From the NCBI RefSeq assembly GCF_017487405.1, contig NZ_CP062222.1:3209001-3273000 (forward strand): a stretch of DNA of 64,000 bases. Reading direction: 5' to 3'. The translations under genes and the position numbers were made by a program. Positions 1 through 64,000 of the stretch are shown here, piece after piece. Positions within the stretch are counted from its first letter, which is position 1. Each line of letters starts with the position of its first letter. Source of the stretch: Brevundimonas goettingensis (GTDB lineage Bacteria; Pseudomonadota; Alphaproteobacteria; Caulobacterales; Caulobacteraceae). The notes under the pieces were generated by a model that worked only from the letters and a program-made list of their open reading frames with translations, made no database searches and was not told where the DNA came from.

Positions 1-137
1 CGGAGAAGGTCGAGCCCATGCCCTTGAAGAATCTGGTCGAATGCGCGGATGCGAACGGCCCGGCCGGGGCCCCGGTGTATGAGCCCTTGCCCGAATCTCG
101 CCCCAATCCGCAAGCGCCGCCGCGCCACACTGTGTGA
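1..137 (+). CDS. C-terminal end of an unidentified protein (truncated by window start)
   Basis: An open frame enters from the left edge and stops at TGA 135-137, giving about 44 residues that end in PPRHTV. Codons are strongly G/C at the third position, like real genes nearby, and no other frame here looks coding. The visible tail is proline-rich and has one cysteine but no domain I recognise. It lies 48 bp upstream of mutT on the same strand. In Caulobacter relatives argJ often precedes mutT, but this tail does not look like an ArgJ C-terminus, so I leave it unnamed. Confidence 0.45.
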   Translation, partial: EKVEPMPLKNLVECADANGPAGAPVYEPLPESRPNPQAPPRHTV

Positions 138-185
138 CGAAAGATTGCAGTCGCGAGGGCGCACAGGGAAATGTAGAGCCACGGG

Positions 186-599
186 ATGACCGAATCCGTC
201 CTGCCCACCGTCCTTGTGGTCGCCGTCGCCCTGATCGACGTCGACGGCCGGGTGCTGATCGCCAAACGGCCCGAGGGCAAGCAGCTGGCCGGCCTGTGGG
301 AGTTCCCGGGCGGCAAGGTCGAGCCGGGCGAACGGCCGGAGGCCGCCCTGATCCGCGAACTGCGCGAGGAGCTGGGCATCGAGGTGACCGAGAGCTGCCT
401 CGCCCCCTTCGTTTTCGCCAGCCACGCTTACGAAAGCTTTCACCTTCTGATGCCACTTTACCTGTGCCGACGCTGGTCGGGCGTGGTCGTGGCTCACGAA
501 CACGCCGCCCTGGCCTGGGTGAAGCCGGACAAGCTGCCGGACTATCCCATGCCGCCCGCCGACGCTCCGCTGGTCGCCTGGCTGCGCGACCTGCTCTGA
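186..599 (+). CDS. mutT: 8-oxo-dGTP diphosphatase (MutT, Nudix family)
   Basis: This 137-residue Nudix hydrolase would cleanse the nucleotide pool by hydrolysing 8-oxo-dGTP to the monophosphate. The Nudix box is complete at residues 43-65: G43, E49, then R57-E58-L59, E61-E62 and G64, matching GX5EX7REUXEEXGU. The length and the N-terminal beta strand leading into IDVDGRVLIAKRP are typical of MutT. The C-terminal stretch carries the AWVKPDKL segment common in the subfamily. The ATG at 186 is the natural start because the upstream frame has poor codon use. Function is by family; other Nudix substrates cannot be excluded. Confidence 0.9.
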   Translation: MTESVLPTVLVVAVALIDVDGRVLIAKRPEGKQLAGLWEFPGGKVEPGERPEAALIRELREELGIEVTESCLAPFVFASHAYESFHLLMPLYLCRRWSGVVVAHEHAALAWVKPDKLPDYPMPPADAPLVAWLRDLL

Positions 600-635
600 A
601 GCGACGCCAGAAGGCGTCAGAGGCAGGAGGACCCG

Positions 636-830
636 ATGCGCAAGCTGAGCGCCCGCTTTCTGCCCGGTTTCTGGCGTGACGATTCCGGCGCCACCGCCAT
701 CGAATACGGCCTGATCATCTCGCTGATCTTCGTGGTCATCGTCAGCGCCGTGACCGCCTTCGGCAACAAGGCCAGCGCCATCTTCAACACCGCCTTCATC
801 GCCATCTCCGGCGGAATGACGGGGGGCTGA
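636..830 (+). CDS. Flp/Fap-family type IVb pilin (orphan)
   Basis: This 64-residue prepilin has a basic leader of about 18 residues and then the Flp signature GATAIEYGLI. Cleavage after Gly18 would leave Glu at +5 and Tyr at +6 of the mature pilin, as CpaA/TadV peptidases require. A single hydrophobic helix follows. A good ribosome site (AGGAGG) lies 8 bases before the ATG. A perfect GACGCC-AGAA-GGCGTC hairpin (603-618) separates it from mutT. No tad/cpa secretion genes are in the window, so the pilin must rely on machinery elsewhere or have another role. Confidence 0.88.
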   Translation: MRKLSARFLPGFWRDDSGATAIEYGLIISLIFVVIVSAVTAFGNKASAIFNTAFIAISGGMTGG

Positions 831-836
831 GCCTTT

Positions 837-1721
837 TCAGTCCTTGTGTTCGGTCACCCCGAGCACATCCGCCAGCCGGGCCTTGGCCGAGCCGCGCGGC
901 AGGGGCTTCTGCTGGCTCTCGTGCGGGGCCCAGCCGGCCAGATTGACGATCTCGAAGGTCGCGGGAATCCGCCCGTCGGCCTCGCCGTACTTCTCGGAAT
1001 AAAGGGCGGCGGCGCGCATCAATATGCCGCGCGTCAGGGGGCGGATGGTCCCGGCCAGCTGATTGGTCTCGCCCATGGCGCGCAGATCGCGGATCAGGGC
1101 GAAGAGGTGGGGATAGCGAACCGTGACCCGGTCGACGTCCGACACCGGCAGGGTGAATCCCGCCCGCTGCAGCAGGGCCGCGCCGTCATAGCCGTCGGCG
1201 AAGGGCGAAACCCGGGCCTGGGCCCCGCCGCGCTCGGCCAACTCAGCCTCGGTCAGGACGGCGCGCAGCTCCTTCAGGGTGGCGGCGCCCAGAAGCGTGC
1301 CGAGGAACAGGCCGTCGGGCTTCAAGGCGCGGCGGATCTGGCTGAGCGCGCCCGGCAGGTCATTGGCCCAGTGCAGGGTCATCAGGGAGACGATCAGGTC
1401 GGCGGACTGGTCCTCAAGCCCCAGCGCCTCCGCGCCCGGGGCGGCGGCCCCGGCGTTGATGACGCGGACCGGGCCGACCCGCTTCGCCGCCGGACTGTCG
1501 GCCAGCAAATCTCCGAACGCCTCGGGTCGCGCGGAGAGGTCGACGGCGACGGGAAAGTCGCGCAGGATCGCCTCAAGGCTGTCAACAGCGCCGTCCGCAG
1601 CCCTGACGTGCAGGAAGTCGGCCTCGCGGAAACGCGGCGCCGATCGCCTCAGCCGGGCGGCCCGGCGGATGGCGTCGAAGATTTGAGGAGGGCCGGAGGG
1701 GCCAGAACTGGGGGAAGTCAT
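837..1721 (-). CDS. Class I SAM-dependent methyltransferase, NDUFAF5/BioC-like
   Basis: This is a 294-residue Rossmann methyltransferase starting MTSP and containing PQIFD near its N-terminus, the pattern of alphaproteobacterial relatives of mitochondrial NDUFAF5, a complex I assembly factor. The motif I region around VDLSARPEAFGDL is degenerate. The LIVSLMTLHWANDLPGAL segment is the characteristic motif of the group. The C-terminal GWAPHESQQKPLPRGSAK is also highly typical. The frame runs upstream to 1901, but the extension is low-complexity Arg/Ser and overlaps comF, so the ATG at 1721 is chosen. The exact substrate is unknown; complex I-related modification is inference from family. Confidence 0.8.
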   Translation of the reverse strand: MTSPSSGPSGPPQIFDAIRRAARLRRSAPRFREADFLHVRAADGAVDSLEAILRDFPVAVDLSARPEAFGDLLADSPAAKRVGPVRVINAGAAAPGAEALGLEDQSADLIVSLMTLHWANDLPGALSQIRRALKPDGLFLGTLLGAATLKELRAVLTEAELAERGGAQARVSPFADGYDGAALLQRAGFTLPVSDVDRVTVRYPHLFALIRDLRAMGETNQLAGTIRPLTRGILMRAAALYSEKYGEADGRIPATFEIVNLAGWAPHESQQKPLPRGSAKARLADVLGVTEHKD

Positions 1722-1839
1722 GGACGCAGAGGATGGGGATTCAAGGGACGGATTGGAAGCGGCGACGGCCGCGCGACGCCCCCTACTCCGCTTTCCCCGC
1801 CCTGTCCCGCCTTGGCCTGTCCTGCCCCGGCTCTCGGAT

Positions 1840-2571
1840 GTGGGGCGGGGCCTCGCCGACCTGATCCTGCCGCCGGTCGCGCATGACAGCCGCGAAGCCA
1901 CGGCGGCTGCGGGCCTGAGCCCGGACGCCTGGAGCCGGGTGATCTTTCTGGAGGCGCCCGTTTGCGACGGCTGTGGCGCGGCCTTCGAGTTCGACGGCGG
2001 CGAATTCGCCTCGGAGCGCTGCGCCGCCTGCCTGGCCCAGCCCTACGCCTTCGCCCGGGCCCGGGCCGCCTGCGTCTATGACGAGGCCTCGCGCGGCCTG
2101 ATCCTGAAGTACAAGCACGGCGACCAGCAGCAGTTCTCGGCCCTGTTCGCCCGCTGGATCAGCCGCGCGGCCTGCGACCTGATCGCAGAGGCCGACGCCG
2201 TCGTGCCGGTGCCCCTGCACCGGATGCGGCTGCTGTCACGGCGCTTCAACCAGGCCGCCGAGATCGCCCGGCCGCTGGCCCGCACTGCCGGCCTCGACTA
2301 TCTGGCCGACGCCCTGGTCCGGACGGAGCGCACGGCGACCCAAGGCGGCAAGAGCGCGCGCGGGCGGCGGCTGAACGTGAAGTCGGCCTTCGCCGTCACC
2401 GAGGCGGGCGCCCGCCGCATCAAGGGTCGGCGCATCTTGCTGATCGATGATGTCCTGACCACCGGGGCGACCGGCGAGGCGTGTGCGAAGACGCTTCTGG
2501 CGGCGGGGGCGCGTGCGGTCGATCTGGCCGTCATCGCCCGGGTGCGCACGGCGAGAATTCTTCCTACATAG
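1840..2571 (+). CDS. ComF family phosphoribosyltransferase-like protein
   Basis: ComF/GntX-type protein with an N-terminal zinc ribbon (CDGC and, 15 residues later, CAAC) and a C-terminal PRTase fold with the PRPP-binding loop RILLIDDVLTTGAT. In competent bacteria ComF helps take up or process DNA; in Proteobacteria its role is less clear. I prefer the GTG at 1840 (243 residues, the usual length). An ATG at 1720 would add 40 residues with poor codon bias and would overlap the start codon of the divergent methyltransferase, leaving no promoter space. It precedes grxC by 65 bp on the same strand. Confidence 0.8.
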   Translation: MGRGLADLILPPVAHDSREATAAAGLSPDAWSRVIFLEAPVCDGCGAAFEFDGGEFASERCAACLAQPYAFARARAACVYDEASRGLILKYKHGDQQQFSALFARWISRAACDLIAEADAVVPVPLHRMRLLSRRFNQAAEIARPLARTAGLDYLADALVRTERTATQGGKSARGRRLNVKSAFAVTEAGARRIKGRRILLIDDVLTTGATGEACAKTLLAAGARAVDLAVIARVRTARILPT

Positions 2572-2636
2572 GAGCATCCTTTCGACCGGGCGTGGATTCG
2601 CGCTAGGTCACCCTCAAATCCTGTCGGAGTTCGCCC

Positions 2637-2894
2637 ATGGCCGAGATCGTCGTCTACACCAAGCCCGGTTGCCCCTACTGCTCGTCGGCCATGGCCCTGC
2701 TCAACAAGAAGGGCGCGGCGTTCACCGAGATCGTCGCCTCCAACGATCCCGAGAAGAAGGCCGAGATGATGGAGAAGTCGGGCGGCCGCGCGACCTTCCC
2801 GCAGATCTTCATCAACGGCCAGCACATCGGCGGCTGCGACGACATCCAGGCGCTGGAGCGCAAGGGCGGTCTCGACCCGCTGCTGGACGCCTGA
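2637..2894 (+). CDS. grxC: Glutaredoxin 3
   Basis: This 85-residue dithiol glutaredoxin has the active site C12-P-Y-C15 (GCPYCSSA). The TFPQIFINGQHIGGCDD segment carries the cis-proline and the GSH-binding GG-C-D motif of the GrxC type. It would reduce disulfides and glutathionylated proteins in the cytoplasm at the expense of glutathione. Length and fold match E. coli Grx3 closely. The ATG at 2637 is the only sensible start. It is followed after 5 bp by the nitrilase gene, suggesting one operon. Confidence 0.95.
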   Translation: MAEIVVYTKPGCPYCSSAMALLNKKGAAFTEIVASNDPEKKAEMMEKSGGRATFPQIFINGQHIGGCDDIQALERKGGLDPLLDA

Positions 2895-2899
2895 TCCTG

Positions 2900-3739
2900 A
2901 TGAGCGCCGGCCTCGACATCGCCCTGATCCAGACGCGGACCCCGGCGACGCCCGAGGCCGGGCTGGCCCATGTCGAACCCCTGATCCGCGAAGCCGCGGC
3001 GGGGGGCGCGAAATTCATCCTGACGCCCGAGGTCTCGAACTTCGTCGAGCAGAGGCGCGACAAGAAGGGTCAATGGGTCACGGACGAGGATCAGGACGGC
3101 GTCATCCTCGGCCTGCGCCGACTGGCCGCCGAGCTCGGCGTCTGGATTCTGATCGGCTCGGCGGTGGTCCGGTCGGGCGCGGCCGGCGACGACCGCGCCG
3201 CCAACCGCTCCCTGCTGATCGACGCCGGCGGCGGCCTCGTCGGTCGCTATGACAAGCTGCACGTCTTCGACGTCGATCTGGCCAATGGCGAGACGTACCG
3301 GGAAAGCGCGACCATCCGCCCCGGCGACGGGGCGACGGTCGCCGACACCCCTTGGGGCCGGCTGGGGATGAGCGTCTGCTACGACGTGCGCTTCCCGCAT
3401 CTGTATCGCCGGCTGGCCAAGGCCGGGGCGGCGATGATTTCCGTCCCCGCCGCCTTCACCGTCCCGACCGGCGAGGCTCACTGGGAGACCCTGCTGCGCG
3501 CCCGGGCCATCGAGACCGGCGCCTTCGTTTTGGCCCCGGCCCAGGGCGGTCTGCATGAGGACGGCCGCAAGACCTGGGGCCGGTCCATCGTCGTCGGGCC
3601 GTGGGGCGAGGTGATCGCGAAACTGGATCACGACGAACCCGCCGTCCTGCGCGCGACGCTCGACCTCTCCGCCGTCGAAAAGGCCCGCGCCTCGGTCCCG
3701 GCCCTGAAGCACGACCGCGAATTCGCGGGGCCGCTATGA
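2900..3739 (+). CDS. Carbon-nitrogen hydrolase (Nit1/Nit2-like amidase)
   Basis: This 279-residue nitrilase-superfamily amidase has the catalytic triad Glu44 (LTPEVSNF), Lys119 (GRYDKLHVFDV) and Cys160 (MSVCYDVRFPHLYR). The YDVRFP signature after the cysteine places it with Nit1/Nit2-type enzymes, which hydrolyse deaminated glutathione or alpha-ketoacid amides in metabolite repair. Lying directly after a glutaredoxin fits a glutathione link. The frame extends to 2483 upstream through comF and grxC; the ATG at 2900, 5 bp after grxC, is the credible start. Its stop overlaps the next gene in an ATGA. Confidence 0.88.
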   Translation: MSAGLDIALIQTRTPATPEAGLAHVEPLIREAAAGGAKFILTPEVSNFVEQRRDKKGQWVTDEDQDGVILGLRRLAAELGVWILIGSAVVRSGAAGDDRAANRSLLIDAGGGLVGRYDKLHVFDVDLANGETYRESATIRPGDGATVADTPWGRLGMSVCYDVRFPHLYRRLAKAGAAMISVPAAFTVPTGEAHWETLLRARAIETGAFVLAPAQGGLHEDGRKTWGRSIVVGPWGEVIAKLDHDEPAVLRATLDLSAVEKARASVPALKHDREFAGPL

Positions 3740-4170
3740 TCCGGTACGCCCTCGTCTGCGACCAGGACCACCCGTTCGAGGCCTGGTTCGGCTCGTCCTC
3801 CGACTATGACGACCAGGCGGAGCGCGGCCTGGTCGAATGCCCCTTCTGCGGCTCGCACGGGGTGGCCAAACAGATCATGGCGCCGGCCGTCTCGGGCACG
3901 AAACGGTCTCCTGCCGCGCCCGACATGGCCGCCAGGATGCAGTCGATGATGCTCGAGGCCGCTCGCGAGGTGCGCGCCCATGTCGAGCAGAATTTCGACT
4001 ATGTCGGCGACAGTTTCGCCCGCGAGGCCCGCGACATCCACGAAGGCCGCTCCGAGAAGCGCGAGATCTATGGCGAGGCCACGCCCGCCGAGGTGAAGAA
4101 GCTGAAGGACGACGGCGTGCCCTGTTCGCCCCTGCCCGCCGCCCCGCCGGACCCCGCCAAGGTCAACTGA
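3736..4170 (+). CDS. DUF1178 family protein
   Basis: A 144-residue protein that begins MIRYALVCDQDHPFEAWF and then has VECPFCGSHGVAKQIM. The two short cysteine motifs (Cys9 and CPFC) suggest a zinc-ribbon-like N-terminus, the defining feature of DUF1178. The C-terminal half is helical and charged, with the conserved EARDIHEGRSEKREIYGEAT stretch. Function is unknown. In many alphaproteobacteria this family follows a nitrilase and a glutaredoxin gene, as here, and the ATGA overlap with the nitrilase indicates translational coupling. Confidence 0.88.
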   Translation: MIRYALVCDQDHPFEAWFGSSSDYDDQAERGLVECPFCGSHGVAKQIMAPAVSGTKRSPAAPDMAARMQSMMLEAAREVRAHVEQNFDYVGDSFAREARDIHEGRSEKREIYGEATPAEVKKLKDDGVPCSPLPAAPPDPAKVN

Positions 4171-4174
4171 GATC

Positions 4175-5005
4175 ATGGACGCGGGGGCGGGCGAAGAGCG
4201 ATACGCAGAGCACGAGCCGCCCGCGTCGCTGCGTCCCTTCGTGCGTACGATCTGGACCTATGCCTCCCCCTCGCCTTCGGGCTCCGTGCAGCGGATCGCG
4301 CCGGACGGCTGTCCCGAGCTGATCCTCGACATCGGCAGCCCCTATGAAGAGGAAGGGCCCGACGGCGTCTTCCGCCTGCAGCCGCCCGCCCTGTTCGCCG
4401 GCCAGATGACCCGGCCCCTGGCCTTGCGCCCCGTCGGACCGATCGAACTGGTCGCCGTCCGGTTCGAGCCCGACGGCGCCCGCGACTGGCTGGGGATGTC
4501 GGGCCATCTGGCGGTGGATCAGAGGCTGGACATGACCGGACGGCTGGCCGGGCTCACGGCGCCCGCCGGCGATCCGGAGGGGCAGGTGGCGGTCATGGTC
4601 GCCCTGCTGGAGGCCGAGCGTCTGAACGTCGGCTGGGCCCTCGACCCCGAGGTCCGGGCCGAGATCGATGCGGCCCAGGCCGAACAGCCGCCCGTCGCCC
4701 GCCCCGCCGCCGAACAGCGCGCCCTGCAGCGCCGCTTCCGCGGCCGGGTCGGGATCTCGCCGCGCGAGTTCCGTTCGATCCTGAGGTTCCGCCGCGTCTT
4801 TGATCACATCAACGATCCGGAGGCCGACGCCGTGTCCTGGCTGGAGGCCGGTCTCGCCGCCGGCTATTTCGACCAGCCGCAGATGGCCCGCGACTTCCAG
4901 CGCTACCTCGGCTGCACGGCGACCGCCTGGGCGCGGGATCAGGCGGAGCTGGCGCGCTCGATCGCGTCGCAAACCTACAAGCCCTCGCCCCACTCGCCGC
5001 TCTAG
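4175..5005 (+). CDS. AraC-family transcriptional regulator
   Basis: This 276-residue protein has an N-terminal sensor-like region (about residues 15-115, with DGCPELILDIGSP typical of the DUF6597 domain) and a C-terminal AraC-type double HTH (about 175-260). The second HTH contains LAAGYFDQPQMARDFQRYLG, the usual conserved core. Target genes are not evident. It sits 4 bp after the DUF1178 gene and 30 bp before a secreted DUF6265 protein on the same strand, so it may be co-transcribed with either. Assignment to AraC is firm; inducer and regulon are unknown. Confidence 0.85.
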   Translation: MDAGAGEERYAEHEPPASLRPFVRTIWTYASPSPSGSVQRIAPDGCPELILDIGSPYEEEGPDGVFRLQPPALFAGQMTRPLALRPVGPIELVAVRFEPDGARDWLGMSGHLAVDQRLDMTGRLAGLTAPAGDPEGQVAVMVALLEAERLNVGWALDPEVRAEIDAAQAEQPPVARPAAEQRALQRRFRGRVGISPREFRSILRFRRVFDHINDPEADAVSWLEAGLAAGYFDQPQMARDFQRYLGCTATAWARDQAELARSIASQTYKPSPHSPL

Positions 5006-5035
5006 GGTCGCGCCGAACCTTCGCTGGAGACCGAC

Positions 5036-5518
5036 ATGATCCTCTCGACCTTCGCCGCCGCCCTCGTCCTCCAATCCACCCCCGTCACCGCCGACCAGCT
5101 GTCGTGGATGAGCGGCTACTGGCTATCCTGCGACGGCGGGCGGGAGGTGTCGGAGACCTGGAGCGATGCGCGCGGCGGTCTGATGCTGGGCACGGCCCTG
5201 ACCCTCGAGGGCGGCAAGCTGACCGGGTTCGAAACCAGCCGGATTTCGCCCCAAACGCCCGCCGGCGGAAACGTCTCCTATTTCGCTGGCGTCAACGGCG
5301 CCCCGCCGGTCGCCTTCGCGGCGAGGGAAGCAAGCGGAACCCGGGTGGTGTTCGAGAACGCCGGGCACGATTTCCCGCAGCGGGTCATCTACGAAAGGGT
5401 GGGCGATGTTCTCAACGCCCGCATCGAGGGCCATATGGACGACCGCGACCAGTCCCCGATCCAGTCCATGAGCTGGTCCTACCGCAAGGCCGACCTCAAC
5501 ACCCGATGCCCGACCTGA
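5036..5518 (+). CDS. Secreted DUF6265 family protein
   Basis: A 160-residue protein with a short hydrophobic N-terminus (MILSTFAAALVLQSTPVTA) that reads as a signal peptide, followed by LSWMSGYWLSCDGGREVSETW. The W-M-x-G-x-W pattern and the later FENAGHDFPQRVIYER motif define the DUF6265 group, probably small beta-barrel, lipocalin-like periplasmic proteins. Function is unknown. Its last 13 bases overlap the start of the acetyltransferase gene in another frame, suggesting coupling. Confidence 0.8.
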   Translation: MILSTFAAALVLQSTPVTADQLSWMSGYWLSCDGGREVSETWSDARGGLMLGTALTLEGGKLTGFETSRISPQTPAGGNVSYFAGVNGAPPVAFAAREASGTRVVFENAGHDFPQRVIYERVGDVLNARIEGHMDDRDQSPIQSMSWSYRKADLNTRCPT

Positions 5519-6021
5519 CCACATTTGCATGGCGGCCGATGACCGAGAGCGATCTCGACGCCGTCGCCGCCATCGCCTTCGTCAGCTTCCCCGACCATTT
5601 CGAGGGTCGGCCGATGTTCGCCAACCGGCTGGCGCTCGCGGCCCAGGGCTGTTTCGTGCTGGCGGACGGGGATGGCGAGCCGATGGGCTATGCCGTCAGC
5701 TATCCGTGGCGGATCGACAGCGCGCCGCCGGTGAACAGTCTGATCGACGCCATCCCGGCGGACGCCGAGGTCATCTATCTGCACGACCTCGCCCTGCGGC
5801 CGGACGCGCGGGGCGGCGGGGCGACGCGGGCCATCGTGGAGCAACTGGCGGACCAGGCCCGGTCGAGGGGCTGGCCCGCCATCGCGCTCGTCGCGGTCAA
5901 TGACGCGGTCGGGTTCTGGACGAAGCAGGGCTTTGAAGTGCGCGAGAACGCCGCCGTCCGGACCAAACTTGCCAGCTACGGCTCCGACGCCCGCTACATG
6001 ATCCGCAGGCTCCAGGACTAG
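5506..6021 (+). CDS. GNAT family N-acetyltransferase
   Basis: A 171-residue acetyltransferase starting MPDLTTFAWRPMTESDLDAV. The acetyl-CoA binding motif A is visible as HDLALRPDARGGGATRAIVE (R-x-x-G-x-G/A form), and VAVNDAVGFWTKQGFEV is the typical motif B with the late catalytic-tyrosine region. The frame is open upstream to 5104 through the DUF6265 gene, but that part is a shadow; the ATG at 5506 is chosen. The substrate cannot be predicted. Its stop overlaps tail-to-tail with the convergent small lipoprotein gene. Confidence 0.85.
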   Translation: MPDLTTFAWRPMTESDLDAVAAIAFVSFPDHFEGRPMFANRLALAAQGCFVLADGDGEPMGYAVSYPWRIDSAPPVNSLIDAIPADAEVIYLHDLALRPDARGGGATRAIVEQLADQARSRGWPAIALVAVNDAVGFWTKQGFEVRENAAVRTKLASYGSDARYMIRRLQD

Positions 6022-6242
6022 CTGCGGGTCCAGCCCTTGCCGGCCATACAGTCGCGGAAGGCGTCGGAATGCTGGCCGTGACGGGTCTCGGCGCGGCACT
6101 GGTCGCGGGCGGCGTCGAAGGGCTGGGCGTTCTCGCCGTGCCAGGCGAGGTCGCCGTCGTCGGTGGCGTCGATGACGGTGACGCAGGCCGAGGTCGACAG
6201 GGCGACGGCGGCTGCGGCGGCGAGGATCAGAAGGCGTTTCAT
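6018..6242 (-). CDS. Small secreted protein, possible lipoprotein
   Basis: A 74-residue product starting MKRLLILAAAAAVALSTSAC, a classic short signal sequence ending in a cysteine. The lipobox is imperfect (T-S-A-C rather than L-x-G/A-C), so a plain exported protein is possible. Two further cysteines (DQCRAE and FRDCMAGKGW) may form a disulfide. The FRDCMAGKGW ending is common in small alphaproteobacterial envelope proteins. An in-frame ATG 33 bases upstream exists, but the signal peptide fits the start at 6242. No function can be assigned. Confidence 0.7.
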   Translation of the reverse strand: MKRLLILAAAAAVALSTSACVTVIDATDDGDLAWHGENAQPFDAARDQCRAETRHGQHSDAFRDCMAGKGWTRS

Positions 6243-6355
6243 GGAGTGGCTCCGGGGTTTCGATACCCCAGTCATTCCACCGCCCGCTCGCAGAATCCCG
6301 TTACATCACAGCAAGGTAGATGAAATCGCGGTAAGCTTGCCCGCGATATCCGCCG

Positions 6356-6694
6356 TCAGGGCCGTGCGTGGTTTGGCAGCTTCTCGCATGTCGGCTGCGG
6401 GCCCGCCGGGACCGGCACGCCGATGGCGACAAATCGGCCTGTCCATCCGCCCGTGTCTCCCGCAGGCTTCGGCCAGGCGGCCGCCTTGACGGTAGGCACG
6501 ATGGCGGTGTCCAGGGTGGCGTTGCCCGAGGGAATGACGACAACCACTTCGGCGACATGGATGGGATCGGCTTCCCAGCGCACACAGACGCCGACGGCGC
6601 CGGCCAGCGACGGCGGCGCGGCCTCCGGCGCAGTCGGGCGAGCCGGCGCAGTCTGGATATAGGCGGGCGGGGCGGGCGGCAGGTCCAGCGGCAT
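6356..6694 (-). CDS. Hypothetical protein downstream of ubiG
   Basis: A 112-residue protein with a Pro/Ala-rich N-terminus (about 30 residues) and then VRWEADPIHVAEVVVVIPSG and GRFVAIGVPVPAG. The alternating hydrophobic strands faintly recall the C-terminal domain of TonB-like proteins, but I cannot confirm it. The gene begins 8 bases after the ubiG stop on the same strand, so it is very probably in the ubiG operon. No signal peptide or membrane segment is evident. Codon use is good, which supports a real gene. Confidence 0.55.
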   Translation of the reverse strand: MPLDLPPAPPAYIQTAPARPTAPEAAPPSLAGAVGVCVRWEADPIHVAEVVVVIPSGNATLDTAIVPTVKAAAWPKPAGDTGGWTGRFVAIGVPVPAGPQPTCEKLPNHARP

Positions 6695-6702
6695 GTCGGG
6701 TC

Positions 6703-7530
6703 TCAGTCTCGGGTCGCGATCATCATATAGTTGATGTCCGTATCGTCACTCTCGGCCCAGCGGTCCGTCAACAGGTCGTAGGCGAGGCCATAGGGACCGG
6801 TGACGGCCACGGGCTCCTCGGACAGCATGCGCCGGATCTCGTCGGGCCTGAGGAACTGGCGCCAGTCGTGGGTCCCGGCGGGCACCCAGCGCAGAACATA
6901 TTCGGCCGCGATCTTGCCGAGCAACAGCCCCTTCAGGCTGCGGTTCAGGGTGGCGACGATCATCATCCCGCCGGGCGCCACCAGCCGCGAACAGGCGCGG
7001 ACGAAGGCCTCCGGATCGGCGACATGCTCGATCACCTCCATGGTCAGGACGACGTCGAACGGCCCCGCGCCCCCCGCGTTCATGGCCGCTTCCATCTGCT
7101 CGACCGTCGCGGCGCGATAGCGGATGGGCAGGCCCTGCGGCTCCGCATGGGCGCGGGCGGTGCCGATGTTCTCGGACGAGGCGTCGATGGCGGTGACGTC
7201 GAACCCCATCCGGCTCATCGGCTCGGACAGCAGACCGCCGCCGCAGCCGATGTCGATCAGGCTCAGTCCCTTGAACGGCGCCCGCTCGCGCGCATTGCGA
7301 CCGAAGCGCTCGGCGACCCGGTCGCGCACGAAGGCCAGGCGGCTGGGGTTGAATTTGTGCAGCGGCGCGAAGGGACCGCGCGCGTCCCACCACAGCGCCG
7401 CCTGGGCCGAGAACCGCGCGACGTCGGCCGGATCGATCGATGCGCCGGAGGCCACCTGATCGTCGGCGCCAGAAAAAGCCGCGCCGCTTTGGGGTTTCAC
7501 GAGGGTTCCGGTGTCGTTAGAAGCGGCCAT
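6703..7530 (-). CDS. ubiG: Ubiquinone biosynthesis O-methyltransferase UbiG
   Basis: A 275-residue SAM methyltransferase that carries out both O-methylations of the ubiquinone ring. Motif I is [19 protein letters not shown], followed by the acidic [11 protein letters not shown], and the post-motif [15 protein letters not shown] is the UbiG hallmark. The sequence from [28 protein letters not shown] is also diagnostic of UbiG/COQ3. The first 30 residues are a variable extension. The gene is divergent from lysC, with 54 bp between the chosen starts. Confidence 0.95.
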
Positions 7531-7584
7531 CCCGGTGGCATGAACCGCCGGACGATTTCACGCAAGATGGGGGTGACCGCCAGG

Positions 7585-8886
7585 ATGACGCGGCCCGAGA
7601 CCACAATACCCGACGCTTCGACGCCCGCCTCGCGGCTGGTGATGAAATTCGGCGGCACCTCCATGGGCGACCTGGAGCGGATCCGCCGCGCCGCGCGCAT
7701 CGTCGCCGCCGAGGTCAAATCGGGCAAACAGGTCGCCGTGGTCGTCTCGGCCATGGCCGGCAAGACCAATGAGCTGGTCGCCTGGACCGACGGCGCGGGT
7801 CCGGCCGCGCAGGGCCTGCCCTTGTCCGACGACGAATACGACGTCGTGGTCGCCTCGGGCGAACAGGTCACCGCCGGCCTGCTGGCCCTGACCCTGCGCA
7901 ACATGGGTCACAACGCCCGCAGCTGGATGGGCTGGCAGATCCCGATCATCACCGACGACGCCCACGGCCGCGCCCGCATCGAAGACGTGCCGGGCGAGGT
8001 GCTGGGCGCCGCCATGGACCTGGGCGAGATCGCCGTGATCCCGGGCTTCCAGGGCGTGACGGCCGGCGGCCGGATCACCACCCTGGGCCGCGGCGGCTCG
8101 GACACCTCGGCGGTGGCGGTGGCGGCGGCGCTGGAATGCCCGTGCGACATCTACACCGACGTGGACGGCGTCTATACGACCGACCCGCGCATCGAGAAGA
8201 AGGCCACCAAGCTGAACCGCGTCTCATACGAAGAGATGCTGGAAATGGCGTCGCTCGGCGCCAAGGTGCTGCAAACCCGGTCGGTCGAACTGGCCATGGC
8301 CAAACAGGTCCCCGTGCGGGTCCTGTCGAGCTTCGTCGAACCCGACGAAAACGGAAACCTGCCGGTGGGAGCCGGCACCCTGATCTGTGACGAGGAAGAC
8401 ATCGTGGAAAAGCGCATCGTTTCGGGCGTGACCGTCAGCCGCGACGAGGCGCGCATCACCCTGCTGGGCCTCGCGGACCGCACCGACGCCCCGGCGGACG
8501 TCTTCACCCGCCTGGCCGAGGCCAACGTCAATGTGGACATGATCGTCCAGTCCCAGGCCCGCACCGCCGGCGGGGTCAATCTGACCTTCACCACGGGCCG
8601 TCGCGACGCCGTCCGGGCCGAGGAGCTGATGACCGCCGCCAAGGACGAGATCAAATTTGAAGAGATCCGCGTCGACGCCGACGTGGCCAAGGTCTCGGTC
8701 ATCGGGGTTGGGATGCGCAGCCATGCGGGCGTCGCCCAGACCATGTTCCGGGCCCTCGCCGACAAGGGCGTGAAGTTCCAGGCCATCTCCACCTCCGAGA
8801 TCAAGATCAGTGTCCTGATCGAGGACGCCTATGCGGAACTCGCGGTTCGTGCACTTCATTCGGCATACGGACTGGATGCGCTATAG
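7585..8886 (+). CDS. lysC: Aspartate kinase
   Basis: A 433-residue aspartokinase, the first enzyme of lysine, threonine and methionine synthesis. The kinase domain opens with VMKFGGTSMGDLERI and has the GRGGSDTSAVAVAAAL and YTDVDGVYTTDPR motifs. Two ACT domains at the C-terminus (from about residue 275) would bind lysine or threonine for feedback control; ISTSEIKISVLI is the last ACT strand pair. In-frame ATGs at 7540 and 7567 are alternatives; 7585 is chosen because MTRPE has better codon use and an AGG lies just upstream. Divergent from ubiG. Confidence 0.93.
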   Translation: MTRPETTIPDASTPASRLVMKFGGTSMGDLERIRRAARIVAAEVKSGKQVAVVVSAMAGKTNELVAWTDGAGPAAQGLPLSDDEYDVVVASGEQVTAGLLALTLRNMGHNARSWMGWQIPIITDDAHGRARIEDVPGEVLGAAMDLGEIAVIPGFQGVTAGGRITTLGRGGSDTSAVAVAAALECPCDIYTDVDGVYTTDPRIEKKATKLNRVSYEEMLEMASLGAKVLQTRSVELAMAKQVPVRVLSSFVEPDENGNLPVGAGTLICDEEDIVEKRIVSGVTVSRDEARITLLGLADRTDAPADVFTRLAEANVNVDMIVQSQARTAGGVNLTFTTGRRDAVRAEELMTAAKDEIKFEEIRVDADVAKVSVIGVGMRSHAGVAQTMFRALADKGVKFQAISTSEIKISVLIEDAYAELAVRALHSAYGLDAL

Positions 8887-8935
8887 ATAGCGTCACAGTA
8901 GCTCCCTATCTGGGAAGTCTGGGACGGGAGGCTGA

Positions 8936-11209
8936 ATGCCAATAGGCGGCGGATTGACGACGAGGGGGCCACGCAACCTCCTGCGCCAGATCCGTGAGGC
9001 CATGGCCGGTGCGGCTCCGGCCCAGGAGCGGCTCGATCGCGTCGTGCGCACCATCGCCCAGTCGATGGTCGCCGAGGTCTGTTCGATCTATCTGCGCCGC
9101 GCCTCGGGCGAGCTGGAGCTGTTCGCCACCGAAGGTCTGAACCGCGAGGCCGTGCACAACACCCGTCTGAGGCCCGGCGAGGGTCTGGTCGGCGAGGTGG
9201 CGCGCATGGCCCAGCCGATCAGCCTGTCGGACGCCCCGTCGCATCCCAGCTTCGCCTATCGTCCGGAAACGGGCGAAGACCCCTATCACGCCTTCCTCGG
9301 CGCGCCCCTGCTGCGCGGCGGTCGGGCCATCGGGGTTCTGGTCGTCCAGAACCGCGCCGAGCGCCGCTACGACCCCGACGAGGTCGAGGACATCCAGACC
9401 ATCGCCATGGTCCTGGCCGAGACGGTGGCCTCGGGCGAACTGCTGGGTCAGGAAGAGCTGCGCGACGTCGAGGTCGCCCCGCACCGCCCCGAACGGCTGA
9501 AGGGCCAGAAATTCGCCGACGGCCTGGCCTTCGGTCACGTCATCCTGCACGAGGCGCCGCTGGCGCCCGAGAAGCTGCTGTCATCCGACCCCGTGCTTGA
9601 GGAGATGAAGCTCAATCTCGGCCTCGCCGACCTGAAGTCCGGTATCGACAGAATGCTAGAGGGGGGTCAGGGCAAGCTGGCCGGCCAGTCGTTCGAGGTT
9701 CTGGAAACCTACCGGATGTTCGCCGACGACCGGGGCTGGAACCGGTCGCTGGTCGAGGCCGTGCGTTCGGGCCTGACGGCCGAGGCCGCCGTCGACCGCG
9801 TCCGCAACGAGCACCGCGCCCGCTTCGCCAAGGCCCGCGACCCCTATATCAAGGAACGGCTGCACGATTTCGAGGACCTGGCCAACCGGCTGTTGCGGGT
9901 CCTGGCCGGCGACAATCCGGGTCAGCGCGAACTGCCCGACGACGCCATTCTGGTGGCCCGCAACCTGGGGCCCGCCGACCTGCTGGAATATCCGCGCGAG
10001 ACCCTGAAGGGCCTCTTGCTGGAAGAGGGCTCGGCGGCCAGCCACGCGGCCATCGTCGCCCGGGCGCTGGGCATCCCCTGCGTCGGCCGTCTGATGGGGC
10101 TGCGCGACCGGCTGAGCGAGGGCGACCTCGTCATCGTCGACGGCGAGACCGGCGAGGCCCATCTGCGGCCCCGGCCCGACATGCTGGATTCGGTCCAGTC
10201 GCGCATGGCCGTCCGCGATCAGCGTCAGGCCGAGTTCGCCAAGCTTCGAGACGTTCCGGCCGTCACAGCCGATGGAACCCGCATCTCGCTCCTGACCAAC
10301 GCCGGTCTGGCCGTCGATCTGGAAAACCTAGACGAGACGGGCGCCGAGGGCATCGGCCTGTTCCGCACCGAATTCCAGTTCATGGTCTCCGAGGAGCTGC
10401 CGCGTCTGGACAGCCAGACGGCCCTCTACAAGCTGGTGCTGGACGCCGCCGGCGATCGGCCCGTGACCTTCCGCACCCTCGACATCGGCGGCGACAAGGT
10501 CCTGCCCTACATGGAGACGACCGAGCGGGAGGAGAATCCGGCTCTGGGCCGTCGCGCCATCCGCCTGGGGCTGGACCGGCCGTCCCTGCTGCGGCTGCAG
10601 CTGCGCGCGCTTCTGGCCGCCGGAGCCGGGCGCGAGCTGCGTGTCATGTTCCCGATGATCGCCACCGTCGACGAGTTCCGCGCCGCGCGCGAACTGGTCG
10701 ATGTGGAATGCGACTGGGCGCGGCGTCGCGGTCGCCCCCTGCCCGCCCTGCTGCGCGTCGGGGCGATGATCGAATGCCCCTCGGTGCTCTGGCACCTCGA
10801 CGCGCTCCTGCCCCTGACGGACTTCGTCTCGGTCGGGTCCAACGACCTGTTCCAGTACATGTACGCCGCCGACCGGACCAATCCGCTGGTCTCGGACCGG
10901 TACGACCCCCTGTCGCCCCCGGCGCTCAGGGCCCTGCAGTCGATCCAGAAGGCCTGCGCCGACACCGGCACGCCGGTGTCCGTGTGCGGAGAATTGGCCG
11001 GCCGCCCTCTGGAAGCCTTCGCCTTGTTGACGCTGGGCTTTACCCGACTGTCGGCGCCGGCGGGGGGCGTGGGGCCGGTCAAGCGGATGATTCTGTCCGC
11101 CGATCTGACCGCCGCCAAACGGGGTATGGCCAGCCTTCTGGGCAGCTCCGCCGGATCGATCCGTAACGAGATCGAAAGTCTGGCGCGAAAGTTGAACGTC
11201 GTGGTCTGA
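8936..11209 (+). CDS. ptsP: PTS-Ntr enzyme I (phosphoenolpyruvate-protein phosphotransferase)
   Basis: A 757-residue enzyme I of the nitrogen PTS, which passes phosphate from PEP to NPr (PtsO). It has an N-terminal GAF domain (about 20-165), the EI swivelling domain with phosphorylated His370 (GSAASHAAIVARALG) and the PEP-binding TIM barrel with LFRTEFQFM, SVGSNDLFQYMYAADR and catalytic Cys684 (SVCGELAG). The GAF domain separates PtsP from the sugar-PTS enzyme. GAF often senses glutamine, linking this pathway to nitrogen and stress control in Caulobacter relatives. It lies 49 bp after lysC, a frequent alphaproteobacterial pairing. Confidence 0.95.
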   Translation: MPIGGGLTTRGPRNLLRQIREAMAGAAPAQERLDRVVRTIAQSMVAEVCSIYLRRASGELELFATEGLNREAVHNTRLRPGEGLVGEVARMAQPISLSDAPSHPSFAYRPETGEDPYHAFLGAPLLRGGRAIGVLVVQNRAERRYDPDEVEDIQTIAMVLAETVASGELLGQEELRDVEVAPHRPERLKGQKFADGLAFGHVILHEAPLAPEKLLSSDPVLEEMKLNLGLADLKSGIDRMLEGGQGKLAGQSFEVLETYRMFADDRGWNRSLVEAVRSGLTAEAAVDRVRNEHRARFAKARDPYIKERLHDFEDLANRLLRVLAGDNPGQRELPDDAILVARNLGPADLLEYPRETLKGLLLEEGSAASHAAIVARALGIPCVGRLMGLRDRLSEGDLVIVDGETGEAHLRPRPDMLDSVQSRMAVRDQRQAEFAKLRDVPAVTADGTRISLLTNAGLAVDLENLDETGAEGIGLFRTEFQFMVSEELPRLDSQTALYKLVLDAAGDRPVTFRTLDIGGDKVLPYMETTEREENPALGRRAIRLGLDRPSLLRLQLRALLAAGAGRELRVMFPMIATVDEFRAARELVDVECDWARRRGRPLPALLRVGAMIECPSVLWHLDALLPLTDFVSVGSNDLFQYMYAADRTNPLVSDRYDPLSPPALRALQSIQKACADTGTPVSVCGELAGRPLEAFALLTLGFTRLSAPAGGVGPVKRMILSADLTAAKRGMASLLGSSAGSIRNEIESLARKLNVVV

Positions 11210-11471
11210 CGCGTCCCGTCCTGGTGCACCCTCCTCCAATTCGCTTCTGAGGAGAGCGCGCCACACCTCCCGGGCGAGCCGCCGTCATGCTTAACAGAGC
11301 GTTGAATGACCGGCTGAAATGCGATATCCAGACACCGACGAAAAACGATCTCCGGGGGGAGCTCAGAGCGACGAAGCCAATGTGGTATCGTTCGCGTCTT
11401 GGTCGAGTACGGCGCATGATCGGCATCCCGCAGTTCCGGGGTACGACGCGCCGAGTATGGGGTCAGCCTTC

Positions 11472-12602
11472 ATGGCGCTGGATACGGGGAATGTCCCCGA
11501 TGAGTTTCGGTCACATCCGGACTGGAAGGACCCTGTGCCCTCCATCGTCGACGCCGCGACTCTGGGCGCCGGGCTGCGCGCCACCCGCGAGGCCTCGGGC
11601 CGTTCGCTGGCCGAGCTGTCGGTCGTCACCCGCGTCCACACCCGCTATCTGATCGCTCTGGAAGAGGGCGACTTCTCGGCCCTGCCGTCGCGCGTCTTCG
11701 CCATCGGCTATGTCCGCGCCTATGCCGAGGCCCTGGGCCTGGACGAGCAGCTGGCCGTCGAACGCTTCAAGCGCGAAAGCCCGGACGGTTCGGTGCCGCT
11801 GCAGGCGCCGGTCGGCGTCGCCTTCCAGGACGTGCGTCGCTATTCGCCGCGCGTCATCGCCGCCGTGGCCGCGATCGCCGTCGCCGTGGTCGGCTGGAAC
11901 GTCTTCCAGCGCGTCAACATGCTGCGCGCGCCGCAGCCGTCGGACATCGCCTCCGTGCCCGAGAGCTGGACCCTGGGCGACGTGCCCGGCCAGCACCCCG
12001 TCAGCATCGGCGCGCCCCACCCGGCCCCGCCGGACCAGACCACGCCCGCCCTCTATGTCACGCCCGGCCTCGAGGCCCAGCTGACCGGCATCGACCCGAC
12101 CGACCTCGAAGCCGTCGCGGCCGCCGCCGCCGCCCGGGCGACGCCGGTGCAGGCCGCCTTCAATCCGCGCGGCGCCATCTATGGCGCGGCCGCCACCGCC
12201 TCCCAGGTCGTGCTGCAGGCCAAGAAGGCCGCCGCCCTTGTTGTCCGCATGAGCGACGGCCGCGTCCTGTTCGCCCGCCAGCTGGCCGCCGGCGAAAGCT
12301 GGCGCGCCCCGACGGGCGTCGCCGCCACGGTCGACGTCTCCGACCCGACCGCCTTCGACGTCTATCTGAACGGCGAGCATGGGGGCGGTCTGTCCACCGT
12401 CCTGACCCCGCTGGCCCAGCTGAACCAGCGCGCCGAACAGCTGGCCCGTCAGACCGCCTCCGAGGTCGCCGCCCAGGCCGCCGCCGCCCAGCGCACCGCC
12501 GATCAGGCCGCCGCCCGGACCGCCGCCCAGGCGGGGCAGGTGATCCAGGCCAACGCCGTCCAGGCCCAGCAGGGCTTCAACGCGGCGGTCGCGCCTCAAT
12601 AA
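11472..12602 (+). CDS. RodZ-like membrane protein with helix-turn-helix and DUF4115 domains
   Basis: About 376 residues. A cytoplasmic HTH_25 domain (about 30-90: LGAGLRATREASGRSLAELS then TRYLIALEEGDFSALPS) is followed by a single membrane segment (about 128-146, VIAAVAAIAVAVVGWNVF). A periplasmic part follows with a Pro-rich linker and a DUF4115-like domain (LVVRMSDGRVLFARQLAAGE). An Ala/Gln-rich coiled tail ends it. This architecture is RodZ, which links MreB to the envelope. The ATG at 11472 is chosen; the frame is open back to 11319, but codon bias there is poor. A near-consensus CtrA site (TTAA-N7-TTGA, 11291-11305) lies upstream. Confidence 0.75.
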   Translation: MALDTGNVPDEFRSHPDWKDPVPSIVDAATLGAGLRATREASGRSLAELSVVTRVHTRYLIALEEGDFSALPSRVFAIGYVRAYAEALGLDEQLAVERFKRESPDGSVPLQAPVGVAFQDVRRYSPRVIAAVAAIAVAVVGWNVFQRVNMLRAPQPSDIASVPESWTLGDVPGQHPVSIGAPHPAPPDQTTPALYVTPGLEAQLTGIDPTDLEAVAAAAAARATPVQAAFNPRGAIYGAAATASQVVLQAKKAAALVVRMSDGRVLFARQLAAGESWRAPTGVAATVDVSDPTAFDVYLNGEHGGGLSTVLTPLAQLNQRAEQLARQTASEVAAQAAAAQRTADQAAARTAAQAGQVIQANAVQAQQGFNAAVAPQ

Positions 12603-12666
12603 GGCGCATTCAAAGTGGCGGGCCGTCATGGCCATGCCACGATGAAGCGCCTATCTTGCGTCTGAC

Positions 12667-13812
12667 ATGAGCGACCATTCGCATATCCGTCCCTGGCGCC
12701 ACATCGAGCGCCGCAAGAGCCGCCAGATCATGGTGGGGTCCGTCGCCGTGGGCGGCGATGCGCCCATCAGCGTCCAGTCGATGACCAACACCCTGACCTC
12801 GGACGCCAATGCGACCATCGGTCAGATCCGCGAACTGGAAGAAGCCGGCGCCGACATCGTCCGCGTCTCCTGTCCCGACGAGGATTCGACCGCGGCGTTA
12901 AGAACCATCGCCAGGGCCGCCAAGGTGCCTTTGGTCGCGGACATCCACTTCCACTACAAGCGCGGCATCGAGGCGGCCGAGGCCGGCGCCGCCTGCCTGC
13001 GCATCAACCCGGGCAATATCGGCAACGCCCAGCGGGTCCGGGACGTCATCCAGGCCGCCCGCGACAACGGCTGTTCCATGCGTATCGGCGTCAACGCCGG
13101 CTCGCTGGAGAAGGAGCTGCTCGAGAAATACGGGGAGCCCTGCCCCGACGCCATGGTCGAGAGCGCGCTCAACCACGCCCGCATCCTGCAGGACAACGAT
13201 TTCCACGAGTTCAAGATCTCGGTGAAGGCGTCGGACCCCTTCCTGACCGTCGCCGCCTATCAGCAGCTGGCCGAGGCCATCGACTGTCCGCTGCACCTCG
13301 GCGTGACCGAGGCGGGGCCGTTGCGGACCGGCACGATCAAGTCGTCGATCGGCATGGGCAATATGCTCTGGGCCGGGATCGGCGACACAATCCGGGTCTC
13401 GCTGGCCGCCGATCCGGTCGAGGAGATCAAGGTCGGCTTCGACATCCTCAAGTCGCTGGGCCTGCGCCACCGGGGCGTCAACATCATCGCCTGCCCGTCC
13501 TGCGCCCGTCAGGGCTTCAACGTCATCGAGACGGTGGGCGTGCTAGAAGAGAAGCTGGCCCACATCTCGACCGCCATGTCGCTGTCGATCATCGGCTGCG
13601 TGGTCAACGGTCCGGGCGAGGCCCTCTACACCGACGTCGGCTTCACCGGCGGCGGCAAGGGCTCGGGCATGGTCTATCTGAACGGCAAGATCGCCCACAA
13701 ACTCGACAATGCGAGGATGGTCGATGAGATCGTCCAGATGGTCGAGGCCAAGGCCGCCGAACTGGATGCCGCCCGGGCGGCGGAGGCCACCGCCCGCGTC
13801 GCGGCGGAATAG
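12667..13812 (+). CDS. ispG: 4-hydroxy-3-methylbut-2-en-1-yl diphosphate synthase
   Basis: IspG (GcpE), the penultimate enzyme of the MEP isoprenoid pathway, 381 residues. It shows the TIM-barrel start [20 protein letters not shown] and the three [4Fe-4S] ligands Cys276 and Cys279 ([10 protein letters not shown]) and Cys311 ([12 protein letters not shown]). The fourth ligand is expected to be the glutamate of GPGEA. Length matches bacterial IspG without the plant-type insert. The last 20 residues are an Ala/Glu helix beyond the conserved core. It lies 64 bp after the RodZ-like gene, an arrangement also known from other Proteobacteria. Confidence 0.97.
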
Positions 13813-13814
13813 AC

Positions 13815-14591
13815 CTAGATCACCTTGAACAGCCGCAGGGCCTGATAGCCCGCGGACAGAAGCACGACCGCGCCGACGCCGTATGTCAGGACCTGACGGG
13901 GGGCGATGCGAGCGATGACCCCGGCCAGGGGGGCGGCGATCAGGCCGCCGACGATCAGGCCGGCGACGGCGGTGGCGTGGCTGGCGATGCCCTCGGCCTG
14001 TTCCCAGTGACCGGTCAGCAAGGCGGCAAGGAAGGTCGCCGAAATGGCGGCGGTGACGAAGAATTCGGCGGTGTTGGTGGTGCCGATCGAGATGCGCGGG
14101 TCCTGCCCCGAGCCGACCATGGTCGTGGTCACGGTAGGCCCCCAGCCGCCCCCGCCGATGGCGTCGAAGAAGCCGCCGACCAGACCCAGGGGGGCGGAGA
14201 ACTTCACCGGAAACACGCGCTCACGCGTTTTCCTGGTGGCCCTCCAGATGATGACCAGACCCATGATCGACAGATAGGCGGTGATCCACGGCTTGAGGAC
14301 ATCGCCATTCACCGTGGTCAGGACGAAGGCGCCGAGAATGCCGCCGACCACACCCCCGGCCGCGAGCGGGACGAACAGCTTCCAGTTCACATTCTTGTTC
14401 GCGGCATGCGACCCGGCCGAGGCCGCCGTGGTGAAGACCTCGGCGGCATGGACGCTGGCCGAGGCCGTTGCGGGCGGCACGCCGAAGGCCAGCAGCACGG
14501 TCGAGGAAATCACGCCATAGGCCATGCCCAGGGCCCCGTCGACGCATTGCGCCAGGAAGCCGACCGCGAGGAAGAGCAGGAAGTCTTGCAT
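13815..14591 (-). CDS. TauE/SafE family sulfite exporter-like permease
   Basis: A 258-residue inner-membrane protein with roughly eight hydrophobic helices. The N-terminal FLAQCVDGALGMAYGVISST and the internal repeat GLVGGFFDAIGGGGWGPTVT are the two hallmark G-rich motifs of the TauE/SafE family, which exports sulfite, sulfoacetate or related anions. The substrate cannot be told from sequence. It is convergent with ispG, leaving only 2 bp between stops, and is transcribed away from the response-regulator gene upstream. Confidence 0.88.
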   Translation of the reverse strand: MQDFLLFLAVGFLAQCVDGALGMAYGVISSTVLLAFGVPPATASASVHAAEVFTTAASAGSHAANKNVNWKLFVPLAAGGVVGGILGAFVLTTVNGDVLKPWITAYLSIMGLVIIWRATRKTRERVFPVKFSAPLGLVGGFFDAIGGGGWGPTVTTTMVGSGQDPRISIGTTNTAEFFVTAAISATFLAALLTGHWEQAEGIASHATAVAGLIVGGLIAAPLAGVIARIAPRQVLTYGVGAVVLLSAGYQALRLFKVI

Positions 14592-14722
14592 GGATCGGGC
14601 GGGCTCCGGCGGAAGCGGGACGAGGATGTGCCGTTGTTCTCGGATGGGCGTCGAAGTCGGTAAAGCGACAAATCCTAGCTGCGGAGGCGAGTATTTCTCC
14701 CGCCTCCCGGAATGGCCCAGCG

Positions 14723-15340
14723 CTAGTGGGTCGTCACCCGGGTGATCGCCTCCAGCACCTGGGCGCCGGTATAGGGTTTGAGCACCAGGGCCTCAGCCAG
14801 ATCGGCGTGCCGGGCCGCGGCGCCGATGTCGCCGGTCAGGAAGAGGGACGGCAGGCCCCAACGGTCCTTGAGCGCGCGGGCCAGGTCGATGCCCGTGGTT
14901 TCGCCGGTCAGGTTAATATCCAGCAGGGCCAGGTCGACGAGGTGGAGCGCCGCCGCGGCCTCGGCCGCCTCGGCGTTCTGGAACGGGCCGACGACGCTGT
15001 GGCCCGCCTCGACCAGAGCCAGGGTCAGGTCGGCCGCCGTCTCGGGATCATCCTCCACCAGCAACAGGGTCAGGGGCTCGGGCGCCGTCGTCTCGGCGGC
15101 CTTTGGGCGGGGCGTCTGACGGATCAGGACGGCGCGGAGGTCGGCCCAGACCTCGGCGTCCGTCCGCTGGAGATCGAGGTCGTAGATGCCGGCCATGGCG
15201 CGCAGCTCGGCCGAGGCCGCCTCCGACAGGCCGCCGTCGCCGACCTGTTCAAGCAGGCGGTCGTAGAGGGCGCAGAGACGTTCAACGGCCTCGTGAGCCT
15301 CGTCATTGGCGGTTTCGGACACGGGCGGACGATCGAACAT
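14723..15340 (-). CDS. Response regulator with C-terminal receiver domain
   Basis: 205 residues. The first 85 or so form an all-helical region (ERLCALYDRLLEQ, LSEAASAELRAMAGIYDL) with no recognised output motif. The receiver domain starts at about 90: acidic pair Asp97/Asp98 (LLLVEDDPE), phosphoacceptor Asp141 (LALLDINLTGETTGI), Thr169 (FLTGD) and Lys198 (LKPY). All key residues are present, so it should be phosphorylated. The domain order (effector-like region first) is like PhyR and related stand-alone signalling regulators. No kinase is adjacent. The partner is unknown. Confidence 0.85.
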   Translation of the reverse strand: MFDRPPVSETANDEAHEAVERLCALYDRLLEQVGDGGLSEAASAELRAMAGIYDLDLQRTDAEVWADLRAVLIRQTPRPKAAETTAPEPLTLLLVEDDPETAADLTLALVEAGHSVVGPFQNAEAAEAAAALHLVDLALLDINLTGETTGIDLARALKDRWGLPSLFLTGDIGAAARHADLAEALVLKPYTGAQVLEAITRVTTH

Positions 15341-15535
15341 TGGAGGTCTCCGGACTGAACAGCTCGACCGGACCTAAGGCGTGGGGCCGGGATTGGTAAC
15401 CGGCCCTGACGGGATCGTGACGCCGGATCACAACTGCGCCAGCGCGCGGTTCGGCCGCACTGAACCGCGATTCCTCGACATGACGACGCCTCCCGGAGTA
15501 AGACCGCGCCTCCTTCAGAACAGGCGACCTCTCCC

Positions 15536-16603
15536 TTGCGACTGCCCCAGGCCCGGCTCGATCAGGTGCTCGATCGCTTCCATCAGGTGGAGGCGCGCAT
15601 GGGTGCGGCCACCGACGGTCAGGAGATCGTGCGCCTGTCCAGGGAACACGCCGAGATGAAGCCGGTCGCCGACGCCGTTCAGGCGCTCGCAAAGGTCCGG
15701 TCCGAGATCGAGGACCTCGCGGCGATGGCCGAGGATCCGGAAATGGCCGCCATGGCCGCCGACGAGCTGGAGGCGCTGAACGCCCGCCTGCCGGAGATGG
15801 AGCGCGACGTCGCCCTGCTGCTGGCCCCGCGCGACGCCGACGAGAACGCCTCGGCCGTGCTCGAAGTCCGCGCTGGCACCGGTGGGGACGAGGCCGCCAT
15901 CTTCGCCGGCGACCTGTTCCGCATGTATTCGCGCTATGCCTCGAGCCGCGGCTGGCGGGTAGAGCTGGACTCGGCGACCGAGGGCGACGCCGGGGGCTAC
16001 AAGGAAATCATCGCCACCGTCACCGGCGACGGCGTCTTCGGCCGGCTGAAGTTCGAGAGCGGCGTCCACCGCGTCCAGCGCGTTCCGGCGACGGAGACCC
16101 AAGGCCGCATCCACACCTCGGCCGCCACGGTCGCCGTCCTGCCCGAGGTCGAGGACGTCGAGATCGAGATCCACGACAAGGACATCCGCATCGACACCTT
16201 CCGCGCTTCCGGCTCGGGCGGCCAGCACGTCAACAAGACCGACTCGGCCGTGCGCATCACCCACTTCCCGACCGGGATCGTGGTGACGTCGTCGGAGAAG
16301 TCTCAGCACGTCAACCGCGACAAGGCTATGAAGAACCTGCGCGTTCGCCTGTACGACATGCAGCGTCAGGCCAAGGACAACGCCCGGTCGGACGCCCGCA
16401 AATCCCAGGTCGGCTCGGGCGACCGGTCCGAACGCATCCGCACCTACAACTATCCGCAAGGACGGGTCAGCGACCACCGCATCAACCTGACCCTGCACAG
16501 CCTGCCGCAGATCATGGAAGGGGACATCGACCCCCTGCTCAACGCCCTGATCGCCGAGGACCAGGCCGCGCGTCTGGCGGATCTGGAAGCGGAGTTTAAC
16601 TAG
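15536..16603 (+). CDS. prfA: Peptide chain release factor 1
   Basis: RF1, 355 residues, terminates translation at UAA and UAG. The GGQ peptidyl-tRNA hydrolysis motif is at 228-230 ([16 protein letters not shown]), and [16 protein letters not shown] carries the P-A-T anticodon-reading tripeptide that distinguishes RF1 from RF2 (SPF). The start appears to be TTG at 15536 ([15 protein letters not shown]); no ATG or GTG precedes the conserved N-terminal helix in frame. In many bacteria prmC, the GGQ methyltransferase gene, follows prfA; here a repeat-containing gap follows instead. Confidence 0.96.
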
Positions 16604-16798
16604 GGAGCCCTTCTCCCCCTGCGGGAGAGGGACATGAGTCATCGCCCTCGCGCGCCACTGCGCCAAGGAGATAGGGAAGCGGCGGAGCACGGGCGATCTC
16701 GCCCGGATACCGTTGACGATCAGCGTCGCCGCTGGCCGCTCTAAAGGGAGTTTCGGCGTGGTCGCCCGTGCTCCGCTCGATCGGTTCGCATCCCCGGA

Positions 16799-16926
16799 CA
16801 CCGCTCATCCCGACGAAAGTCGGGATCCAGAGTCACATCGGCTGTTCGAGGGTTCGCGCCGTCCGCATCCTTGCGGCCGACACGGCGTCTGAATCTGGAT
16901 TCCGGCATTCGCCGGGATGAGCGGTG
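16799..16926. repeat. 128-bp dispersed repeat with inverted ends, copy 1
   Basis: The element begins CACCGCTCATCCC and ends GGGATGAGCGGTG, a perfect 13-bp terminal inverted repeat. Each end continues into a hairpin (CCCGACGAAAGTCGGG on the left, CCGGCATTCGCCGG on the right). The middle contains GCATCCTTGCGGC. A second copy with the same ends, spacing and centre lies at 57449-57575. It carries no open reading frame and behaves like a MITE or paired REP unit. The rest of the 359-bp gap after prfA holds a CTCCCCCTGCGGGAGAGG palindrome (about 16611-16628) and no gene that I can see. Confidence 0.75.
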
Positions 16927-16962
16927 AAAATGTCCCCCCTCCCCCGATAGGGGAGGATCCTG

Positions 16963-17847
16963 TCACACCGCCGCGTCGAACAGGGCGTCGCGGACGATGT
17001 CGGATTTCAGCATCGGGAAGAAGTGCGTGCTGTCGGGCACGGTCTCGACCGTGAGCTGATGGCGGGGATCGGACGGCATGTGGCAGGTTGATTGAGTCTC
17101 GGCCTTGAGGATGCGCACGGGGCGATCGAGACGGCGGACGGCGCGCCAGGGATCATGCGACTGGGCGGCATAGTTCGACGCTTCCCACTCCGGCGAACAG
17201 GCCAGGGTAAAGCCCTGATCGGTCTCGATCAGGCCGTCGGAGATATAGTCGGCCAGCATCATCTCGGGCCAGCCCTTGAAGGCCCCGCGCCCGCGGTAGG
17301 CGGCGACGGCCAGTTCGCGGCTGTCGAACAGCCGACGGCGGCGCAGGGCCCCCTTGGCCAACGGAATGCGGCGCGGCAGGCCGCGCAGGATCGGCAGTTT
17401 GAAGGCCGCCACCCAGGGGCGGGTCCAGATCACCGGATCGAACAGGACGAGGCCCGAGACCTGATCGCGCCGTTCGGCGGCGGCCAGCAGGCTGGAGGTC
17501 CCGCCCATGGAATGGCCGGACATCACCACCGGCGGCCCGTCGACGGCGTCGATCAGGGCGGTCAGGTCATCACGATGGTCGGCCCAGCTGAAGCGGCCGG
17601 CCGTGGGGGTCGGCAGGGTGGTGCGGCCGTGGCCGCGCAGATCGGGCGCCCAGATCCTGAGCGAGGCCGACAGGGGGGCCAGCAGGGTGCGATAGGTGGC
17701 GGCGTTGAAGCCGTTGGCGTGGACGAAGACCAGATCGACCGGCCGTTTCGGATCGCCGAAATCCATCACCGACATCTCGCCCGCGCCCCAGCGGTTGTTC
17801 ACCGGCACGGACAGGCGGCGGGGCGGGGTCAGAAGGGCGGCGTCCAT
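16963..17847 (-). CDS. Alpha/beta hydrolase
   Basis: A 294-residue alpha/beta-hydrolase fold enzyme. The oxyanion-hole segment is FVHANGFNAATY, followed by DLRGHGRTTLP. The nucleophile Ser113 sits in the GHSMGG elbow, and the C-terminal VPDSTHFFPML supplies the catalytic histidine. HANGFN is typical of a group of small esterase or lactonase-type enzymes with unassigned substrates. No signal peptide is evident, so it is cytoplasmic. It is convergent with prfA across a repeat-bearing gap, and lies downstream of zur on the same strand with a 69-bp spacer. Confidence 0.85.
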   Translation of the reverse strand: MDAALLTPPRRLSVPVNNRWGAGEMSVMDFGDPKRPVDLVFVHANGFNAATYRTLLAPLSASLRIWAPDLRGHGRTTLPTPTAGRFSWADHRDDLTALIDAVDGPPVVMSGHSMGGTSSLLAAAERRDQVSGLVLFDPVIWTRPWVAAFKLPILRGLPRRIPLAKGALRRRRLFDSRELAVAAYRGRGAFKGWPEMMLADYISDGLIETDQGFTLACSPEWEASNYAAQSHDPWRAVRRLDRPVRILKAETQSTCHMPSDPRHQLTVETVPDSTHFFPMLKSDIVRDALFDAAV

Positions 17848-17916
17848 GGCCTCAAGGTAGGGAGCCGGGACGACATTGGCCAGTAAGGCCGAACCCTCTC
17901 TTTGGCCTCAGGGACC

Positions 17917-18414
17917 TTATGCCGCGACCCTGCAGGCGGGGCAGCGGCCGTGGCCTTCGATCGTGGTGCGTTCGATGGCGTAGCCGGCGGTGTCGGCGGC
18001 GAGGGAGAAGGTCTGGCCGCTGGGAGCGAGGACTTCCTCGGTGGCGCCGCAGCAGTCGCAGATCAGGAAGGCCGCCGCGTGCGGAAGCGCCTCGGCGTCG
18101 TTTCCGGCGGTGCAGGCGACATAGGCGCTGATGGAGGCGATGCGGTGCGCCATCCCCTTGCGCTCCAGAAACTCGAGCGCGCGATAGACGGTCGGGGGCT
18201 TGGCGGCCTGGCCGTCCTCGCCATAGCGGGCGATCAGATCATAGGCCTTCACCGGTTCCCCGGCGGCCAGAAGCAGCTCCAGCACCCGGCGACGCGGCGC
18301 GGTCATCCGCTCGCCCTCGGCGACACAACGGCCCTCGGCGGCGTCCAGGGCACGCACGACGGCCTCGGCGCCGGGGCGGTCGTGATGGTGTTCGTGGTCG
18401 CAGGAGCTGGCCAT
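17917..18414 (-). CDS. zur: Zinc uptake regulator Zur (Fur family)
   Basis: A 165-residue Fur-family repressor with a His-rich N-terminus (CDHEHHHD), the winged HTH (VKAYDLIARYG then KPPTVYRALEFLERKGMAHR) and two structural zinc motifs, CDCC and CPAC, in the dimerisation domain. The ICDCCGATEEV pattern and the divergent zinc-type TonB receptor identify it as Zur rather than Fur; the iron-type Fur is at 41614-42081. A perfect Zur box lies in the intergenic region, so it probably represses the receptor and possibly itself when zinc is plentiful. Confidence 0.9.
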   Translation of the reverse strand: MASSCDHEHHHDRPGAEAVVRALDAAEGRCVAEGERMTAPRRRVLELLLAAGEPVKAYDLIARYGEDGQAAKPPTVYRALEFLERKGMAHRIASISAYVACTAGNDAEALPHAAAFLICDCCGATEEVLAPSGQTFSLAADTAGYAIERTTIEGHGRCPACRVAA

Positions 18415-18474
18415 GGGACACAGCTAAGGGCTGAAAGGCCGCGCCGCAACCGGAACGGACTTGACGGTATGTGA

Positions 18475-18489
18475 TGTTATCTCATAACA
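18475..18489. promoter_or_regulatory. Zur operator (Zur box)
   Basis: TGTTATCTCATAACA is a perfect TGTTAT-N3-ATAACA palindrome, the core of the alphaproteobacterial Zur box. It lies between the divergent zur (start 18414) and the TonB receptor (start 18521), 31 bp before the receptor ATG, where it would cover the promoter. Loss of zinc from Zur would release it and induce the receptor. Both the sequence match and the position are direct observations; binding is inferred. Confidence 0.85.
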
Positions 18490-18520
18490 CTTCGCCGTCT
18501 CCCCGACGCCGAGGTCCCTT

Positions 18521-20572
18521 ATGCGTAAAAACTCCGCCCGTTCCACCCGCGCCCTGCTGCTCGCCTTCACCGGCTGGGCCGCCCTGGCCGGGGCCGCCTC
18601 CGCCCAGACGGCAAAGCCTGCCGATCAGGCCGACACGGTCGACGACGTGGTCGTCACCGCCTCGCCGTATGGCGTCAGTCAGCGCGCCTCGACCATCGCC
18701 ACCGAGGTTCTGGACGAACAGGCCCTGGCCACCGCCCCGGCCCAGTCGCTGGGCGACATGCTGGCCGGCCAGCCGGGCCTGCGCTCGACCGGCTTCGCCC
18801 CCGGCGCCAGCCGTCCGGTGATCCGCGGCCTGTCCGGCCCGCGCGTCCAGGTCCTGACCAACGGCATCGGCATGATCGACGCCTCCTCGGTCTCGCCCGA
18901 CCACGCCGTCGCCACCGACCCGGCCGAAGCCAATCGCATCGAGGTGGTGCGCGGCCCGTCGACCCTGATGTACGGCGGCTCGGCCATCGGCGGGGTGGTC
19001 AACATCCTCGACAGCCGTATCCCGACCGAGGTTCCGGAAGGCGGCCTGTCGGGCGTGATCTCGACCCAGGCCTCGACCGTCGATGACGGCAAGTCGATCT
19101 TCACCCGCCTGACGGCCGGGACCGGCCATTTCGCCTTCAACATCGACGGGGTGCGCCGCACCACCGACGACTATGAAATCCCCTCGCCCGCCCGTTCAGC
19201 CCGTCTGGCGGCCGAGGACGGCGAGCCGCGCGGCCCGGGCGGAACCCAGCCCAACTCCTATACCGACCTGAAGGCCTGGGGCCTCGGCGGCGCCTATATC
19301 GCCGACAAGGGCTATTTCGGCGTCTCCTACAAGGACACCGACAGCGAATACGGCACCGTCGCCGAGCCGACCGTCTTCATCCAGCTGCACCAGACGCGCG
19401 AGGACGTGCGCGGGGAGTACAATTTCGACGCCGGCCCGTTCAAGACGGTCCGCGCCAACTACGGCCACGCCGAATACACCCACACCGAGTTCGAAGGCCC
19501 CGACGAGCCGGGCACCATCTTCAACTCCGACGGTCAGGAAGGCCGGCTGGATCTGGTCCAGCGCGCCCGTCCGCTGGGCGGCGGAACCTGGAACGGTGCG
19601 ATCGGCGTCCAGGGTCTGTCGCGCACCTTCGAGGCCATCGGCGAGGAAGCCTTCGTCCCGACCACGGACATCGACGAGGCGGGGATCTACACCGTCCAGC
19701 GCCTGGACCTCGGCCAGTTCGGCTTCGAGGGGGGCTTGCGTTACGACCGCCATACGGTCTCGGCCGTTCCGCTGGGCGACACGGTCGAGCTGGAGCGCGA
19801 GTTCGACAATGTCTCGGCCTCGATCGCCGGCTTCCTGCGTCCGGCCCCCGGCCTGTTCCTGGGTCTGAGCCTGGCCCACAACGAGCGGGCGCCGTCCGAG
19901 GTCGAACTGTTCGCCGACGGCCTGCACATCGCCACCGCCGCCTATGAGACCGGCGACCTGACCCTCGACACCGAGAAGGTCAATACGCTGGAAGGTACGG
20001 TCCACTATGACGCCGGCCGCGCCTCGGGCGACCTGCACGTCTATGGCTCGAAATACGACGGCTTCATCGATGAGCGGCCGACGGGCGCGACCTTCACCTC
20101 CGACGAGGGCGAAGAATTCCCGGTCTATCAATTCGTCCAGACCGACGCGACCTTCTACGGCTTCGAGGCCGAGGGCTCGTACGACCTGTGGGCCTCGGGC
20201 ACGCGCAAACTGGCGCTGGAAGGCTCGGCCGACTACGTCCACGCCGAGACGGATCTGGGCCCGGCAGCCCGCATCCCGCCGTGGTCGGTGACCGGCCGTC
20301 TGGCCTGGACCTCGACCCCGTTCGACGCCTCGGTCGAGGTGCGCCACGTCGCCGAACAGGACCGGGTCGCCGATCTGGAGCTGCCGACGGATGAGTACAT
20401 CCTGCTCAACCTGGCCGCCGCCTGGCGTCCGCTGACCGACCGCAACGTCACCGTCTTCGCCGAGGCGAAGAACCTGACGGACGAGGAAGCCCGCGAGCAC
20501 GTCTCCTTCCTGAAGGACATCGCCCCGATGCCGGGCCGCAATTTCCGCATCGGCGTGGCTTACAGGTTTTAG
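18521..20572 (+). CDS. TonB-dependent receptor, zinc-type (ZnuD-like)
   Basis: A 683-residue outer-membrane receptor with signal peptide (about 1-29, ending AGAASAQT) and a TonB-box-like DDVVVTASP at 41-49. The plug domain includes SLGDMLAGQPGLRSTGF, RPVIRGLSGPRVQVLTNGIG and RIEVVRGPSTLMYGGSAIGG. A 22-strand barrel ends in the terminal aromatic GVAYRF. The plug motif IRGLSGPRVQVL and the QPGLRSTGFAPGASRPV segment are typical of ZnuD and the Caulobacter zinc-regulated receptors. With a Zur box directly upstream, uptake of zinc or a zinc complex is a strong inference. Confidence 0.88.
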   Translation: MRKNSARSTRALLLAFTGWAALAGAASAQTAKPADQADTVDDVVVTASPYGVSQRASTIATEVLDEQALATAPAQSLGDMLAGQPGLRSTGFAPGASRPVIRGLSGPRVQVLTNGIGMIDASSVSPDHAVATDPAEANRIEVVRGPSTLMYGGSAIGGVVNILDSRIPTEVPEGGLSGVISTQASTVDDGKSIFTRLTAGTGHFAFNIDGVRRTTDDYEIPSPARSARLAAEDGEPRGPGGTQPNSYTDLKAWGLGGAYIADKGYFGVSYKDTDSEYGTVAEPTVFIQLHQTREDVRGEYNFDAGPFKTVRANYGHAEYTHTEFEGPDEPGTIFNSDGQEGRLDLVQRARPLGGGTWNGAIGVQGLSRTFEAIGEEAFVPTTDIDEAGIYTVQRLDLGQFGFEGGLRYDRHTVSAVPLGDTVELEREFDNVSASIAGFLRPAPGLFLGLSLAHNERAPSEVELFADGLHIATAAYETGDLTLDTEKVNTLEGTVHYDAGRASGDLHVYGSKYDGFIDERPTGATFTSDEGEEFPVYQFVQTDATFYGFEAEGSYDLWASGTRKLALEGSADYVHAETDLGPAARIPPWSVTGRLAWTSTPFDASVEVRHVAEQDRVADLELPTDEYILLNLAAAWRPLTDRNVTVFAEAKNLTDEEAREHVSFLKDIAPMPGRNFRIGVAYRF

Positions 20573-20580
20573 GCGCTAAC

Positions 20581-20626
20581 ACTCGCCGCGCGGCGGCTCG
20601 CTGCTTGAGCGCGATTTTATCGCGCG
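20581..20626. repeat. TGCTTGAGCGC palindromic repeat, copy A
   Basis: This repeat sits just after the TonB receptor stop. It contains GCTCGCTGCTTGAGCGC (20596-20612) preceded by the GCCGCGCGGC palindrome. The same 17-mer recurs exactly at 34669 and 39191 and with one or two changes at 51976 and (inverted) 52029. Immediately after, GGCTCCCGAAG and CTTCGGGAGCC (about 20638-20689) form a long hairpin. The 213-bp gap before sapC holds no other feature I can support. Confidence 0.6.
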
Positions 20627-20785
20627 ACGAGACGGAGGGGCTCCCGAAGCTGATCTGGCCCCCCTCCGGATCGTGGCGCTTCGGGAGCCTCTCCACCTTC
20701 CCCATCTGCAATACTCACGTTTGCCGCCGACGCCGGGTTCCGCTAGAAGGCGCGACTTTCCGTTATTTCAGAGACCCTGCCGGCC

Positions 20786-21577
20786 ATGACCGACACCCTG
20801 CAAACCGAAGGCCAGCTGGCCGGGACCGTCCTGTTCTACAACAAGCCCGAGCCGCTCTCGGCCGAAATGCACGGCACCCTGGGCGCCAACCCGGTCGACA
20901 AGCCCTATGCCTTCGTGGCCCAGACCCACGTCGTGCCGCTGACCGTGACCGAGTTCGCTCCGGCGGCCCTGTCCTATCCGGTCGTCTTCCTGGGCGACAC
21001 CAAACAGCCGGTCGCCGTCATGGGCCTGCGCCAGGGCGAAAACCTGTATGTCGACGCCGCCGGCGACTTCAAGGCCGAGGCCTATATCCCGGCCTACGCC
21101 CGCCGCTATCCGTTCGTCTTCGCCAATGACGAAGTCCAGAACCGCATGATCCTGTGCATCGACCGCGACGCCTCCTTCATCGCCGAAGGCGGGCAGGTGC
21201 CCCTGTTCGAGAACGGCCAGCCGAGCCAGTACGTCACCCAGGCGATGGAGTTCTGCAACAATTTCGAACAGGAGCGTCAGCGCACCGACAGCTTCATCGC
21301 CCTGCTCAACGAGCTGGACCTGTTCCACACCCGCGAGGCCGTCTTCACGCCGCGCGACGAGAACGGCAATCCGGGCGAGCCCCAGAAGCTGGCCGACTAT
21401 TTCGCCGTCTCGGAAGACAAGCTGAAGGCCCTGCCGGCCGAGAAGCTGGCCGAGCTGCGCGACAACGGCGCCCTGGGCCAGATCTACGCCCATCTGGTGT
21501 CGCTGCTGGGCTGGGACCGCCTGATCGCCCTGGCCTTCCAGCGCGCCGCCCAGATGCCGGTCGCCGCCAACGCTTAA
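20786..21577 (+). CDS. SapC family protein
   Basis: 263 residues matching the SapC family (PF07277): FYNKPEPLSAEMHGTLG near the N-terminus, then FVFANDEVQNRMILCIDRDA and a C-terminal FAVSEDKLKALPAEKLAELR followed by QIYAHLVSLLGWDRLIAL. The family is named after a Campylobacter S-layer locus and its function is poorly known. I see no signal peptide. It stands alone between two repeat-bearing gaps and ends in a hairpin terminator overlapping its stop codon. Confidence 0.85.
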   Translation: MTDTLQTEGQLAGTVLFYNKPEPLSAEMHGTLGANPVDKPYAFVAQTHVVPLTVTEFAPAALSYPVVFLGDTKQPVAVMGLRQGENLYVDAAGDFKAEAYIPAYARRYPFVFANDEVQNRMILCIDRDASFIAEGGQVPLFENGQPSQYVTQAMEFCNNFEQERQRTDSFIALLNELDLFHTREAVFTPRDENGNPGEPQKLADYFAVSEDKLKALPAEKLAELRDNGALGQIYAHLVSLLGWDRLIALAFQRAAQMPVAANA

Positions 21578-21605
21578 GTCGCGCAGCGACTTAAGCTTCT
21601 TTCTT
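21572..21605 (+). terminator. Hairpin terminator overlapping the sapC stop
   Basis: A perfect 11-bp stem, GCTTAAGTCGC / GCGACTTAAGC with loop GCA (21572-21596), includes the sapC TAA and is followed by TTCTTTCTT. A second hairpin (21606-21640, GGGGGCT / AGCCCCC) belongs to the palindromic repeat family found again at 42120-42150. Confidence 0.65.
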
Positions 21606-21653
21606 GGGGGCTATCGCGCGGTCGCGCTACTTCAGCCCCCCGATTGACTGATT

Positions 21654-21684
21654 GGCCCCGTCGGTTCGCCGGCGGGGCTTTTTC
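21654..21684 (+). terminator. Rho-independent terminator
   Basis: GCCCCGTCGG-TTCG-CCGGCGGGGC with a UUCG tetraloop is followed by TTTTT (21679-21683). It backs up the sapC terminator and stops transcription running towards the convergent MaoC-like gene. Confidence 0.85.
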
Positions 21685-21691
21685 GTGGGCG

Positions 21692-22099
21692 TCAGCGGCG
21701 CACAAAAAGCGCCCGGGTCAGGCAGCCGAAGACCAGCCGGCCGCCCTCGTCGAGAAGGTCGTGCTGGGCGATGACGATGCCCTTTTCGTCGCCGACAGGG
21801 TCCTTGCCCATGACCGTCATCCGGCCGCGCAGCAGCTCCCCCGGCGGCGGATTGCGCATGAAGCGAAGGCCGTCGACGGCCAGAACCTTGGTCTGGGCCC
21901 AGCCCGAGGCCTTTTCCGCCGCCAGTCGAGACCACAGGGCATAGACCATGGCGTCGGGCGCGCCATAGGCGGTGTCCCAGCCCGGCGCGAACCGTTCGAC
22001 GAAAGCCTCCACGCCCGCCTCGTCGACGGCGATGGCCCCGAGCTGGAGCACCTGGCCGTTTTCGAGATCCTCGAAATGGAGGTGAAGGCTTTCGCTCAT
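21692..22099 (-). CDS. MaoC-like hot-dog domain protein
   Basis: A 135-residue protein starting MSESLHLHFEDLENGQVLQL, typical of MaoC dehydratase-like hot-dog proteins. The conserved middle FAPGWDTAYGAPDAMVYALW and the C-terminal strand VFGCLTRALFVRR fit the fold. The hydratase Asp-His pair of true R-hydratases is not obvious, so catalytic activity is uncertain. It begins 11 bp after the oxidoreductase stop on the same strand and is probably co-transcribed, suggesting shared fatty-acid or enoyl chemistry. The upstream in-frame extension to 22225 is a shadow of that gene. Confidence 0.75.
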   Translation of the reverse strand: MSESLHLHFEDLENGQVLQLGAIAVDEAGVEAFVERFAPGWDTAYGAPDAMVYALWSRLAAEKASGWAQTKVLAVDGLRFMRNPPPGELLRGRMTVMGKDPVGDEKGIVIAQHDLLDEGGRLVFGCLTRALFVRR

Positions 22100-22110
22100 G
22101 GTGAATATCC

Positions 22111-23127
22111 CTAGGCCGGCTCTTCCGAAACGCGCACCAGAAGCTTGCCGTCGTGGTCTCCGGTGAACAAGCGGTTCAGGGAGGTCAAGGCGCCTTCGAG
22201 GCCGTTGTCGACGTGGACCTTCCATTTCACCTTGCCCTCGGCCAGCCAGGGGCCGAGCTCGGCGACCATTTCCCTGGCGCGGGGCGAATAGTCCATGACC
22301 AGGAAGCCCTGCATCGTCATCCGGTGGGTGATCAGGCGGCTGAGGTCCGGCGACGGCGGGCGTTTGGTGGCGTTATAGGCCGAGACCATGCCGCAGACGG
22401 CCATGCGGGCGTGCAGGTTCAGCCGGTTCCACACCGCCACCATGATGTCGCCGCCGACGTTCTCGAAATTCAGATCGACGCCGTTCGGGGCCAGACGGTC
22501 GAGCGCCTCACCGACATCCTCGTTCTTGTAGTCGATGGCGGCGTCGAAGCCGAGCTCCTCGACCAGCCAGCGGCATTTGTCGGGCCCGCCGGCGATGCCG
22601 ATGACATGGGCGCCGCGCTGTTTGGCGACCTGGCCGGCGATGGAGCCGACCGCGCCGGCTGCGGCGGAGATGACCATGACCTGACCCGGCTCGGGCTTCA
22701 GCACATCAGTAACGCCGAAGTATGCGGTCATCCCGGTCATGCCCATGACAGACATATTGGCGGTCAGCGGCAGGCCGGGCGCCCGGTGCACCCGCGAGGC
22801 GCCGCTGTCGGGCACGACGCCGTAGTCGGCCCAGCCGCCCATGGCCGTGGTGACCAGATCGCCGACCTTGTATTTCTGCGACTTCGATTCCTCGACGACG
22901 CCCAGCGTCAGGCCGCGCATGACCTCGCCCAGACCCACGGGCGGCAGATAGCCGACGGCGTCGTTCATCCAGGTGCGGTTGGTCGGGTCCAGCGAGAGGT
23001 AGACGGTGCGGACGAGGATATCGCCGTCCTTGAGCTCGGGCGTCGCGCTCTCGACCAGTTCGAGGTCGCCGTCCTTGATCAGACCCTGCGGTCGCTGGCG
23101 CAGGACCCACTGACGATTCATCGGCAT
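22111..23127 (-). CDS. NADP-dependent oxidoreductase (CurA/LTB4DH-type MDR)
   Basis: A 338-residue zinc-free medium-chain dehydrogenase. It starts NRQWVLRQRPQG, has YLSLDPTNRTWM and the Rossmann motif VISAAAGAVGSIAGQVAKQRGAHVIGIAGG, then DLNFENVGGDIM. These are the marks of the leukotriene B4 12-hydroxydehydrogenase / prostaglandin reductase / CurA group, which reduce activated alkenes with NADPH. The cellular substrate is unknown. It is followed by the MaoC-like gene in an apparent two-gene operon. Confidence 0.9.
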   Translation of the reverse strand: MPMNRQWVLRQRPQGLIKDGDLELVESATPELKDGDILVRTVYLSLDPTNRTWMNDAVGYLPPVGLGEVMRGLTLGVVEESKSQKYKVGDLVTTAMGGWADYGVVPDSGASRVHRAPGLPLTANMSVMGMTGMTAYFGVTDVLKPEPGQVMVISAAAGAVGSIAGQVAKQRGAHVIGIAGGPDKCRWLVEELGFDAAIDYKNEDVGEALDRLAPNGVDLNFENVGGDIMVAVWNRLNLHARMAVCGMVSAYNATKRPPSPDLSRLITHRMTMQGFLVMDYSPRAREMVAELGPWLAEGKVKWKVHVDNGLEGALTSLNRLFTGDHDGKLLVRVSEEPA

Positions 23128-23210
23128 CGAACGCTCTCCCGGGATGGTTTCTTTTCAGAACCCATCTTGGCGCGTCGCCTCCGCCTGTCGAGAGGCCTCG
23201 GCGTCGCCCG

Positions 23211-23241
23211 CAAAGAAAAAGGGCGGACCGTGAGGTCCGCC
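23211..23241 (-). terminator. Second terminator of a tandem pair (minus strand)
   Basis: Read on the minus strand, GGCGGACC-TCAC-GGTCCGCC is followed by CTTTTTC. It repeats the design of the terminator 40 bp upstream (hairpin 23261-23283), and both are preceded on the plus strand by CGCAAAGAAAA, so the unit has been duplicated. It backs up termination of the small RNA before the oxidoreductase gene. Confidence 0.75.
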
Positions 23242-23255
23242 GCCATTCCGCAAAG

Positions 23256-23372
23256 AAAATCGGGCGGATCAGAGATCCGCCCGAGGGAAGTGGCATCATC
23301 GAGAATGAGGCGTGGAGGCGACAGACCGGCTAGGCCGGTCTCAAGTCGGGGGGGCGTCGCCGCCTCCACAGC
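23256..23372 (-). ncRNA. Candidate general-stress small RNA (GsrN-like)
   Basis: A transcription unit without an ORF: a perfect sigma-EcfG promoter at 23378-23402, a predicted start near 23372, and a Rho-independent terminator (hairpin 23261-23283, CGGGCGGAT / ATCCGCCCG, then ATTTTC) about 117 nt downstream. The 5' half folds by GTGGAGGCG pairing with CGCCTCCAC. That stem encloses an unpaired run of seven C and an inner AGACCGGC-CTA-GCCGGTCT hairpin. Promoter class, size, and a 5' domain with an exposed C-rich stretch match what I recall of Caulobacter GsrN, a sigma-T-controlled small RNA. It lies just downstream of the phyR terminator. Sequence homology to GsrN is not verified. Confidence 0.7.
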
Positions 23373-23377
23373 TTGAT

Positions 23378-23402
23378 AACGGCGACTCTTGAAAGCCGTT
23401 CC
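23378..23402 (-). promoter_or_regulatory. Sigma-EcfG promoter of the small RNA
   Basis: On the minus strand GGAAC (23402-23398), a 16-base spacer, then CGTT (23381-23378) match the sigma-EcfG consensus exactly. No protein-coding start follows within reach, which is why the transcript is called as a small RNA. Confidence 0.85.
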
Positions 23403-23475
23403 ATCGGATGCGCGATTTTTTCGCCACATCAGGGAAACGACTGATTGTCCCGTCGCGAATCGCGGGAGGCGCCCA

Positions 23476-23516
23476 AGGAAAAAGGCCGTCGGGCAGTGCC
23501 TGTCCGACGGCCTTTT
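23476..23516 (-). terminator. phyR terminator
   Basis: GGCCGTCGG / CCGACGGCC stem (23484-23512) with T-runs on both sides (TTTTTCC on the minus strand, CCTTTTC on the plus strand), beginning about 20 bp after the phyR stop. It separates phyR from the small RNA promoter and could act in both directions. Confidence 0.85.
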
Positions 23517-23536
23517 CACGATCGGTCTGATGACGC

Positions 23537-24331
23537 CTAGGCGGCTTCCTTGCGGCGCGAGGGGTGGAAGAACAGGGCCTGGCTGATCGCCGCCTTCACC
23601 GTTTCCGGCTGGAAGGGCTTGGTGATCAGGAAGGTCGGTTCCGGGCGTTCGCCGGTCAGCAGGCGCTCGGGGAAGGCGGTGATGAAGATCACCGGCACGT
23701 CGAAGCGCTTGAGGATGTCCTTGACCGCGTCGATACCCGACGAGCCGTCGGCCAGCTGGATGTCGGCCAGGACCAGACCCGGACGGTGGCGGGCGACGGC
23801 GTCGACGGCCTCGTCATGGGTGGTCGCGGTGGCGGTGACATTGTGGCCCAGCTCGCGAACTAGGCTTTCGATGTCCGCCGAGATGATGGCCTCGTCCTCG
23901 ATGATCAGGACGTCGGTGGCCAGTTCGGCGTCGATCTCGGCCTGGGCCTCGCCGATCAACCGTTCGACGTCATTGACGTCGGCCGACAGGATCTGGGCGG
24001 CTTCGGACGGGGTGAAGCCTTCGAGGGCGGTCAGAAGGAAGGCCTGACGCGAGCGCGGGGCGATGCGCATCAGACGGCGCGAGGCGTCGTCGCGCCCCTC
24101 GATGCCGCTCTGATCTTCCAGCTGGGCGCCGGTCGAGGACCAGATGGCGTGGAACACCTGATAGAGTGCGACCCGCGGGGTCATTTCGGTCGACAACTGG
24201 CGTTCGCCGGCGGCCAGGGCCTCGAGGGCGACGCGAACATAGTTGTCGCCGGTCGCCTGGTCGCCAGTCAGGGCGCGCGCGTAGCGACGGACGTAGGGCA
24301 GATGAGGCGCAAGTCTGGCCAGAAGGCTCAT
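23537..24331 (-). CDS. phyR: General stress anti-anti-sigma response regulator PhyR
   Basis: 264 residues. The N-terminal sigma-factor-like domain (about 1-125, MSLLARLAPHLPYVRRYARALTG and FTPSEAAQILSADVNDVERLI) mimics EcfG to bind NepR. The receiver follows with Glu145/Asp146 (LIIEDEAIIS), phosphoacceptor Asp190 (LVLADIQLADGSSGI), Thr218 (FITAFPERL) and Lys238 (LITKPF); the FITAFPE segment is the FATGUY-type signature. When phosphorylated it sequesters NepR and frees EcfG. An upstream in-frame ATG at 24364 exists; 24331 gives the usual N-terminus. It is divergent from nepR-ecfG and driven by its own sigma-EcfG promoter. Confidence 0.97.
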   Translation of the reverse strand: MSLLARLAPHLPYVRRYARALTGDQATGDNYVRVALEALAAGERQLSTEMTPRVALYQVFHAIWSSTGAQLEDQSGIEGRDDASRRLMRIAPRSRQAFLLTALEGFTPSEAAQILSADVNDVERLIGEAQAEIDAELATDVLIIEDEAIISADIESLVRELGHNVTATATTHDEAVDAVARHRPGLVLADIQLADGSSGIDAVKDILKRFDVPVIFITAFPERLLTGERPEPTFLITKPFQPETVKAAISQALFFHPSRRKEAA

Positions 24332-24406
24332 TTCAGAAAATTCCCCGACATAACAAGGTGACACGCCAAAGACCCCAAGGCGGACCCGGGCGCGTGACCA
24401 GCTCCA

Positions 24407-24431
24407 AACGTATCATCACCGCCACGGTTCC
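24407..24431 (-). promoter_or_regulatory. Sigma-EcfG promoter of phyR
   Basis: Minus-strand GGAAC (24431-24427), 16-base spacer, CGTT (24410-24407). It lies 76 bp upstream of the phyR ATG and gives positive feedback on the stress regulator. Confidence 0.88.
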
Positions 24432-24474
24432 ATGGGCTGACGACAACCTTGGCCATATTTTTGCATCTATAACC

Positions 24475-24499
24475 GGAACCGTGTCCGTTGGCCGACGTT
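24475..24499 (+). promoter_or_regulatory. Sigma-EcfG promoter of nepR-ecfG
   Basis: Plus-strand GGAAC (24475-24479), 16-base spacer, CGTT (24496-24499), 78 bp before the nepR ATG. It is divergent from the phyR promoter with 43 bp between the two -35 elements. Confidence 0.9.
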
Positions 24500-24577
24500 G
24501 TCCGGTTCCATAATGACGTCGATCGCCAAGATCGGCGCGTCCTTGAATGCGTGCAACGGGTGGCGGCCTAATTGTCC

Positions 24578-24781
24578 ATGATCGATACTCCTGACTCCTC
24601 CCGGCGCAAGGCCGCTCCCACAGGCGAGGCCGGGCTGGAAGAGGCCCGTCTGCGCCAGCAGGCCATCGGCGTGAAGCTGCGTCACATGTTCGACGAGGTG
24701 GTCAACGAGCCCATCCCCGACGAATTCCTAGCCATCCTGCGCCGGGCCGACGACAATGCGGGCGAGAAGGGCGGCGAATGA
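24578..24781 (+). CDS. nepR: Anti-sigma factor NepR
   Basis: A 67-residue NepR-family anti-sigma factor that holds EcfG inactive until PhyR-P removes it. The conserved core is IGVKLRHMFDEVVNEPIPDE followed by FLAILRRAD, the two-helix EcfG/PhyR-binding segment. The N-terminus is a disordered polar tail. The ATG at 24578 is preferred; a TTG two codons upstream is also in frame. Its stop overlaps the ecfG start in ATGA, which couples anti-sigma and sigma translation. Transcribed from a sigma-EcfG promoter. Confidence 0.95.
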   Translation: MIDTPDSSRRKAAPTGEAGLEEARLRQQAIGVKLRHMFDEVVNEPIPDEFLAILRRADDNAGEKGGE

Positions 24782-25398
24782 GCGGCTCCTCCTCCCGGCC
24801 GCCGGCGCCGCCCAAACCGCCCTCGGCCGATGACGCCGGGTTCAAGCGCGAACTGGTCACCCTGATTCCGCATCTGCGCGCCTTCGCCCGGACTCTGACC
24901 GGCGATCCGACTGCGGCCGACGACCTGGCCCAGGACGCCATGATGAAGGCGTGGGACGCCCGGGCCAGCTATCAGATGGGCACCAATATGAAGGCCTGGA
25001 CCTTCATGATCCTGCGCAACCAGTTCTATTCCGAGAAGCGCCGCTCCTGGCGTCAGTCGCAGCTGGATCAGGAAGCCGCCGAGCGGACTCTGGTCGCCGT
25101 CGACGATCCCGAGGCGCCCGTCGCCCTGGACGAGCTGCGCATGGCCCTGAACACCCTGCCCGAGGAACAGCGCGAAGCCCTGATCCTCGTCGGGGCCGGC
25201 GGCTTCGCCTATGAAGAGGCGGCCGAAATCTGCCAGTGCGCGGTCGGGACGGTGAAGAGTCGCGTGAGCCGCGCCCGCCGGGCCCTGCAGGCCACGCTGG
25301 AGCGCGGCGGCTATGCCCGCGACGGCAAGGCGGCCGGAGACGCCATGCGGTCCATCCTGGCCGATGCAGACCGTCTGAGCGGCGCCAGGCAGGTCTGA
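24778..25398 (+). CDS. ecfG: General stress sigma factor EcfG (SigT-like)
   Basis: A 206-residue ECF15-type sigma factor. Region 2 reads [20 protein letters not shown] then [17 protein letters not shown], and [20 protein letters not shown] is the -10 reading part. Region 4 ([20 protein letters not shown] then [21 protein letters not shown]) reads the -35. This is the master sigma of the alphaproteobacterial general stress response and probably recognises the four GGAAC-N16-CGTT promoters in this locus. It lies in an operon with nepR and, after 4 bp, phyK. The N-terminal 20 residues are a Pro/Ser-rich extension. Confidence 0.96.
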
Positions 25399-25402
25399 GC
25401 CC

Positions 25403-27205
25403 GTGGTGCGTATCGGCCGCTCCCTGGGCCGCGATCTGAAACGGCGTTTCACGCCCAGGCCCCAGAAGGCCTCGCAGCGGTTCCAGAGCATCCGCTTCCG
25501 GCTGGGCGTGGCCATGGCCATCGCCCTCCTGCCGATCCTGGTGCTGGGCGCGATCCAGACCCAGGCGGACTTCCGCGAACAGGCCGCGGATCGCCGCTCG
25601 GATCTGCAGCTGGCCGCCGCTCGCGCCGCAGCGACCACCAAGGCCCGGCTGGACAGCACCACCATCCTGCTCGAGGCCCTCGGCCCCGAGGCGACCGGCC
25701 CCAGCTGCGGTCCCCGGCTGGGGGCCCTGATCGAGCGGCTCGACGACTATGAGGCCCTCTATCGGATGTCCGGGACCGGGGACATCGTCTGTTCCTCGCG
25801 TCCGCCGCTGGCCACCAGCACCCCCGAGGTGGTCCGCGCCCGGCCCTGGTTCCAGCGGATCGCCGCCGGCGACCCCCTGGTGGTGATGCGTTCCTCGTTG
25901 ACGGTATCGCCCCGCGCCAGCCTGCTGATCGCGTCGCGGGTGGAGCGTCCGCTCGGCCGGTTCGACGGCGGCATGGTCGCCCTGATCCCGCTGGACCGGC
26001 TGCAGCCCGACGTGACCGATCCGGCCCTGCCCAAGGGCGCCCAGGCGGCCCTGACCGACGCGCAAGGGCGCATCCTGACCGCCACAGACGTCCGGGCTTT
26101 CCGCCTCAGGGGAGACCAGACCCTGGAAGGCTGGGTCGAGCGCGCCCGCAGCGACGCCACCGCCCTGTTCGAGGCCGATGACGACCTGGGCCAGCACCGG
26201 GTCTATGCCGGGGCCGCCCTGGCGGGACGCGATGTCTATGTGCTGCTGTCGGCCCCGGCGCCGGGCCTCCTGTCCTGGGCGCAGCTGAATCCGATCGGGT
26301 CGATCCTTCTGCCCTTCGCCGCCTGGCTGGCCGCCTTCGCCGCGGTCATGCTGGTCACCGAGCGGGTGGTCATCCGCTGGCTCGACTATCTGGAACGGAT
26401 CGCCGCCATCTATGCGCGCGGCCGGTTCTCTGTGCGCCCGGTCCAGGCCGCCAACGCCCCGTCGGAAATCCGCCTTCTGGCCCAGACCCTGGACGAGCTG
26501 GCCGAAAACATCACCACCCGCGACGGCATGCTGACAGAGAGCCTGACGGAAAAGGACGCGCTGATGCGCGAGATCCATCACCGGGTGAAGAACAATCTGC
26601 AGATCATCTCGTCGCTGCTGTCGATGCAGCAGCGGGCCCTGACTGACGCCCCGGCCAAGGCGGCGCTGGGCGACACCCGCCAGCGGATCTCGGCCCTGGC
26701 CCTGATCTACCGCACCCTCTACCAGTCCGAGAATATCCGCTATGCCGACGCGCGCGAGTTCCTGACCGAACTGGTCGGCCAGCTGGTCGCCGCCGAGGCC
26801 ATGCGCGGCCCCGTGGTGTCCTCGTCGGTGGAGGCTGACAGTCTGGTGGTCGATCCGGACAAGCTGGCGCCCCTGGCCCTGTGGCTGGTCGAGGCGGTTT
26901 CGAACGCCCAGAAGCACGCCTTCGCCGGGCGCGGCGGCAACCTTCAGGTTCGCTTCAAGGTCGATGGCGACAAGAGCGTGCTGGAGGTCCAGGACGACGG
27001 CCCTGGTCCGGATCAGGCCGCGGTCACCGCCGGGGTCGGACGCACCCTGATGGGCGCCTTCGCCAAACAACTGAGGGGCGAGGCCGAAATTCTGCGCGGT
27101 CCCGACGGCGGCACCATCGCCCGGATGGTCTTCGCCACGCCCGAGGCCGTCGTGCCCAGCGATCCCGCCGATCTGGTCGGAACCGCCAAGCCTCCGTCGC
27201 GTTGA
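25403..27205 (+). CDS. phyK: HWE/HisKA_2 sensor histidine kinase, PhyK-like
   Basis: 600 residues: a cytoplasmic basic start, a first membrane helix (about 33-50, [18 protein letters not shown]), a periplasmic sensor region (about 55-285), a second helix (about 295-320), a HAMP-like linker, then a HisKA_2 domain with [20 protein letters not shown] (phospho-His about 393) and an HATPase with NAQKHAF and VQDDGPGPD. The position directly after ecfG and the kinase class identify it as the PhyR kinase. The start is GTG at 25403 or 25406. Its last codons carry the promoter of the next gene. Confidence 0.9.
27179..27203 (+). promoter_or_regulatory. Sigma-EcfG promoter inside the phyK 3' end
   Basis: GGAAC (27179-27183), 16-base spacer, CGTT (27200-27203), wholly within the last codons and stop of phyK and 53 bp before the entericidin-like ATG. 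It would give stress-specific transcription of that small gene independent of the operon. Confidence 0.85.
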
Positions 27206-27255
27206 TCCGACAGACCCGGTGCGATCATCGCGCCGCCCCTCCCGGAGTGTTTCCA

Positions 27256-27396
27256 ATGCGCAAGATGTTCGTTCTGTTCGCCGCCGCCGCCGCCCTGACC
27301 ACCGCCGCCTGCAACACGGTTTCGGGCGTGGGCAAGGACACCGCCGCCGCCGGCAACGCCGTGACCGGCGCCGCCGAGGACGCCAAGGGCAACTGA
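27256..27396 (+). CDS. Entericidin-like small lipoprotein
   Basis: A 46-residue protein: signal sequence MRKMFVLFAAAAALTTAAC, then NTVSGVGKDTAAAGNAVTG and a short acidic end. The C-N-T-V-x-G-x-G-K-D pattern after the modified cysteine is that of the EcnA/EcnB family. Those are tiny outer- or inner-membrane lipoproteins; in E. coli they form a toxin/antidote pair linked to stationary-phase lysis. Many bacteria have single copies as stress-induced envelope lipoproteins. A sigma-EcfG promoter lies just upstream and a clear terminator downstream. Confidence 0.88.
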   Translation: MRKMFVLFAAAAALTTAACNTVSGVGKDTAAAGNAVTGAAEDAKGN

Positions 27397-27470
27397 TAGC
27401 GGAACCGCGTTCTTCGGAGCGCGTTTCCAGGGGCGTCCGTGGCTGGAGAGAGCCGCCGACGCCGTAAAGA

Positions 27471-27502
27471 GCCCCGCCGGTCGCCCCACCGGCGGGGTTT
27501 TT
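27471..27502 (+). terminator. Rho-independent terminator after the entericidin-like gene
   Basis: CCCCGCCGGT / ACCGGCGGGG stem with a CGCCCC-type loop, followed by TTTTT (27498-27502). It closes the general stress locus about 75 bp after the last stop codon. Confidence 0.9.
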
Positions 27503-27598
27503 GCTGCGCCGCGCCCAACCGCCGCGCTTCCCCCTCGTGACCCCGCCCGCTAGGGTCGCCCGAAGACGGCCCGCCAGAGGCTGACCGGGGAGATCAAG

Positions 27599-29260
27599 AT
27601 GACCGCAGCCACCACCACCAAGAGCGCAGAGCCCGCCCTGACGACCGTGGTAGCCGCCTCGGCCGCCGGCACCGCCTTCGAGTGGTACGACTTCTTCGTC
27701 TTCGGCTCCCTGACCACCATCATCGCCCGCCATTTCTTCGCCGATGCCGGCGAGGCGGTGTCCTACATCCTGGCCCTGCTGACCTTCGGCCTGGGCTTTG
27801 TCGTGCGGCCCGCCGGGGCCCTGGCCTTCGGCTGGTTCGGCGACAAGACCGGGCGCAAGACCACCTTCCTGGTGACCATCACCATGATGGGTCTGGCCAC
27901 CGTGGCCATCGGCCTGCTGCCCGACTACGGCATGATCGGCCTGGCCGCGCCGATCCTTCTGCTGATCATGCGGATGCTGCAGGGCTTCGCCCTGGGCGGC
28001 GAATACGGCGGCGCGGCCATCTATGTCGCCGAGCATGCGCCGCGGAAGACGCGCGGCCTGCTGACTTCCTACATCAACACCACCGCCGCGCTCGGCCTGA
28101 TCCTGGCCCTGGTCGTCATCCTGACCACCCGGACCATTCTCGGGGTCGAGGCCTTCGACGAATGGGGCTGGCGCATCCCCTTCTGCCTGTCGGCCCTGCT
28201 GCTGGTCGTGTCGCTGTGGATCCGGGTGAAGCTGCACGAGAGCCCGGCCTTCGTGAAGATGGCGGCCGAGAGCCAGGGCCGTCACGCCCCGTTCCGCGAA
28301 AGCTTCCTGAGCTGGAAGAACGCCCGCTGGGTGCTGGTCGCCCTCGTCGGCATCATGTTCGCGCAAGGGGCCGTCTGGTACGCCAGCTATTTCTACACAC
28401 GTTTCTTCATGGAGCGGGTGCTCAAGGTCGAGGCCTCGACCGTGGACGGCATGATCCTGGCCCTGACCGTCGCCTCGGCCCTGCTCTATGTCCTGTTCGG
28501 TTGGCTGTCGGACAAGATCGGGCGCAAGCCCGTGATGGTCGGCGGTATGATCCTGTTCCTGATCGCGGTCTTTCCCGGCTTTCACGCCCTGACCCGCGCC
28601 GCCAATCCGGCCCTGGCGGAGGCCCAGGCCAGCTCGCCCGTCACCGTGGTCGCCGACCCCGCCGCCTGCGCGGTCCAGTTCGATCCCGTCGGCAAGACCG
28701 CCTTCACCTCCTCCTGCGACCTGGCCAAGTCGGTCCTCTCCAACGCCGGGGTCAACTACGCCAATATCGCCGCCCCGGCTGGGTCGGTGGCGGTGGTGCG
28801 GATCGGCGGGCAGGAAGTGGCTTCGGTGGAGGCCGGCAAGCTCGCGGGCGCGGACCTCAAGGCGGCGCGCACCGACGTCGAGACCCGGCTCAAAGCGGCC
28901 CTGGTCGAAGCCGGCTACCCGGCCAGGGCCGACCCGGCCCGCTTCAACTGGTGGGGCGTCTTCGGGGTGCTGATGATCTTCATGGTCGCCGCCACCGCCG
29001 TCTATGGCCCGCAGGCGGCGGCTCTGGTCGAGCTGTTCCCGACGCGGGTCCGCTACACGGCCATGAGCGTGCCCTACAATATCGGCACCGGCTGGATCGG
29101 GGGCCTCTTGCCGGCCGCCAGCTTCGCCCTCGTGGCCTGGTCGGGGAACATCTATTTCGGCCTCTGGTACGCGCTGGGATTCACCGCCGTGGCCGCCGTC
29201 GCGGCCCTGATCTTCCTGCCGGAGACGAAGGGCAGGGATCTCGACACCATTGGCGACTGA
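27599..29260 (+). CDS. MFS metabolite:H+ symporter (MHS family)
   Basis: A 553-residue, 12-helix transporter of the ProP/KgtP/ShiA group. It shows the MHS start AAGTAFEWYDFFVFGSL, the loop 2-3 motif GWFGDKTGRKTTFL, LQGFALGGEYGGAAIYVAEH and the C-half repeat GWLSDKIGRKPVM. Substrates in the family are organic acids or osmolytes. It carries an unusual soluble insert of about 110 residues (roughly 335-445, with two cysteines) between helices of the C-terminal half. It stands upstream of a dehydrogenase, CoA-transferase and acyl-CoA dehydrogenase, so a dicarboxylate such as glutarate or 2-oxoglutarate is a reasonable guess. Confidence 0.88.
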   Translation: MTAATTTKSAEPALTTVVAASAAGTAFEWYDFFVFGSLTTIIARHFFADAGEAVSYILALLTFGLGFVVRPAGALAFGWFGDKTGRKTTFLVTITMMGLATVAIGLLPDYGMIGLAAPILLLIMRMLQGFALGGEYGGAAIYVAEHAPRKTRGLLTSYINTTAALGLILALVVILTTRTILGVEAFDEWGWRIPFCLSALLLVVSLWIRVKLHESPAFVKMAAESQGRHAPFRESFLSWKNARWVLVALVGIMFAQGAVWYASYFYTRFFMERVLKVEASTVDGMILALTVASALLYVLFGWLSDKIGRKPVMVGGMILFLIAVFPGFHALTRAANPALAEAQASSPVTVVADPAACAVQFDPVGKTAFTSSCDLAKSVLSNAGVNYANIAAPAGSVAVVRIGGQEVASVEAGKLAGADLKAARTDVETRLKAALVEAGYPARADPARFNWWGVFGVLMIFMVAATAVYGPQAAALVELFPTRVRYTAMSVPYNIGTGWIGGLLPAASFALVAWSGNIYFGLWYALGFTAVAAVAALIFLPETKGRDLDTIGD

Positions 29261-29345
29261 GACCCTGAAGCGAACCATGATTTTTTTGCGCCCTGACGCG
29301 ACGTCACGGCGTTAGAGATCACGCATTATCGACGAGGGTCCCGCC

Positions 29346-30800
29346 ATGAACACCGCCGCCCGCGACGCCGGCCTGAAGCTTCTGCGCCAACACGCCCTGC
29401 TGGCCGGGGAGGCCATTCCCGCGGGCTCGGGCGGCATTCCGGTCGACGATCCGGCGACCGGCGAGATCATCGGCCATATCCCCGATCTGGGCGGCGCGGA
29501 GACCGAGCGGGCCATTCAGGCCGCCCATGACGCCTTCCCCGACTGGTCGCGCAGCGATCCGCACAAGCGGGCGAAATTCCTGCGCGACTGGGCCGCCCTG
29601 ATCGACGCCAATACCGAGGGGCTCGGCGCCCTGATGGCGTTGGAGAACGGCAAACCGTTCGAGGAGGCCAAGGGCGAGGTCGCCTATGCCAACGGGTTCA
29701 TCAAATGGTTCGCCGGACAGGCAGAGCGCATTATCGGCGAGACCCAGGACAGTCCTCTGGGCCACGTCATCCTGACCTTCCGCGAGGCGGTCGGTCCCTG
29801 CGCCCTGATCACCCCGTGGAACTTCCCGGCGGCCATGCTGACGCGCAAGCTCGGCCCCGCCTTCGCCGCCGGCTGCACCGCCGTGGTCAAGCCGGCCTCC
29901 CAGACGCCCTTCACCGCCATTGCGCTGGCCGAACTGGCCTATGAGGCGGGGCTGCCCAAGGGGGCGCTGAGCGTCATTACCGGTGATGCGGCGACCATCG
30001 GCGGGGTGCTGACCGCCTCCCCCCTGATCCGCAAGCTGAGCTTCACCGGCTCGACCCCTATCGGGAGGCTGCTCGCGAAACAGTCGGCGGATACGCTGAA
30101 GCGGGTGTCGATGGAGCTTGGCGGCGCCGCGCCCCTGATCGTCTTCGCCGACGCCGATCTGGATCTGGCCGTCGCCGAGACCATCAAGGGCAAGTTCAGG
30201 AACGGCGGCCAGACCTGCGTCTGCCCGAACCGCGTCTATGTCGAGGCCTCGGTCGCCGAGGCCTACGCCACGAAATTGGCGGCCGAGGTGGCGAAGATTC
30301 CGGTCGGTCCGGCCTTCGAAGAGGGCGTGAAGGTCGGCCCCCTGATCGAGGACAAGGCCATCGACAAGGTCGAGGCCCATCTGGCCCATGTGAAGGCCGA
30401 CGGCGGCAAGGTCCTGACCGGCGGGGCGCGCCACGAACTGGGCGGCCGCTTTTTCCAGCCGACCGTCACCCTCGGCGGCAAGGACGAACTGTTCCGCCGG
30501 GAAGAGACCTTCGGCCCCCTGATCCCCGTCTTCCCGTTTGAGACCGAGGCGGAGGTCATGGCCATGGCCAACGATTCGGAGTTCGGCCTCGCCTCCTATC
30601 TGTTCACCCGGGATCTGGACCGGGCCATGCGTATCGGCCGGCATATCGAGGCGGGGATGATCGGCATCAACACCGGCCTGATCTCCACCGCCGTCGCCCC
30701 CTTCGGCGGGGTCAAGTCGTCCGGCTACGGCCGCGAGGGCTCGATCCACGGGATCGACGAATATGTCGACATCAAACAGGTGACGCTGGCGCTCAAATAA
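29346..30800 (+). CDS. gabD: NAD(P)-dependent succinate/glutarate-semialdehyde dehydrogenase
   Basis: A 484-residue aldehyde dehydrogenase of the GabD/DavD type. Catalytic Cys291 lies in GGQTCVCPNRVYVE and the general base Glu257 in SMELGGAAPLIVF; the cofactor region is SFTGSTPIGRLL. The second cysteine two residues after the nucleophile is the redox-switch Cys of SSADHs. Such enzymes oxidise succinate semialdehyde (GABA shunt) or glutarate semialdehyde (lysine catabolism). Glutaryl-type genes nearby favour the latter here. The stop overlaps the convergent CoA-transferase gene by 8 bp. Confidence 0.93.
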   Translation: MNTAARDAGLKLLRQHALLAGEAIPAGSGGIPVDDPATGEIIGHIPDLGGAETERAIQAAHDAFPDWSRSDPHKRAKFLRDWAALIDANTEGLGALMALENGKPFEEAKGEVAYANGFIKWFAGQAERIIGETQDSPLGHVILTFREAVGPCALITPWNFPAAMLTRKLGPAFAAGCTAVVKPASQTPFTAIALAELAYEAGLPKGALSVITGDAATIGGVLTASPLIRKLSFTGSTPIGRLLAKQSADTLKRVSMELGGAAPLIVFADADLDLAVAETIKGKFRNGGQTCVCPNRVYVEASVAEAYATKLAAEVAKIPVGPAFEEGVKVGPLIEDKAIDKVEAHLAHVKADGGKVLTGGARHELGGRFFQPTVTLGGKDELFRREETFGPLIPVFPFETEAEVMAMANDSEFGLASYLFTRDLDRAMRIGRHIEAGMIGINTGLISTAVAPFGGVKSSGYGREGSIHGIDEYVDIKQVTLALK

Positions 30801-32040
30801 TGCCCATGGTCCTGAGCGCGGCCAGCCGCTCAGCGTCCAGACCCATTCCGCTCAGCACCTCCTCCGTATCCTGCCCCAGGGCGGGTGGGGCGGCGTCATA
30901 GGCGACGGGGGTCTTCGACAGGCGGATGGGAGAGGCTACGGTCTTCACCGGGCCTGACAGATCGGCGCGCGCCTGTTCGACGACGAGGCCGCGGTGGATC
31001 GCCTGGGGCTCCTCGAACACCTGATCGATCGTATTGACCGGCCCGCATGGCACGCCGGCGGCGTCCAGCGCCACGGTCAGCTCCCGCATGGTCAGCCGGG
31101 CGGTCAGGGCGCTGATCTCCGCCGTCAGCACGGCGCGGTGCTCGATCCGCAGCGCATTGGAGACGAAGCGCGGGTCGGTCCCCAGACCCTCGGCCCTGAG
31201 CGCCTTCGCAAAGGCGCGGAACTGGCCGTCATTGCCGACCGCCACCACGATCATCCCGTCCGAGCAGGGGAAGGGCTGGTACGGGGCGAGGTTGGGGTGG
31301 GCGTTGCCCATCCGCGTCGGCGCCTTGCCTGAGGCGAAATAGTTGGTCGCCTGATTGGCCAGCATGGCCGCCTGAACGTCGAACAGGGCAAGGTCGATAT
31401 GCTGGCCCTCCCCGGTCGCCCGGGCGTGCAGCAGGGCCGCGAGAATGGCGTTGGCGGCATACATCCCGGTGAAGAGATCGACCACGGCGACCCCGACCTT
31501 CATCGGTTCCGCGCCCGGCGCCCCGTCGGCCTGGCCGGTGATCGACATCAGCCCGCCCATGGCCTGGATCATATAGTCGTAGCCGGGTCGGGCGGCGTCG
31601 GGCCCGTCCTGGCCGAAGCCGGTGATCGAGCAATAGACCAGCTTCGGGTGGGCCGCCGTCAGGCTGGCGTGGTCGAGGCCGTATTTCCGCAAGCCCCCGG
31701 TCTTGAAGTTCTCGATGACCACGTCGCAGGTCGCCGCCAGATCGCGCGCGAGGGCCGCGCCTTCTTCCGAGGCGATGTCCAGGGTGACCGACTTCTTGCC
31801 CCGGTTGGCCGAGAGGAAATAGGCCGCGTCGCCGCGCCCGCCGTCGGTCGTCTTCAGGAAGGGCGGGCCCCAGCCGCGGGTGTCGTCGCCCGCCCCCGGC
31901 CGCTCGATCTTGATCACCTCGGCGCCCAGATCGGCCAGGACCTGAGTCGCCCACGGCCCCGCAAGCACCCGGGACAGGTCGAGGACGCGAACGCCGGCCA
32001 GGGGACCCTGGATGAAAGAGGGGCGGGAAGACTGGGTCAT
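30793..32040 (-). CDS. CaiB/BaiF family (class III) CoA-transferase
   Basis: A 415-residue class III CoA-transferase. Typical features are GVRVLDLSRVLAGPWATQVL, then LGAEVIKIERPGAGDDTRGW, and LVYCSITGFGQDGPDAARPG, with the catalytic aspartate in VAVVDLFTGMYAANAI. The domain-swapped fold of the family needs a dimer. Substrates range from carnitine to succinate, glutarate and oxalate. Beside a glutaryl-CoA dehydrogenase-like gene, succinyl-CoA:glutarate CoA-transferase (SUGCT-like) is the best hypothesis, but sequence alone cannot prove it. Confidence 0.88.
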   Translation of the reverse strand: MTQSSRPSFIQGPLAGVRVLDLSRVLAGPWATQVLADLGAEVIKIERPGAGDDTRGWGPPFLKTTDGGRGDAAYFLSANRGKKSVTLDIASEEGAALARDLAATCDVVIENFKTGGLRKYGLDHASLTAAHPKLVYCSITGFGQDGPDAARPGYDYMIQAMGGLMSITGQADGAPGAEPMKVGVAVVDLFTGMYAANAILAALLHARATGEGQHIDLALFDVQAAMLANQATNYFASGKAPTRMGNAHPNLAPYQPFPCSDGMIVVAVGNDGQFRAFAKALRAEGLGTDPRFVSNALRIEHRAVLTAEISALTARLTMRELTVALDAAGVPCGPVNTIDQVFEEPQAIHRGLVVEQARADLSGPVKTVASPIRLSKTPVAYDAAPPALGQDTEEVLSGMGLDAERLAALRTMGII

Positions 32041-32095
32041 TCCCCTGCCTAACCCGTCTCCCGGTTCGGGAGAAGGCGGGGGCCTGAGGCTGCTG

Positions 32096-32929
32096 TCAGA
32101 AGCCGACCCGGAGGAACACGGCGGGACCCGAGAACTGGTAGGACATGTCGCCCGTCCACTTTTCCTTGTCGATCTGCAGGCCGTAGTCGACGTAGCGATA
32201 CATGGCTCCCACCCCGACGTTCCTGAACAGCTGCCAGGAGATGGTCGCCTGGGCGTTGGTCAGTTCGCCGTCATAGTCGCCGACGCCCAGAGACATATAG
32301 TCGAACCGCCCGCCGACGCTCAGCCTGGGTGTGATGCGATAGCCCGCATAGAGACCGAGGGTGGGCAGGGGCGCCAGGACGTCCCGCTCGCGACGCAGGG
32401 CCTGGAGGCTGGCGCTGCCGATATAGCCCTTGCCTTCGAGCTGGAGATCAAAGGTGGTGACGTGAGCGCCGAGCGAAACCCCGACCTCGGCCCGGTCGTT
32501 GTGAATGAAGGAATAGGCGGCGCTCAGCCGATAGACACTGGTGTCGAAGGCGCTGTTGAGCGTTACCCCGACCGGATAGGTGACGTCGTCGAAGACGATC
32601 TCCCGCTGAAGACCGACGCTGCCTTCCCGGTCCAGGGCGAAATACTCGCCGGTGATCGTCCAACGGCTCCCCAGCCGGGCGCCGAGGAACAGGTCCGGCA
32701 GGGTCTCGCGATCCGCCAGGTTGAGATCGGATTCCAGGCTGATGTCGGTGCCGGCCCCCATTCCGTAGCTGGGCGACACCTGCACATGGGTGTCGATGTT
32801 CGGCTTGAAGGCCGAGGCCTCGAACCAGAAGCGGTCCTCCAGGGCCTGGGCGGCGGCGGAGGTCGCCGTCGCCCCCCAGCACAGCAGGCCGGACGCGAAC
32901 AGCGAGGAGATCAGCGGGAGATGTTTCAT
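32096..32929 (-). CDS. Outer-membrane beta-barrel protein
   Basis: 277 residues: a signal peptide (MKHLPLISSLFASGLLCWGA, cleavage after SAAAQA near residue 28), then alternating amphipathic strands such as RWTITGEYFALDREG, YRLSAAYSFIHND and ARLGSRW, ending in a C-terminal aromatic residue (FLRVGF), the sign for BAM-mediated insertion. This looks like a small porin-like barrel of about 12 strands. No known family stands out. It is located between the CoA-transferase and a DUF6356 gene on the same strand and may serve solute entry for the nearby transporter. Confidence 0.75.
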   Translation of the reverse strand: MKHLPLISSLFASGLLCWGATATSAAAQALEDRFWFEASAFKPNIDTHVQVSPSYGMGAGTDISLESDLNLADRETLPDLFLGARLGSRWTITGEYFALDREGSVGLQREIVFDDVTYPVGVTLNSAFDTSVYRLSAAYSFIHNDRAEVGVSLGAHVTTFDLQLEGKGYIGSASLQALRRERDVLAPLPTLGLYAGYRITPRLSVGGRFDYMSLGVGDYDGELTNAQATISWQLFRNVGVGAMYRYVDYGLQIDKEKWTGDMSYQFSGPAVFLRVGF

Positions 32930-33024
32930 CGGACGTCCTTGGCGGTCGCCCGAGAGGTCGCGGCGTCGCTTGTCCGTGAGAATGTTCCCGACGCCCTGAA
33001 GCGCCTATCAGGTCGAATCCCGAC

Positions 33025-33291
33025 CTAAAGTCCCGGGTCCCAGACGCCGGCGTCACGCATGCGACACTCCCTCGCCTCTTCGGCCCGGCCGCCCAGCTCG
33101 CGGGCCATGGTCCTGATCTCGTCCGAAACGGCGGTCTTGCACACGCCGGGCACCAGTCCATGCAGGAAGGCGGTCGCAGACAGTCGAGCCAGCCGCATCC
33201 CCATGCCGAAGGCCGTCGCCGAATGCTCGAGATAGGTTTCGCCCACCTCGCGCGGATGGTCGGCGAACAGGATCTTCAACCTGCGGATCAT
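33025..33291 (-). CDS. DUF6356 family protein
   Basis: An 88-residue protein starting MIRRLKILFADHPREVGETY, then LEHSATAFGMGMRLARLSAT and LVPGVCKTAVSDEIRTMARE. The ADHPREVGETYLEH segment and the following amphipathic helix are the family's recognisable core. It may bind membranes peripherally, but its function is unknown. A short helical C-terminus contains Cys residues (ECRMRDAG). It is an independent gene, 95 bp upstream of the barrel-protein start. Confidence 0.75.
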   Translation of the reverse strand: MIRRLKILFADHPREVGETYLEHSATAFGMGMRLARLSATAFLHGLVPGVCKTAVSDEIRTMARELGGRAEEARECRMRDAGVWDPGL

Positions 33292-33435
33292 GGAAGGTCC
33301 TCCGAGACACCGGGCCAGCCCCTACCCGGCGCAGCCATTCTGCCCTAAACCGCGAACAACAACAGGGGCCGGATCGTCACGACGCGTCACGATCCGCTGA
33401 ACGCCCTGAAACACTATAGAGACCGGGAAGATCAC

Positions 33436-34626
33436 ATGGCCGACGGCGCCGCTGCCTCCGCGCAAACCTTCAAATGGGACGATCCGTTCGACATGGACGG
33501 CCGTCTGACCGAGGACGAACGGGCCATCCAGCAGGCGGCCCGGTCCTATGCCCGCGAAAAGCTGCTGCCGCGCGTGGTCGCCGCCTTCCGCGACGAGACG
33601 TTCGACCGCGCCATCATGACCGAACTGGGCGAGATGGGCTTCCTCGGCGCGATGCTGCCCGAACAGTACGGCGGGTCGGGCGTCAGCCACGTCGCCTATG
33701 GGCTGATCGCGCGCGAGATCGAGGCGGTCGATTCGGGCTACCGCTCGGCCATGAGCGTCCAGTCGTCCCTGGCCATGTATCCGATCTACGCCTTCGGTTC
33801 GGAGGAGCAGAAGATGCGCTTCCTGCCCCGGATGGCGGCCGGCGAACTGGTCGGCTGCTTCGGCCTGACCGAGGCCGACGGCGGCTCTGATCCCGCTTCC
33901 ATGAAGACCAAGGCCGAGGCGGTCGAGGGCGGCTATCGCCTGAACGGCGGCAAATACTGGATCACCAACTCGCCGATCTCGGATCTGGCGGTGGTCTGGG
34001 CCAAGCTGGACGGCGTGATCCGCGGCTTCATCGTCGAGCGCGGCTTCGAGGGCTTCACCACCACCAAGATCGGCGACAAGCTGTCCTTGCGAGCCTCCAT
34101 CACCGGCGACATCGGCCTGACCGACGTCTTCGTGCCCGAGGCCAATCTGCTGCCCAGCGTGAAAGGTCTGCGGGGTCCGTTCTCCTGCCTGAACAAGGCC
34201 CGCTACGGCATCGCCTGGGGGGCCATGGGCGCCGCCGAGTTCTGCTTCCATGCCACGCGCGACTATGTCGGCGAACGGATGCTGTTCGGCCGCCCCCTGT
34301 CGTCGCGCCAGCTGGTGCAGAAGAAGCTGGCCGAGATGCAGACCGAGATCTTCCTCGGCTTCGAGGGCGCCTATGCGCTCGGCCGCCTGCTCGACACCGG
34401 CGCCTGGGTGCCGGAGGCCATCTCCCTGATGAAGCGCAACAACTGCGGCAAGGCCCTGGCCATCGCCCGCGAGGCCCGCGACATGCATGGCGGCGCCGGC
34501 ATCACCGGCGAGATGCACGTCATGCGCCACGCCATGAACCTGGAGACCGTCAACACCTACGAAGGCGCGCATGATGTGCATGCGCTGATCCTCGGCCGGG
34601 CGATCACCGGCGAGAGCGCTTTTTAG
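33436..34626 (+). CDS. Acyl-CoA dehydrogenase, glutaryl-CoA dehydrogenase type
   Basis: A 396-residue FAD acyl-CoA dehydrogenase. [20 protein letters not shown] is the substrate/FAD-binding motif, and [20 protein letters not shown] near the C-terminus contains the catalytic base Glu376 and is nearly identical to the consensus of glutaryl-CoA dehydrogenases. Such enzymes oxidise and decarboxylate glutaryl-CoA to crotonyl-CoA in lysine and tryptophan breakdown. The motif [19 protein letters not shown] also fits. With the semialdehyde dehydrogenase and CoA-transferase nearby, it probably completes glutarate catabolism. Confidence 0.9.
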
Positions 34627-34629
34627 GAA

Positions 34630-34686
34630 GGGCGGCTTCGCCGCCGCGCTACCGCTCGCGACGCGGTCGCTCGCTGCTTGAGCGCA
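34630..34686. repeat. TGCTTGAGCGC palindromic repeat, copy B
   Basis: Contains GGCGGCTTCGCCGCC (palindrome), then GCTACCGCTCGCGACGCGG and GCTCGCTGCTTGAGCGC (34669-34685). It closely resembles the right arm of the large repeat at 51937-52083. The rest of the 232-bp gap to the protease gene contains CCCTTCGGGGGGAGGG and no gene that I can support. Confidence 0.6.
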
Positions 34687-34858
34687 AGTCGTCTCTGCCC
34701 CTTCGGGGGGAGGGGGACCGCGAAGCGGCGGAGGGGCCTTACGGGGCGGAAATGGCGAGTGATGACGCCGCGCCGGGGACCATCGTCACGGCGCAATTCT
34801 CGCGCTAGGTTGAGGTCCGGCCGCCCGCGAGGACGCGTCGCGCCCGGGGAAAGACTTG

Positions 34859-36368
34859 ATGTCACGTTCGGTTTTCAAGGCGGGTTCGGCCGTCGCTCTG
34901 GTCCTGCTGACCCTCCCCGGCGCGGGTCTGGCCCAAACCCCCAAACCGACGCCCAGGCCGACGCCTCCCGCCGCGACTCCGGCCCCGAGCCAGACCCCTC
35001 CGACCCCCTATCGCGCGCCCCGTCCGGCCGCCGCCCCGACGCCGCCCCCCGGACGCCGCAATTCCCCTGCCCTATGACGAGCGGCGCGGGGTCTTCACCT
35101 TCGCCACCGGTCTGGAACGCTCCCTGCCCGCCGTGGTCCAGGTGACGACCCTGGGCGCCTCGCGCGGTCCGACCTCCGGCGAGAACGAGCCCAAACCGCT
35201 GCAAAGCGGCTCCGGCGTGATCATCGACGCACGCCAGGGCATCATCGTCACCAACAACCATGTGGTCGACGGCGGCACCAAATTTACAGTCGACATGACC
35301 GACGGACGGCTGTTCGACGCCACCCTGGTCGGGGTCGACAAGGCCACCGACGTCGCCGTGCTCAAGATCGAGGCGCCGAACCTGTCCCAGGTGGAGATCG
35401 TCGATTCCGACACCCTGCGCACCGGCGACCTGGCCTTCGCGGTCGGCTATCCGCTCGGCCTCGACCAGACCCTGACCATGGGCGTCATCTCGGGTCTGGG
35501 CCGTTCGGGTCTGGGCGATGCGGTCGAGGACTATATCCAGACCGATGCGGCCGTGAACTCGGGCAACTCCGGCGGGCCGCTGCTGGACAGCCGCGGGCGT
35601 TTGATCGGCATCAACACCTCCATCCTGTCGGGCGGATCGGACCCGCTGGGCGGAACGGGCGGCAACGACGGCATCGCCTTCGCCGTGCCGACCCGCATCC
35701 TGATGTTCGTCGTCGGCCAGATCCGCGAGCACGGCGAGGTGACGCGCGGCAAGATCGGGGCGGTCATGGGCTCCCTGACCGCCACCCGGGCGCGGGCTTT
35801 CGGCCTGGGCATCGTGCGCGGCGCGGTTGTCGAGGACGTCGCTCCCGGCTCCCCGGCCGAGACGGCGGGCCTGCAGAAAAACGACATCATCACCCGCATC
35901 CAGAACCGTCCGGTGGCCAACGCCGGCTCGGTCCAGGCCACGGTCGGCATCGCCCCGCCGGGCACCCGTCTGCCGATCGTCTATCTGCGCGACGGCCATG
36001 AGCACACCACCGCCCTGACGGTGGCCACGGCCGAGCCGGTGCGGGTTGCGGTCGGCAAGACCGCCATCGAGGCCTTCGGCGCCCAGTTCCAGGCCCTCCC
36101 CGCTGCCCCCGCCCGCGACGAGACCGCGGCGAAGGAGGAGGCGCCCGCCCAGACGGCCGCGCAGACGGGCGTGCTCGTCGTCTCGGTCGAGGGCGGCTCC
36201 GACGCGGCCCAGCACAAGCTGACCGCCGGCGATATCGTGACGAAGGTGGGCGAGCGCGAGGTGACGGATCTGGCCGGTCTGGCCTCGGCGCTCGAAGCCG
36301 ATCAGGGCATGACGACCCTGACGGTCAGGCGCGGCGAGGAAACGGTGGAGATCAACGTCGGGGAGTGA
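34859..36368 (+). CDS. HtrA/DegP-type periplasmic serine protease, apparently frameshifted
   Basis: The signal peptide (MSRSVFKAGSAVALVLLTLP, cleavage near GLAQ) and a Pro-rich linker lie in one frame (34859 to about 35050). The mature protease lies in the +1 frame, reading PLPYDERRGVFTFATGLERS upstream of GTG 35133. Removing one C from the six-C run at 35045-35050 joins them cleanly. The protease has the S1C triad: His in VTNNHVVDGG, Asp in ATDVAVLKIE, Ser in NSGNSGGPLLDS. One PDZ follows (ENDIITRIQN-like region), then a second PDZ-like tail. Its role would be envelope protein quality control. Either this is an assembly error or an inactivated gene. Confidence 0.8.
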
Positions 36369-36410
36369 TCCCCGGCGACGTCCTCGATCCTGAACCCGGA
36401 CGCCGGACAG

Positions 36411-36480
36411 CAAAACGCCCGCTGCGCCAGGAGGGGGAGGGGGGCGGCAGCGGGCGTCTCGCTTGGAGGAAGCGTCGGCC
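36411..36480 (-). ncRNA. Candidate small RNA with CCTCC-loop hairpins (3' part)
   Basis: In the 331-bp gap between the protease and the DUF2794 gene, the minus strand shows two hairpins. One is CGCTT-CCTCC-AAGCG (36474-36460). The other is a perfect 11-bp stem ACGCCCGCTGC / GCAGCGGGCGT (36457-36415) whose C-rich loop contains CCCCCTCCTGG; TTTTGC follows, as in a Rho-independent terminator. Loops with CCTCC can pair with ribosome-binding sites, a plan known for several alphaproteobacterial small RNAs. The 5' end is not defined; a weak CTGACC / AAATAAT promoter-like pair lies near 36640. No ORF is present. Confidence 0.35.
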
Positions 36481-36699
36481 CGACGGAGCCCGTTGCTGGA
36501 AACATCCAGGGGGGCTGGGGGGGCTGTTCAGGATCCGGGACGCTTCCGAACTCCGTCTGGCCGACACTGGCTGTTTCGCCGGGCAAGCGGGCCGTGGCTG
36601 GACCGAAACGGGGCCATTTCGTGTCGCCGTCGATTATTTTCAGGACCGCTCCGTTCGGTCAGCGCTGGCGTTTGGGCGAGAGCGGCCTAACTTGATCGG

Positions 36700-37047
36700 A
36701 TGAGCTTTGATCCGAACGCGGCGGGTCCCGATGGACAGCCTCAGCAAGGTCCCGTCTTCTTTCACCGCAAGGAGTTGGACCTGATCCTGCGTGTCTACGG
36801 CCGCATGGTCGCGGCCGGCGAATGGCGAGACTACGCCATGATCGGGCACAAGGACGTCGCAGAGTTCGCCGTCTTCCGCCGCTCGGGCGACGCCCCCCTC
36901 TACCGGATCGAGAAACGCCCGGCGCTGCAGACCCGTCAGGGCCAGTGGGCCGTCATCGGCGAGGGCGGGGTGGTCCTGAGACGCGGCCGCGAACTGCCCC
37001 AGGTCCTGCGCGTCTTCGACAGCCGGAAATTCCAGATCGTGGAATAG
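36700..37047 (+). CDS. DUF2794 family protein
   Basis: A 115-residue protein with the DUF2794 core FHRKELDLILRVYGRMVAAG, EWRDYAMIGHKDVAEFAVFR and a C-terminal PQVLRVFDSRKFQIVE. The family is small, cytoplasmic, and confined mainly to alphaproteobacteria; function is unknown. The ATG at 36700 starts a run of polar residues before the conserved block. It stands alone, bounded downstream by a strong terminator. Confidence 0.88.
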   Translation: MSFDPNAAGPDGQPQQGPVFFHRKELDLILRVYGRMVAAGEWRDYAMIGHKDVAEFAVFRRSGDAPLYRIEKRPALQTRQGQWAVIGEGGVVLRRGRELPQVLRVFDSRKFQIVE

Positions 37048-37048
37048 C

Positions 37049-37080
37049 AAAAGGCCCCGGCGTTTCCGCCGGGGCCTTTT
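37049..37080. terminator. Bidirectional Rho-independent terminator
   Basis: AAAAGGCCCCGGCG / CGCCGGGGCCTTTT with a short TTTC-type loop, directly after the DUF2794 stop. The A-run on the left and T-run on the right let it stop the DUF2794 transcript and the convergent BI-1 transcript. Confidence 0.9.
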
Positions 37081-37164
37081 CCTCCCCATCGCCTGCGATG
37101 GGGAGGTGGATCGGAGCGTAGCGACGAGACGCAGGGGGCTCCGCCTCGCGACCCCCGCCTGAAC

Positions 37165-37911
37165 TCAGCGACGACCGCCCGTGAAGGCGAGCAGGAACTG
37201 GAACAGGTTGATGAAGTTGATGAACAGGTTCAGGGCGCCGAAGCCCGTCGCCACGCCCATCGCCTGCTGGTCGCCGCCCAGCTGGTAGTAGGTCATCTTC
37301 AGCCGCTGCGTATCAAAGGCGATCAGACCCGAGAACAGCAGCACGCCGACGGCGCTGATGATCAGGTAGAAGGTGCCCGACTGCAGGAAGATGTTGACGA
37401 CCGAGGCGATGATCAGGCCGATCACGCCCATGATCAGGAAGGTCCCGATCGGCGACAGGTCGCGCTTGGTCGTATAGCCGAACAGGCTCAGGCCGCCGAA
37501 GGCCGCCGCCGTAATCAGGAAGGTCGTGGCCAGCGAACCGCCGGTGTAACGCAGGAACAGGATGCCAAGCCCGGCGCCGATGGTCGAAACCACGGCCCAG
37601 TACAGCAGGTTCACGCCGCCTGCAGTCGGATTCTTCATGAAGAACATCGAGCCGAACAGCATGACCAGCGGCGAGAACTGGATGATCAGGCCCAGCATCG
37701 TCAGGCCGATACGGCCATCCGCACCCTGCACGAACAGCAGTTGCTGCACGGCCGGCACATTGCCGGTCACATAGGCCAGGGCGCCGGCGACCACGAGGCC
37801 GAGGGCCAGCTTGTTATAGACGCCCAGCATGAAGCCGCGCAGTCCGGCGTCGACCGACATGTCGGCCGAGGCGGGCGCCACATTGGTGAAACCGTTTCTG
37901 AAGTCGCTCAT
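37165..37911 (-). CDS. Bax inhibitor-1 / YccA family membrane protein
   Basis: A 248-residue, seven-helix membrane protein. It begins MSDFRNGFTNVAPASADMSV, then GLRGFMLGVYNKLALGLVVA, the typical start of the family, and ends FGALNLFINFINLFQFLLAF. YTTKRDLSPIGTFLIMGVIG is another family marker. BI-1 proteins act as pH-sensitive calcium leak channels; YccA in E. coli modulates the FtsH protease. The frame is open far upstream (to 38745) on the shadow of thpR, but the ATG at 37911 is clear. It is divergent from thpR. Confidence 0.92.
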   Translation of the reverse strand: MSDFRNGFTNVAPASADMSVDAGLRGFMLGVYNKLALGLVVAGALAYVTGNVPAVQQLLFVQGADGRIGLTMLGLIIQFSPLVMLFGSMFFMKNPTAGGVNLLYWAVVSTIGAGLGILFLRYTGGSLATTFLITAAAFGGLSLFGYTTKRDLSPIGTFLIMGVIGLIIASVVNIFLQSGTFYLIISAVGVLLFSGLIAFDTQRLKMTYYQLGGDQQAMGVATGFGALNLFINFINLFQFLLAFTGGRR

Positions 37912-38037
37912 CGCGAGATCAATCTCCTCTTGGCCGGAGCACGTCCCCGGCCTTGGCTGAAATATCGGGGTCCGCGCCCCGCCATGCAAGGGAATGTGCG
38001 CTTTCCCGCGTCGATCCGCCCCGCTACCAAGGGTCGC

Positions 38038-38574
38038 ATGTTGCGCCTCTTCACCGCCCTGCCCATTCCCTGGGACGTCGTCCAGACCCTGAAACGGCGC
38101 CAGACCGGCCTCCCGGGCGCGAAATGGCGGCCGGAAGAGGCGCTGCACATCACCCTGGCCTTCTATGGCGACGTGCCCGAGCGTCAGGCCGATGATCTGG
38201 CCGGCGAGCTGTCGCGCATCCCGGTCGATCCGTTCGAGATCGAACTGAAGGGCATCGGCTCTTTTGGCGACGGCCACCGCGCCGACACCCTCTGGGCCGG
38301 GGTCGAGGTCAATGAGCGCCTGAACGTGCTCGCAGGACGCTGCAAGGCGGCGGGCGAGCGGGCCGGGATCCGCATGGAGCCCCGCGTCTACAAACCCCAC
38401 CTGACCCTGGCCTATCTGAAGACCCAGACCAATCCGGACCGGATCGGGGCCTGGGTCGCCAACCACAATCTGCTGCATTCGCCGCCGATCCGCATCGACC
38501 GCTTCGGCCTGTATTCCAGCACCCTGACCGATCACGGCAGCGAATATGAGCTGGAGCAGTCCTACCCGTCTTGA
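38038..38574 (+). CDS. thpR: RNA 2',3'-cyclic phosphodiesterase
   Basis: A 178-residue 2H phosphoesterase (ThpR/LigT) with the two catalytic HxTx motifs: His37 in LHITLAFYG and His121 in KPHLTLAYL. It opens RNA 2',3'-cyclic phosphates to 2'-phosphomonoesters; E. coli ThpR also shows reversible 2'-5' ligase activity. The start LRLFTALPIPWDVVQTLK is typical. The ATG at 38038 fits; the frame extends upstream through the BI-1 gene but without coding bias. Confidence 0.93.
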   Translation: MLRLFTALPIPWDVVQTLKRRQTGLPGAKWRPEEALHITLAFYGDVPERQADDLAGELSRIPVDPFEIELKGIGSFGDGHRADTLWAGVEVNERLNVLAGRCKAAGERAGIRMEPRVYKPHLTLAYLKTQTNPDRIGAWVANHNLLHSPPIRIDRFGLYSSTLTDHGSEYELEQSYPS

Positions 38575-38605
38575 ACGCGGGCTCCACTGAGCGCATCTGC
38601 GGTCC

Positions 38606-39160
38606 ATGTTCATCCAGACCGAACCCACGCCCAATCCGAACGTGCTCAAATTCCTGCCCGGCAGGGATGTCGCCCCGCTGGGCGTGCGCGAGTTCCTGAA
38701 CATCAACCAGGCCACCGCCTCGCCTCTGGCCGAGGCCCTGTTCAATCTGGAAGACGTCGCGGGCGTCTTTTTCGGCGCCGACTATGTCTCGGTGACCAAG
38801 GCGCCGCACGGTCTGGACTGGTCGGATATGAAGCCGCCGATCCTGGCCGCCATCATGGACCATTTCACCTCGGGCGCGCCCCTGATCCGCACCGAGGAGG
38901 CGGTCGCCGACGCGGGCGAGGACACCGAGATCGTCGCCGAGATCAAGGCCCTGCTCGACAGCCGCATCCGCCCGGCCGTGGCCCAGGACGGAGGCGACAT
39001 CCTGTTCGATTCCTTCGATGAGGACAGTGGGGTGCTGAGCCTGCGCATGCGCGGCGCCTGCGCCGGCTGCCCCTCCTCCTCCGCCACGCTCAAGGCCGGG
39101 GTCGAGCAGATGATGAAACACTACGTCCCGGAAGTGACCCGGGTGGAGCAGGTGATTTAG
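38606..39160 (+). CDS. Fe-S scaffold protein, NifU/Nfu family
   Basis: 184 residues with two domains: an N-terminal Nfu_N (about 1-88, MFIQTEPTPNPNVLKFLPGR and LFNLEDVAGVFFGADYVSV) and a C-terminal NifU-like domain with the cluster-binding C152-A-G-C155 (MRGACAGCPSSSATLKAGVE). This layout is that of mitochondrial NFU1 and bacterial homologues, which deliver [4Fe-4S] clusters to targets such as lipoate synthase. Both domains are intact. It lies 31 bp after thpR on the same strand. Confidence 0.94.
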   Translation: MFIQTEPTPNPNVLKFLPGRDVAPLGVREFLNINQATASPLAEALFNLEDVAGVFFGADYVSVTKAPHGLDWSDMKPPILAAIMDHFTSGAPLIRTEEAVADAGEDTEIVAEIKALLDSRIRPAVAQDGGDILFDSFDEDSGVLSLRMRGACAGCPSSSATLKAGVEQMMKHYVPEVTRVEQVI

Positions 39161-39171
39161 GCGAAGGGTGC

Positions 39172-39210
39172 CAACCCTCGCCGCCCGGCGGCTCGCTGCT
39201 TGAGCGCGTC
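39172..39210. repeat. TGCTTGAGCGC palindromic repeat, copy C
   Basis: After the nfu stop, a GGCGGC-type palindrome (CCGCCCGGCGG) is followed by GCTCGCTGCTTGAGCGC (39191-39207), identical over 17 bases to copies A and B. It has no coding potential. Confidence 0.6.
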
Positions 39211-39285
39211 ACGGGTCTGGTGACAGGGTTTCATTGAAACCAATTCGTTCTGGCCGCCCGCGCGCAAGCCTGCCATCCTGCGGCC

Positions 39286-39885
39286 ATGCCCCGCTTCGAA
39301 CAGGACAGCGACGTGCGCGCCCTCGGCGAAGCCCTGGCCGCCCTCCGCCGCGAACGCGGCCTGAGCCAGGCCGAGGCCGGCGCCCGGCTGGATATGACCA
39401 GCCAGGGCTGGGGCCTGTATGAGGCCGGCAAGCGCCCGGGCCTGTTCCGGCCCGACGTCCAGCGCCGCCTGACCGCCGCCCTCGACGCCAGTCCCGAAGA
39501 CCTCGCCCTCACCGCCGCCCGGATCACAGCCGATGCGCCCGCCACGCCTCCGGCCAAGGGCGTCGAAAGCGGCGGGCGCGGCTGGTCCGGCGCCCCGTCC
39601 GCCCCTCGGGTCGCGACCGAACGGCTGCAGCTCTCCAATGACGACCTCGCCCCCTGGGCCGCCTCGGGCGTGGTGCTGGAGTTCGATCCGGGCCGCTGGC
39701 CACGCCGGGATCAGGGCTGCGTCATCGACCTCACCGACGGCGGGCGCCTGATCCGCCTCTATGACCGCGCCGACGCCGACCGCCTCTATCTGCGCGGCGG
39801 TCCGGGCGGGCTGGACGCTGAGACCGTGCTTGAGCGGTCCCGGGCCGCCCGGGTCGCAGCCGTCATCGCCCGTCTCGATCCGTGA
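39286..39885 (+). CDS. XRE-family helix-turn-helix protein with C-terminal domain
   Basis: 199 residues. An HTH_3 domain (about 10-70, LGEALAALRRERGLSQAEAG and MTSQGWGLYEAGKR) is followed by a Pro/Ser linker and a C-terminal beta-rich domain (LQLSNDDLAPWAASGVVLEF and RLIRLYDRADADRLYLRGG). The C-terminal part resembles a peptidase-S24-like LexA/CI sensor in length, but I do not see the Ser-Lys dyad motif, so autocleavage is unlikely. Targets are unknown. It immediately precedes another HTH gene and a palindromic operator. Confidence 0.75.
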   Translation: MPRFEQDSDVRALGEALAALRRERGLSQAEAGARLDMTSQGWGLYEAGKRPGLFRPDVQRRLTAALDASPEDLALTAARITADAPATPPAKGVESGGRGWSGAPSAPRVATERLQLSNDDLAPWAASGVVLEFDPGRWPRRDQGCVIDLTDGGRLIRLYDRADADRLYLRGGPGGLDAETVLERSRAARVAAVIARLDP

Positions 39886-39895
39886 CACCGGGGCG

Positions 39896-39935
39896 ATGAA
39901 ACGAATAAGTTGCAACTTTGTTCGTTTCATGAAAC
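39896..39935. promoter_or_regulatory. Operator-like palindrome before an HTH gene
   Basis: ATGAAACGAA and TTCGTTTCAT form a perfect 10-bp inverted repeat (39896-39930) enclosing the 12-bp palindrome AAGTTGCAACTT, and a third palindrome, GTTTCATGAAAC, overlaps the right arm (39924-39935). The cluster is AT-rich compared with its surroundings and lies 33 bp before the HTH start at 39968. Autoregulation by that protein is the simplest reading. Confidence 0.6.
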
Positions 39936-39967
39936 TCTTAAATCCGATGACGCGGAAGGGACACCCC

Positions 39968-40387
39968 ATGCCGAGAACGCCGGACCGGGTAGACGCCTTC
40001 GTCGGGGCCCGCATCGCCCAGCGCCGCGCGGCGCTCGGCCTGTCGCAACAGGCGCTCGCCGACCGGCTCGGCATCAGTTCGCAGCAGATCCAGAAATATG
40101 AGGCTGGATCGAACCGGGTCTCGGTCTCGCGCCTGCACCGGATCGCGACCGTCCTGGGGGCCGCCACGGCGGGGTTCTTCCCGCCGCCCGCGCCTGACAT
40201 GGCACAGGAGGGACCGCCGGGCGGATCCGTCGGGGCCGACGCCGCTGAAGCGGAATGGCTGATCGGTCTGCGGTTCCTGACCGCCAGCGCCGAGGGGCGG
40301 GCTGTGGCGACCGGCTTCGGCCTGATCGAGAGCCGGGACGCCCGACGCGCGGTCGCGACCATCGTGGAGGCCCTCGCCTCACGCTGA
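39968..40387 (+). CDS. XRE-family transcriptional regulator
   Basis: 139 residues. The HTH_3 domain (about 12-70) reads ARIAQRRAALGLSQQALADR then ISSQQIQKYEAGSNRVSVSR. A Pro-rich hinge and a short C-terminal helical region (ASAEGRAVATGFGLIESRDA) follow. The core QQIQKYE-x-G-x-NR-x-S-x-S-x-L is shared with the regulator at 47493-47906, so the two are paralogues. ATGs upstream (from about 39896) lie inside the operator palindromes; ATG 39968 is preferred. Probably a dimeric repressor. Confidence 0.8.
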   Translation: MPRTPDRVDAFVGARIAQRRAALGLSQQALADRLGISSQQIQKYEAGSNRVSVSRLHRIATVLGAATAGFFPPPAPDMAQEGPPGGSVGADAAEAEWLIGLRFLTASAEGRAVATGFGLIESRDARRAVATIVEALASR

Positions 40388-40457
40388 CCCGCCATCACAT
40401 GACCGGGGGCGGCGAGCCCCCTCGCCTTCCCGGCCGTGCGCGGATAGAGGTCCGCCC

Positions 40458-41129
40458 ATGAAGGTCCTCGTCATCGATACGGCGCTGAACGCCTGCACCG
40501 CCGCCGTCTTCGACGGCGACAGTCCTCTGGGCGTGCGCGTCGAGCCCATGGCCAAGGGGCATCAGGAGCGGATCGGCGGCTTGGTCCGCGACGCGGTCGC
40601 CGACGCCGGCGGCTTCGACGGGATCGCGCGTATCGGCGTCACCGTCGGTCCGGGCTCCTTCACCGGCCTGCGCGTCGGCCTCGCCTTCGCGCAAGGGCTG
40701 GGGGCCGCGCTCGGCGTGCCGGTCGTGGGGATATCCACCCTGGCGGCCCTCGCCCGCTCCGCCGACGGCGGGGCCGGAGCGACCGCCGCCGTCATCGACG
40801 CCCGCCGGGGCCAGGTCTATCTGCAGACCTTCCAGGACGGCGCACCGACCATGGCGCCAACCGCCCTCGCCCTCGATGCGGCGCGCGAGACCCTGTCCGG
40901 CGAAGATCGGATCTGGGCGGGCAGCGGCGTCTCCCTCGTCACCGGCGCCCTCGCGGCCGAGCCGATCACCGTCCCGACACCCGAGGCCCTCGCCGCCCTG
41001 ACGATCGCGGCCGATCCGGCTGAGGCCCCGCCGACGCCGCTGTATCTGCGCGCGCCCGACGCCACCCCGCCGACCCGGCTGCCGGGACAGGCGCGACCGC
41101 CAGCGGCGCGCCCCGCCAAGCCGTCGTGA
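40458..41129 (+). CDS. tsaB: tRNA threonylcarbamoyladenosine biosynthesis protein TsaB
   Basis: A 223-residue ASKHA-fold protein that, with TsaC, TsaD and TsaE, makes the t6A modification at position 37 of ANN-decoding tRNAs. Diagnostic segments are KVLVIDTALNACTAAV, GVTVGPGSFTGLRVGLAFAQ and GISTLAALA. The C-terminal 40 residues are Pro/Ala-rich and variable. Its stop overlaps the rimI start in GTGA, so tsaB and rimI are co-translated; tsaB-rimI is a widely conserved pair. Confidence 0.94.
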   Translation: MKVLVIDTALNACTAAVFDGDSPLGVRVEPMAKGHQERIGGLVRDAVADAGGFDGIARIGVTVGPGSFTGLRVGLAFAQGLGAALGVPVVGISTLAALARSADGGAGATAAVIDARRGQVYLQTFQDGAPTMAPTALALDAARETLSGEDRIWAGSGVSLVTGALAAEPITVPTPEALAALTIAADPAEAPPTPLYLRAPDATPPTRLPGQARPPAARPAKPS

Positions 41130-41590
41130 CCGAATCAGCCGACCTGATCGTCTCCCGGGGCCCGGAGGACGCGCCGCTTCTGGCCGCGGTTCATCTCGAG
41201 GCCTTCCACGCCCCCTGGGACACGGCCGCCTTCGACAGTCTTCTGGGTCAGGCCGGGGTCTTCGCCATCCGCGCGCCCGACGGCTTCATCCTGTGCCGGG
41301 TGGTGCTGGACGAGGCCGAGATCCTGACCCTGGCCGTGCGTCCATCCGCCCGCCGCGCCGGCCTCGGCGCCCGCCTGACCCAGGCGGCGGCCGAGTTCGC
41401 GGCCCGCGCCGGGGCCGAACGCCTGTTCCTCGAGGTCGCCGAGGACAATGAGGCCGCCCGCGCCCTCTATGCCCGTCTGGGATTTATCCAGACCGGACGC
41501 CGCAGGAACTATTACGAAAAATCAGATGCAAGCCGTGTCGATGCGCTTCTTCTTGAACTTGCATGGCCGGAGCGACTTCCCTCGCGGTGA
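41126..41590 (+). CDS. rimI: Ribosomal-protein S18 alanine N-acetyltransferase-like (RimI)
   Basis: A 154-residue GNAT acetyltransferase placed after tsaB, as RimI usually is. The acetyl-CoA motif is LAVRPSARRAGLGARLTQAA, followed by LFLEVAEDNEAARALYARLG and the terminal GRRRNYYEKSD, a strong RimI signature. RimI acetylates the N-terminal alanine of ribosomal protein S18, and probably other proteins. The start is GTG at 41126 overlapping the tsaB stop. Confidence 0.92.
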   Translation: MTESADLIVSRGPEDAPLLAAVHLEAFHAPWDTAAFDSLLGQAGVFAIRAPDGFILCRVVLDEAEILTLAVRPSARRAGLGARLTQAAAEFAARAGAERLFLEVAEDNEAARALYARLGFIQTGRRRNYYEKSDASRVDALLLELAWPERLPSR

Positions 41591-41613
41591 CGCTGCCTCT
41601 ATCTTGTCGAACC

Positions 41614-42081
41614 ATGGACCGGATCGAAAAGCTTTGCGCCGAACGCGGCATGCGGATGACCGAGCAGCGGCGCGTCATCGCGCGGGTGCTTTCGAACGCC
41701 GAGGACCATCCGGACGTGGAGGAGCTGTACCGCCGCGCCTCCGCCATCGACCCCCATATCTCGATCGCCACCGTCTACCGGACCGTGCGCCTGTTCGAGG
41801 AAGCGGGCGTGGTCGAGAAGCACGATTTCGGCGACGGCCGCAGCCGCTATGAAGAGGCTGGCGACGACCACCACGATCACCTGATCGACACCCGCACGGG
41901 CGAGGTCATCGAATTCTTCGACGCCGAGATCGAGCGGCTGAAGACCGAGATCGCCGAACGCCTCGGCTTCCAGCTGGTCGGGCACAAGCTCGAGCTCTAC
42001 GGCACGGCCATCGAAGGCGCCGAGCCGTCCAAGCGCGAAGGCCTGATCTTCACCCGTCACGGCGCACGCCACGACCACTGA
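41614..42081 (+). CDS. fur: Ferric uptake regulator Fur
   Basis: 155 residues. The winged-helix domain (MDRIEKLCAERGMRMTEQRR and HISIATVYRTVRLFEEAGVV) is followed by the dimerisation domain with the HHDHLID metal site and EFFDAEIERLKTEIAERLGF. The CxxC structural zinc motifs of E. coli Fur are absent, as is normal for many alphaproteobacterial Fur proteins. ATG 41614 is chosen over an upstream in-frame ATG that overlaps rimI. Position between rimI and miaB is conserved in Caulobacterales. It is distinct from the Zur at 17917-18414. Confidence 0.93.
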   Translation: MDRIEKLCAERGMRMTEQRRVIARVLSNAEDHPDVEELYRRASAIDPHISIATVYRTVRLFEEAGVVEKHDFGDGRSRYEEAGDDHHDHLIDTRTGEVIEFFDAEIERLKTEIAERLGFQLVGHKLELYGTAIEGAEPSKREGLIFTRHGARHDH

Positions 42082-42119
42082 GCCAGGAGGCTGGTCTCGG
42101 GGCGCCGCTCCTTGTCAGC

Positions 42120-42150
42120 GGGCTCAAGTAGCGCGACGCGCGGTAGCCCC
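42120..42150. repeat. Palindromic repeat related to the TGCTTGAGCGC family
   Basis: GGGCTCAAGTAGCGCGAC and GCGCGGTAGCCCC form an imperfect hairpin just before miaB. Its reverse complement matches the hairpin at 21606-21640 (GGGGGCTATCGCGCGGTCGC then GCTACTTCAGCCC). It probably belongs to the same dispersed family. Confidence 0.5.
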
Positions 42151-42163
42151 CTAATATGCGCCC

Positions 42164-43582
42164 ATGACCGAGACCCTCGTCGCGCCCGTCGGTGCGCACC
42201 CTGAAGCCGGGACCGGAGAGACGCCGCCGAAGCGTCTCTTCATCAAGACCTACGGCTGTCAGATGAATGTCTATGATTCCGAGCGCATGGCCGATGTCCT
42301 GCGCCCGCTCGGCTATGCCGCCACGGATACGGCGGAAGGCGCCGACTTCGTCATCCTGAACACCTGCCACATCCGCGAGAAGGCGGCCGAGAAGGTCTAT
42401 TCCGAACTCGGCAAGATGCGTGAGATGCGGGACAAGAAGCTGGCCCGCGGCGAGGGCCGCATGACCATCGCCGTCGCCGGCTGCGTCGCCCAGGCCGAGG
42501 GCGAGGAGATCATGCGCCGCCAGCCCGCCGTCGATCTGGTCGTCGGCCCCCAGGCCTATCACCAGCTGCCCGAGCTTCTGGCCCGCAACGCCCGGGCGCG
42601 CGGCGAACGCATCGGCGCCGACTTCGCCCCCAATGAAAAATTCGACGCTCTCTCCGCCGAGGGCGCGGCCGCGCGCGGGGTCAAGGGACCGACCGCCTTC
42701 CTGACCGTGCAGGAGGGTTGCGACAAATTCTGCACCTTCTGCGTGGTGCCCTATACGCGCGGCGCCGAATGGTCGCGCCCGGTCGCCGATGTGCTGGCCG
42801 AGGCGCGGGGTCTGGCCGACAAGGGGGTGCGCGAGGTCACCCTGCTGGGCCAGAACGTCAACGCCTATGACGGCGCCGGTCCCGACGGCGTCTGGACCCT
42901 GGCGAAGCTGGCCTATGCCCTGGCCGAGATCCCCGGCATCGACCGCATCCGCTATACGACCAGCCACCCCAACGACATGTCCGATGACCTGATCGCCGCC
43001 CATGGCGATCTGCCCGCCCTGATGCCCTGGCTGCACCTGCCGGTTCAGGCGGGCTCGGACCGGATCCTGCGGCTGATGAACCGCAAGCACGGCCGCCAGA
43101 AATATATCGACCTGATCGCCCGCATCCGCGAGACCCAGCCCGACCTCGCCCTGTCCGGCGACTTCATCGTCGGCTTCCCCGGCGAGACGGACAAGGATTT
43201 CGAGGACACGATGGATCTGGTCCGTCAGGTGACCTACGCCTCGGCCTTCTCCTTCATCTATTCGCCGCGCCCCGGCACCCCGGCCGCCGGCATGGGGACC
43301 CAGGTGCCCGACGCCGTGGCGCGCGAACGGCTGCACGCGCTCCAGACCCTTCTGTTCGAACAGCAGACCGCCTTCAACGCCTCGCGCGCGGGCATGATTT
43401 TCGACGTCCTGTTCGAGAAGAAGGGCCGCCACGGACATCAGGCCATCGGCCGCTCGCCCTGGCTGCAATCGGTCCATGTCGACGACGCGGATCATCTGCT
43501 CGGCCAGATCGTTCCGGTCGAAATCATCAGCGGACAGCAGAACAGCCTGACCGGGCGGCTGCTTCAACAGAAGGTCGCTTAG
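42164..43582 (+). CDS. miaB: tRNA-2-methylthio-N6-dimethylallyladenosine synthase
   Basis: A 472-residue radical-SAM methylthiotransferase that converts i6A37 to ms2i6A37 in tRNA. The N-terminal UPF0004 domain holds the auxiliary-cluster cysteines ([20 protein letters not shown] and AGCVAQAEG). The radical-SAM motif is C186-DKF-C190-TF-C193. GQNVNAYDG and the C-terminal TRAM domain (from about 395) are also present. Its stop shares one base with the phoH start, and the order miaB-phoH-ybeY-lnt is the classic operon. Confidence 0.97.
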
Positions 43583-44571
43583 TGGCGAGAGAAAGTGAAT
43601 TCCTGGAGCTGGACGACGACGCCCTGCATGCCGTCATCGGGCCCAACAGCCGCCACGTCGCCCTGATCGAGGACGCCTTCAAGGTGCTGATCGAGGCCCC
43701 CGGCGGCGGGGTGTCGATCAACGGCGGCGCCCGCGACCGGGCCAATGCCAAACAGGTCATCGAGACCCTGGCCGGGCGCATCGCCCAGCGCGCCGAGGTC
43801 AATGAGGCCGACGTCCGCGCCGCCATCGGCGTGGCCCGCACCGGCGTCTCGGGCGGCGGCCGCCGCGTCGATCCCCTGGCCCTGCCCATCGGCCGACGCG
43901 GCGCCATCGTGCCCAAGACCGACGCCCAGGCCCGCTATCTGGACGTTCTGGCCAATCACGAACTGTCCTTCGGCGTCGGCCCGGCGGGCACCGGCAAGAC
44001 CTTCCTCGCCGCCGCCTATGGCGCGTCGCTGCTGCGGCGCGGTCAGGTCGACCGGCTGGTCATCACCCGGCCGGCGGTCGAAGCGGGCGAGAAGCTGGGC
44101 TTCCTGCCCGGCGACCTGAACGAAAAGGTCGATCCCTATCTGGCCCCCATCTGGGAGGCCCTGAACGACATCCTCGGCGCCGAAGACGTCCAGCGCCGTC
44201 GCGACAAGGGGGAGATCGAAGCCGCCCCCATCGCCTTCATGCGCGGCCGCACCCTGAGCCACGCCTTCATCATCGTCGACGAGGCGCAGAACACCTCGCG
44301 CTTGCAGATGAAGATGGTCCTGACCCGTCTCGGCGAGGGCGCGCGCATGGTGGTCACCGGCGACCCGTCGCAGATCGACCTATTGAATCCGCGTGATTCC
44401 GGCCTCGCCCATGCGCTCCGCATCCTGCGCGACGTGAAGGGGGTCGGGGTGCTGGAGTTCGAGGCCCGCGACGTGGTCCGCCACGCCATGGTCGAGCGGA
44501 TCGTCCGCGCCTATGACGCCGATTCGGCGAGCGCCCGTCCCAAGGCCGATCTCGAAGATCCCACCCCGTGA
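43582..44571 (+). CDS. PhoH-like ATPase (YbeZ)
   Basis: A 329-residue P-loop protein with Walker A at 133-140 (GPAGTGKT), Walker B-like FIIVDEAQNTSRLQMKMVLT and VVTGDPSQIDLLNP. The N-terminal segment (about 1-100) is the KH-like extension of the PhoH2/YbeZ group. It is thought to work with YbeY in rRNA maturation and RNA quality control. The start is GTG at 43582, one base into the miaB stop. Its stop overlaps ybeY in GTGA. Confidence 0.93.
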   Translation: MARESEFLELDDDALHAVIGPNSRHVALIEDAFKVLIEAPGGGVSINGGARDRANAKQVIETLAGRIAQRAEVNEADVRAAIGVARTGVSGGGRRVDPLALPIGRRGAIVPKTDAQARYLDVLANHELSFGVGPAGTGKTFLAAAYGASLLRRGQVDRLVITRPAVEAGEKLGFLPGDLNEKVDPYLAPIWEALNDILGAEDVQRRRDKGEIEAAPIAFMRGRTLSHAFIIVDEAQNTSRLQMKMVLTRLGEGARMVVTGDPSQIDLLNPRDSGLAHALRILRDVKGVGVLEFEARDVVRHAMVERIVRAYDADSASARPKADLEDPTP

Positions 44572-45044
44572 CCGAGGGGAGCATGATCGAGGTCGAGATC
44601 GAGGCCGACGACTGGACCGACGCCCTGCCGGACGCGGAAGCCATCGTCGAACGTGCGGCGCAGGCAGCCTTGGGAGCCACCGAGGGCGGCCTCGTCGTCC
44701 TGCTTACCGACAACGGGGCGGTTCAACTGCTGAACGCCCAGTTCCGCGACAAGGACCGGCCGACCAATGTCCTGTCCTTCCCGGGCGGCGAGGTGCAAAT
44801 GCCCGGCGCTCCGCCGCACCTCGGCGACATTGTCCTCGCCTTCGGTATCTGCCGCGATGAAGCGAAGGCGCAGGGAAAGAGCCTGGCCAACCACCTGAGC
44901 CATCTGGTCATTCACGGGACCCTGCATGTCCTCGGACGCGACCATGAAGACGAGGCCGAGGCCGAGGCGATGGAGGCCGAAGAGCGCACCCTGCTTGCCA
45001 GCCTGGGCGTGGCGGACCCATACATCCTGCCTGACGACCTCTGA
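44568..45044 (+). CDS. ybeY: Endoribonuclease / rRNA maturation factor YbeY
   Basis: A 158-residue single-strand endoribonuclease needed for 16S 3'-end processing and ribosome quality control. The zinc site is His116, His120 and His126 in HLVIHGTLHVLGRDHE, and NVLSFPG and GDIVLAFGICRDEA are the family motifs. The N-terminal 10 residues start from GTG at 44568 overlapping phoH; an internal ATG (MIEVE) is also possible. A corC gene, which often separates ybeY from lnt, is missing here. Confidence 0.95.
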   Translation: MTEGSMIEVEIEADDWTDALPDAEAIVERAAQAALGATEGGLVVLLTDNGAVQLLNAQFRDKDRPTNVLSFPGGEVQMPGAPPHLGDIVLAFGICRDEAKAQGKSLANHLSHLVIHGTLHVLGRDHEDEAEAEAMEAEERTLLASLGVADPYILPDDL

Positions 45045-45068
45045 ATCGCCTCCAGTAAAACGGGCCGC

Positions 45069-46703
45069 ATGACCTCCGAACCCCTGGCCGACCTGCCCGT
45101 TCACGCCCTCGCCGCCGGAAGCGAGAAGCGGCGTCGGCTGATCCTGCGTTTCGGCCGCATCGGCCTGGCCTTGCTGGCCGGGGTCGGCGCGGCCCTCGCC
45201 CATCCGCCATTCGGCGTCCTGCCGGGTCTGCTCGGCTATCCCCTGCTCATGCTTCTGGCCGAGCGCTCGGAGACGAAGCGCGGCGCCTTCTGGATGGGCT
45301 GGCTCGGCGGCTTCGCCTATTTCTTCATCTCCTGCTGGTGGGTCGCCGAGGCGTTTCAGGTCGATCCGTCCCAGGCCTGGATGGCGCCCTTCGCCGCGAG
45401 CTTGCTGCCCGCCGGCCTCGGCCTGTTCTGGGGAACGGCCCTGGCCCTCTATCGGCGGTTCGCGCCTGCGGGCGTCATCCGCGTCCTGGTCTTCGCCGCC
45501 CTGTTCTGCCTGCTGGAATGGCTGCGCGGCCATGTCCTGACCGGCTTCCCCTGGAACCCGGCCGGGGCCAGCTGGAAGGCCGGCTCGGCCGGGTCGCAGT
45601 TCGCCTCGGTGGTCGGGGTCTACGGCCTGGGCTTCGTCACCGTCGCCGCCGTCTCGGCCTTCGCCCCCCTGCTGGGACCGGGTACGCGCGAACGCCGCGC
45701 CGCCTCGGCCCTGTTCGGCGTCGGCGTCCTGCTGGCGCTCGTCGTCGGCGGCATGATCCGGCTGCACGGCGCGAAGGTCGAGCTGTCGCCGACCTTGATC
45801 CGCATCGTTCAGGCCGATGTGGCCCAGGAATCGAAATGGACGCCCGAGGCCTATCAGGGGATCGTCGATCGCTATCTGAACCTGACCGCCAGACCGGGTG
45901 AAGGGGGTTTGCCGGACGTCGTAGTCTGGCCCGAAGGCGCCCTGCCGGCCAGCGCCAATCAGGTCTTCGCCGACGGCGCGCCCGAGGCCACAGCCATCGC
46001 CCGCGCCCTACAGCCTGGCCAGACCCTGCTGATGGGCCTCGCCCGGGCCGAGCCGTCGCCCAAAACTGGCGCACCCGACCGCTATTTCAACAGCCTGTTC
46101 GCCCTGCATGACGAGGGCGACGGGCCGGGTCTGCGGGTCAGCGGCATCTATGACAAATACCGGCTGGTGCCCTTTGGCGAATATCTGCCGCTCGGCGACC
46201 TGATGGGCGCGCTGGGGATCCGCAGCCTGGTGCATATGCCGTCGGACTTCAGCGCGGGTCCGAAGCCCGCCCCGATCGACCTGCCCAACGCTCCGCGCGT
46301 TCAACCCCTGATCTGCTACGAAAGCCTCTATCCGGGTTTCACGCCGGGCGGGGCCAGGCGACCGTCGTGGATCGCCAATGTCTCCAACGACGCCTGGTTC
46401 GGACGGACGTCGGGACCGCTGCAGCATCTGAACCTCGCCAGCTACCGGGCCATCGAGACCGGACTGCCGGTGGTGCGCGCCACCCCGACGGGCGTCTCGG
46501 CGATGATCGACGGCTGGGGCCGGCTGGTCCCGGGCAAGCGGCTGGATCCGGGCGAGAGCGGGGTCATCGACGCCTTCCTGCCGCGCCCCGCCCCGGCGAC
46601 CCTCTATGGCCGCGTCGGCGATCTCTTCTTCTGGCTGGCGATTCTGGCCAGTCTGGCGATCTGCCTTCCCTGGACCCGGCTGGCCTCGCCCGGGCGCGAG
46701 TGA
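45069..46703 (+). CDS. lnt: Apolipoprotein N-acyltransferase
   Basis: 544 residues. Several membrane helices (first about 30-60, further ones to about 235, last near 515-535) flank a periplasmic nitrilase-like domain with the catalytic triad Glu289 (VVWPEGALPAS), Lys363 (YDKYRLVPFGEYLP) and Cys416 (PLICYESLYPG). It adds the third acyl chain to lipoproteins after Lgt and LspA. All three residues are intact. It lies 24 bp after ybeY and its stop overlaps or nearly overlaps the next HTH gene. Confidence 0.96.
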   Translation: MTSEPLADLPVHALAAGSEKRRRLILRFGRIGLALLAGVGAALAHPPFGVLPGLLGYPLLMLLAERSETKRGAFWMGWLGGFAYFFISCWWVAEAFQVDPSQAWMAPFAASLLPAGLGLFWGTALALYRRFAPAGVIRVLVFAALFCLLEWLRGHVLTGFPWNPAGASWKAGSAGSQFASVVGVYGLGFVTVAAVSAFAPLLGPGTRERRAASALFGVGVLLALVVGGMIRLHGAKVELSPTLIRIVQADVAQESKWTPEAYQGIVDRYLNLTARPGEGGLPDVVVWPEGALPASANQVFADGAPEATAIARALQPGQTLLMGLARAEPSPKTGAPDRYFNSLFALHDEGDGPGLRVSGIYDKYRLVPFGEYLPLGDLMGALGIRSLVHMPSDFSAGPKPAPIDLPNAPRVQPLICYESLYPGFTPGGARRPSWIANVSNDAWFGRTSGPLQHLNLASYRAIETGLPVVRATPTGVSAMIDGWGRLVPGKRLDPGESGVIDAFLPRPAPATLYGRVGDLFFWLAILASLAICLPWTRLASPGRE

Positions 46704-46708
46704 ACGAT

Positions 46709-47296
46709 ATGACGAAAGCCGGGGAGAAGAGGGCGAGAAGGAAGACGGGAGAACGGCAGGAGACCGAGCGGACCCGTCATGTCGATGTGGCGATAAGCCG
46801 CCGTTTCCGGGAACTGCGCGAAGCTCTGGGACTGACCAGGACACAGGTGGCCGCCGACATGGGCGCCTCGGTCGGCCGCTGGCAGGGCTATGAAAGCGGT
46901 CAACGAATTCCGGCTTCACGCATCTGGCAGTTCTGCCGTCGTTACGGTCTGGACGTGTCGGAGATCTATGCCGGCCAGCCCTTCACCATCGGGCCGGTCG
47001 GGGCCGGCGGCGAGACCGACAGCGCGACAGCCCCCCCGACGGTCGGAGGGTTGGGGCAGGTGACGGGCGAGGTGGCGAGGGGGGCGTCGACAGGAGTCGC
47101 GACCGGCCTTGCTCCGGGTATGGCCGAAGAAGCGACGGCGTTCGAAGTCGCGTCCGGAAATCCGCACGATCCGGCTTCAGACGATGCCGCCCTGCGCGCC
47201 ATCGCCGAGGTCGCAGCCGATCTGAACCCGCTGGAGCGGAATCTGGCCCTCGCCGCCCTGAAGGGGATTCGCGCGCATAAGGCGAATCGCCCCTGA
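46709..47296 (+). CDS. XRE-family helix-turn-helix protein with long C-terminal tail
   Basis: 195 residues. A basic N-terminus is followed by an HTH (about 25-85: VAISRRFRELREALGLTRTQ, DMGASVGRWQGYESGQR, YGLDVSEIYAGQP) and a Gly/Ala/Thr-rich linker (about 95-145). A short C-terminal helix (LRAIAEVAADLNPLERNLAL) ends it. The linker looks disordered. Start alternatives are ATG 46709 or GTG 46700; the latter overlaps the lnt stop in the GTGA style used elsewhere in this operon. Likely a DNA-binding regulator of unknown regulon. Confidence 0.75.
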   Translation: MTKAGEKRARRKTGERQETERTRHVDVAISRRFRELREALGLTRTQVAADMGASVGRWQGYESGQRIPASRIWQFCRRYGLDVSEIYAGQPFTIGPVGAGGETDSATAPPTVGGLGQVTGEVARGASTGVATGLAPGMAEEATAFEVASGNPHDPASDDAALRAIAEVAADLNPLERNLALAALKGIRAHKANRP

Positions 47297-47316
47297 ACTT
47301 TCGCGTTTTTGCATAT

Positions 47317-47369
47317 GGTACGTTTCGTACCTGATACCCATTCGCGGTTTGCAGCGCGGAATCCGCGAA
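47317..47369. promoter_or_regulatory. Paired palindromes upstream of an HTH regulator
   Basis: GGTACGTTTCGTACC (47317-47331) is a perfect 6-3-6 palindrome. Ten bases later TTCGCGG and CCGCGAA (47341-47369) form a perfect 7-bp inverted repeat followed by AAAAA. The 196-bp region between two HTH genes is AT-richer than average and should hold the promoter and operator of the gene at 47493. Confidence 0.55.
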
Positions 47370-47492
47370 AAATGATGCCTAAAGGTTGCAACCGAATGTG
47401 AAGCGCCGCCGTATGTGTATTATCAGGTGACAGTCGCTTAAACGCGGCGCATCAAAACGGTCGCGTTAGTACGCGGATACGGCGAGAGAAAA

Positions 47493-47906
47493 ATGGCTAG
47501 AGGCGCAGGCGAAGACGGACCCCACCCCGTCGACCGTCACGTGGGCAGACGGGTATGCGAAAAACGCATCAGCCTGGGGTACAATCAAAGCGATCTGGGC
47601 CGGGCTCTCGGCCTGACCTTCCAGCAGATCCAGAAGTACGAGAAGGGCGCGAACCGCATCTCTGCGTCCAAGCTCTGGGACATCGCCCGCTTCTTCAAGG
47701 TCGACATCGGCTATTTCTTCCAGGGCCTTGCCCAGGGCCAGCCGGGCATGGCTGAAGACGGCGCCGCCGCCTTCGATCATGACTTCCCCTCGACCCGCTA
47801 TTCGATCGAGATTTCGCGCCTGGCGCCGCAGCTGTCGAACCGGCAGCAGAAGCTGGCCCTCGACCTGATCCGCGAGATGACCGACCGCCCCGAGGAAGAG
47901 GCCTGA
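47493..47906 (+). CDS. XRE-family transcriptional regulator
   Basis: 137 residues: HTH_3 domain (about 15-75, VGRRVCEKRISLGYNQSDLG and LTFQQIQKYEKGANRISASK), then GYFFQGL and a C-terminal helical tail ending RQQKLALDLIREMTDRPEEE. This is the architecture of a widespread alphaproteobacterial family, including PraR of rhizobia, which I recall also sits near lnt and controls surface or adhesion genes; that link is unverified. Paralogue of the regulator at 39968-40387. A CCCGACGG / CCGTCGGG hairpin follows the stop. Confidence 0.85.
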   Translation: MARGAGEDGPHPVDRHVGRRVCEKRISLGYNQSDLGRALGLTFQQIQKYEKGANRISASKLWDIARFFKVDIGYFFQGLAQGQPGMAEDGAAAFDHDFPSTRYSIEISRLAPQLSNRQQKLALDLIREMTDRPEEEA

Positions 47907-48055
47907 TCGGCCTTCTCCCGACGGCGCGGCCATCCGCCTGACCGTCGGGAAGCCCGGCACGGAGCGCGTCCCGGACGCGCCCGAACACGTCTGGAGACCG
48001 CCCGACCGACTCTGTTCCGGACGGCGCACCCCGCAACCTCACCGCGCCACCGGTG

Positions 48056-48619
48056 TCAGGTCCCTGCCCCTTCCCCCGCGGTCCTGGCCGCCGTCCTCTG
48101 CACGCCAAAGTTCGGCGCCCGTTCCTTCTGCTGGGTCCAGTAGGCGGGCCCGTCGTCCGGCTTGAACATGGTCCGTGGCGTACCATCCCGGGCGACGACC
48201 GCGAAGGTGTTGGTCGAGGCCTGGTAATAGAGGGTGTCGCCGTTCGGCCGCTTCGCCGTATCCGCCCCCGCAGGAGGATGGTCGGCGAAGGCCTTCATCC
48301 GCGCCGCATAGTCCTCGGCCGAGCGGGCCCCGAAGGCCGAGCCGTTGCGCTCGTAAAGTCGCACGATCTTGGCGTCAGCAGTCTCGCGCCGGTTGGCGGT
48401 GACCACACCCTTCTCCGCCGTCGCCCCGCCCCCGGGCCCAGCTCCCGCCGCCTCGGCCTGGGCCGGCCCGCCGAGCGCCGCGGCGGTCAGGACCGCCCCC
48501 GCTTCTCCGGCCCGGTCCCGCGTCTGGACCGCCGACGGCCCGTTGTCGCAACCGCCCCCCAGCAGAAGAACCGCCCCCGCGGCCAGCGCCGCCCCGGTCC
48601 TGATGATCGTTCCGCTCAT
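48056..48619 (-). CDS. Lipoprotein of unknown function with a toxin-like C-terminal motif
   Basis: About 187 residues from ATG 48619 (alternatives at 48631 and 48646). The signal sequence TGAALAAGAVLLLGGGCDNG is a lipoprotein signal, followed by an Ala/Gly-rich linker. A compact C-terminal domain (about 95-170) reads YAARMKAFADHPPAG, then RPNGDTLYYQASTNTFAVVA and RDGTPRTMFKPDDG. That G-D-x-x-x-Y-x-x-x-T-N-x-F-x-V-x-x-x-D-G-x-x-R-T-x-F-K-P pattern reminds me of nuclease-like tips of polymorphic toxins; this is a recollection only. No immunity gene is obvious. A LexA box lies just upstream. Confidence 0.65.
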   Translation of the reverse strand: MSGTIIRTGAALAAGAVLLLGGGCDNGPSAVQTRDRAGEAGAVLTAAALGGPAQAEAAGAGPGGGATAEKGVVTANRRETADAKIVRLYERNGSAFGARSAEDYAARMKAFADHPPAGADTAKRPNGDTLYYQASTNTFAVVARDGTPRTMFKPDDGPAYWTQQKERAPNFGVQRTAARTAGEGAGT

Positions 48620-48665
48620 CCAACCCTCCATTGCATCGCAGAACACAGTTAGGCATAGGTTGCAT

Positions 48666-48680
48666 GTTCTTGCAATGTTC
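48666..48680. promoter_or_regulatory. LexA (SOS) box
   Basis: GTTC-TTGCAAT-GTTC is a perfect match to the alphaproteobacterial LexA operator GTTC-N7-GTTC. It lies 47 bp upstream of the lipoprotein start (minus strand) and 58 bp upstream of coaBC-dut (plus strand), so it could repress either or both. The flanks are AT-richer (TGCAATGTTCTTTTTCGCGG), as expected for a promoter. Confidence 0.7.
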
Positions 48681-48737
48681 TTTTTCGCGGTTGTGCTTCG
48701 CCTCGACGGCGAGACGGCCGACCGCTAGAAGCACGAC

Positions 48738-49988
48738 ATGACCACCGGCGCGCTCCAGTCCCGCAAGATCCTGCTGATCGTCGGCGGCGGCATCGCCGCC
48801 TACAAGGCGCTGGAGCTGGTCCGGCTGGTCCGCAAGGCCGGGGGCGAGGTCCAGACCATACTGACCGCCTCGGGCGCCGAGTTCGTCACCCCCCTGTCTC
48901 TCGCGGCCCTGACCGGCCACCCGGTGCGCCAGACCCTGTTCGCGCCCGAGGACGAGACGGCCATGGGCCATATCGAACTGTCGCGCTGGGCCGATCTGAT
49001 CGTCGTCGCCCCCGCCACCGCCGGCCTGATCGCCAAGGCCGCCAACGGTCTCGCCGACGATCTCGCTTCGACCACCCTGATCGCCACCGACAAGAAGACC
49101 CTGCTGGCTCCGGCCATGAATGTGCGCATGTGGCTGCACCCGGCGGTTCAGGCCAATGTGGCGCGGCTCAAGGGTTTCGACGGCTTCCACGGCATGGCCG
49201 TGGTCGGTCCCGACGACGGGGAGATGGCCTGCGGCGAATACGGACCGGGCCGGATGGCCGAGCCCGCTGCCATCCTCGAGCGGATCATCGATCTTCTGAC
49301 CGGCCCTGACGGCAGGCCGCTTCTGGGCCGCAAGGCGGTCGTGACGGCCGGCCCGACCTTCGAGGCGATCGACCCCGTGCGCGGCCTGACCAACCGCTCC
49401 AGCGGCAAGCAGGGCTATGCGATCGCCTCGGCCCTCGCCACCCTCGGCGCCGAGGTGACGCTCGTCTCCGGCCCGACCGGCCTGCCGGTTCCTGTCGGCG
49501 TGAGCCGCATTGACGTCGAGAGCGCGCTGGAGATGAAGGCCGCCACGGAAGCGGCGCTCCCCGCGGACATCGCCGTCCTCTCCGCCGCCGTCGCCGACTG
49601 GCGCATCGACACCATCTCCGGCGGCAAGATCAAGAAGGGTCCGGGCGGCCCGCCGACCCTTGCCCTGATCGAGAACCCCGACATCCTGGCGGGGATCGCC
49701 GCGCCCGGTCCCAACCGCCCCGCCCTCGTCATCGGCTTCGCGGCCGAGACCACGGAACTGGAGGCTAACGCCCGCGCCAAGCTGTCGCGCAAGGGCTGCG
49801 ACTGGATCGTCGGCAACGACGTCTCCGACGACGTCTTCGGCTCGGACGGCAACGCCGTGCTTCTGGTCACCCGCGACGGGACCGAAAGCTGGCCGCGCCA
49901 GCCCAAGACCGCCATCGCCCGCCAGCTGGCGGCGCGCATCGCCGATCACTTCAACGCCATCTCTCTAAAGACTGCCGGAAAAGCCTGA
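48738..49988 (+). CDS. coaBC: Bifunctional phosphopantothenoylcysteine decarboxylase / phosphopantothenate-cysteine ligase
   Basis: A 416-residue fusion catalysing two steps of coenzyme A synthesis. The CoaC flavoprotein half (about 1-190) has ILLIVGGGIAAYKALELVR, the catalytic histidine in MGHIELSRWADLIVVAPATA and the PAMNVRMW loop. The CoaB half (about 195-405) has VVTAGPTFEAIDPVRGLTNR then SSGKQGYAIASAL, and the KIKKGPG motif. Both halves are intact. It is followed with no gap by dut (TGA-ATG), a conserved pair. Ten residues of Ala-rich C-terminus are variable. Confidence 0.96.
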   Translation: MTTGALQSRKILLIVGGGIAAYKALELVRLVRKAGGEVQTILTASGAEFVTPLSLAALTGHPVRQTLFAPEDETAMGHIELSRWADLIVVAPATAGLIAKAANGLADDLASTTLIATDKKTLLAPAMNVRMWLHPAVQANVARLKGFDGFHGMAVVGPDDGEMACGEYGPGRMAEPAAILERIIDLLTGPDGRPLLGRKAVVTAGPTFEAIDPVRGLTNRSSGKQGYAIASALATLGAEVTLVSGPTGLPVPVGVSRIDVESALEMKAATEAALPADIAVLSAAVADWRIDTISGGKIKKGPGGPPTLALIENPDILAGIAAPGPNRPALVIGFAAETTELEANARAKLSRKGCDWIVGNDVSDDVFGSDGNAVLLVTRDGTESWPRQPKTAIARQLAARIADHFNAISLKTAGKA

Positions 49989-50438
49989 ATGACCACCCTG
50001 CGGATCCAGCGCCTGCCCCATTCCGAAGGGCTGGCCCTGCCGGCCTATGAGACGACCGGTTCGGCCGGGATGGATCTGCGCGCCGCCATTCCGGCGGAGG
50101 CTCCGGTGACGCTGGCGCCCGGCGCCCGCGCCCTGGTGCCCACGGGTCTCAAGATCGCCCTCGACCACGGCTGGGAGGCCCAGGTGCGGCCGCGCTCGGG
50201 GCTGGCGCTCAAGCACGGGATCACCTGCCTGAACTCGCCCGGCACGATCGACAGCGACTATCGCGGCGAAGTCGGGGTGATCCTGATCAACCACGGCGCC
50301 GAACCGTTCGTGATCCAGCGCGGCGAACGCATCGCGCAAATGGTCATCGCGGCCCATGCCCAGGCGATCATCTCCGAGGTCGAGAGCCTCGACGAGACCG
50401 CGCGGGGCGCAGGCGGCTTCGGTTCCACGGGACGGTAG
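49989..50438 (+). CDS. dut: Deoxyuridine 5'-triphosphate nucleotidohydrolase
   Basis: A 149-residue trimeric dUTPase with the five conserved motifs: [45 protein letters not shown] and the C-terminal [12 protein letters not shown] arm. It lowers dUTP and supplies dUMP for thymidylate synthesis. The ATG follows the coaBC stop directly. If the LexA box upstream of coaBC is functional, dut may be SOS-controlled, which would fit a DNA-precursor enzyme. Confidence 0.96.
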
Positions 50439-50447
50439 GCTGGACGC

Positions 50448-51386
50448 CTAGACCGGCGCCGACGTCGTCTGGATCAGCCGGTCCTTGCTGCGCCTGTGCT
50501 CGCGCCAGACGGTGTAGAGGCCGCTCGCCGCGATCAGGACGCCGCCGACCAGGGTGTTCAGGCTGGGCGGGCTGTTCATCAGCCACCAGCCGAAGATGAC
50601 GGCGCCCACGATCTGCAGATAGTCGAACGGGGCCACGGTCGCGACCGGCGCCGCCTTGAGCGAGGCGGCCGAGCTCAGCTGGGCCAGGGCGCCGGCGAAC
50701 CCGCCCGCGGCCAGCAGCCCATAGGTGGTCAGGTCGTGCCAGCGGCCGAAGAAGGGCAGCATCAGACCGCCCACGACCACCGAGGCCGAGAAGAACCAGA
50801 AGACGATCGCCGCCACATGTTCGGTGTCCTTCAGCTGGCGCAGGGTCACTGTCACCCCGGCGGTGCCGAGCGCGGCCAGAAGGCCGAACACCACCCCTTC
50901 CGGCGGCGGGGCATGACCGGTCCCGGGCCTCAGCACCACGGCGACGCCGATGAAGCCGACCACGACCGCGATCCAGCGATGCCGCCCGATCGCCTCCTTG
51001 AGGATGAGCGCCGCGAGGATGGTGGCGAAGATCGGGGCGGTGAAACCGAGCGTCGCCGAGTCCGGCAGGGTCAGCAGGGTCAGGGCATGGAAGGTGCACA
51101 GGATGGAGGCGATGCCCAGGGCGCTGCGGAACAGATGGGCCCAGGGCCGCTCCGTGCCCAGAACCTGCACCCCGCCATGCATGGTCAGGACCCAGACCAG
51201 CACCACCGGCAGGCCGAACAGGGCGCGGAAGAACAGCATCTCGGGCGCATTGACCCCGTGGGTCGCGGCCAGCTTGAGCACCGCCGACATGATCGAGAAG
51301 AAGCCCGCAGAGGCGATCCTCAGGGCGATGCCGAACGCGATCCGGTCGGTCTGTCCCCCGCTCGGGGCGGACGCCGTCCCGCTCAT
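50448..51386 (-). CDS. EamA/DMT family transporter
   Basis: A 312-residue drug/metabolite transporter with ten predicted helices in two EamA repeats. The N-terminal repeat includes FGIALRIASAGFFSIMSAVL and MLFFRALFGLPVVLVWVLTM; the second ends LQIVGAVIFGWWLMNSPPSL. Family members export amino acids, purines or drugs. The substrate is not predictable. It is convergent with dut, 9 bp between stops. The C-terminal basic tail is cytoplasmic. Confidence 0.88.
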   Translation of the reverse strand: MSGTASAPSGGQTDRIAFGIALRIASAGFFSIMSAVLKLAATHGVNAPEMLFFRALFGLPVVLVWVLTMHGGVQVLGTERPWAHLFRSALGIASILCTFHALTLLTLPDSATLGFTAPIFATILAALILKEAIGRHRWIAVVVGFIGVAVVLRPGTGHAPPPEGVVFGLLAALGTAGVTVTLRQLKDTEHVAAIVFWFFSASVVVGGLMLPFFGRWHDLTTYGLLAAGGFAGALAQLSSAASLKAAPVATVAPFDYLQIVGAVIFGWWLMNSPPSLNTLVGGVLIAASGLYTVWREHRRSKDRLIQTTSAPV

Positions 51387-51556
51387 GCTTTCAAGGCCTT
51401 GCCGTTCATCCGGGCTCTGTAGCGTAGCCTTCCGCCGCTGTCCGGTTGAAATCGCGCACGCGCGGGCGGAGCGAATCTGGAAGACCGGCGTTAACCCTGC
51501 TTCATGCGGCCAAGCTGTGTTTCCGGCAGGCCCTCAATCAACAGGAGCGGTGCGTG

Positions 51557-51928
51557 ATGGAAAACTTCCTCGATCAGATCGGCTCGCTTCTGAGCGGCCT
51601 GTTCGCCCTGGCCCAGGGCGGCTTCGACGGCGTCAACCAGGTGGTGGGGCTGATCATCGCACTGATCGCCACCCTAGTCATGCCGGCCTGGCGCAGCCTG
51701 TGGGGCACGGCCCTGGGCGCCGTCATCGTCGATCGTCTGGTGGTCATGCTGCGCCCGGCCCTGGACGGCGGCCAGATCGCCCTGCCGGACATCATGACCA
51801 TGGGCTTCTGGATGACGGCCCTCGCCCTCTTCCTCGGCTATGCGATCGTGATCGCGATCTTCTTCTTCCTGAAGACCATTCTCACGGGATCAGCGTTCCG
51901 ATCACATCGCGCCCGTCACGCGCACTGA
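51557..51928 (+). CDS. Small membrane protein of unknown function
   Basis: A 123-residue protein with three hydrophobic stretches (VVGLIIALIATLVMPAW, LGAVIVDRLVVM region, and MTALALFLGYAIVIAIFFFL) and a basic C-terminus (RSHRARHAH). I recognise no family. ATG 51557 is preceded by AGGAG at a good distance; a GTG one codon earlier is in frame. It is isolated between a divergent transporter gene and a large inverted repeat. The short length and hydrophobicity suggest an inner-membrane accessory protein. Confidence 0.65.
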   Translation: MENFLDQIGSLLSGLFALAQGGFDGVNQVVGLIIALIATLVMPAWRSLWGTALGAVIVDRLVVMLRPALDGGQIALPDIMTMGFWMTALALFLGYAIVIAIFFFLKTILTGSAFRSHRARHAH

Positions 51929-51936
51929 TCCCTGTA

Positions 51937-52083
51937 GAGGTCGCTTCGCGACGCGCTATCGCTCGGCTCGCGGAGCCTCGCTGCTTGAGCGCAAGAGCCG
52001 CTCACGAGCTTCGACGGTGAGTGAGCCGGCGCTCAAGCAGTGAGCGACCGCGTCGCGAAGGTAGCGCGTCGCGCAGCGACCTC
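51937..52083. repeat. Large inverted repeat of the TGCTTGAGCGC family, copies D and E
   Basis: A 147-bp structure with two inverted arms of about 55 bases. The left arm begins GAGGTCGCTTCGCGACGCGC and ends CTCGCTGCTTGAGCGC. The right arm, read in reverse, begins GAGGTCGCTGCGCGACGCGC and ends CTCACTGCTTGAGCGC. The 36-base centre is unrelated. Each arm resembles the single copies at 20581, 34630 and 39172. No ORF lies in it. It could fold into a long cruciform or RNA hairpin. Confidence 0.75.
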
Positions 52084-52095
52084 TCCCTGAAAACG

Positions 52096-52132
52096 CTTGG
52101 GTTCCGGCAGGCTACGCCTGCCGGAACCCAAG
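52096..52132 (-). terminator. dapB terminator overlapping its stop codon
   Basis: A perfect 16-bp stem (CTTGGGTTCCGGCAGG with its reverse complement, loop CGTAG) encodes the last residues of DapB on the minus strand and is followed by CGTTTTC. The terminator is thus built partly from coding sequence. Confidence 0.8.
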
Positions 52133-52861
52133 CACGTCCTGCATGTCGTAGAGGCCGGGACGGCGCGTCCGCACCCAGGCCGCCGCCGCGACCGCGCCCT
52201 TGGCGAACAGGCTGCGATCGATGGCCGAGTGGCTGAGGGTCAGGGTCTCGTCCTTGGAAGCGAACAGCACCGTATGTTCGCCGACGATGCCGCCGCCCCG
52301 GATCGAGGCGAACCCGATCTTGCCTGGCTCGCGCTCGCCGGTGATGCCGTCGTAGGGCTTCTGGCGGACCTCCTCGAGGTCGTGCCCCCGTCCGTTGGCC
52401 GCCGCCTCGCCCAGCATCAGGGCCGTGCCCGAGGGGGCGTCCACCTTGAGCCGGTGATGGGCCTCGATGACCTCGATGTCCCAGTCGCGCGCGTCCAGCC
52501 GAAGGGCCGCGTGCTCGACCAGCCCGATCAGGATGTTGACGCCGAGCGAATAGTTGCCGCTGCGCACGATGGCGACCTTCTCGGCCGCCTTCAGGATGCG
52601 GGCGTCCTGTTCGGCGGTGAAGCCGGTCGAGCCGATGACCAGGGCAGGTCCGCCACGCTCAGCCGCCAGCTCAGCCAGGGCCATCGAGGCTTCGGCCGTC
52701 GAGAAGTCGATGACCACGTCACACAGGCTCAGGTCCGGCGTCTCGCCCCAGTCGAAGCGCACGGCGACCATGACGTCGTCGCGCTCATCCAGCACCTGAT
52801 CGACCGCACGGCCCATCCGGCCGCGTGCGCCGGAGATCCCGGCGTGAAATATTCCGCTCAT
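52112..52861 (-). CDS. dapB: 4-hydroxy-tetrahydrodipicolinate reductase
   Basis: A 249-residue DapB of the lysine/diaminopimelate pathway. It has the dinucleotide motif GISGARGRMGRAVDQVL, ALVIGSTGFTAEQDARI, the catalytic EAHHRLKVDAPSGTALMLGE (His-His-Arg and Lys) and SVRGGGIVGEHTV-type region. Length is slightly short of E. coli (273) but normal for alphaproteobacteria. It follows dnaJ on the same strand after 25 bp, and the dnaK-dnaJ-dapB order is conserved in Caulobacter relatives. It ends inside a terminator hairpin. Confidence 0.95.
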   Translation of the reverse strand: MSGIFHAGISGARGRMGRAVDQVLDERDDVMVAVRFDWGETPDLSLCDVVIDFSTAEASMALAELAAERGGPALVIGSTGFTAEQDARILKAAEKVAIVRSGNYSLGVNILIGLVEHAALRLDARDWDIEVIEAHHRLKVDAPSGTALMLGEAAANGRGHDLEEVRQKPYDGITGEREPGKIGFASIRGGGIVGEHTVLFASKDETLTLSHSAIDRSLFAKGAVAAAAWVRTRRPGLYDMQDVLGFRQA

Positions 52862-52886
52862 CAGCGCACTCTAAGCACGAACCGCC

Positions 52887-54086
52887 TTACGCGGCAGTCT
52901 CTTTCGAGGAATCCGGCTCGGAACCGAGAATATCGGCCCAGAAACGCTTGGCCTTGCCGGCGAAGGAACTATTCCGTGGATTTTGGCTTTCGCCGAACGA
53001 CTGGGCCAGCTCCTGCATCAGCTCCTTCTGGCGCGGGGTCAGGTCGGTCGGGGTCTCGACGAACAGCTCGACCACCAGATCGCCGCGCTGGCGGCCGTTC
53101 AGGTGGGGCATGCCCTTGCCCTTGATGCGGACCGTCTTGCCGGTCTGGGCGCCGGCGGGGACGACCACGGGGGCCTTGCACTGGCCGTCGCAGGCCTCGG
53201 AGACCAGGCAGGGGGCCTCGATCTCGCCGCCCAGGGCCGCGACCGTCATCGGCACCGGCACCGTGCACAGCAGGTCGAGGTTGTCGCGTTCGAACAGCTC
53301 GTGCGGTTGCACCGACAGGAAGACATAGAGGTCGCCGCGCGGGCCGCCGCGCTGGCCGGCGTCGCCCTCGCCCGTCAGGCGGATGCGCGAGCCGTCGTCG
53401 ACGCCCGCCGGAACCTTCAGGTTCAGGGTGCGGGTCTTCCTCACCTGACCATGGCCGTGACAGGTGGGGCAGACGTCGGCCGCCGAGATCTTCTGGCCGG
53501 CGCCGCCGCAGCTCGGGCAGGTCCGCTCCACCTGGAAGAAACCGTTGGCCTGACGCACCCGGCCCTGACCGGCGCAGGTCGAACAGGTGGTCGGCTTGGC
53601 GCCCTTCTTGGCGCCCGTGCCCTCGCAGGTCTCGCAGGTCAGGGTCGAGGGGACCGAGATCTCGACCTCGGCGCCCTTGTAGGCCTGCTCCAGGGTTATC
53701 TCGAGATCGTAGCGCAGGTCTGACCCGCGGCGCGGCCCGTTATTCTGCCGGCCGCCGCCGCGTCCGCCGAAGACGTCGCCGAAGGCGTCGCCGAAGACCT
53801 GGGAGAAGATGTCGTTGACGTCGTGGAAGCCCTGCTGGCCGCCGCCGAAACCCCCGCCGCCGCCGTTCACGCCCGCATGGCCGTAGCGGTCATAGGCGGC
53901 GCGTTTCTGCTCGTCGGACAGGACGGTATAGGCCTCGGAGATTTCCTTGAACTTCGCCATCGATTCTTCGGAGCCGCCGTTGCGGTCCGGATGGTGGATC
54001 ATGGCCAGTTTGCGATAGCTGGATTTCAGACCGGCGGCGTCAATGGTCCGCTCGACCTCCAGAATCTCGTAATAGTCACGCGCCAT
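52887..54086 (-). CDS. dnaJ: Chaperone protein DnaJ
   Basis: A 399-residue class A J-protein and DnaK co-chaperone. The J domain (1-70) has the HPD motif at 32-34 (MIHHPDRNGG). A Gly/Phe-rich region (about 75-120) follows, then four CxxCxGxG zinc motifs (CETCEGTG, CSTCAGQG, CPSCGGAG, CPTCHGHG) and the C-terminal substrate-binding domains. One expected zinc-finger spacing is kept. The stop is followed by dapB. It is separated from dnaK by 184 bp that contain a terminator. Confidence 0.97.
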   Translation of the reverse strand: MARDYYEILEVERTIDAAGLKSSYRKLAMIHHPDRNGGSEESMAKFKEISEAYTVLSDEQKRAAYDRYGHAGVNGGGGGFGGGQQGFHDVNDIFSQVFGDAFGDVFGGRGGGRQNNGPRRGSDLRYDLEITLEQAYKGAEVEISVPSTLTCETCEGTGAKKGAKPTTCSTCAGQGRVRQANGFFQVERTCPSCGGAGQKISAADVCPTCHGHGQVRKTRTLNLKVPAGVDDGSRIRLTGEGDAGQRGGPRGDLYVFLSVQPHELFERDNLDLLCTVPVPMTVAALGGEIEAPCLVSEACDGQCKAPVVVPAGAQTGKTVRIKGKGMPHLNGRQRGDLVVELFVETPTDLTPRQKELMQELAQSFGESQNPRNSSFAGKAKRFWADILGSEPDSSKETAA

Positions 54087-54210
54087 CGGGCGAACTCGTC
54101 CTCTATCCCTTGTCGGCCCGGCGTCGCCTCTGCGGGCGATCGGCGCGGTCCGTGACCCAGTCAGTGCCTGTCAGACACATGGTAAGCGGGCCGTGTGATG
54201 CAACCTTCAT

Positions 54211-54246
54211 AAAAGAAGGCCCCGCCGTCGTCTGACAAGCGGGGCC
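54211..54246 (-). terminator. Terminator between dnaK and dnaJ
   Basis: On the minus strand GGCCCCGC / GCGGGGCC (54246-54239 and 54225-54218) is followed by TTCTTTTA. Placed 25 bp after the dnaK stop, it would let dnaK be expressed in excess over dnaJ by partial read-through. Confidence 0.85.
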
Positions 54247-54270
54247 CTCAAGTTTTGGAGAGCGTGTGTC

Positions 54271-56178
54271 TTACGCGCTCTTCTTCTCGTCGTCGTCGCC
54301 GTCGACTTCCTCGAACTCGGCGTCGACCACGCCGTCGTCGGCGGTGGCGGTCACGTCTTCATCCGAGGCCTGGCCCTGGGCGTACATGGCCTCGCCCAGC
54401 TTCATCGAGGCCTGGACCAGGGTGTTGGTCTTGGCGCGGATGTCTTCCGGGTCCGTACCGGCTTCCTTGGCGGCCTTCAGCTCGGCGAGAGCGGTCTCGA
54501 TCGATCCCTTGACCTCGGCGTCGACCTTGTCGCCGTGATCGGCCAGGGCCTTCTCGGTCGAGTGGATCAGGCTTTCGGCGGCGTTGTTCGCCTCGACCAG
54601 GTCCTTCTTGGCCTTGTCGGCCGTGGCGTTGGCCTCGGCTTCCTTGACCATCTTGTCGATGTCGGCGTCCGACAGGCCGCCGTTCGCCTGGATGCGGATC
54701 GATTGTTCCTTGTTGGTCGCCTTGTCCTTGGCGGTGACGTGGACGATGCCGTTGGCGTCGATGTCGAAGGCGACCTCGATCTGCGGCAGGCCGCGCGGCG
54801 CCGGCGGGATGCCCATCAGGTCGAACTGACCCAGGACCTTGTTGTCCGCCGCCATCGGGCGTTCGCCCTGGAAGACCCGGATGGTCACGGCCGACTGGTT
54901 GTCGTCGGCGGTGGAGAAGACCTGGCTCTTCTTGGTCGGGATGGTGGTGTTGCGTTCGATCAGCGGGGTGAAGACGCCGCCCAGGGTTTCGATGCCCAGG
55001 GTCAGGGGGGTCACGTCCAGCAGCAGCACGTCCTTGACGTCGCCTTGCAGAACGCCGGCCTGAACGGCGGCGCCCAGAGCCACGACTTCGTCAGGGTTCA
55101 CGCCCTTGTGGGGCTCCTTGCCGAAGAATTTCTTCACGGCTTCCTGCACGGCGGGCATGCGGGTCATGCCGCCGACCAGAACCACTTCATCGATGTCCGA
55201 GGCCTTCAGACCGGCGTCGGCCAAAGCCTTCTTGCAGGGCTCGATCGTGCGGGCGATCAGGTCTTCGACCAGGGCTTCCAGCTTGGCGCGCGACAGCTTG
55301 ATGTTCAGGTGCAGCGGGCCCGAGGCGTTCATGGTGATGAAGGGCAGATTGACCTCGTAGGAGGTCGTGGACGACAGCTCCTTCTTGGCCTTTTCAGCCT
55401 CTTCCTTCAGGCGCTGCAGGGCCAGTTTGTCGGAACGCAGGTCGACGCCCTGCTCCTTCTTGAACTCGTCGGCCAGATAGTCGACCAGACGCAGGTCGAA
55501 GTCCTCACCGCCCAGGAAGGTGTCGCCGTTGGTCGCCTTCACCTCGAAGACGCCGTCGCCGATTTCCAGAACCGAGACGTCGAAGGTGCCGCCGCCCAGG
55601 TCGTAGACGGCGATCTTCTGGCCGTCGTTCTTGTCCAGGCCATAGGCCAGGGCCGCCGCGGTCGGCTCGTTGATGATGCGCAGCACTTCCAGGCCGGCGA
55701 TCTTGCCGGCGTCCTTGGTCGCCTGACGCTGGCTGTCGTTGAAATAGGCGGGGACGGTGATGACGGCCTGGGTCACCTTCTCGCCGAGGAAGGCCTCGGC
55801 GGCCTCCTTCATCTTGATCAGGGTGAAGGCCGAAATCTGCTGGGGCGAATAGTCCTTGCCGTTGGCGCGCACCCAGGCGTCGCCGTTCGGGCCCTTGACG
55901 ATTTCATAGGGGACCATCCCCTTGTCCTTCGCCACGACGGGGTCATCAAAGTTGCGGCCGATCAGGCGCTTGATGGCGAAGAAGGTGTTGGTCGGGTTGG
56001 TGACCGCCTGGCGCTTGGCCGGCTGGCCGACCAGGGTCTCGCCCGCGTCCTGGATGGCGACGACCGACGGGGTCGTGCGGTTGCCCTCGGCGTTCTCGAC
56101 GACCTTGGGGTTCTTGCCTTCCATGACCGCGACGCACGAGTTGGTCGTGCCGAGGTCGATACCGATGATCTTGCCCAT
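54271..56178 (-). CDS. dnaK: Chaperone protein DnaK (Hsp70)
   Basis: A 635-residue Hsp70. The nucleotide-binding domain begins [20 protein letters not shown] and includes [20 protein letters not shown] and [17 protein letters not shown]. The substrate-binding domain contains [20 protein letters not shown], and the lid ends in an acidic [16 protein letters not shown] tail. It folds and refolds cytosolic proteins with DnaJ and GrpE. The frame is open 69 codons upstream, but ATG 56178 is certain. A sigma-32-like promoter lies about 166 bp upstream of it. Confidence 0.98.
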
Positions 56179-56343
56179 GGGCTTTATTGTCTCTCCGTCT
56201 GGCGGGCGGTGCGGCGGCCTTTTCAAGCTAAGCGCCGCGCGTGACCGTCCCCGGTTGGTCGTGATGCCCCTCGCAGGAGGGACGGTGGCTGGTTGTCCGT
56301 TGGAAAGCCCCCATGGATTTCGGGGCCTCTCCGGCTGGTGCGG

Positions 56344-56371
56344 ATATGGGAAAGCCCTCATGCCCCGCAAG
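56344..56371 (-). promoter_or_regulatory. Sigma-32-like heat-shock promoter of dnaK
   Basis: On the minus strand CTTGCG (56371-56366), 14 bases, then TCCCATAT (56351-56344) match the sigma-32 consensus CTTGAA-N13/14-CCCCATNT at 4 of 6 and 6 or 7 of 8 positions. The resulting leader is about 160 nt, long for a dnaK mRNA, and contains a GGCCCC / GGGGGC hairpin. The rest of the 394-bp gap shows no gene. Confidence 0.6.
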
Positions 56372-56572
56372 GCCTTGATGTGCAACGTCGGGATTCAACC
56401 CGAGGACTCTTTGCCCATTCCAATCTCGCGATCGGCCCTGTCAGCCGCCGCCAGCCCCCGTCAGGAGCCCTTCTGGCGTAGCGGCGGCAGGGAACCCTCA
56501 CGCCGCCCGCGTAAAGCCCCGCTTAGTCTCTCTATGTCAGGATCCGCGCTTCCAGCAGAAAGCTCGGATCCG

Positions 56573-57436
56573 ATGACCGCCCTGAACACCACCCTCGCCA
56601 GACCGGCCGCAACGCCCCCCAGGCCGACCCTCGCGTCGCTGCTGAAGGACGCCGCGACCTCCGCGAAAGCCTCCGACGAGGCTTCGGAGACGACCCGCGA
56701 CAAGACCGAGGCCGCCAGGTCCGTCGCGACCGCCCTGGCGGGTATACAGAAGGAGCGGCGTTCCTCGCTCAAGGCCCAGGCGAAGGCCCAGGTCCTGGCC
56801 CTGCTGGACCGCATCCGGACGCTGAAACAGTTCGCCTCCGACAATCCCGGGGTCATGGCCAAACAGCTGGCCGCCATCACCAGGGACCTGAAGTCGGCCA
56901 TCAAGGCCTATGCCGACGCTGGCGGCTCCGCCCGCGATCTCGGCAACGCCTCCGCGCCCGCCCCGGCCGCCCCTGACAAGGCCGTTTCTGATCAAGCCGA
57001 AGCCGCCTCGGAAAAGAGGCCCGCCGCCGGAGGGACCGAAGACCTGGACGCCTCTGTCACAGCCGAAGCGCCTGACGCCGGGGAGGTCGCGGATACGGCC
57101 TCGCCATCCGGTGCGAAAGCCGTTCCCGCAGCCCCGACGGCCATCGTCGACCCGCGAAACATTTACGAGAAGATGCGCGACGAGGTCAGCGGCTCCGAGG
57201 CCGCCGGCGACATGGACTTCGTCAAATTGGTGCGGGGCGTCGGCAAGGTCATCCGCGACCTCCTGACCAGGGCGAAAATCCAGACCGCTCTCAAGGGGCC
57301 CGACGACGAGACCAAAAAGGCGTTCAAGGAGACCGAGGAGGGTCTGAAGGAGGTCGACAAGGCGCTGGAGAAGATGGACCGCGACATCCGCAACGCCTCC
57401 CCCGCCGCCGGAATGTTCGTCGCCCTCTACGCGTGA
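56573..57436 (+). CDS. Hypothetical protein, coiled-coil and Ala/Pro-rich
   Basis: 287 residues with no recognised family. The N-terminal third (about 25-110) is highly helical and charged (LASLLKDAATSAKASDEASE, AQVLALLDRIRTLKQFAS, AAITRDLKSAIKAYADAGG), probably a coiled coil. The middle (about 120-190) is an Ala/Pro/Glu low-complexity linker. The C-terminus (about 195-275) is again helical (NIYEKMRDEVSGSEAAGDMD, EETEEGLKEVDKALEKMDRD-like). There is no signal peptide. ATG 56573 is preferred; 56534 is possible. Divergent from dnaK. Confidence 0.6.
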   Translation: MTALNTTLARPAATPPRPTLASLLKDAATSAKASDEASETTRDKTEAARSVATALAGIQKERRSSLKAQAKAQVLALLDRIRTLKQFASDNPGVMAKQLAAITRDLKSAIKAYADAGGSARDLGNASAPAPAAPDKAVSDQAEAASEKRPAAGGTEDLDASVTAEAPDAGEVADTASPSGAKAVPAAPTAIVDPRNIYEKMRDEVSGSEAAGDMDFVKLVRGVGKVIRDLLTRAKIQTALKGPDDETKKAFKETEEGLKEVDKALEKMDRDIRNASPAAGMFVALYA

Positions 57437-57448
57437 CTGCCCCCCAAT

Positions 57449-57575
57449 CACCGCTCATCCCGGCGAATGCCGGGATCCAGATTCACATCGGATGTTTGAA
57501 GTTTCGCACGGCGGCATCCCTGCGGCAGGCGCAACGTCTGGATCTGGATCCCGGCATTCGCCGGGATGAGCGGTG
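57449..57575. repeat. 127-bp dispersed repeat with inverted ends, copy 2
   Basis: Begins CACCGCTCATCCC and ends GGGATGAGCGGTG, the same 13-bp terminal inverted repeat as copy 1 at 16799-16926. The left hairpin CCCGGCGAATGCCGGG and right CCCGGCATTCGCCGGG are perfect here, and GCATCCCTGCGGC marks the shared centre. It starts 12 bp after the stop of the hypothetical gene. Confidence 0.75.
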
Positions 57576-57685
57576 GGGTGGATACAGGCGCCCAAATTCG
57601 CCAGCCCGCGCAATTCCAGCCACGAACCCCAACGTTTTCAGGCCCTACCCACGACCCCGCCTATAATCCTCCCGTTCCGTCGCGG

Positions 57686-57850
57686 GGGAGGCGCAGAGGC
57701 CTTGCGACCGTCTGGCGGCGGAATGCGGAGAAGCGGGAGTCCAGTTCGCTGGAGGTAGGGGCCAGGGGGATACTGAGCCCGGTCCGGGGAGCCTGTCGCA
57801 AGCAGGCCCCGCCCGTGGGTGGCGCTGCGGTAAGGCGTAAAGATCGCCAC
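57686..57850 (+). ncRNA. ssrS: 6S-RNA-like structured region
   Basis: The gap before alkB has no credible ORF, but about 160 bases look like 6S RNA, the RNA polymerase-binding regulator. GGCG and GGCCTT (57690-57703) can pair with AAGGC and CGCC (57832-57848) to close the molecule. AAGCGGGAGTCC resembles the AAGCGGGCCAGTCC stretch of E. coli 6S. CCCGGTCCGGGGAGCCT resembles its CTCGGTCCGTCCGAG region, and CTGCGG recurs near the 3' end. A TATAAT sits at 57662-57667. Match is by memory and eye; ends are approximate. The remainder of the gap (57851-58012) shows nothing I can name. Confidence 0.5.
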
Positions 57851-58012
57851 CTGACGCAAGCTGCTCGAAAATCCTCGCGCGGGGCCGGAAGGCGGCGTCG
57901 AAACGGTATCTCTCTCAACACTCCCGGGCGTCGCCCGGCGGCCCCGCTCGCCTCCCAACCGCTCCGGTCGCCCGGAGAGGACGCACCCGCCTGTCCACGC
58001 TAGAGTGCCGCT

Positions 58013-58630
58013 GTGAACCCGCCGCCCGAAATCCCGACCGGCCTGCCCGGCTTCCGCCTGTGGCCGTCCGCCCTGTCGGAGGCGGAGCAGACCGCGCTGG
58101 TCGAACAGGTGTTCGCCGCCCTCGAAGCGGCGCCCCTCTACCGGCCGGTCACCCCGGGCGGACGGCCCTTCTCGGTGCGGATGACCAACCTCGGCCCGCT
58201 CGGATGGGTCTCGGACCGGAACGGCTATCGCTACCAGCCCGCCCATCCGGAAACGGGCGCCGCCTGGCCGCCGATCCCGGCTGTGCTGCTCGACCTCTGG
58301 GACCAGCTCACCGGCTGGCCCGCCCCGCCCGACGCCTGTCTGGTCAACCTCTATCGCGAGGGGGCGAAGATGGGGCTGCATCAGGATCGCGACGAAGCCG
58401 ATCACACCGCGCCGGTCCTGTCGGTCTCGCTCGGCGACACGGCGACCTTCCGCATCAGCCCGGCGGAGAGAGGGCCGACCCGCACCTTCCGCCTGACTTC
58501 CGGCGACGTCTGCGCCCTGACCGGGCCTGCAAGACTGGCGCGGCACGGGATCGACCGGGTGCTGGAGGGGTCGTCGCGGCTGATCCCCGGCGGGGGGCGC
58601 CTCAATCTGACACTGCGCCGGGCGCTTTAG
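58013..58630 (+). CDS. alkB: Alpha-ketoglutarate-dependent dioxygenase AlkB
   Basis: A 205-residue Fe(II)/2-oxoglutarate enzyme that repairs 1-methyladenine and 3-methylcytosine in DNA. The iron ligands are His123 and Asp125 (GLHQDRDEADHTAP) and the distal His178 (ARHGIDRVLEG). The 2OG arginines lie in GGGRLNLTLRRAL. MTNLGPLGWVSDRNGYRYQP and VNLYREGAKMGLHQD are typical of the AlkB family. The start is GTG at 58013. Size equals E. coli AlkB. It stands alone, with no Ada-type partner near. Confidence 0.94.
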   Translation: MNPPPEIPTGLPGFRLWPSALSEAEQTALVEQVFAALEAAPLYRPVTPGGRPFSVRMTNLGPLGWVSDRNGYRYQPAHPETGAAWPPIPAVLLDLWDQLTGWPAPPDACLVNLYREGAKMGLHQDRDEADHTAPVLSVSLGDTATFRISPAERGPTRTFRLTSGDVCALTGPARLARHGIDRVLEGSSRLIPGGGRLNLTLRRAL

Positions 58631-58700
58631 GGACTCGACGCCCGCCTGAACCGGGATCAAGGTCCGGACCGCATTCACCTGACCCGTTCCGGAGCGCCGC

Positions 58701-59603
58701 ATGACCGTCCTGATCCGTCCCGAAGGCCAGACCGCCGAAGACCTGAAATTCTCTCGTCGGACGCTCGGCGTCGGCGCCGTCGGCGGCCTCTTCTTCAGCC
58801 AGTATGCGGTCGCCGCGCTCGCGCAGTCGGCCGAGCCCGTCGTCACGGATTCCCAGGGCCTGACCACCGCGGACGTGACCTATCCGGCCCCCGACGGCTT
58901 CGCCCTGCCCGCCTATGTGGCCCGGCCCGAGGGCGACGGCCCCTACCCGGTCGTGATCGTGGTGTCCGAGATCTTCGGCGTCCACGCCTACATCCAGGAC
59001 ATCTGCCGCCGCCTGGCCAAACAGGGCTATGCCGCCATCGCCCCGGCCTTCTTCGTCCGCGTCGAGGACCCCGCGCCCCTGTCCGACATGACCCGCATCC
59101 GCCAGATCGTCGGCGCGGCGAAATACGAACAGGTCATGGGCGACGTCTCGGCGACCCTGGACTGGGCCAGCGGCCAGCTCTGGGCCAATGGCGACAAGGT
59201 CGGAATCACCGGCTACTGCTGGGGCGGCAAGGTCGTCTGGCAGGCCTGCGCCCGCTTCCCCGTCATCGATCAGGGCGTCGCCTGGTATGGCCAGCTGGCC
59301 CCGTCGGCGACCGCCACGCCCGAACAGGCCTCGGCCGGGACGCCCTGGCCCGTCGATCTGGCCGACGACCTGAAATGTCCGGTGCTCGGCCTCTACGGCG
59401 AGCTTGATCAGGGCATCCCCCAGACGGCGGTCGAGGCCATGCGCGCGGCCCTGCGCTCAGCCGGGAACACCACGAGCGAGATCGTTGTCTATCCGGGCGC
59501 CCAGCACGGCTTCCACGCTGATTACCGCGCCAGCTACAAGGCCGACGCCGCCGCCGATGGATGGTCGAAGCTGCTCAAGGTCTTCGAGGCGAAGCTGAAG
59601 TAA
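58701..59603 (+). CDS. Dienelactone hydrolase family protein, exported
   Basis: A 300-residue alpha/beta hydrolase with the dienelactone hydrolase triad Cys173 (GYCWGGKVVW), Asp236 (YGELDQGIP) and His269 (PGAQHGFHADYR). VVIVVSEIFGVHAYIQDICR is the conserved oxyanion segment. The N-terminus carries FSRRTLGVGAVGGLFF, a twin-arginine-like signal with a hydrophobic core and an AQS cleavage site, so export by Tat is likely. Such periplasmic paralogues are widespread, with unknown substrates. It follows alkB after 70 bp. Confidence 0.88.
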   Translation: MTVLIRPEGQTAEDLKFSRRTLGVGAVGGLFFSQYAVAALAQSAEPVVTDSQGLTTADVTYPAPDGFALPAYVARPEGDGPYPVVIVVSEIFGVHAYIQDICRRLAKQGYAAIAPAFFVRVEDPAPLSDMTRIRQIVGAAKYEQVMGDVSATLDWASGQLWANGDKVGITGYCWGGKVVWQACARFPVIDQGVAWYGQLAPSATATPEQASAGTPWPVDLADDLKCPVLGLYGELDQGIPQTAVEAMRAALRSAGNTTSEIVVYPGAQHGFHADYRASYKADAAADGWSKLLKVFEAKLK

Positions 59604-59617
59604 CTCAGGCCCCGGCC

Positions 59618-60475
59618 TCAGGCTTCACTGGCCGGCATCACCCCGGCGGTGATGGCGATCCGGCCGATCAGCCCCTTGACGATCAGGTCCAGCGGCTGGC
59701 CCTCGCGGTAGTCGGCCGCGGCGACGAAATTGACCCGGTCCTCGGAGATCAGGCTGTAGACCTTCTTCTGGTCGCGGGCGGTGTTCTGGGGATCATAGAC
59801 GGCGATCGAGAAGCCGCCCTTGGTGTGCATCATCTTCATGGTGGGGACGTCGGTGTCCCCGTCGCCCAGGAAGATCATCCGCTCGAACGGCACCGGCCGG
59901 TCGTCGTCGGCGACAAATTTGTTGATCCGCTCGTGGTCCCAGTGGTTCAGCACGCCCTTGTTGATGCGGAACAGGTACTGGGTCTTGGTCGTGTAGTTGA
60001 CCCCGACCGCCGGCCAGATGGCCGTGCCCGTGTCGTCATAGGCGAATTTCGACGCGAAGACGTGGTGGAAGGCGTCGCGGATCGGACAGCCGTCGATCAT
60101 CTCCTCGAGGCCCGCCGAGATGATGTAGTGCTCGATATCGAGGCCGTATCGCGCCCCGATCTCATTGATGCGCTCGAACCAGCCCTTGCCGGTCAGGTCG
60201 GACTTCAGCCCGTCGAACAGCTTCACGTCCTCGCCGTGGCCCGCCAGCAGCTTGCGGGTGATCGGGGCGCCGTGCTCGCGCGCCCGCTGCAGCATCAGCT
60301 GCATGTACATCAGGATGTTGTCGGCGTCGTTCGACTTGGTCAGCCGGTCCGCCTCGCCCCAGAAGTCGCCGATCCCCATGCCCAGCGACGGGATGAAGGT
60401 CACCTCCTGCATATTCCCCCGCGCGAGGGTGCCGTCGAAATCGTAGATGATGGCGGTCTTGAGGAGGGCGGTCAT
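59618..60475 (-). CDS. HAD superfamily phosphatase
   Basis: A 285-residue haloacid-dehalogenase hydrolase. The nucleophile motif is AIIYDFDGTLARG (Asp12, Asp14) and the C-terminal acidic motif is MIFLGDGDTDVPTMKMM. The spacing and YIISAGLEEMIDGCPI fit a C1-capped phosphoserine phosphatase-like protein. GDGDTD rather than GDGxND is unusual but keeps the acidic residues. The substrate is unknown. It lies 124 bp downstream of divL on the same strand. Confidence 0.85.
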   Translation of the reverse strand: MTALLKTAIIYDFDGTLARGNMQEVTFIPSLGMGIGDFWGEADRLTKSNDADNILMYMQLMLQRAREHGAPITRKLLAGHGEDVKLFDGLKSDLTGKGWFERINEIGARYGLDIEHYIISAGLEEMIDGCPIRDAFHHVFASKFAYDDTGTAIWPAVGVNYTTKTQYLFRINKGVLNHWDHERINKFVADDDRPVPFERMIFLGDGDTDVPTMKMMHTKGGFSIAVYDPQNTARDQKKVYSLISEDRVNFVAAADYREGQPLDLIVKGLIGRIAITAGVMPASEA

Positions 60476-60599
60476 GCGGGCGAACTCGGGGCAAGCAGTG
60501 AAGAGTGCTGGTGAGCAAGACGTGAGCGAGGCCGCCGATGCAGACGCCGCCCGGCCTCACTCCTGCGCTCACTAGCACTCTTCACTGGCGAGCCGCCAA

Positions 60600-62936
60600 T
60601 CACCCCAGCTGAAGCTCGGGCGCCGCCGCGTCGCTCTGGGCGTCGATGGGCAGGTGCAGGATGAAGGCGGCGCCCTTGCCGGGCTCGCTCTCGACCTCGG
60701 CCCAGCCGCCGTGCAGTTCGACCAGGGCCTTGACCAGCGCCAGCCCCACCCCCGGCCCGCCCCGATCGCGACGGACGAACCGGTCGAAGACATGGGCCTG
60801 CAGGTGATAGGGAATGCCGCGCCCGGTGTCCTCGACGCGGATGCGGACCTCGGACGGATTGCCCTCGGCCTTGAGCGTGACCACACCGTCCTCGGCGACC
60901 GAGCGGGTGGCGTTTTCCAGCAGGTGATCGAGCGCCTGGGCAATGCGGCGGGCGTCGCCGCGGATGGCGCCCGTATTGTCCACCGGCTCGACGATCAACC
61001 GGGCGCCGCGCCCCTCGATCCGGGGGCGGAAGCGGTCGGCGGCGGCGGCGAACATGTCGTCGATGCGCACGTCGCCCAGCGCCAGCTCCATCTCGCCGGC
61101 GTCGATCTGGGCCATGTCCAGAACATCGTCGATCGACCGGGCCAGCTGGCTGGCGGCGACCCGGATCGCCCCAGCATGCTGGCGGTTGCGCTCGTTCAGA
61201 TTGCCCAAGGTCTCCAGCAGCTCGGAATAGCCGACGATGGTCGTCAGCGGGGTGCGCAGCTCATAGCTGACCGAACCGACGAACTCGCGCTTCAGGGCCT
61301 GGCTTTCCTCGAGCGCGGCGGCCTTGGCGGCAAGGGCCTGTTCCAGCTCGCGTCGGGCGGTGACGTCGGAGAAGGCGACCAGGGTGGCGCCGTCCGGCAA
61401 GGGGCGGGTCTGCCAGGCGGCGATACGGCCGTCGGCGGTACGACCCTCGCCCGAGATCGGCACCCGGCTCTCGGGATCGGGATCGGCGACCCGCGCCTTC
61501 AGCCCCAGCCACAGGGCCGGATCGGGCAGGGTGTGCTTGGCGAGTTCGGCGACGGCGTCGAAATCGAGAGCCTCGGCCAGACGCTCGGCCGACAGCTCCC
61601 AGAAGGTCTCGAACGCCTCATTGTGCAGCCTCAGCCGCCCGTCCGAGCCGAACACGGCGACGGCGTCGTTCAGCTTGTCGAGGGTCGCGGTCTGGACCTG
61701 GATCTGGGCGTTGTAGCGGCTGCGCAGCTGCAGCTCGTCGGTGATGTCCGAGAACAGCAGCAGGATGCCGCCGAGCGGGTGCGGCTGGCGTACGACGCGC
61801 AGCGTCCGGCCGTCCGGCAGGGACCAGCTGTCGTCGGGCGCGGCCTCGGAGGCGCCGTAGAAGTCCAGCTCCCCGGCCTTCCAGCCCGCATAGTCGACCA
61901 CTTCCGGCAGCTGGCGCTTCTGCCTTAGCCGGTCCAGCAGCTCGGCGTGGGTCGGGCGCTCGTCCAGCCAGGCCGGGTCGATGTTGAACAGCTGCTGGAA
62001 GGCGACGTTGTGGAACGCCAGCCGCTTGGACGGGCCGAAGATGGCCACGGCGTCGGCGAGGTGGTTCAGGGTCTCGTCATGGGCCTCGACGTGACGCCGC
62101 AGGGTGTCGCGCGTCTCCTCGGCCTCGGTCATGTCGATGGCGAAGGCCAGGACCGCCCCGGCCAGGGCGCCGGTCCGGGCCAGGGGCTCGGCGACGATCC
62201 GCCAGGCGCGACGGCGTCCGCCGCCCGCCGTCCAGCGGAAACCTTCCTGCCGCACCCCGATGCGTCCGGCCTCGCTCAGCAGGGCCTCGGCGCTGCGGTC
62301 GAACACCAGCCCCCGGTCGCGCGCCTCCTCCAGCGAGGCCGCATCGACCTCGGCCAGCCAGGCGCGGTTGGCCCACAGCAGCCGCCCCTCGGCGTCGATC
62401 ACCCAGGTCGGGGCCGGCGAGGCGTCGGTCAGCAGGCCGAGGCTGGCCTCGACGCCCGAGACCATGGCCCGGATCGGATAGAGCCTCAGCCAGGCGACGC
62501 CGCCCGACAGCCGTCCCTCGACAGCCCAGCTGCCGGTCGTGGTGTCGATACGCAGGTCGCAGGCCTCGCCCTGTTCGACCAGGGCGCGGATCTGGGTCGG
62601 CCAGGCGGCGTGGACGGCGCTGGCCAGGACGACGGCGTCATCGGCGCCCTCGTCCTCGGGGCACAGGGCGGCGCGGGCCGCGACCACGGCCTCCGTCGGC
62701 CCCAGAAGGGTGGTGACGCCGCCGTCGGACGTCAGGCCGATGCGCAGGTCCTCGAAGGCCGTGAGCGCGCCGTCACGCTCGGACAGGGCGGCGGCGCGCT
62801 GGGCCTCCCAGGTCTCGACGTCGTCCTCGCGCGCGGCCAGCCGACCGCGCAGCCGCCAGGCCCAGGCGCTGACCGCCAACGCCAGACCCGCCGCGCCTGC
62901 CGCCGCCACAAAGGCGATTTCGGCCTCAGCCATCAA
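60600..62936 (-). CDS. divL: Cell-cycle kinase DivL with tyrosine in place of histidine
   Basis: A 778-residue DivL homologue. An N-terminal membrane helix (about 5-27) is followed by several PAS domains (about 170-280, 290-410, 415-520), then a HisKA domain in which the phosphoacceptor position is Tyr558 (FVGSVSYELRTPLTTIVGYS) instead of His. The HATPase domain has LDHLLENATRSVAED and VEDTGRGIPYHLQAHVFDRF. In Caulobacter DivL binds DivK and inhibits CckA to control CtrA and cell polarity. Tyr at this site is the diagnostic mark. ATGs at the first two codons are both possible. Confidence 0.93.
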   Translation of the reverse strand: MMAEAEIAFVAAAGAAGLALAVSAWAWRLRGRLAAREDDVETWEAQRAAALSERDGALTAFEDLRIGLTSDGGVTTLLGPTEAVVAARAALCPEDEGADDAVVLASAVHAAWPTQIRALVEQGEACDLRIDTTTGSWAVEGRLSGGVAWLRLYPIRAMVSGVEASLGLLTDASPAPTWVIDAEGRLLWANRAWLAEVDAASLEEARDRGLVFDRSAEALLSEAGRIGVRQEGFRWTAGGGRRRAWRIVAEPLARTGALAGAVLAFAIDMTEAEETRDTLRRHVEAHDETLNHLADAVAIFGPSKRLAFHNVAFQQLFNIDPAWLDERPTHAELLDRLRQKRQLPEVVDYAGWKAGELDFYGASEAAPDDSWSLPDGRTLRVVRQPHPLGGILLLFSDITDELQLRSRYNAQIQVQTATLDKLNDAVAVFGSDGRLRLHNEAFETFWELSAERLAEALDFDAVAELAKHTLPDPALWLGLKARVADPDPESRVPISGEGRTADGRIAAWQTRPLPDGATLVAFSDVTARRELEQALAAKAAALEESQALKREFVGSVSYELRTPLTTIVGYSELLETLGNLNERNRQHAGAIRVAASQLARSIDDVLDMAQIDAGEMELALGDVRIDDMFAAAADRFRPRIEGRGARLIVEPVDNTGAIRGDARRIAQALDHLLENATRSVAEDGVVTLKAEGNPSEVRIRVEDTGRGIPYHLQAHVFDRFVRRDRGGPGVGLALVKALVELHGGWAEVESEPGKGAAFILHLPIDAQSDAAAPELQLG

Positions 62937-62996
62937 TCCTCACCCGCCGATTCGATGATTCACCATAGCTTAAGATGCGAGATTTGCGTCGGGGTT

Positions 62997-63097
62997 GGTG
63001 ATTAGTGGTTTGTGGTTGGTGATTGCGACGTCGCAGACGATTGGCTCCGGACCCCGGCCGTCACAACATCAGCCACAACCACGAACCACAAATCACC
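62997..63097. repeat. Inverted repeat between divL and a metallopeptidase gene
   Basis: GGTGATTAGTGGTTTGTGGT (from 62997) and ACCACGAACCACAAATCACC (to 63097) pair over 20 of 22 positions, with a 57-base spacer. The arms are AT-rich compared with the genome and lie in the divergent promoter region of divL and the peptidase gene. They do not match the other two repeat families. Confidence 0.65.
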
Positions 63098-63109
63098 CGG
63101 ACACGCTCG

Positions 63110-63532
63110 ATGCCCACCGCTTCCACCCCGATCTGGGCCGACCAGCTCGCTCCGTCGCTCGACGACTTCGCCCGGCTGGCGGAACAGGCCTTCGCCGACC
63201 TGCCGGAAGAGTTCCGCGCGGCCGCGGGCGAGGTGGTGTTCCGCATCGACGATTTTGCCGATGACGAGACCCTGGCCAGCTTCGGCATCGAGGATCCGTT
63301 CGAGCTCAGCGGCCTGTATCACGGCGTCGACATCGGCCGGCGCGACTCCATGGGACCGGCGATCGAGCCGTCGCGCATCTTCCTCTACCGCCGCCCCATC
63401 CTCGACGAATGGTGCGAGCGCGGCGACGTCGGTCTGGCCGAGATCATCACCCACGTCCTGATCCACGAGATCGGTCATCATTTCGGCCTCGACGACGACC
63501 AGATCCACGCGATCGAGGACGCGGCGGACTGA
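63110..63532 (+). CDS. Metallopeptidase family protein (zincin-like)
   Basis: A 140-residue minimal zincin with the HExxH motif at His119-Glu120-x-x-His123 in VLIHEIGHHFGLDDDQIHAI; the following Asp-rich tail provides the third-ligand candidates. FLYRRPILDEW and PFELSGLYHGVDIG are typical of the small PF06262-type family. Its cellular target is unknown. ATG 63110 is chosen over upstream in-frame starts that fall in the inverted repeat. Divergent from divL. Confidence 0.88.
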   Translation: MPTASTPIWADQLAPSLDDFARLAEQAFADLPEEFRAAAGEVVFRIDDFADDETLASFGIEDPFELSGLYHGVDIGRRDSMGPAIEPSRIFLYRRPILDEWCERGDVGLAEIITHVLIHEIGHHFGLDDDQIHAIEDAAD

Positions 63533-63687
63533 GGATGTTCGTTCGCGCTTCGTGAACGCACGGGCGTGGGCGTTCGCGAACGGACGGCGGTCGCAGCCGT
63601 AGAGGCGGTGGCGAGACGGCCGGGGCGGCGGCACGGTCGGGACATCGGAGCCCGGCCGTCGGGCTCCTCCCCCGAAGGATCGCCGCC

Positions 63688-64000
63688 ATGAAGATCGCCG
63701 CCCTCTCTCTCGTCGCCGCCCTGCTGGCCTCGGCGCCGGCCTTCGCCGCTGACGAGCCCACCGTCACCCTGACCTTCGACACCGCCGCCGCCACCGGTCA
63801 GGTCATGGTCGTCCTGTTCGGCAGCGAGGACGCGTGGAAGGGCAATGGCGCCCCGGTCGCCCAAGCCCTGGTCGACGTCGCCGCGGGCCAGCATTCGGCG
63901 ACCTTCACCGTCCCCGCCGGCGACTACGCCGCCCGGTCGTTCCATGACATCAACGGCGACGGCCGGATGAACGCCAACCCCTTCGGCATGCCGACCGAAC
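63688..64000 (+). CDS. DUF2141 family secreted protein (truncated by window end)
   Basis: The visible 104 residues start MKIAALSLVAALLASAPAFA, a clear signal peptide, then AADEPTVTLTFDT and VPAGDYAARSFHDINGDGRM, which are the core of DUF2141 beta-sandwich proteins. A Pro-rich NPFGMPTE follows, as usual in the family. Function is unknown, probably periplasmic. A CGTTCGCGAACG palindrome (63571-63582) lies about 105 bp upstream. The C-terminus lies beyond the window. Confidence 0.85.
   Translation, partial: MKIAALSLVAALLASAPAFAADEPTVTLTFDTAAATGQVMVVLFGSEDAWKGNGAPVAQALVDVAAGQHSATFTVPAGDYAARSFHDINGDGRMNANPFGMPTE

Follow-up and report, generated by a model that had tools for sequence, protein, structure and literature searches.

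A gsrN small RNA gene next to phyR in Brevundimonas goettingensis and the variation of its 5′ head within the genus

A short transcription unit next to phyR in Brevundimonas goettingensis is very likely (probability of about 0.95) the gsrN gene of this Brevundimonas, that is, the gene for a stress-induced, EcfG-transcribed, base-pairing small RNA (sRNA) with a C-rich 5′ loop. The unit lies in a 64,000-nucleotide stretch of the genome, here called the window, and an earlier note on this DNA had described it as GsrN-like. In Caulobacter, GsrN is an sRNA driven by sigma-T/EcfG (Tien et al. 2018; PMC5869019). Section 14 of that paper, as far as its text was accessible, reports BLASTn homologs of GsrN from Caulobacter, Brevundimonas, and Phenylobacterium that are usually located close to ecfG, nepR, and phyR. 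Since Brevundimonas homologs near the GSR genes have thus been published, the presence of GsrN in this genus is already known and the sRNA itself is not new. In effect, the sRNA arm of the general stress response has been recovered in a sequence that was read blind and has been tied to a published family. The features of the locus are collected in Table 1.

Table 1. Features of the gsrN locus in the window. Positions are counted from the first letter of the window.
Feature	Positions	Strand	Evidence
GsrN sRNA gene	23262..23367	−	RF01529 (CC3552) covariance model, whole model 1-106, 84.7 bits, gathering score 50
5′ module: outer stem P1, C7 loop, inner hairpin P2	23312..23369	−	predicted fold (positions 2-59); covariation in P1 and P2
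Seven-C run of the 5′ loop, putative target-pairing region by analogy with GsrN (PMC5869019)	23348..23354	−	sequence
Middle segment CCTCATTCTCGATGATGC, near-invariant in most of the genus	23293..23310	−	mean column identity 0.987 (71 units, picked partly by the segment)
Predicted intrinsic terminator 1, hairpin then T-rich tail	23260..23284	−	predicted fold, terminator scan
Predicted intrinsic terminator 2, hairpin, local tandem copy	23222..23241	−	terminator scan
Sigma-EcfG-type promoter GGAAC-N16-CGTT	23378..23402	−	pattern match; kept upstream in relatives
phyR, response regulator / anti-anti-sigma factor, upstream of gsrN	23537..24364	−	NF006623, 380 bits; PF22029, PF22233, PF00072
nepR, anti-sigma factor	24572..24781	+	NF051865, 107.5 bits; PF18557
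ECF sigma factor, EcfG/SigT by position	24778..25398	+	Sigma70_r2, r4_2; TIGR02937
phyK, sensor histidine kinase	25403..27205	+	NF051872, 901 bits
Zinc-type alcohol dehydrogenase-like oxidoreductase, downstream of gsrN	22111..23127	−	PF16884, PF00107

Identity of the RNA

The search with a GsrN covariance model that the earlier note had proposed gave a match to RF01529 (CC3552) from end to end, at a score above the gathering score of the family. The loop, the length, and the bases at the published cleavage position also agree with GsrN, and the description of the unit as GsrN-like is therefore upheld. The same note had called the gene invisible to protein annotation; this does not extend to annotation in general, as Rfam has a model for it.

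We infer that RF01529 (CC3552) is GsrN, or CCNA_R0081, because the numbering to nt 106, the cleavage at C53/T54, and the loop implied by the published pairing partners all agree. In the accessible text of PMC5869019, GsrN (ccna_R0081) is traced to Landt et al. 2008 and numbered to nt 106, its cleavage is mapped at C53/T54, and its published pairing partners, for instance GUCGGGGGGCGUC, are complementary to the 5′ C-rich loop. The loop inferred from these partners, GACGC(6)GACUUGA, is present in the window with seven C residues instead of six. In addition, position 53, counted from the base preceding GGAGG or GAAGG, is a C followed by a T in the window and in the deposited C. vibrioides sequences T5M6 (L112) and OR37 (L149). 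A literature search, which included CC3552 and R0081 each combined with Caulobacter, found no source that states the equation of RF01529 or CC3552 with GsrN outright, and the accessible portions of PMC11005374 and PMC5988900 hold nothing further on it.

Other models that gave matches were rejected. SorY, at the terminators, reached 27.4 bits against a gathering score of 111, and the matches to MIR8008 and P17 were far under the cut-off.

It might be argued that the likeness to GsrN is due to convergence alone and that the unit is a different sRNA under the control of EcfG. RNAs with a C-rich loop and an EcfG promoter near the GSR locus have indeed been predicted in other Alphaproteobacteria, largely by position (PMC5869019, accessible text), and the heads of the RNA are rewritten in some relatives, as described below. 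Nevertheless, convergence is very improbable given the full-length match to RF01529 with the same loop letters and length, the intermediate heads in neighbouring genomes, and the synteny with phyR. Identity with GsrN thus remains the preferred reading.

Distribution in the genus and order

RF01529 was found in 110 of the 131 genomes of the genus, in 105 of them over the cut-off, and 21 had no match; in a first draw, the proportion was 51 of 61. In the order Caulobacterales, 52 of 299 genomes carry the family, all 52 of them in Caulobacteraceae. Genome G044 of the genus and the Brevundimonas alba locus L097 have the promoter and the sRNA in common, and the coordinates of their katG matches are identical.

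From 98 of the 131 genus genomes, 89 units were picked by the promoter together with a string resembling the middle segment, and the 71 distinct classic units among these were aligned. Nine of the 98 genomes yielded no unit. On inspection, four of these (G057, G164, G375, and G382) show a C-rich head behind the promoter; in G394 and G047, the stretch ends too soon downstream to judge; and in G014, G041, and G363 no gsrN unit is present in the stretch examined. In G014 (L239) and G041 (L234), the stretch examined downstream of phyR has no recognisable gsrN unit, and in G014 a terminator-like hairpin alone remains ahead of the oxidoreductase gene.

A paralogous second GsrN, for which G039 and G056 were candidates with RF01529 matches of about 35 bits, was rejected. 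No strict EcfG promoter lies between −300 and +50 nt of the start of these matches, and they sit in a nearly open frame with one stop in about 717 nt; they are therefore treated as chance. Similar weak extra RF01529 matches occur in G337, G342, and G400. Extra matches to the middle segment in G034 and G052 were also rejected as gsrN, since they lie away from the sRNA and no promoter-led unit was found around them.

Promoter and locus

On the minus strand, phyR is followed by an EcfG-type promoter, the structured unit, two terminators, and an oxidoreductase gene. The unit is next to phyR, as the earlier note had placed it, and nepR, an ECF sigma gene, and phyK adjoin. Among the best 25 models listed for the ECF sigma gene, the general model TIGR02937 alone is over the cut-off.

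The perfect GGAAC-N16-CGTT promoter claimed for the unit is present. In the window, this pattern has five perfect sites where 0.38 would be expected, and none of 100 shuffles reaches five. Three of the five lie inside 1.2 kb, one each in front of the sRNA, phyR, and nepR. Two further perfect matches are on the plus strand, one at the end of phyK (27179-27203) and one about 200 nt further downstream (27401-27425). In the whole genome, the pattern is found 42 times and its reversed form 28 times. This enrichment is modest and, therefore, the fixed place of the promoter in relatives outweighs its mere presence. The comparison covered 151 distinct units that were anchored on the loop and had 60 nt or more of upstream sequence. 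Every one of the 151 is preceded by GGAAC, in most cases at −37 or −38 relative to the anchor; 150 have a relaxed form of the promoter and 90 the strict form. In a control stretch, by comparison, GGAAC is found in 4 of 149 cases and the strict promoter in none of the 149. Such a near-fixed offset in relatives suggests that the sRNA is driven by sigma-EcfG, in line with the earlier description.

Synteny with phyR is widespread. A loop-pattern scan of genome contigs returned at least 119 stretches, 74 of which have at least 2500 nt ahead of the sRNA recognised by the script; among the matches listed, 72 of these 74 loci have PhyR upstream in the same orientation, the exceptions being L104 and L157. 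PhyR itself is found in 127 of the 131 genus genomes (E of 1e-40 or better). As to other arrangements, gsrN is on the same contig as phyR at a distance of at least 12 kb in G049, G391, G398, and G402, and the two genes are on separate contigs in G353. They are also on separate contigs in G033, G037, G040, G383, and G392, which is uninformative since these assemblies are fragmented.

Because phyR, the sRNA, and the oxidoreductase gene are on one strand, with the sRNA in between, the stretch could in principle belong to the transcript of the oxidoreductase gene or of phyR, as a long untranslated leader or by read-through, with no separate sRNA. This is most unlikely, as the sRNA has its own promoter and the tandem terminator separates it from the oxidoreductase gene. 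Furthermore, no match to the oxidoreductase was found beside the sRNA in the stretches of other genera that were examined, and the sRNA is at least 12 kb from phyR in the four genomes named above and on another contig in G353. These observations argue for a separate gsrN gene. The stretch had also been described as having no ORF. Strictly, this is not the case, as three open frames cross it, two on the minus strand (133 and 197 aa) and one on the plus strand (407 aa); these frames are taken as spurious, however, because relatives differ by indels there.

Fold and terminators

The unit is predicted to fold at −60.4 kcal/mol, whereas shuffled sequences have a mean of −37.2 (sd 3.4), giving a z of −6.77, and none of the 200 shuffles is as stable. 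Both the 5′ stem, with the arms GTGGAGGCG and CGCCTCCAC, and the seven C residues of the earlier description are present. In the centroid structure the C-loop is open, while in the MFE structure two pairs partly close it.

In the 71 distinct classic units of the genus, P1 and P2 have double changes in 12 of their 19 pairs, and 97.6% of the cells are paired compared with 93.3% after shuffling; no shuffle out of 500 is as high, although these shuffles ignore relatedness. When the partners are slid by one to three columns, 31-54% of the cells are paired. The compensatory changes across Brevundimonas that had been proposed as a check were thus found, and the promoter, stem, and terminator, whose absence from close relatives would have counted against the proposal, are conserved in them. 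It is extremely improbable that the sRNA is a silent relic in the window strain, where the promoter, loop, stem, and terminator are intact and the stem itself has U-A for C-G, a double change.

The terminator had been reported as duplicated, and both copies are present, but the duplication is lineage-specific: a second terminator is found in 3 of the 89 units, namely those of the window genome, G038, and G359. The close relative G038 (L020) carries near-identical copies, and the tandem arrangement is probably a recent local duplication.

Targets and katG

The GsrN loop of C. crescentus pairs with katG mRNA over the first seven nt of the message. Pairing with ribosome-binding sites, for which the earlier note considered the C residues ideal, is a putative role: the proven katG site in Caulobacter is at the 5′ end of the mRNA, where pairing raises translation (PMC5869019, accessible text). 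Words complementary to the loop were scanned for in the 200 nt before the katG start, with start codons chosen by a script, and the raw counts were compared. At no more than 100 nt from the start, such words occur in five of nine Caulobacter genomes (four at −45 to −47 and one at −30). Within the same distance, they occur in none of three Phenylobacterium, none of four named Brevundimonas (one of which has the same katG leader as a genus locus), and none of 30 genus loci (L062, the window genome, and L205-L233), these being the best-scoring of 54 genomes with a katG match; katG was found in 16 of 18 further genomes. In the window genome, there is no such word in the whole 200 nt upstream of the katG start. 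Between 100 and 200 nt, words are found in two of nine Caulobacter, one of three Phenylobacterium, two of four named Brevundimonas, and 4 of the 30 genus loci, and these are taken as background. Sites are not in excess in the window genome as a whole: AAGTCGGGG, which is complementary to part of the loop, occurs 46 times and its reverse 129 times, a single control that does not separate avoidance from codon use.

With such words near the katG start in five of the nine Caulobacter genomes but in none of the 30 genus loci, GsrN targets probably differ between Caulobacter and Brevundimonas, and katG is probably not a target through its leader in the window organism. Pairing with the katG leader is a property of the targets of the Caulobacter RNA and does not define the family. 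The absence of the words is read as a changed target and not as a loss of membership; PMC5869019, in its accessible text, itself names Brevundimonas homologs on the basis of sequence similarity.

Middle segment and rewritten heads

The middle segment, which we equate with the second exposed region of GsrN, is found in exact form in 102 of the 131 genomes, with none for the reversed control in each; the copies in G034 and G052 are outside the sRNA. Its core, CTCGATGATGC, is present in 47 of 48 loop-anchored genus genomes. These two counts depend less on how the units were picked than the conservation seen in the 71 aligned units does. In the 89 units, which were picked partly by a string resembling this segment, the exact 15-base segment is found in 76 and the core in 81, and the exact loop GACGC(3-9)GACTTGA is found in 50, with at least five C in the head in 84.

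Several genus genomes in which RF01529 is absent or under the cut-off nevertheless carry, near phyR, a unit of comparable length that has an EcfG promoter and a terminator but an altered 5′ half. In 14 genomes, the 5′ head has been rewritten and the promoter, the middle segment (CTCGATGATGC or near to it), and the terminator are kept, the middle segment being altered in G396. Eleven of them (G007, G023, G031, G043, G045, G051, G059, G266, G349, G355, and G367) form a variant group around G007, G045, and G349 in which the head still has four or five consecutive C. Of the other three, G024 and G217 are without a run of four C, and G396 contains CCCC while lacking the classic loop. The variant loci are among L235-L248, L307-L325, L327, L328, L332, and L333. 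Variants were labelled manually once the sequences had been inspected; a script flagged 15 of the 89 units as non-classic, and G377 was left as classic.

A PhyR tree was built from 101 rows, 93 of which stand for genus genomes (out of the 98) and 8 of which are outside rows. On it, the variant label needs two changes, compared with a mean of 10.5 when labels are shuffled, and both groups stand among classic rows. Two origins of head rewriting are the simplest reading of this tree, of which the well-supported branches force one. G005, which is labelled classic, falls inside the larger variant group on a long branch, and the neighbours G001, G026, G357, and G358 have intermediate heads.

The reverse pattern is observed in the basal lineages G042, G057, G164, and G375, which keep the C-loop head and do not have the exact middle segment. 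Thus, judging from these sequences, the C-loop is the more conserved part across the family, in agreement with Tien et al. (PMC5869019) as far as that paper was accessible. Taken together with the rewritten heads, this indicates that each module can change without the other. A tentative and rather doubtful extension is that GsrN consists of two modules that evolve independently, where the middle segment CTCGATGATGC would be a constant seed in most Brevundimonas, the C-loop an exchangeable head that was rewritten in two groups, and control through the katG leader a feature of the Caulobacter lineage. If this is true, the general stress response has retained a single RNA at a fixed locus and exchanged its set of targets. 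Close relatives that differ in the pairing head but not in promoter, location, or 3′ part would then constitute a natural experiment, and the rewiring of an sRNA regulon would become directly testable. The two-module pattern and the katG-word contrast may be new; no report of rewritten GsrN heads was found in the accessible literature that was searched. In the accessible text of PMC5869019, the second exposed region of GsrN is predicted to pair in 27 of 67 enriched RNAs, and the first 58 nt of GsrN suffice for survival of peroxide; the middle segment may therefore act under other conditions.

Proposed mechanism

The gene, its promoter, the predicted fold and terminators, the synteny, and the conservation described above are read from the sequence, and the steps that follow are partly borrowed from Caulobacter. 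By analogy with the general pathway, stress would act on the PhyK-PhyR-NepR switch and free the EcfG sigma factor, which, as in Caulobacter, would transcribe gsrN from the GGAAC-N16-CGTT promoter. Transcription is predicted to end at the tandem intrinsic terminator. The resulting RNA of about 106 nt is predicted to present the C-rich loop on a closed stem. If it behaves like its Caulobacter counterpart, the loop would pair with G-rich stretches of mRNAs, altering their translation or stability, and the RNA would be cleaved near nt 53. Through its second unpaired segment, CTCGATGATGC, the RNA probably base-pairs with an additional set of partners.

Comparison with known systems

The window sRNA is like GsrN of C. 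crescentus (CCNA_R0081; PMC5869019, accessible text) in its EcfG/SigT-type promoter, its length of about 106 nt, its GACGC(n)GACUUGA loop, its stem, inner hairpin, and terminator, and the bases at the published cleavage position. By contrast, the window gsrN adjoins phyR, whereas that of C. crescentus is distal to it; the window loop has seven C and that of C. crescentus six; and the window copy has a tandem terminator, in a genome without a loop-complementary word near the katG start. The middle segment also differs, being CTCGATGATGC in the window and GTTGATGCGAACTC in C. vibrioides OR37 (L149). The GsrN-like RNAs predicted in Rhizobiaceae and other Alphaproteobacteria (PMC5869019, section 14 and legend of Figure 9) have in common with the window sRNA an EcfG promoter near the GSR locus and an exposed C-rich 5′ loop. 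According to the accessible text, their prediction relied chiefly on position, promoter, and transcript data. Among the 299 Caulobacterales genomes, RF01529 matched in Caulobacteraceae alone. Compared with RF01529 itself, the window sRNA matches the whole model with no difference of weight and is thus a member of this family.
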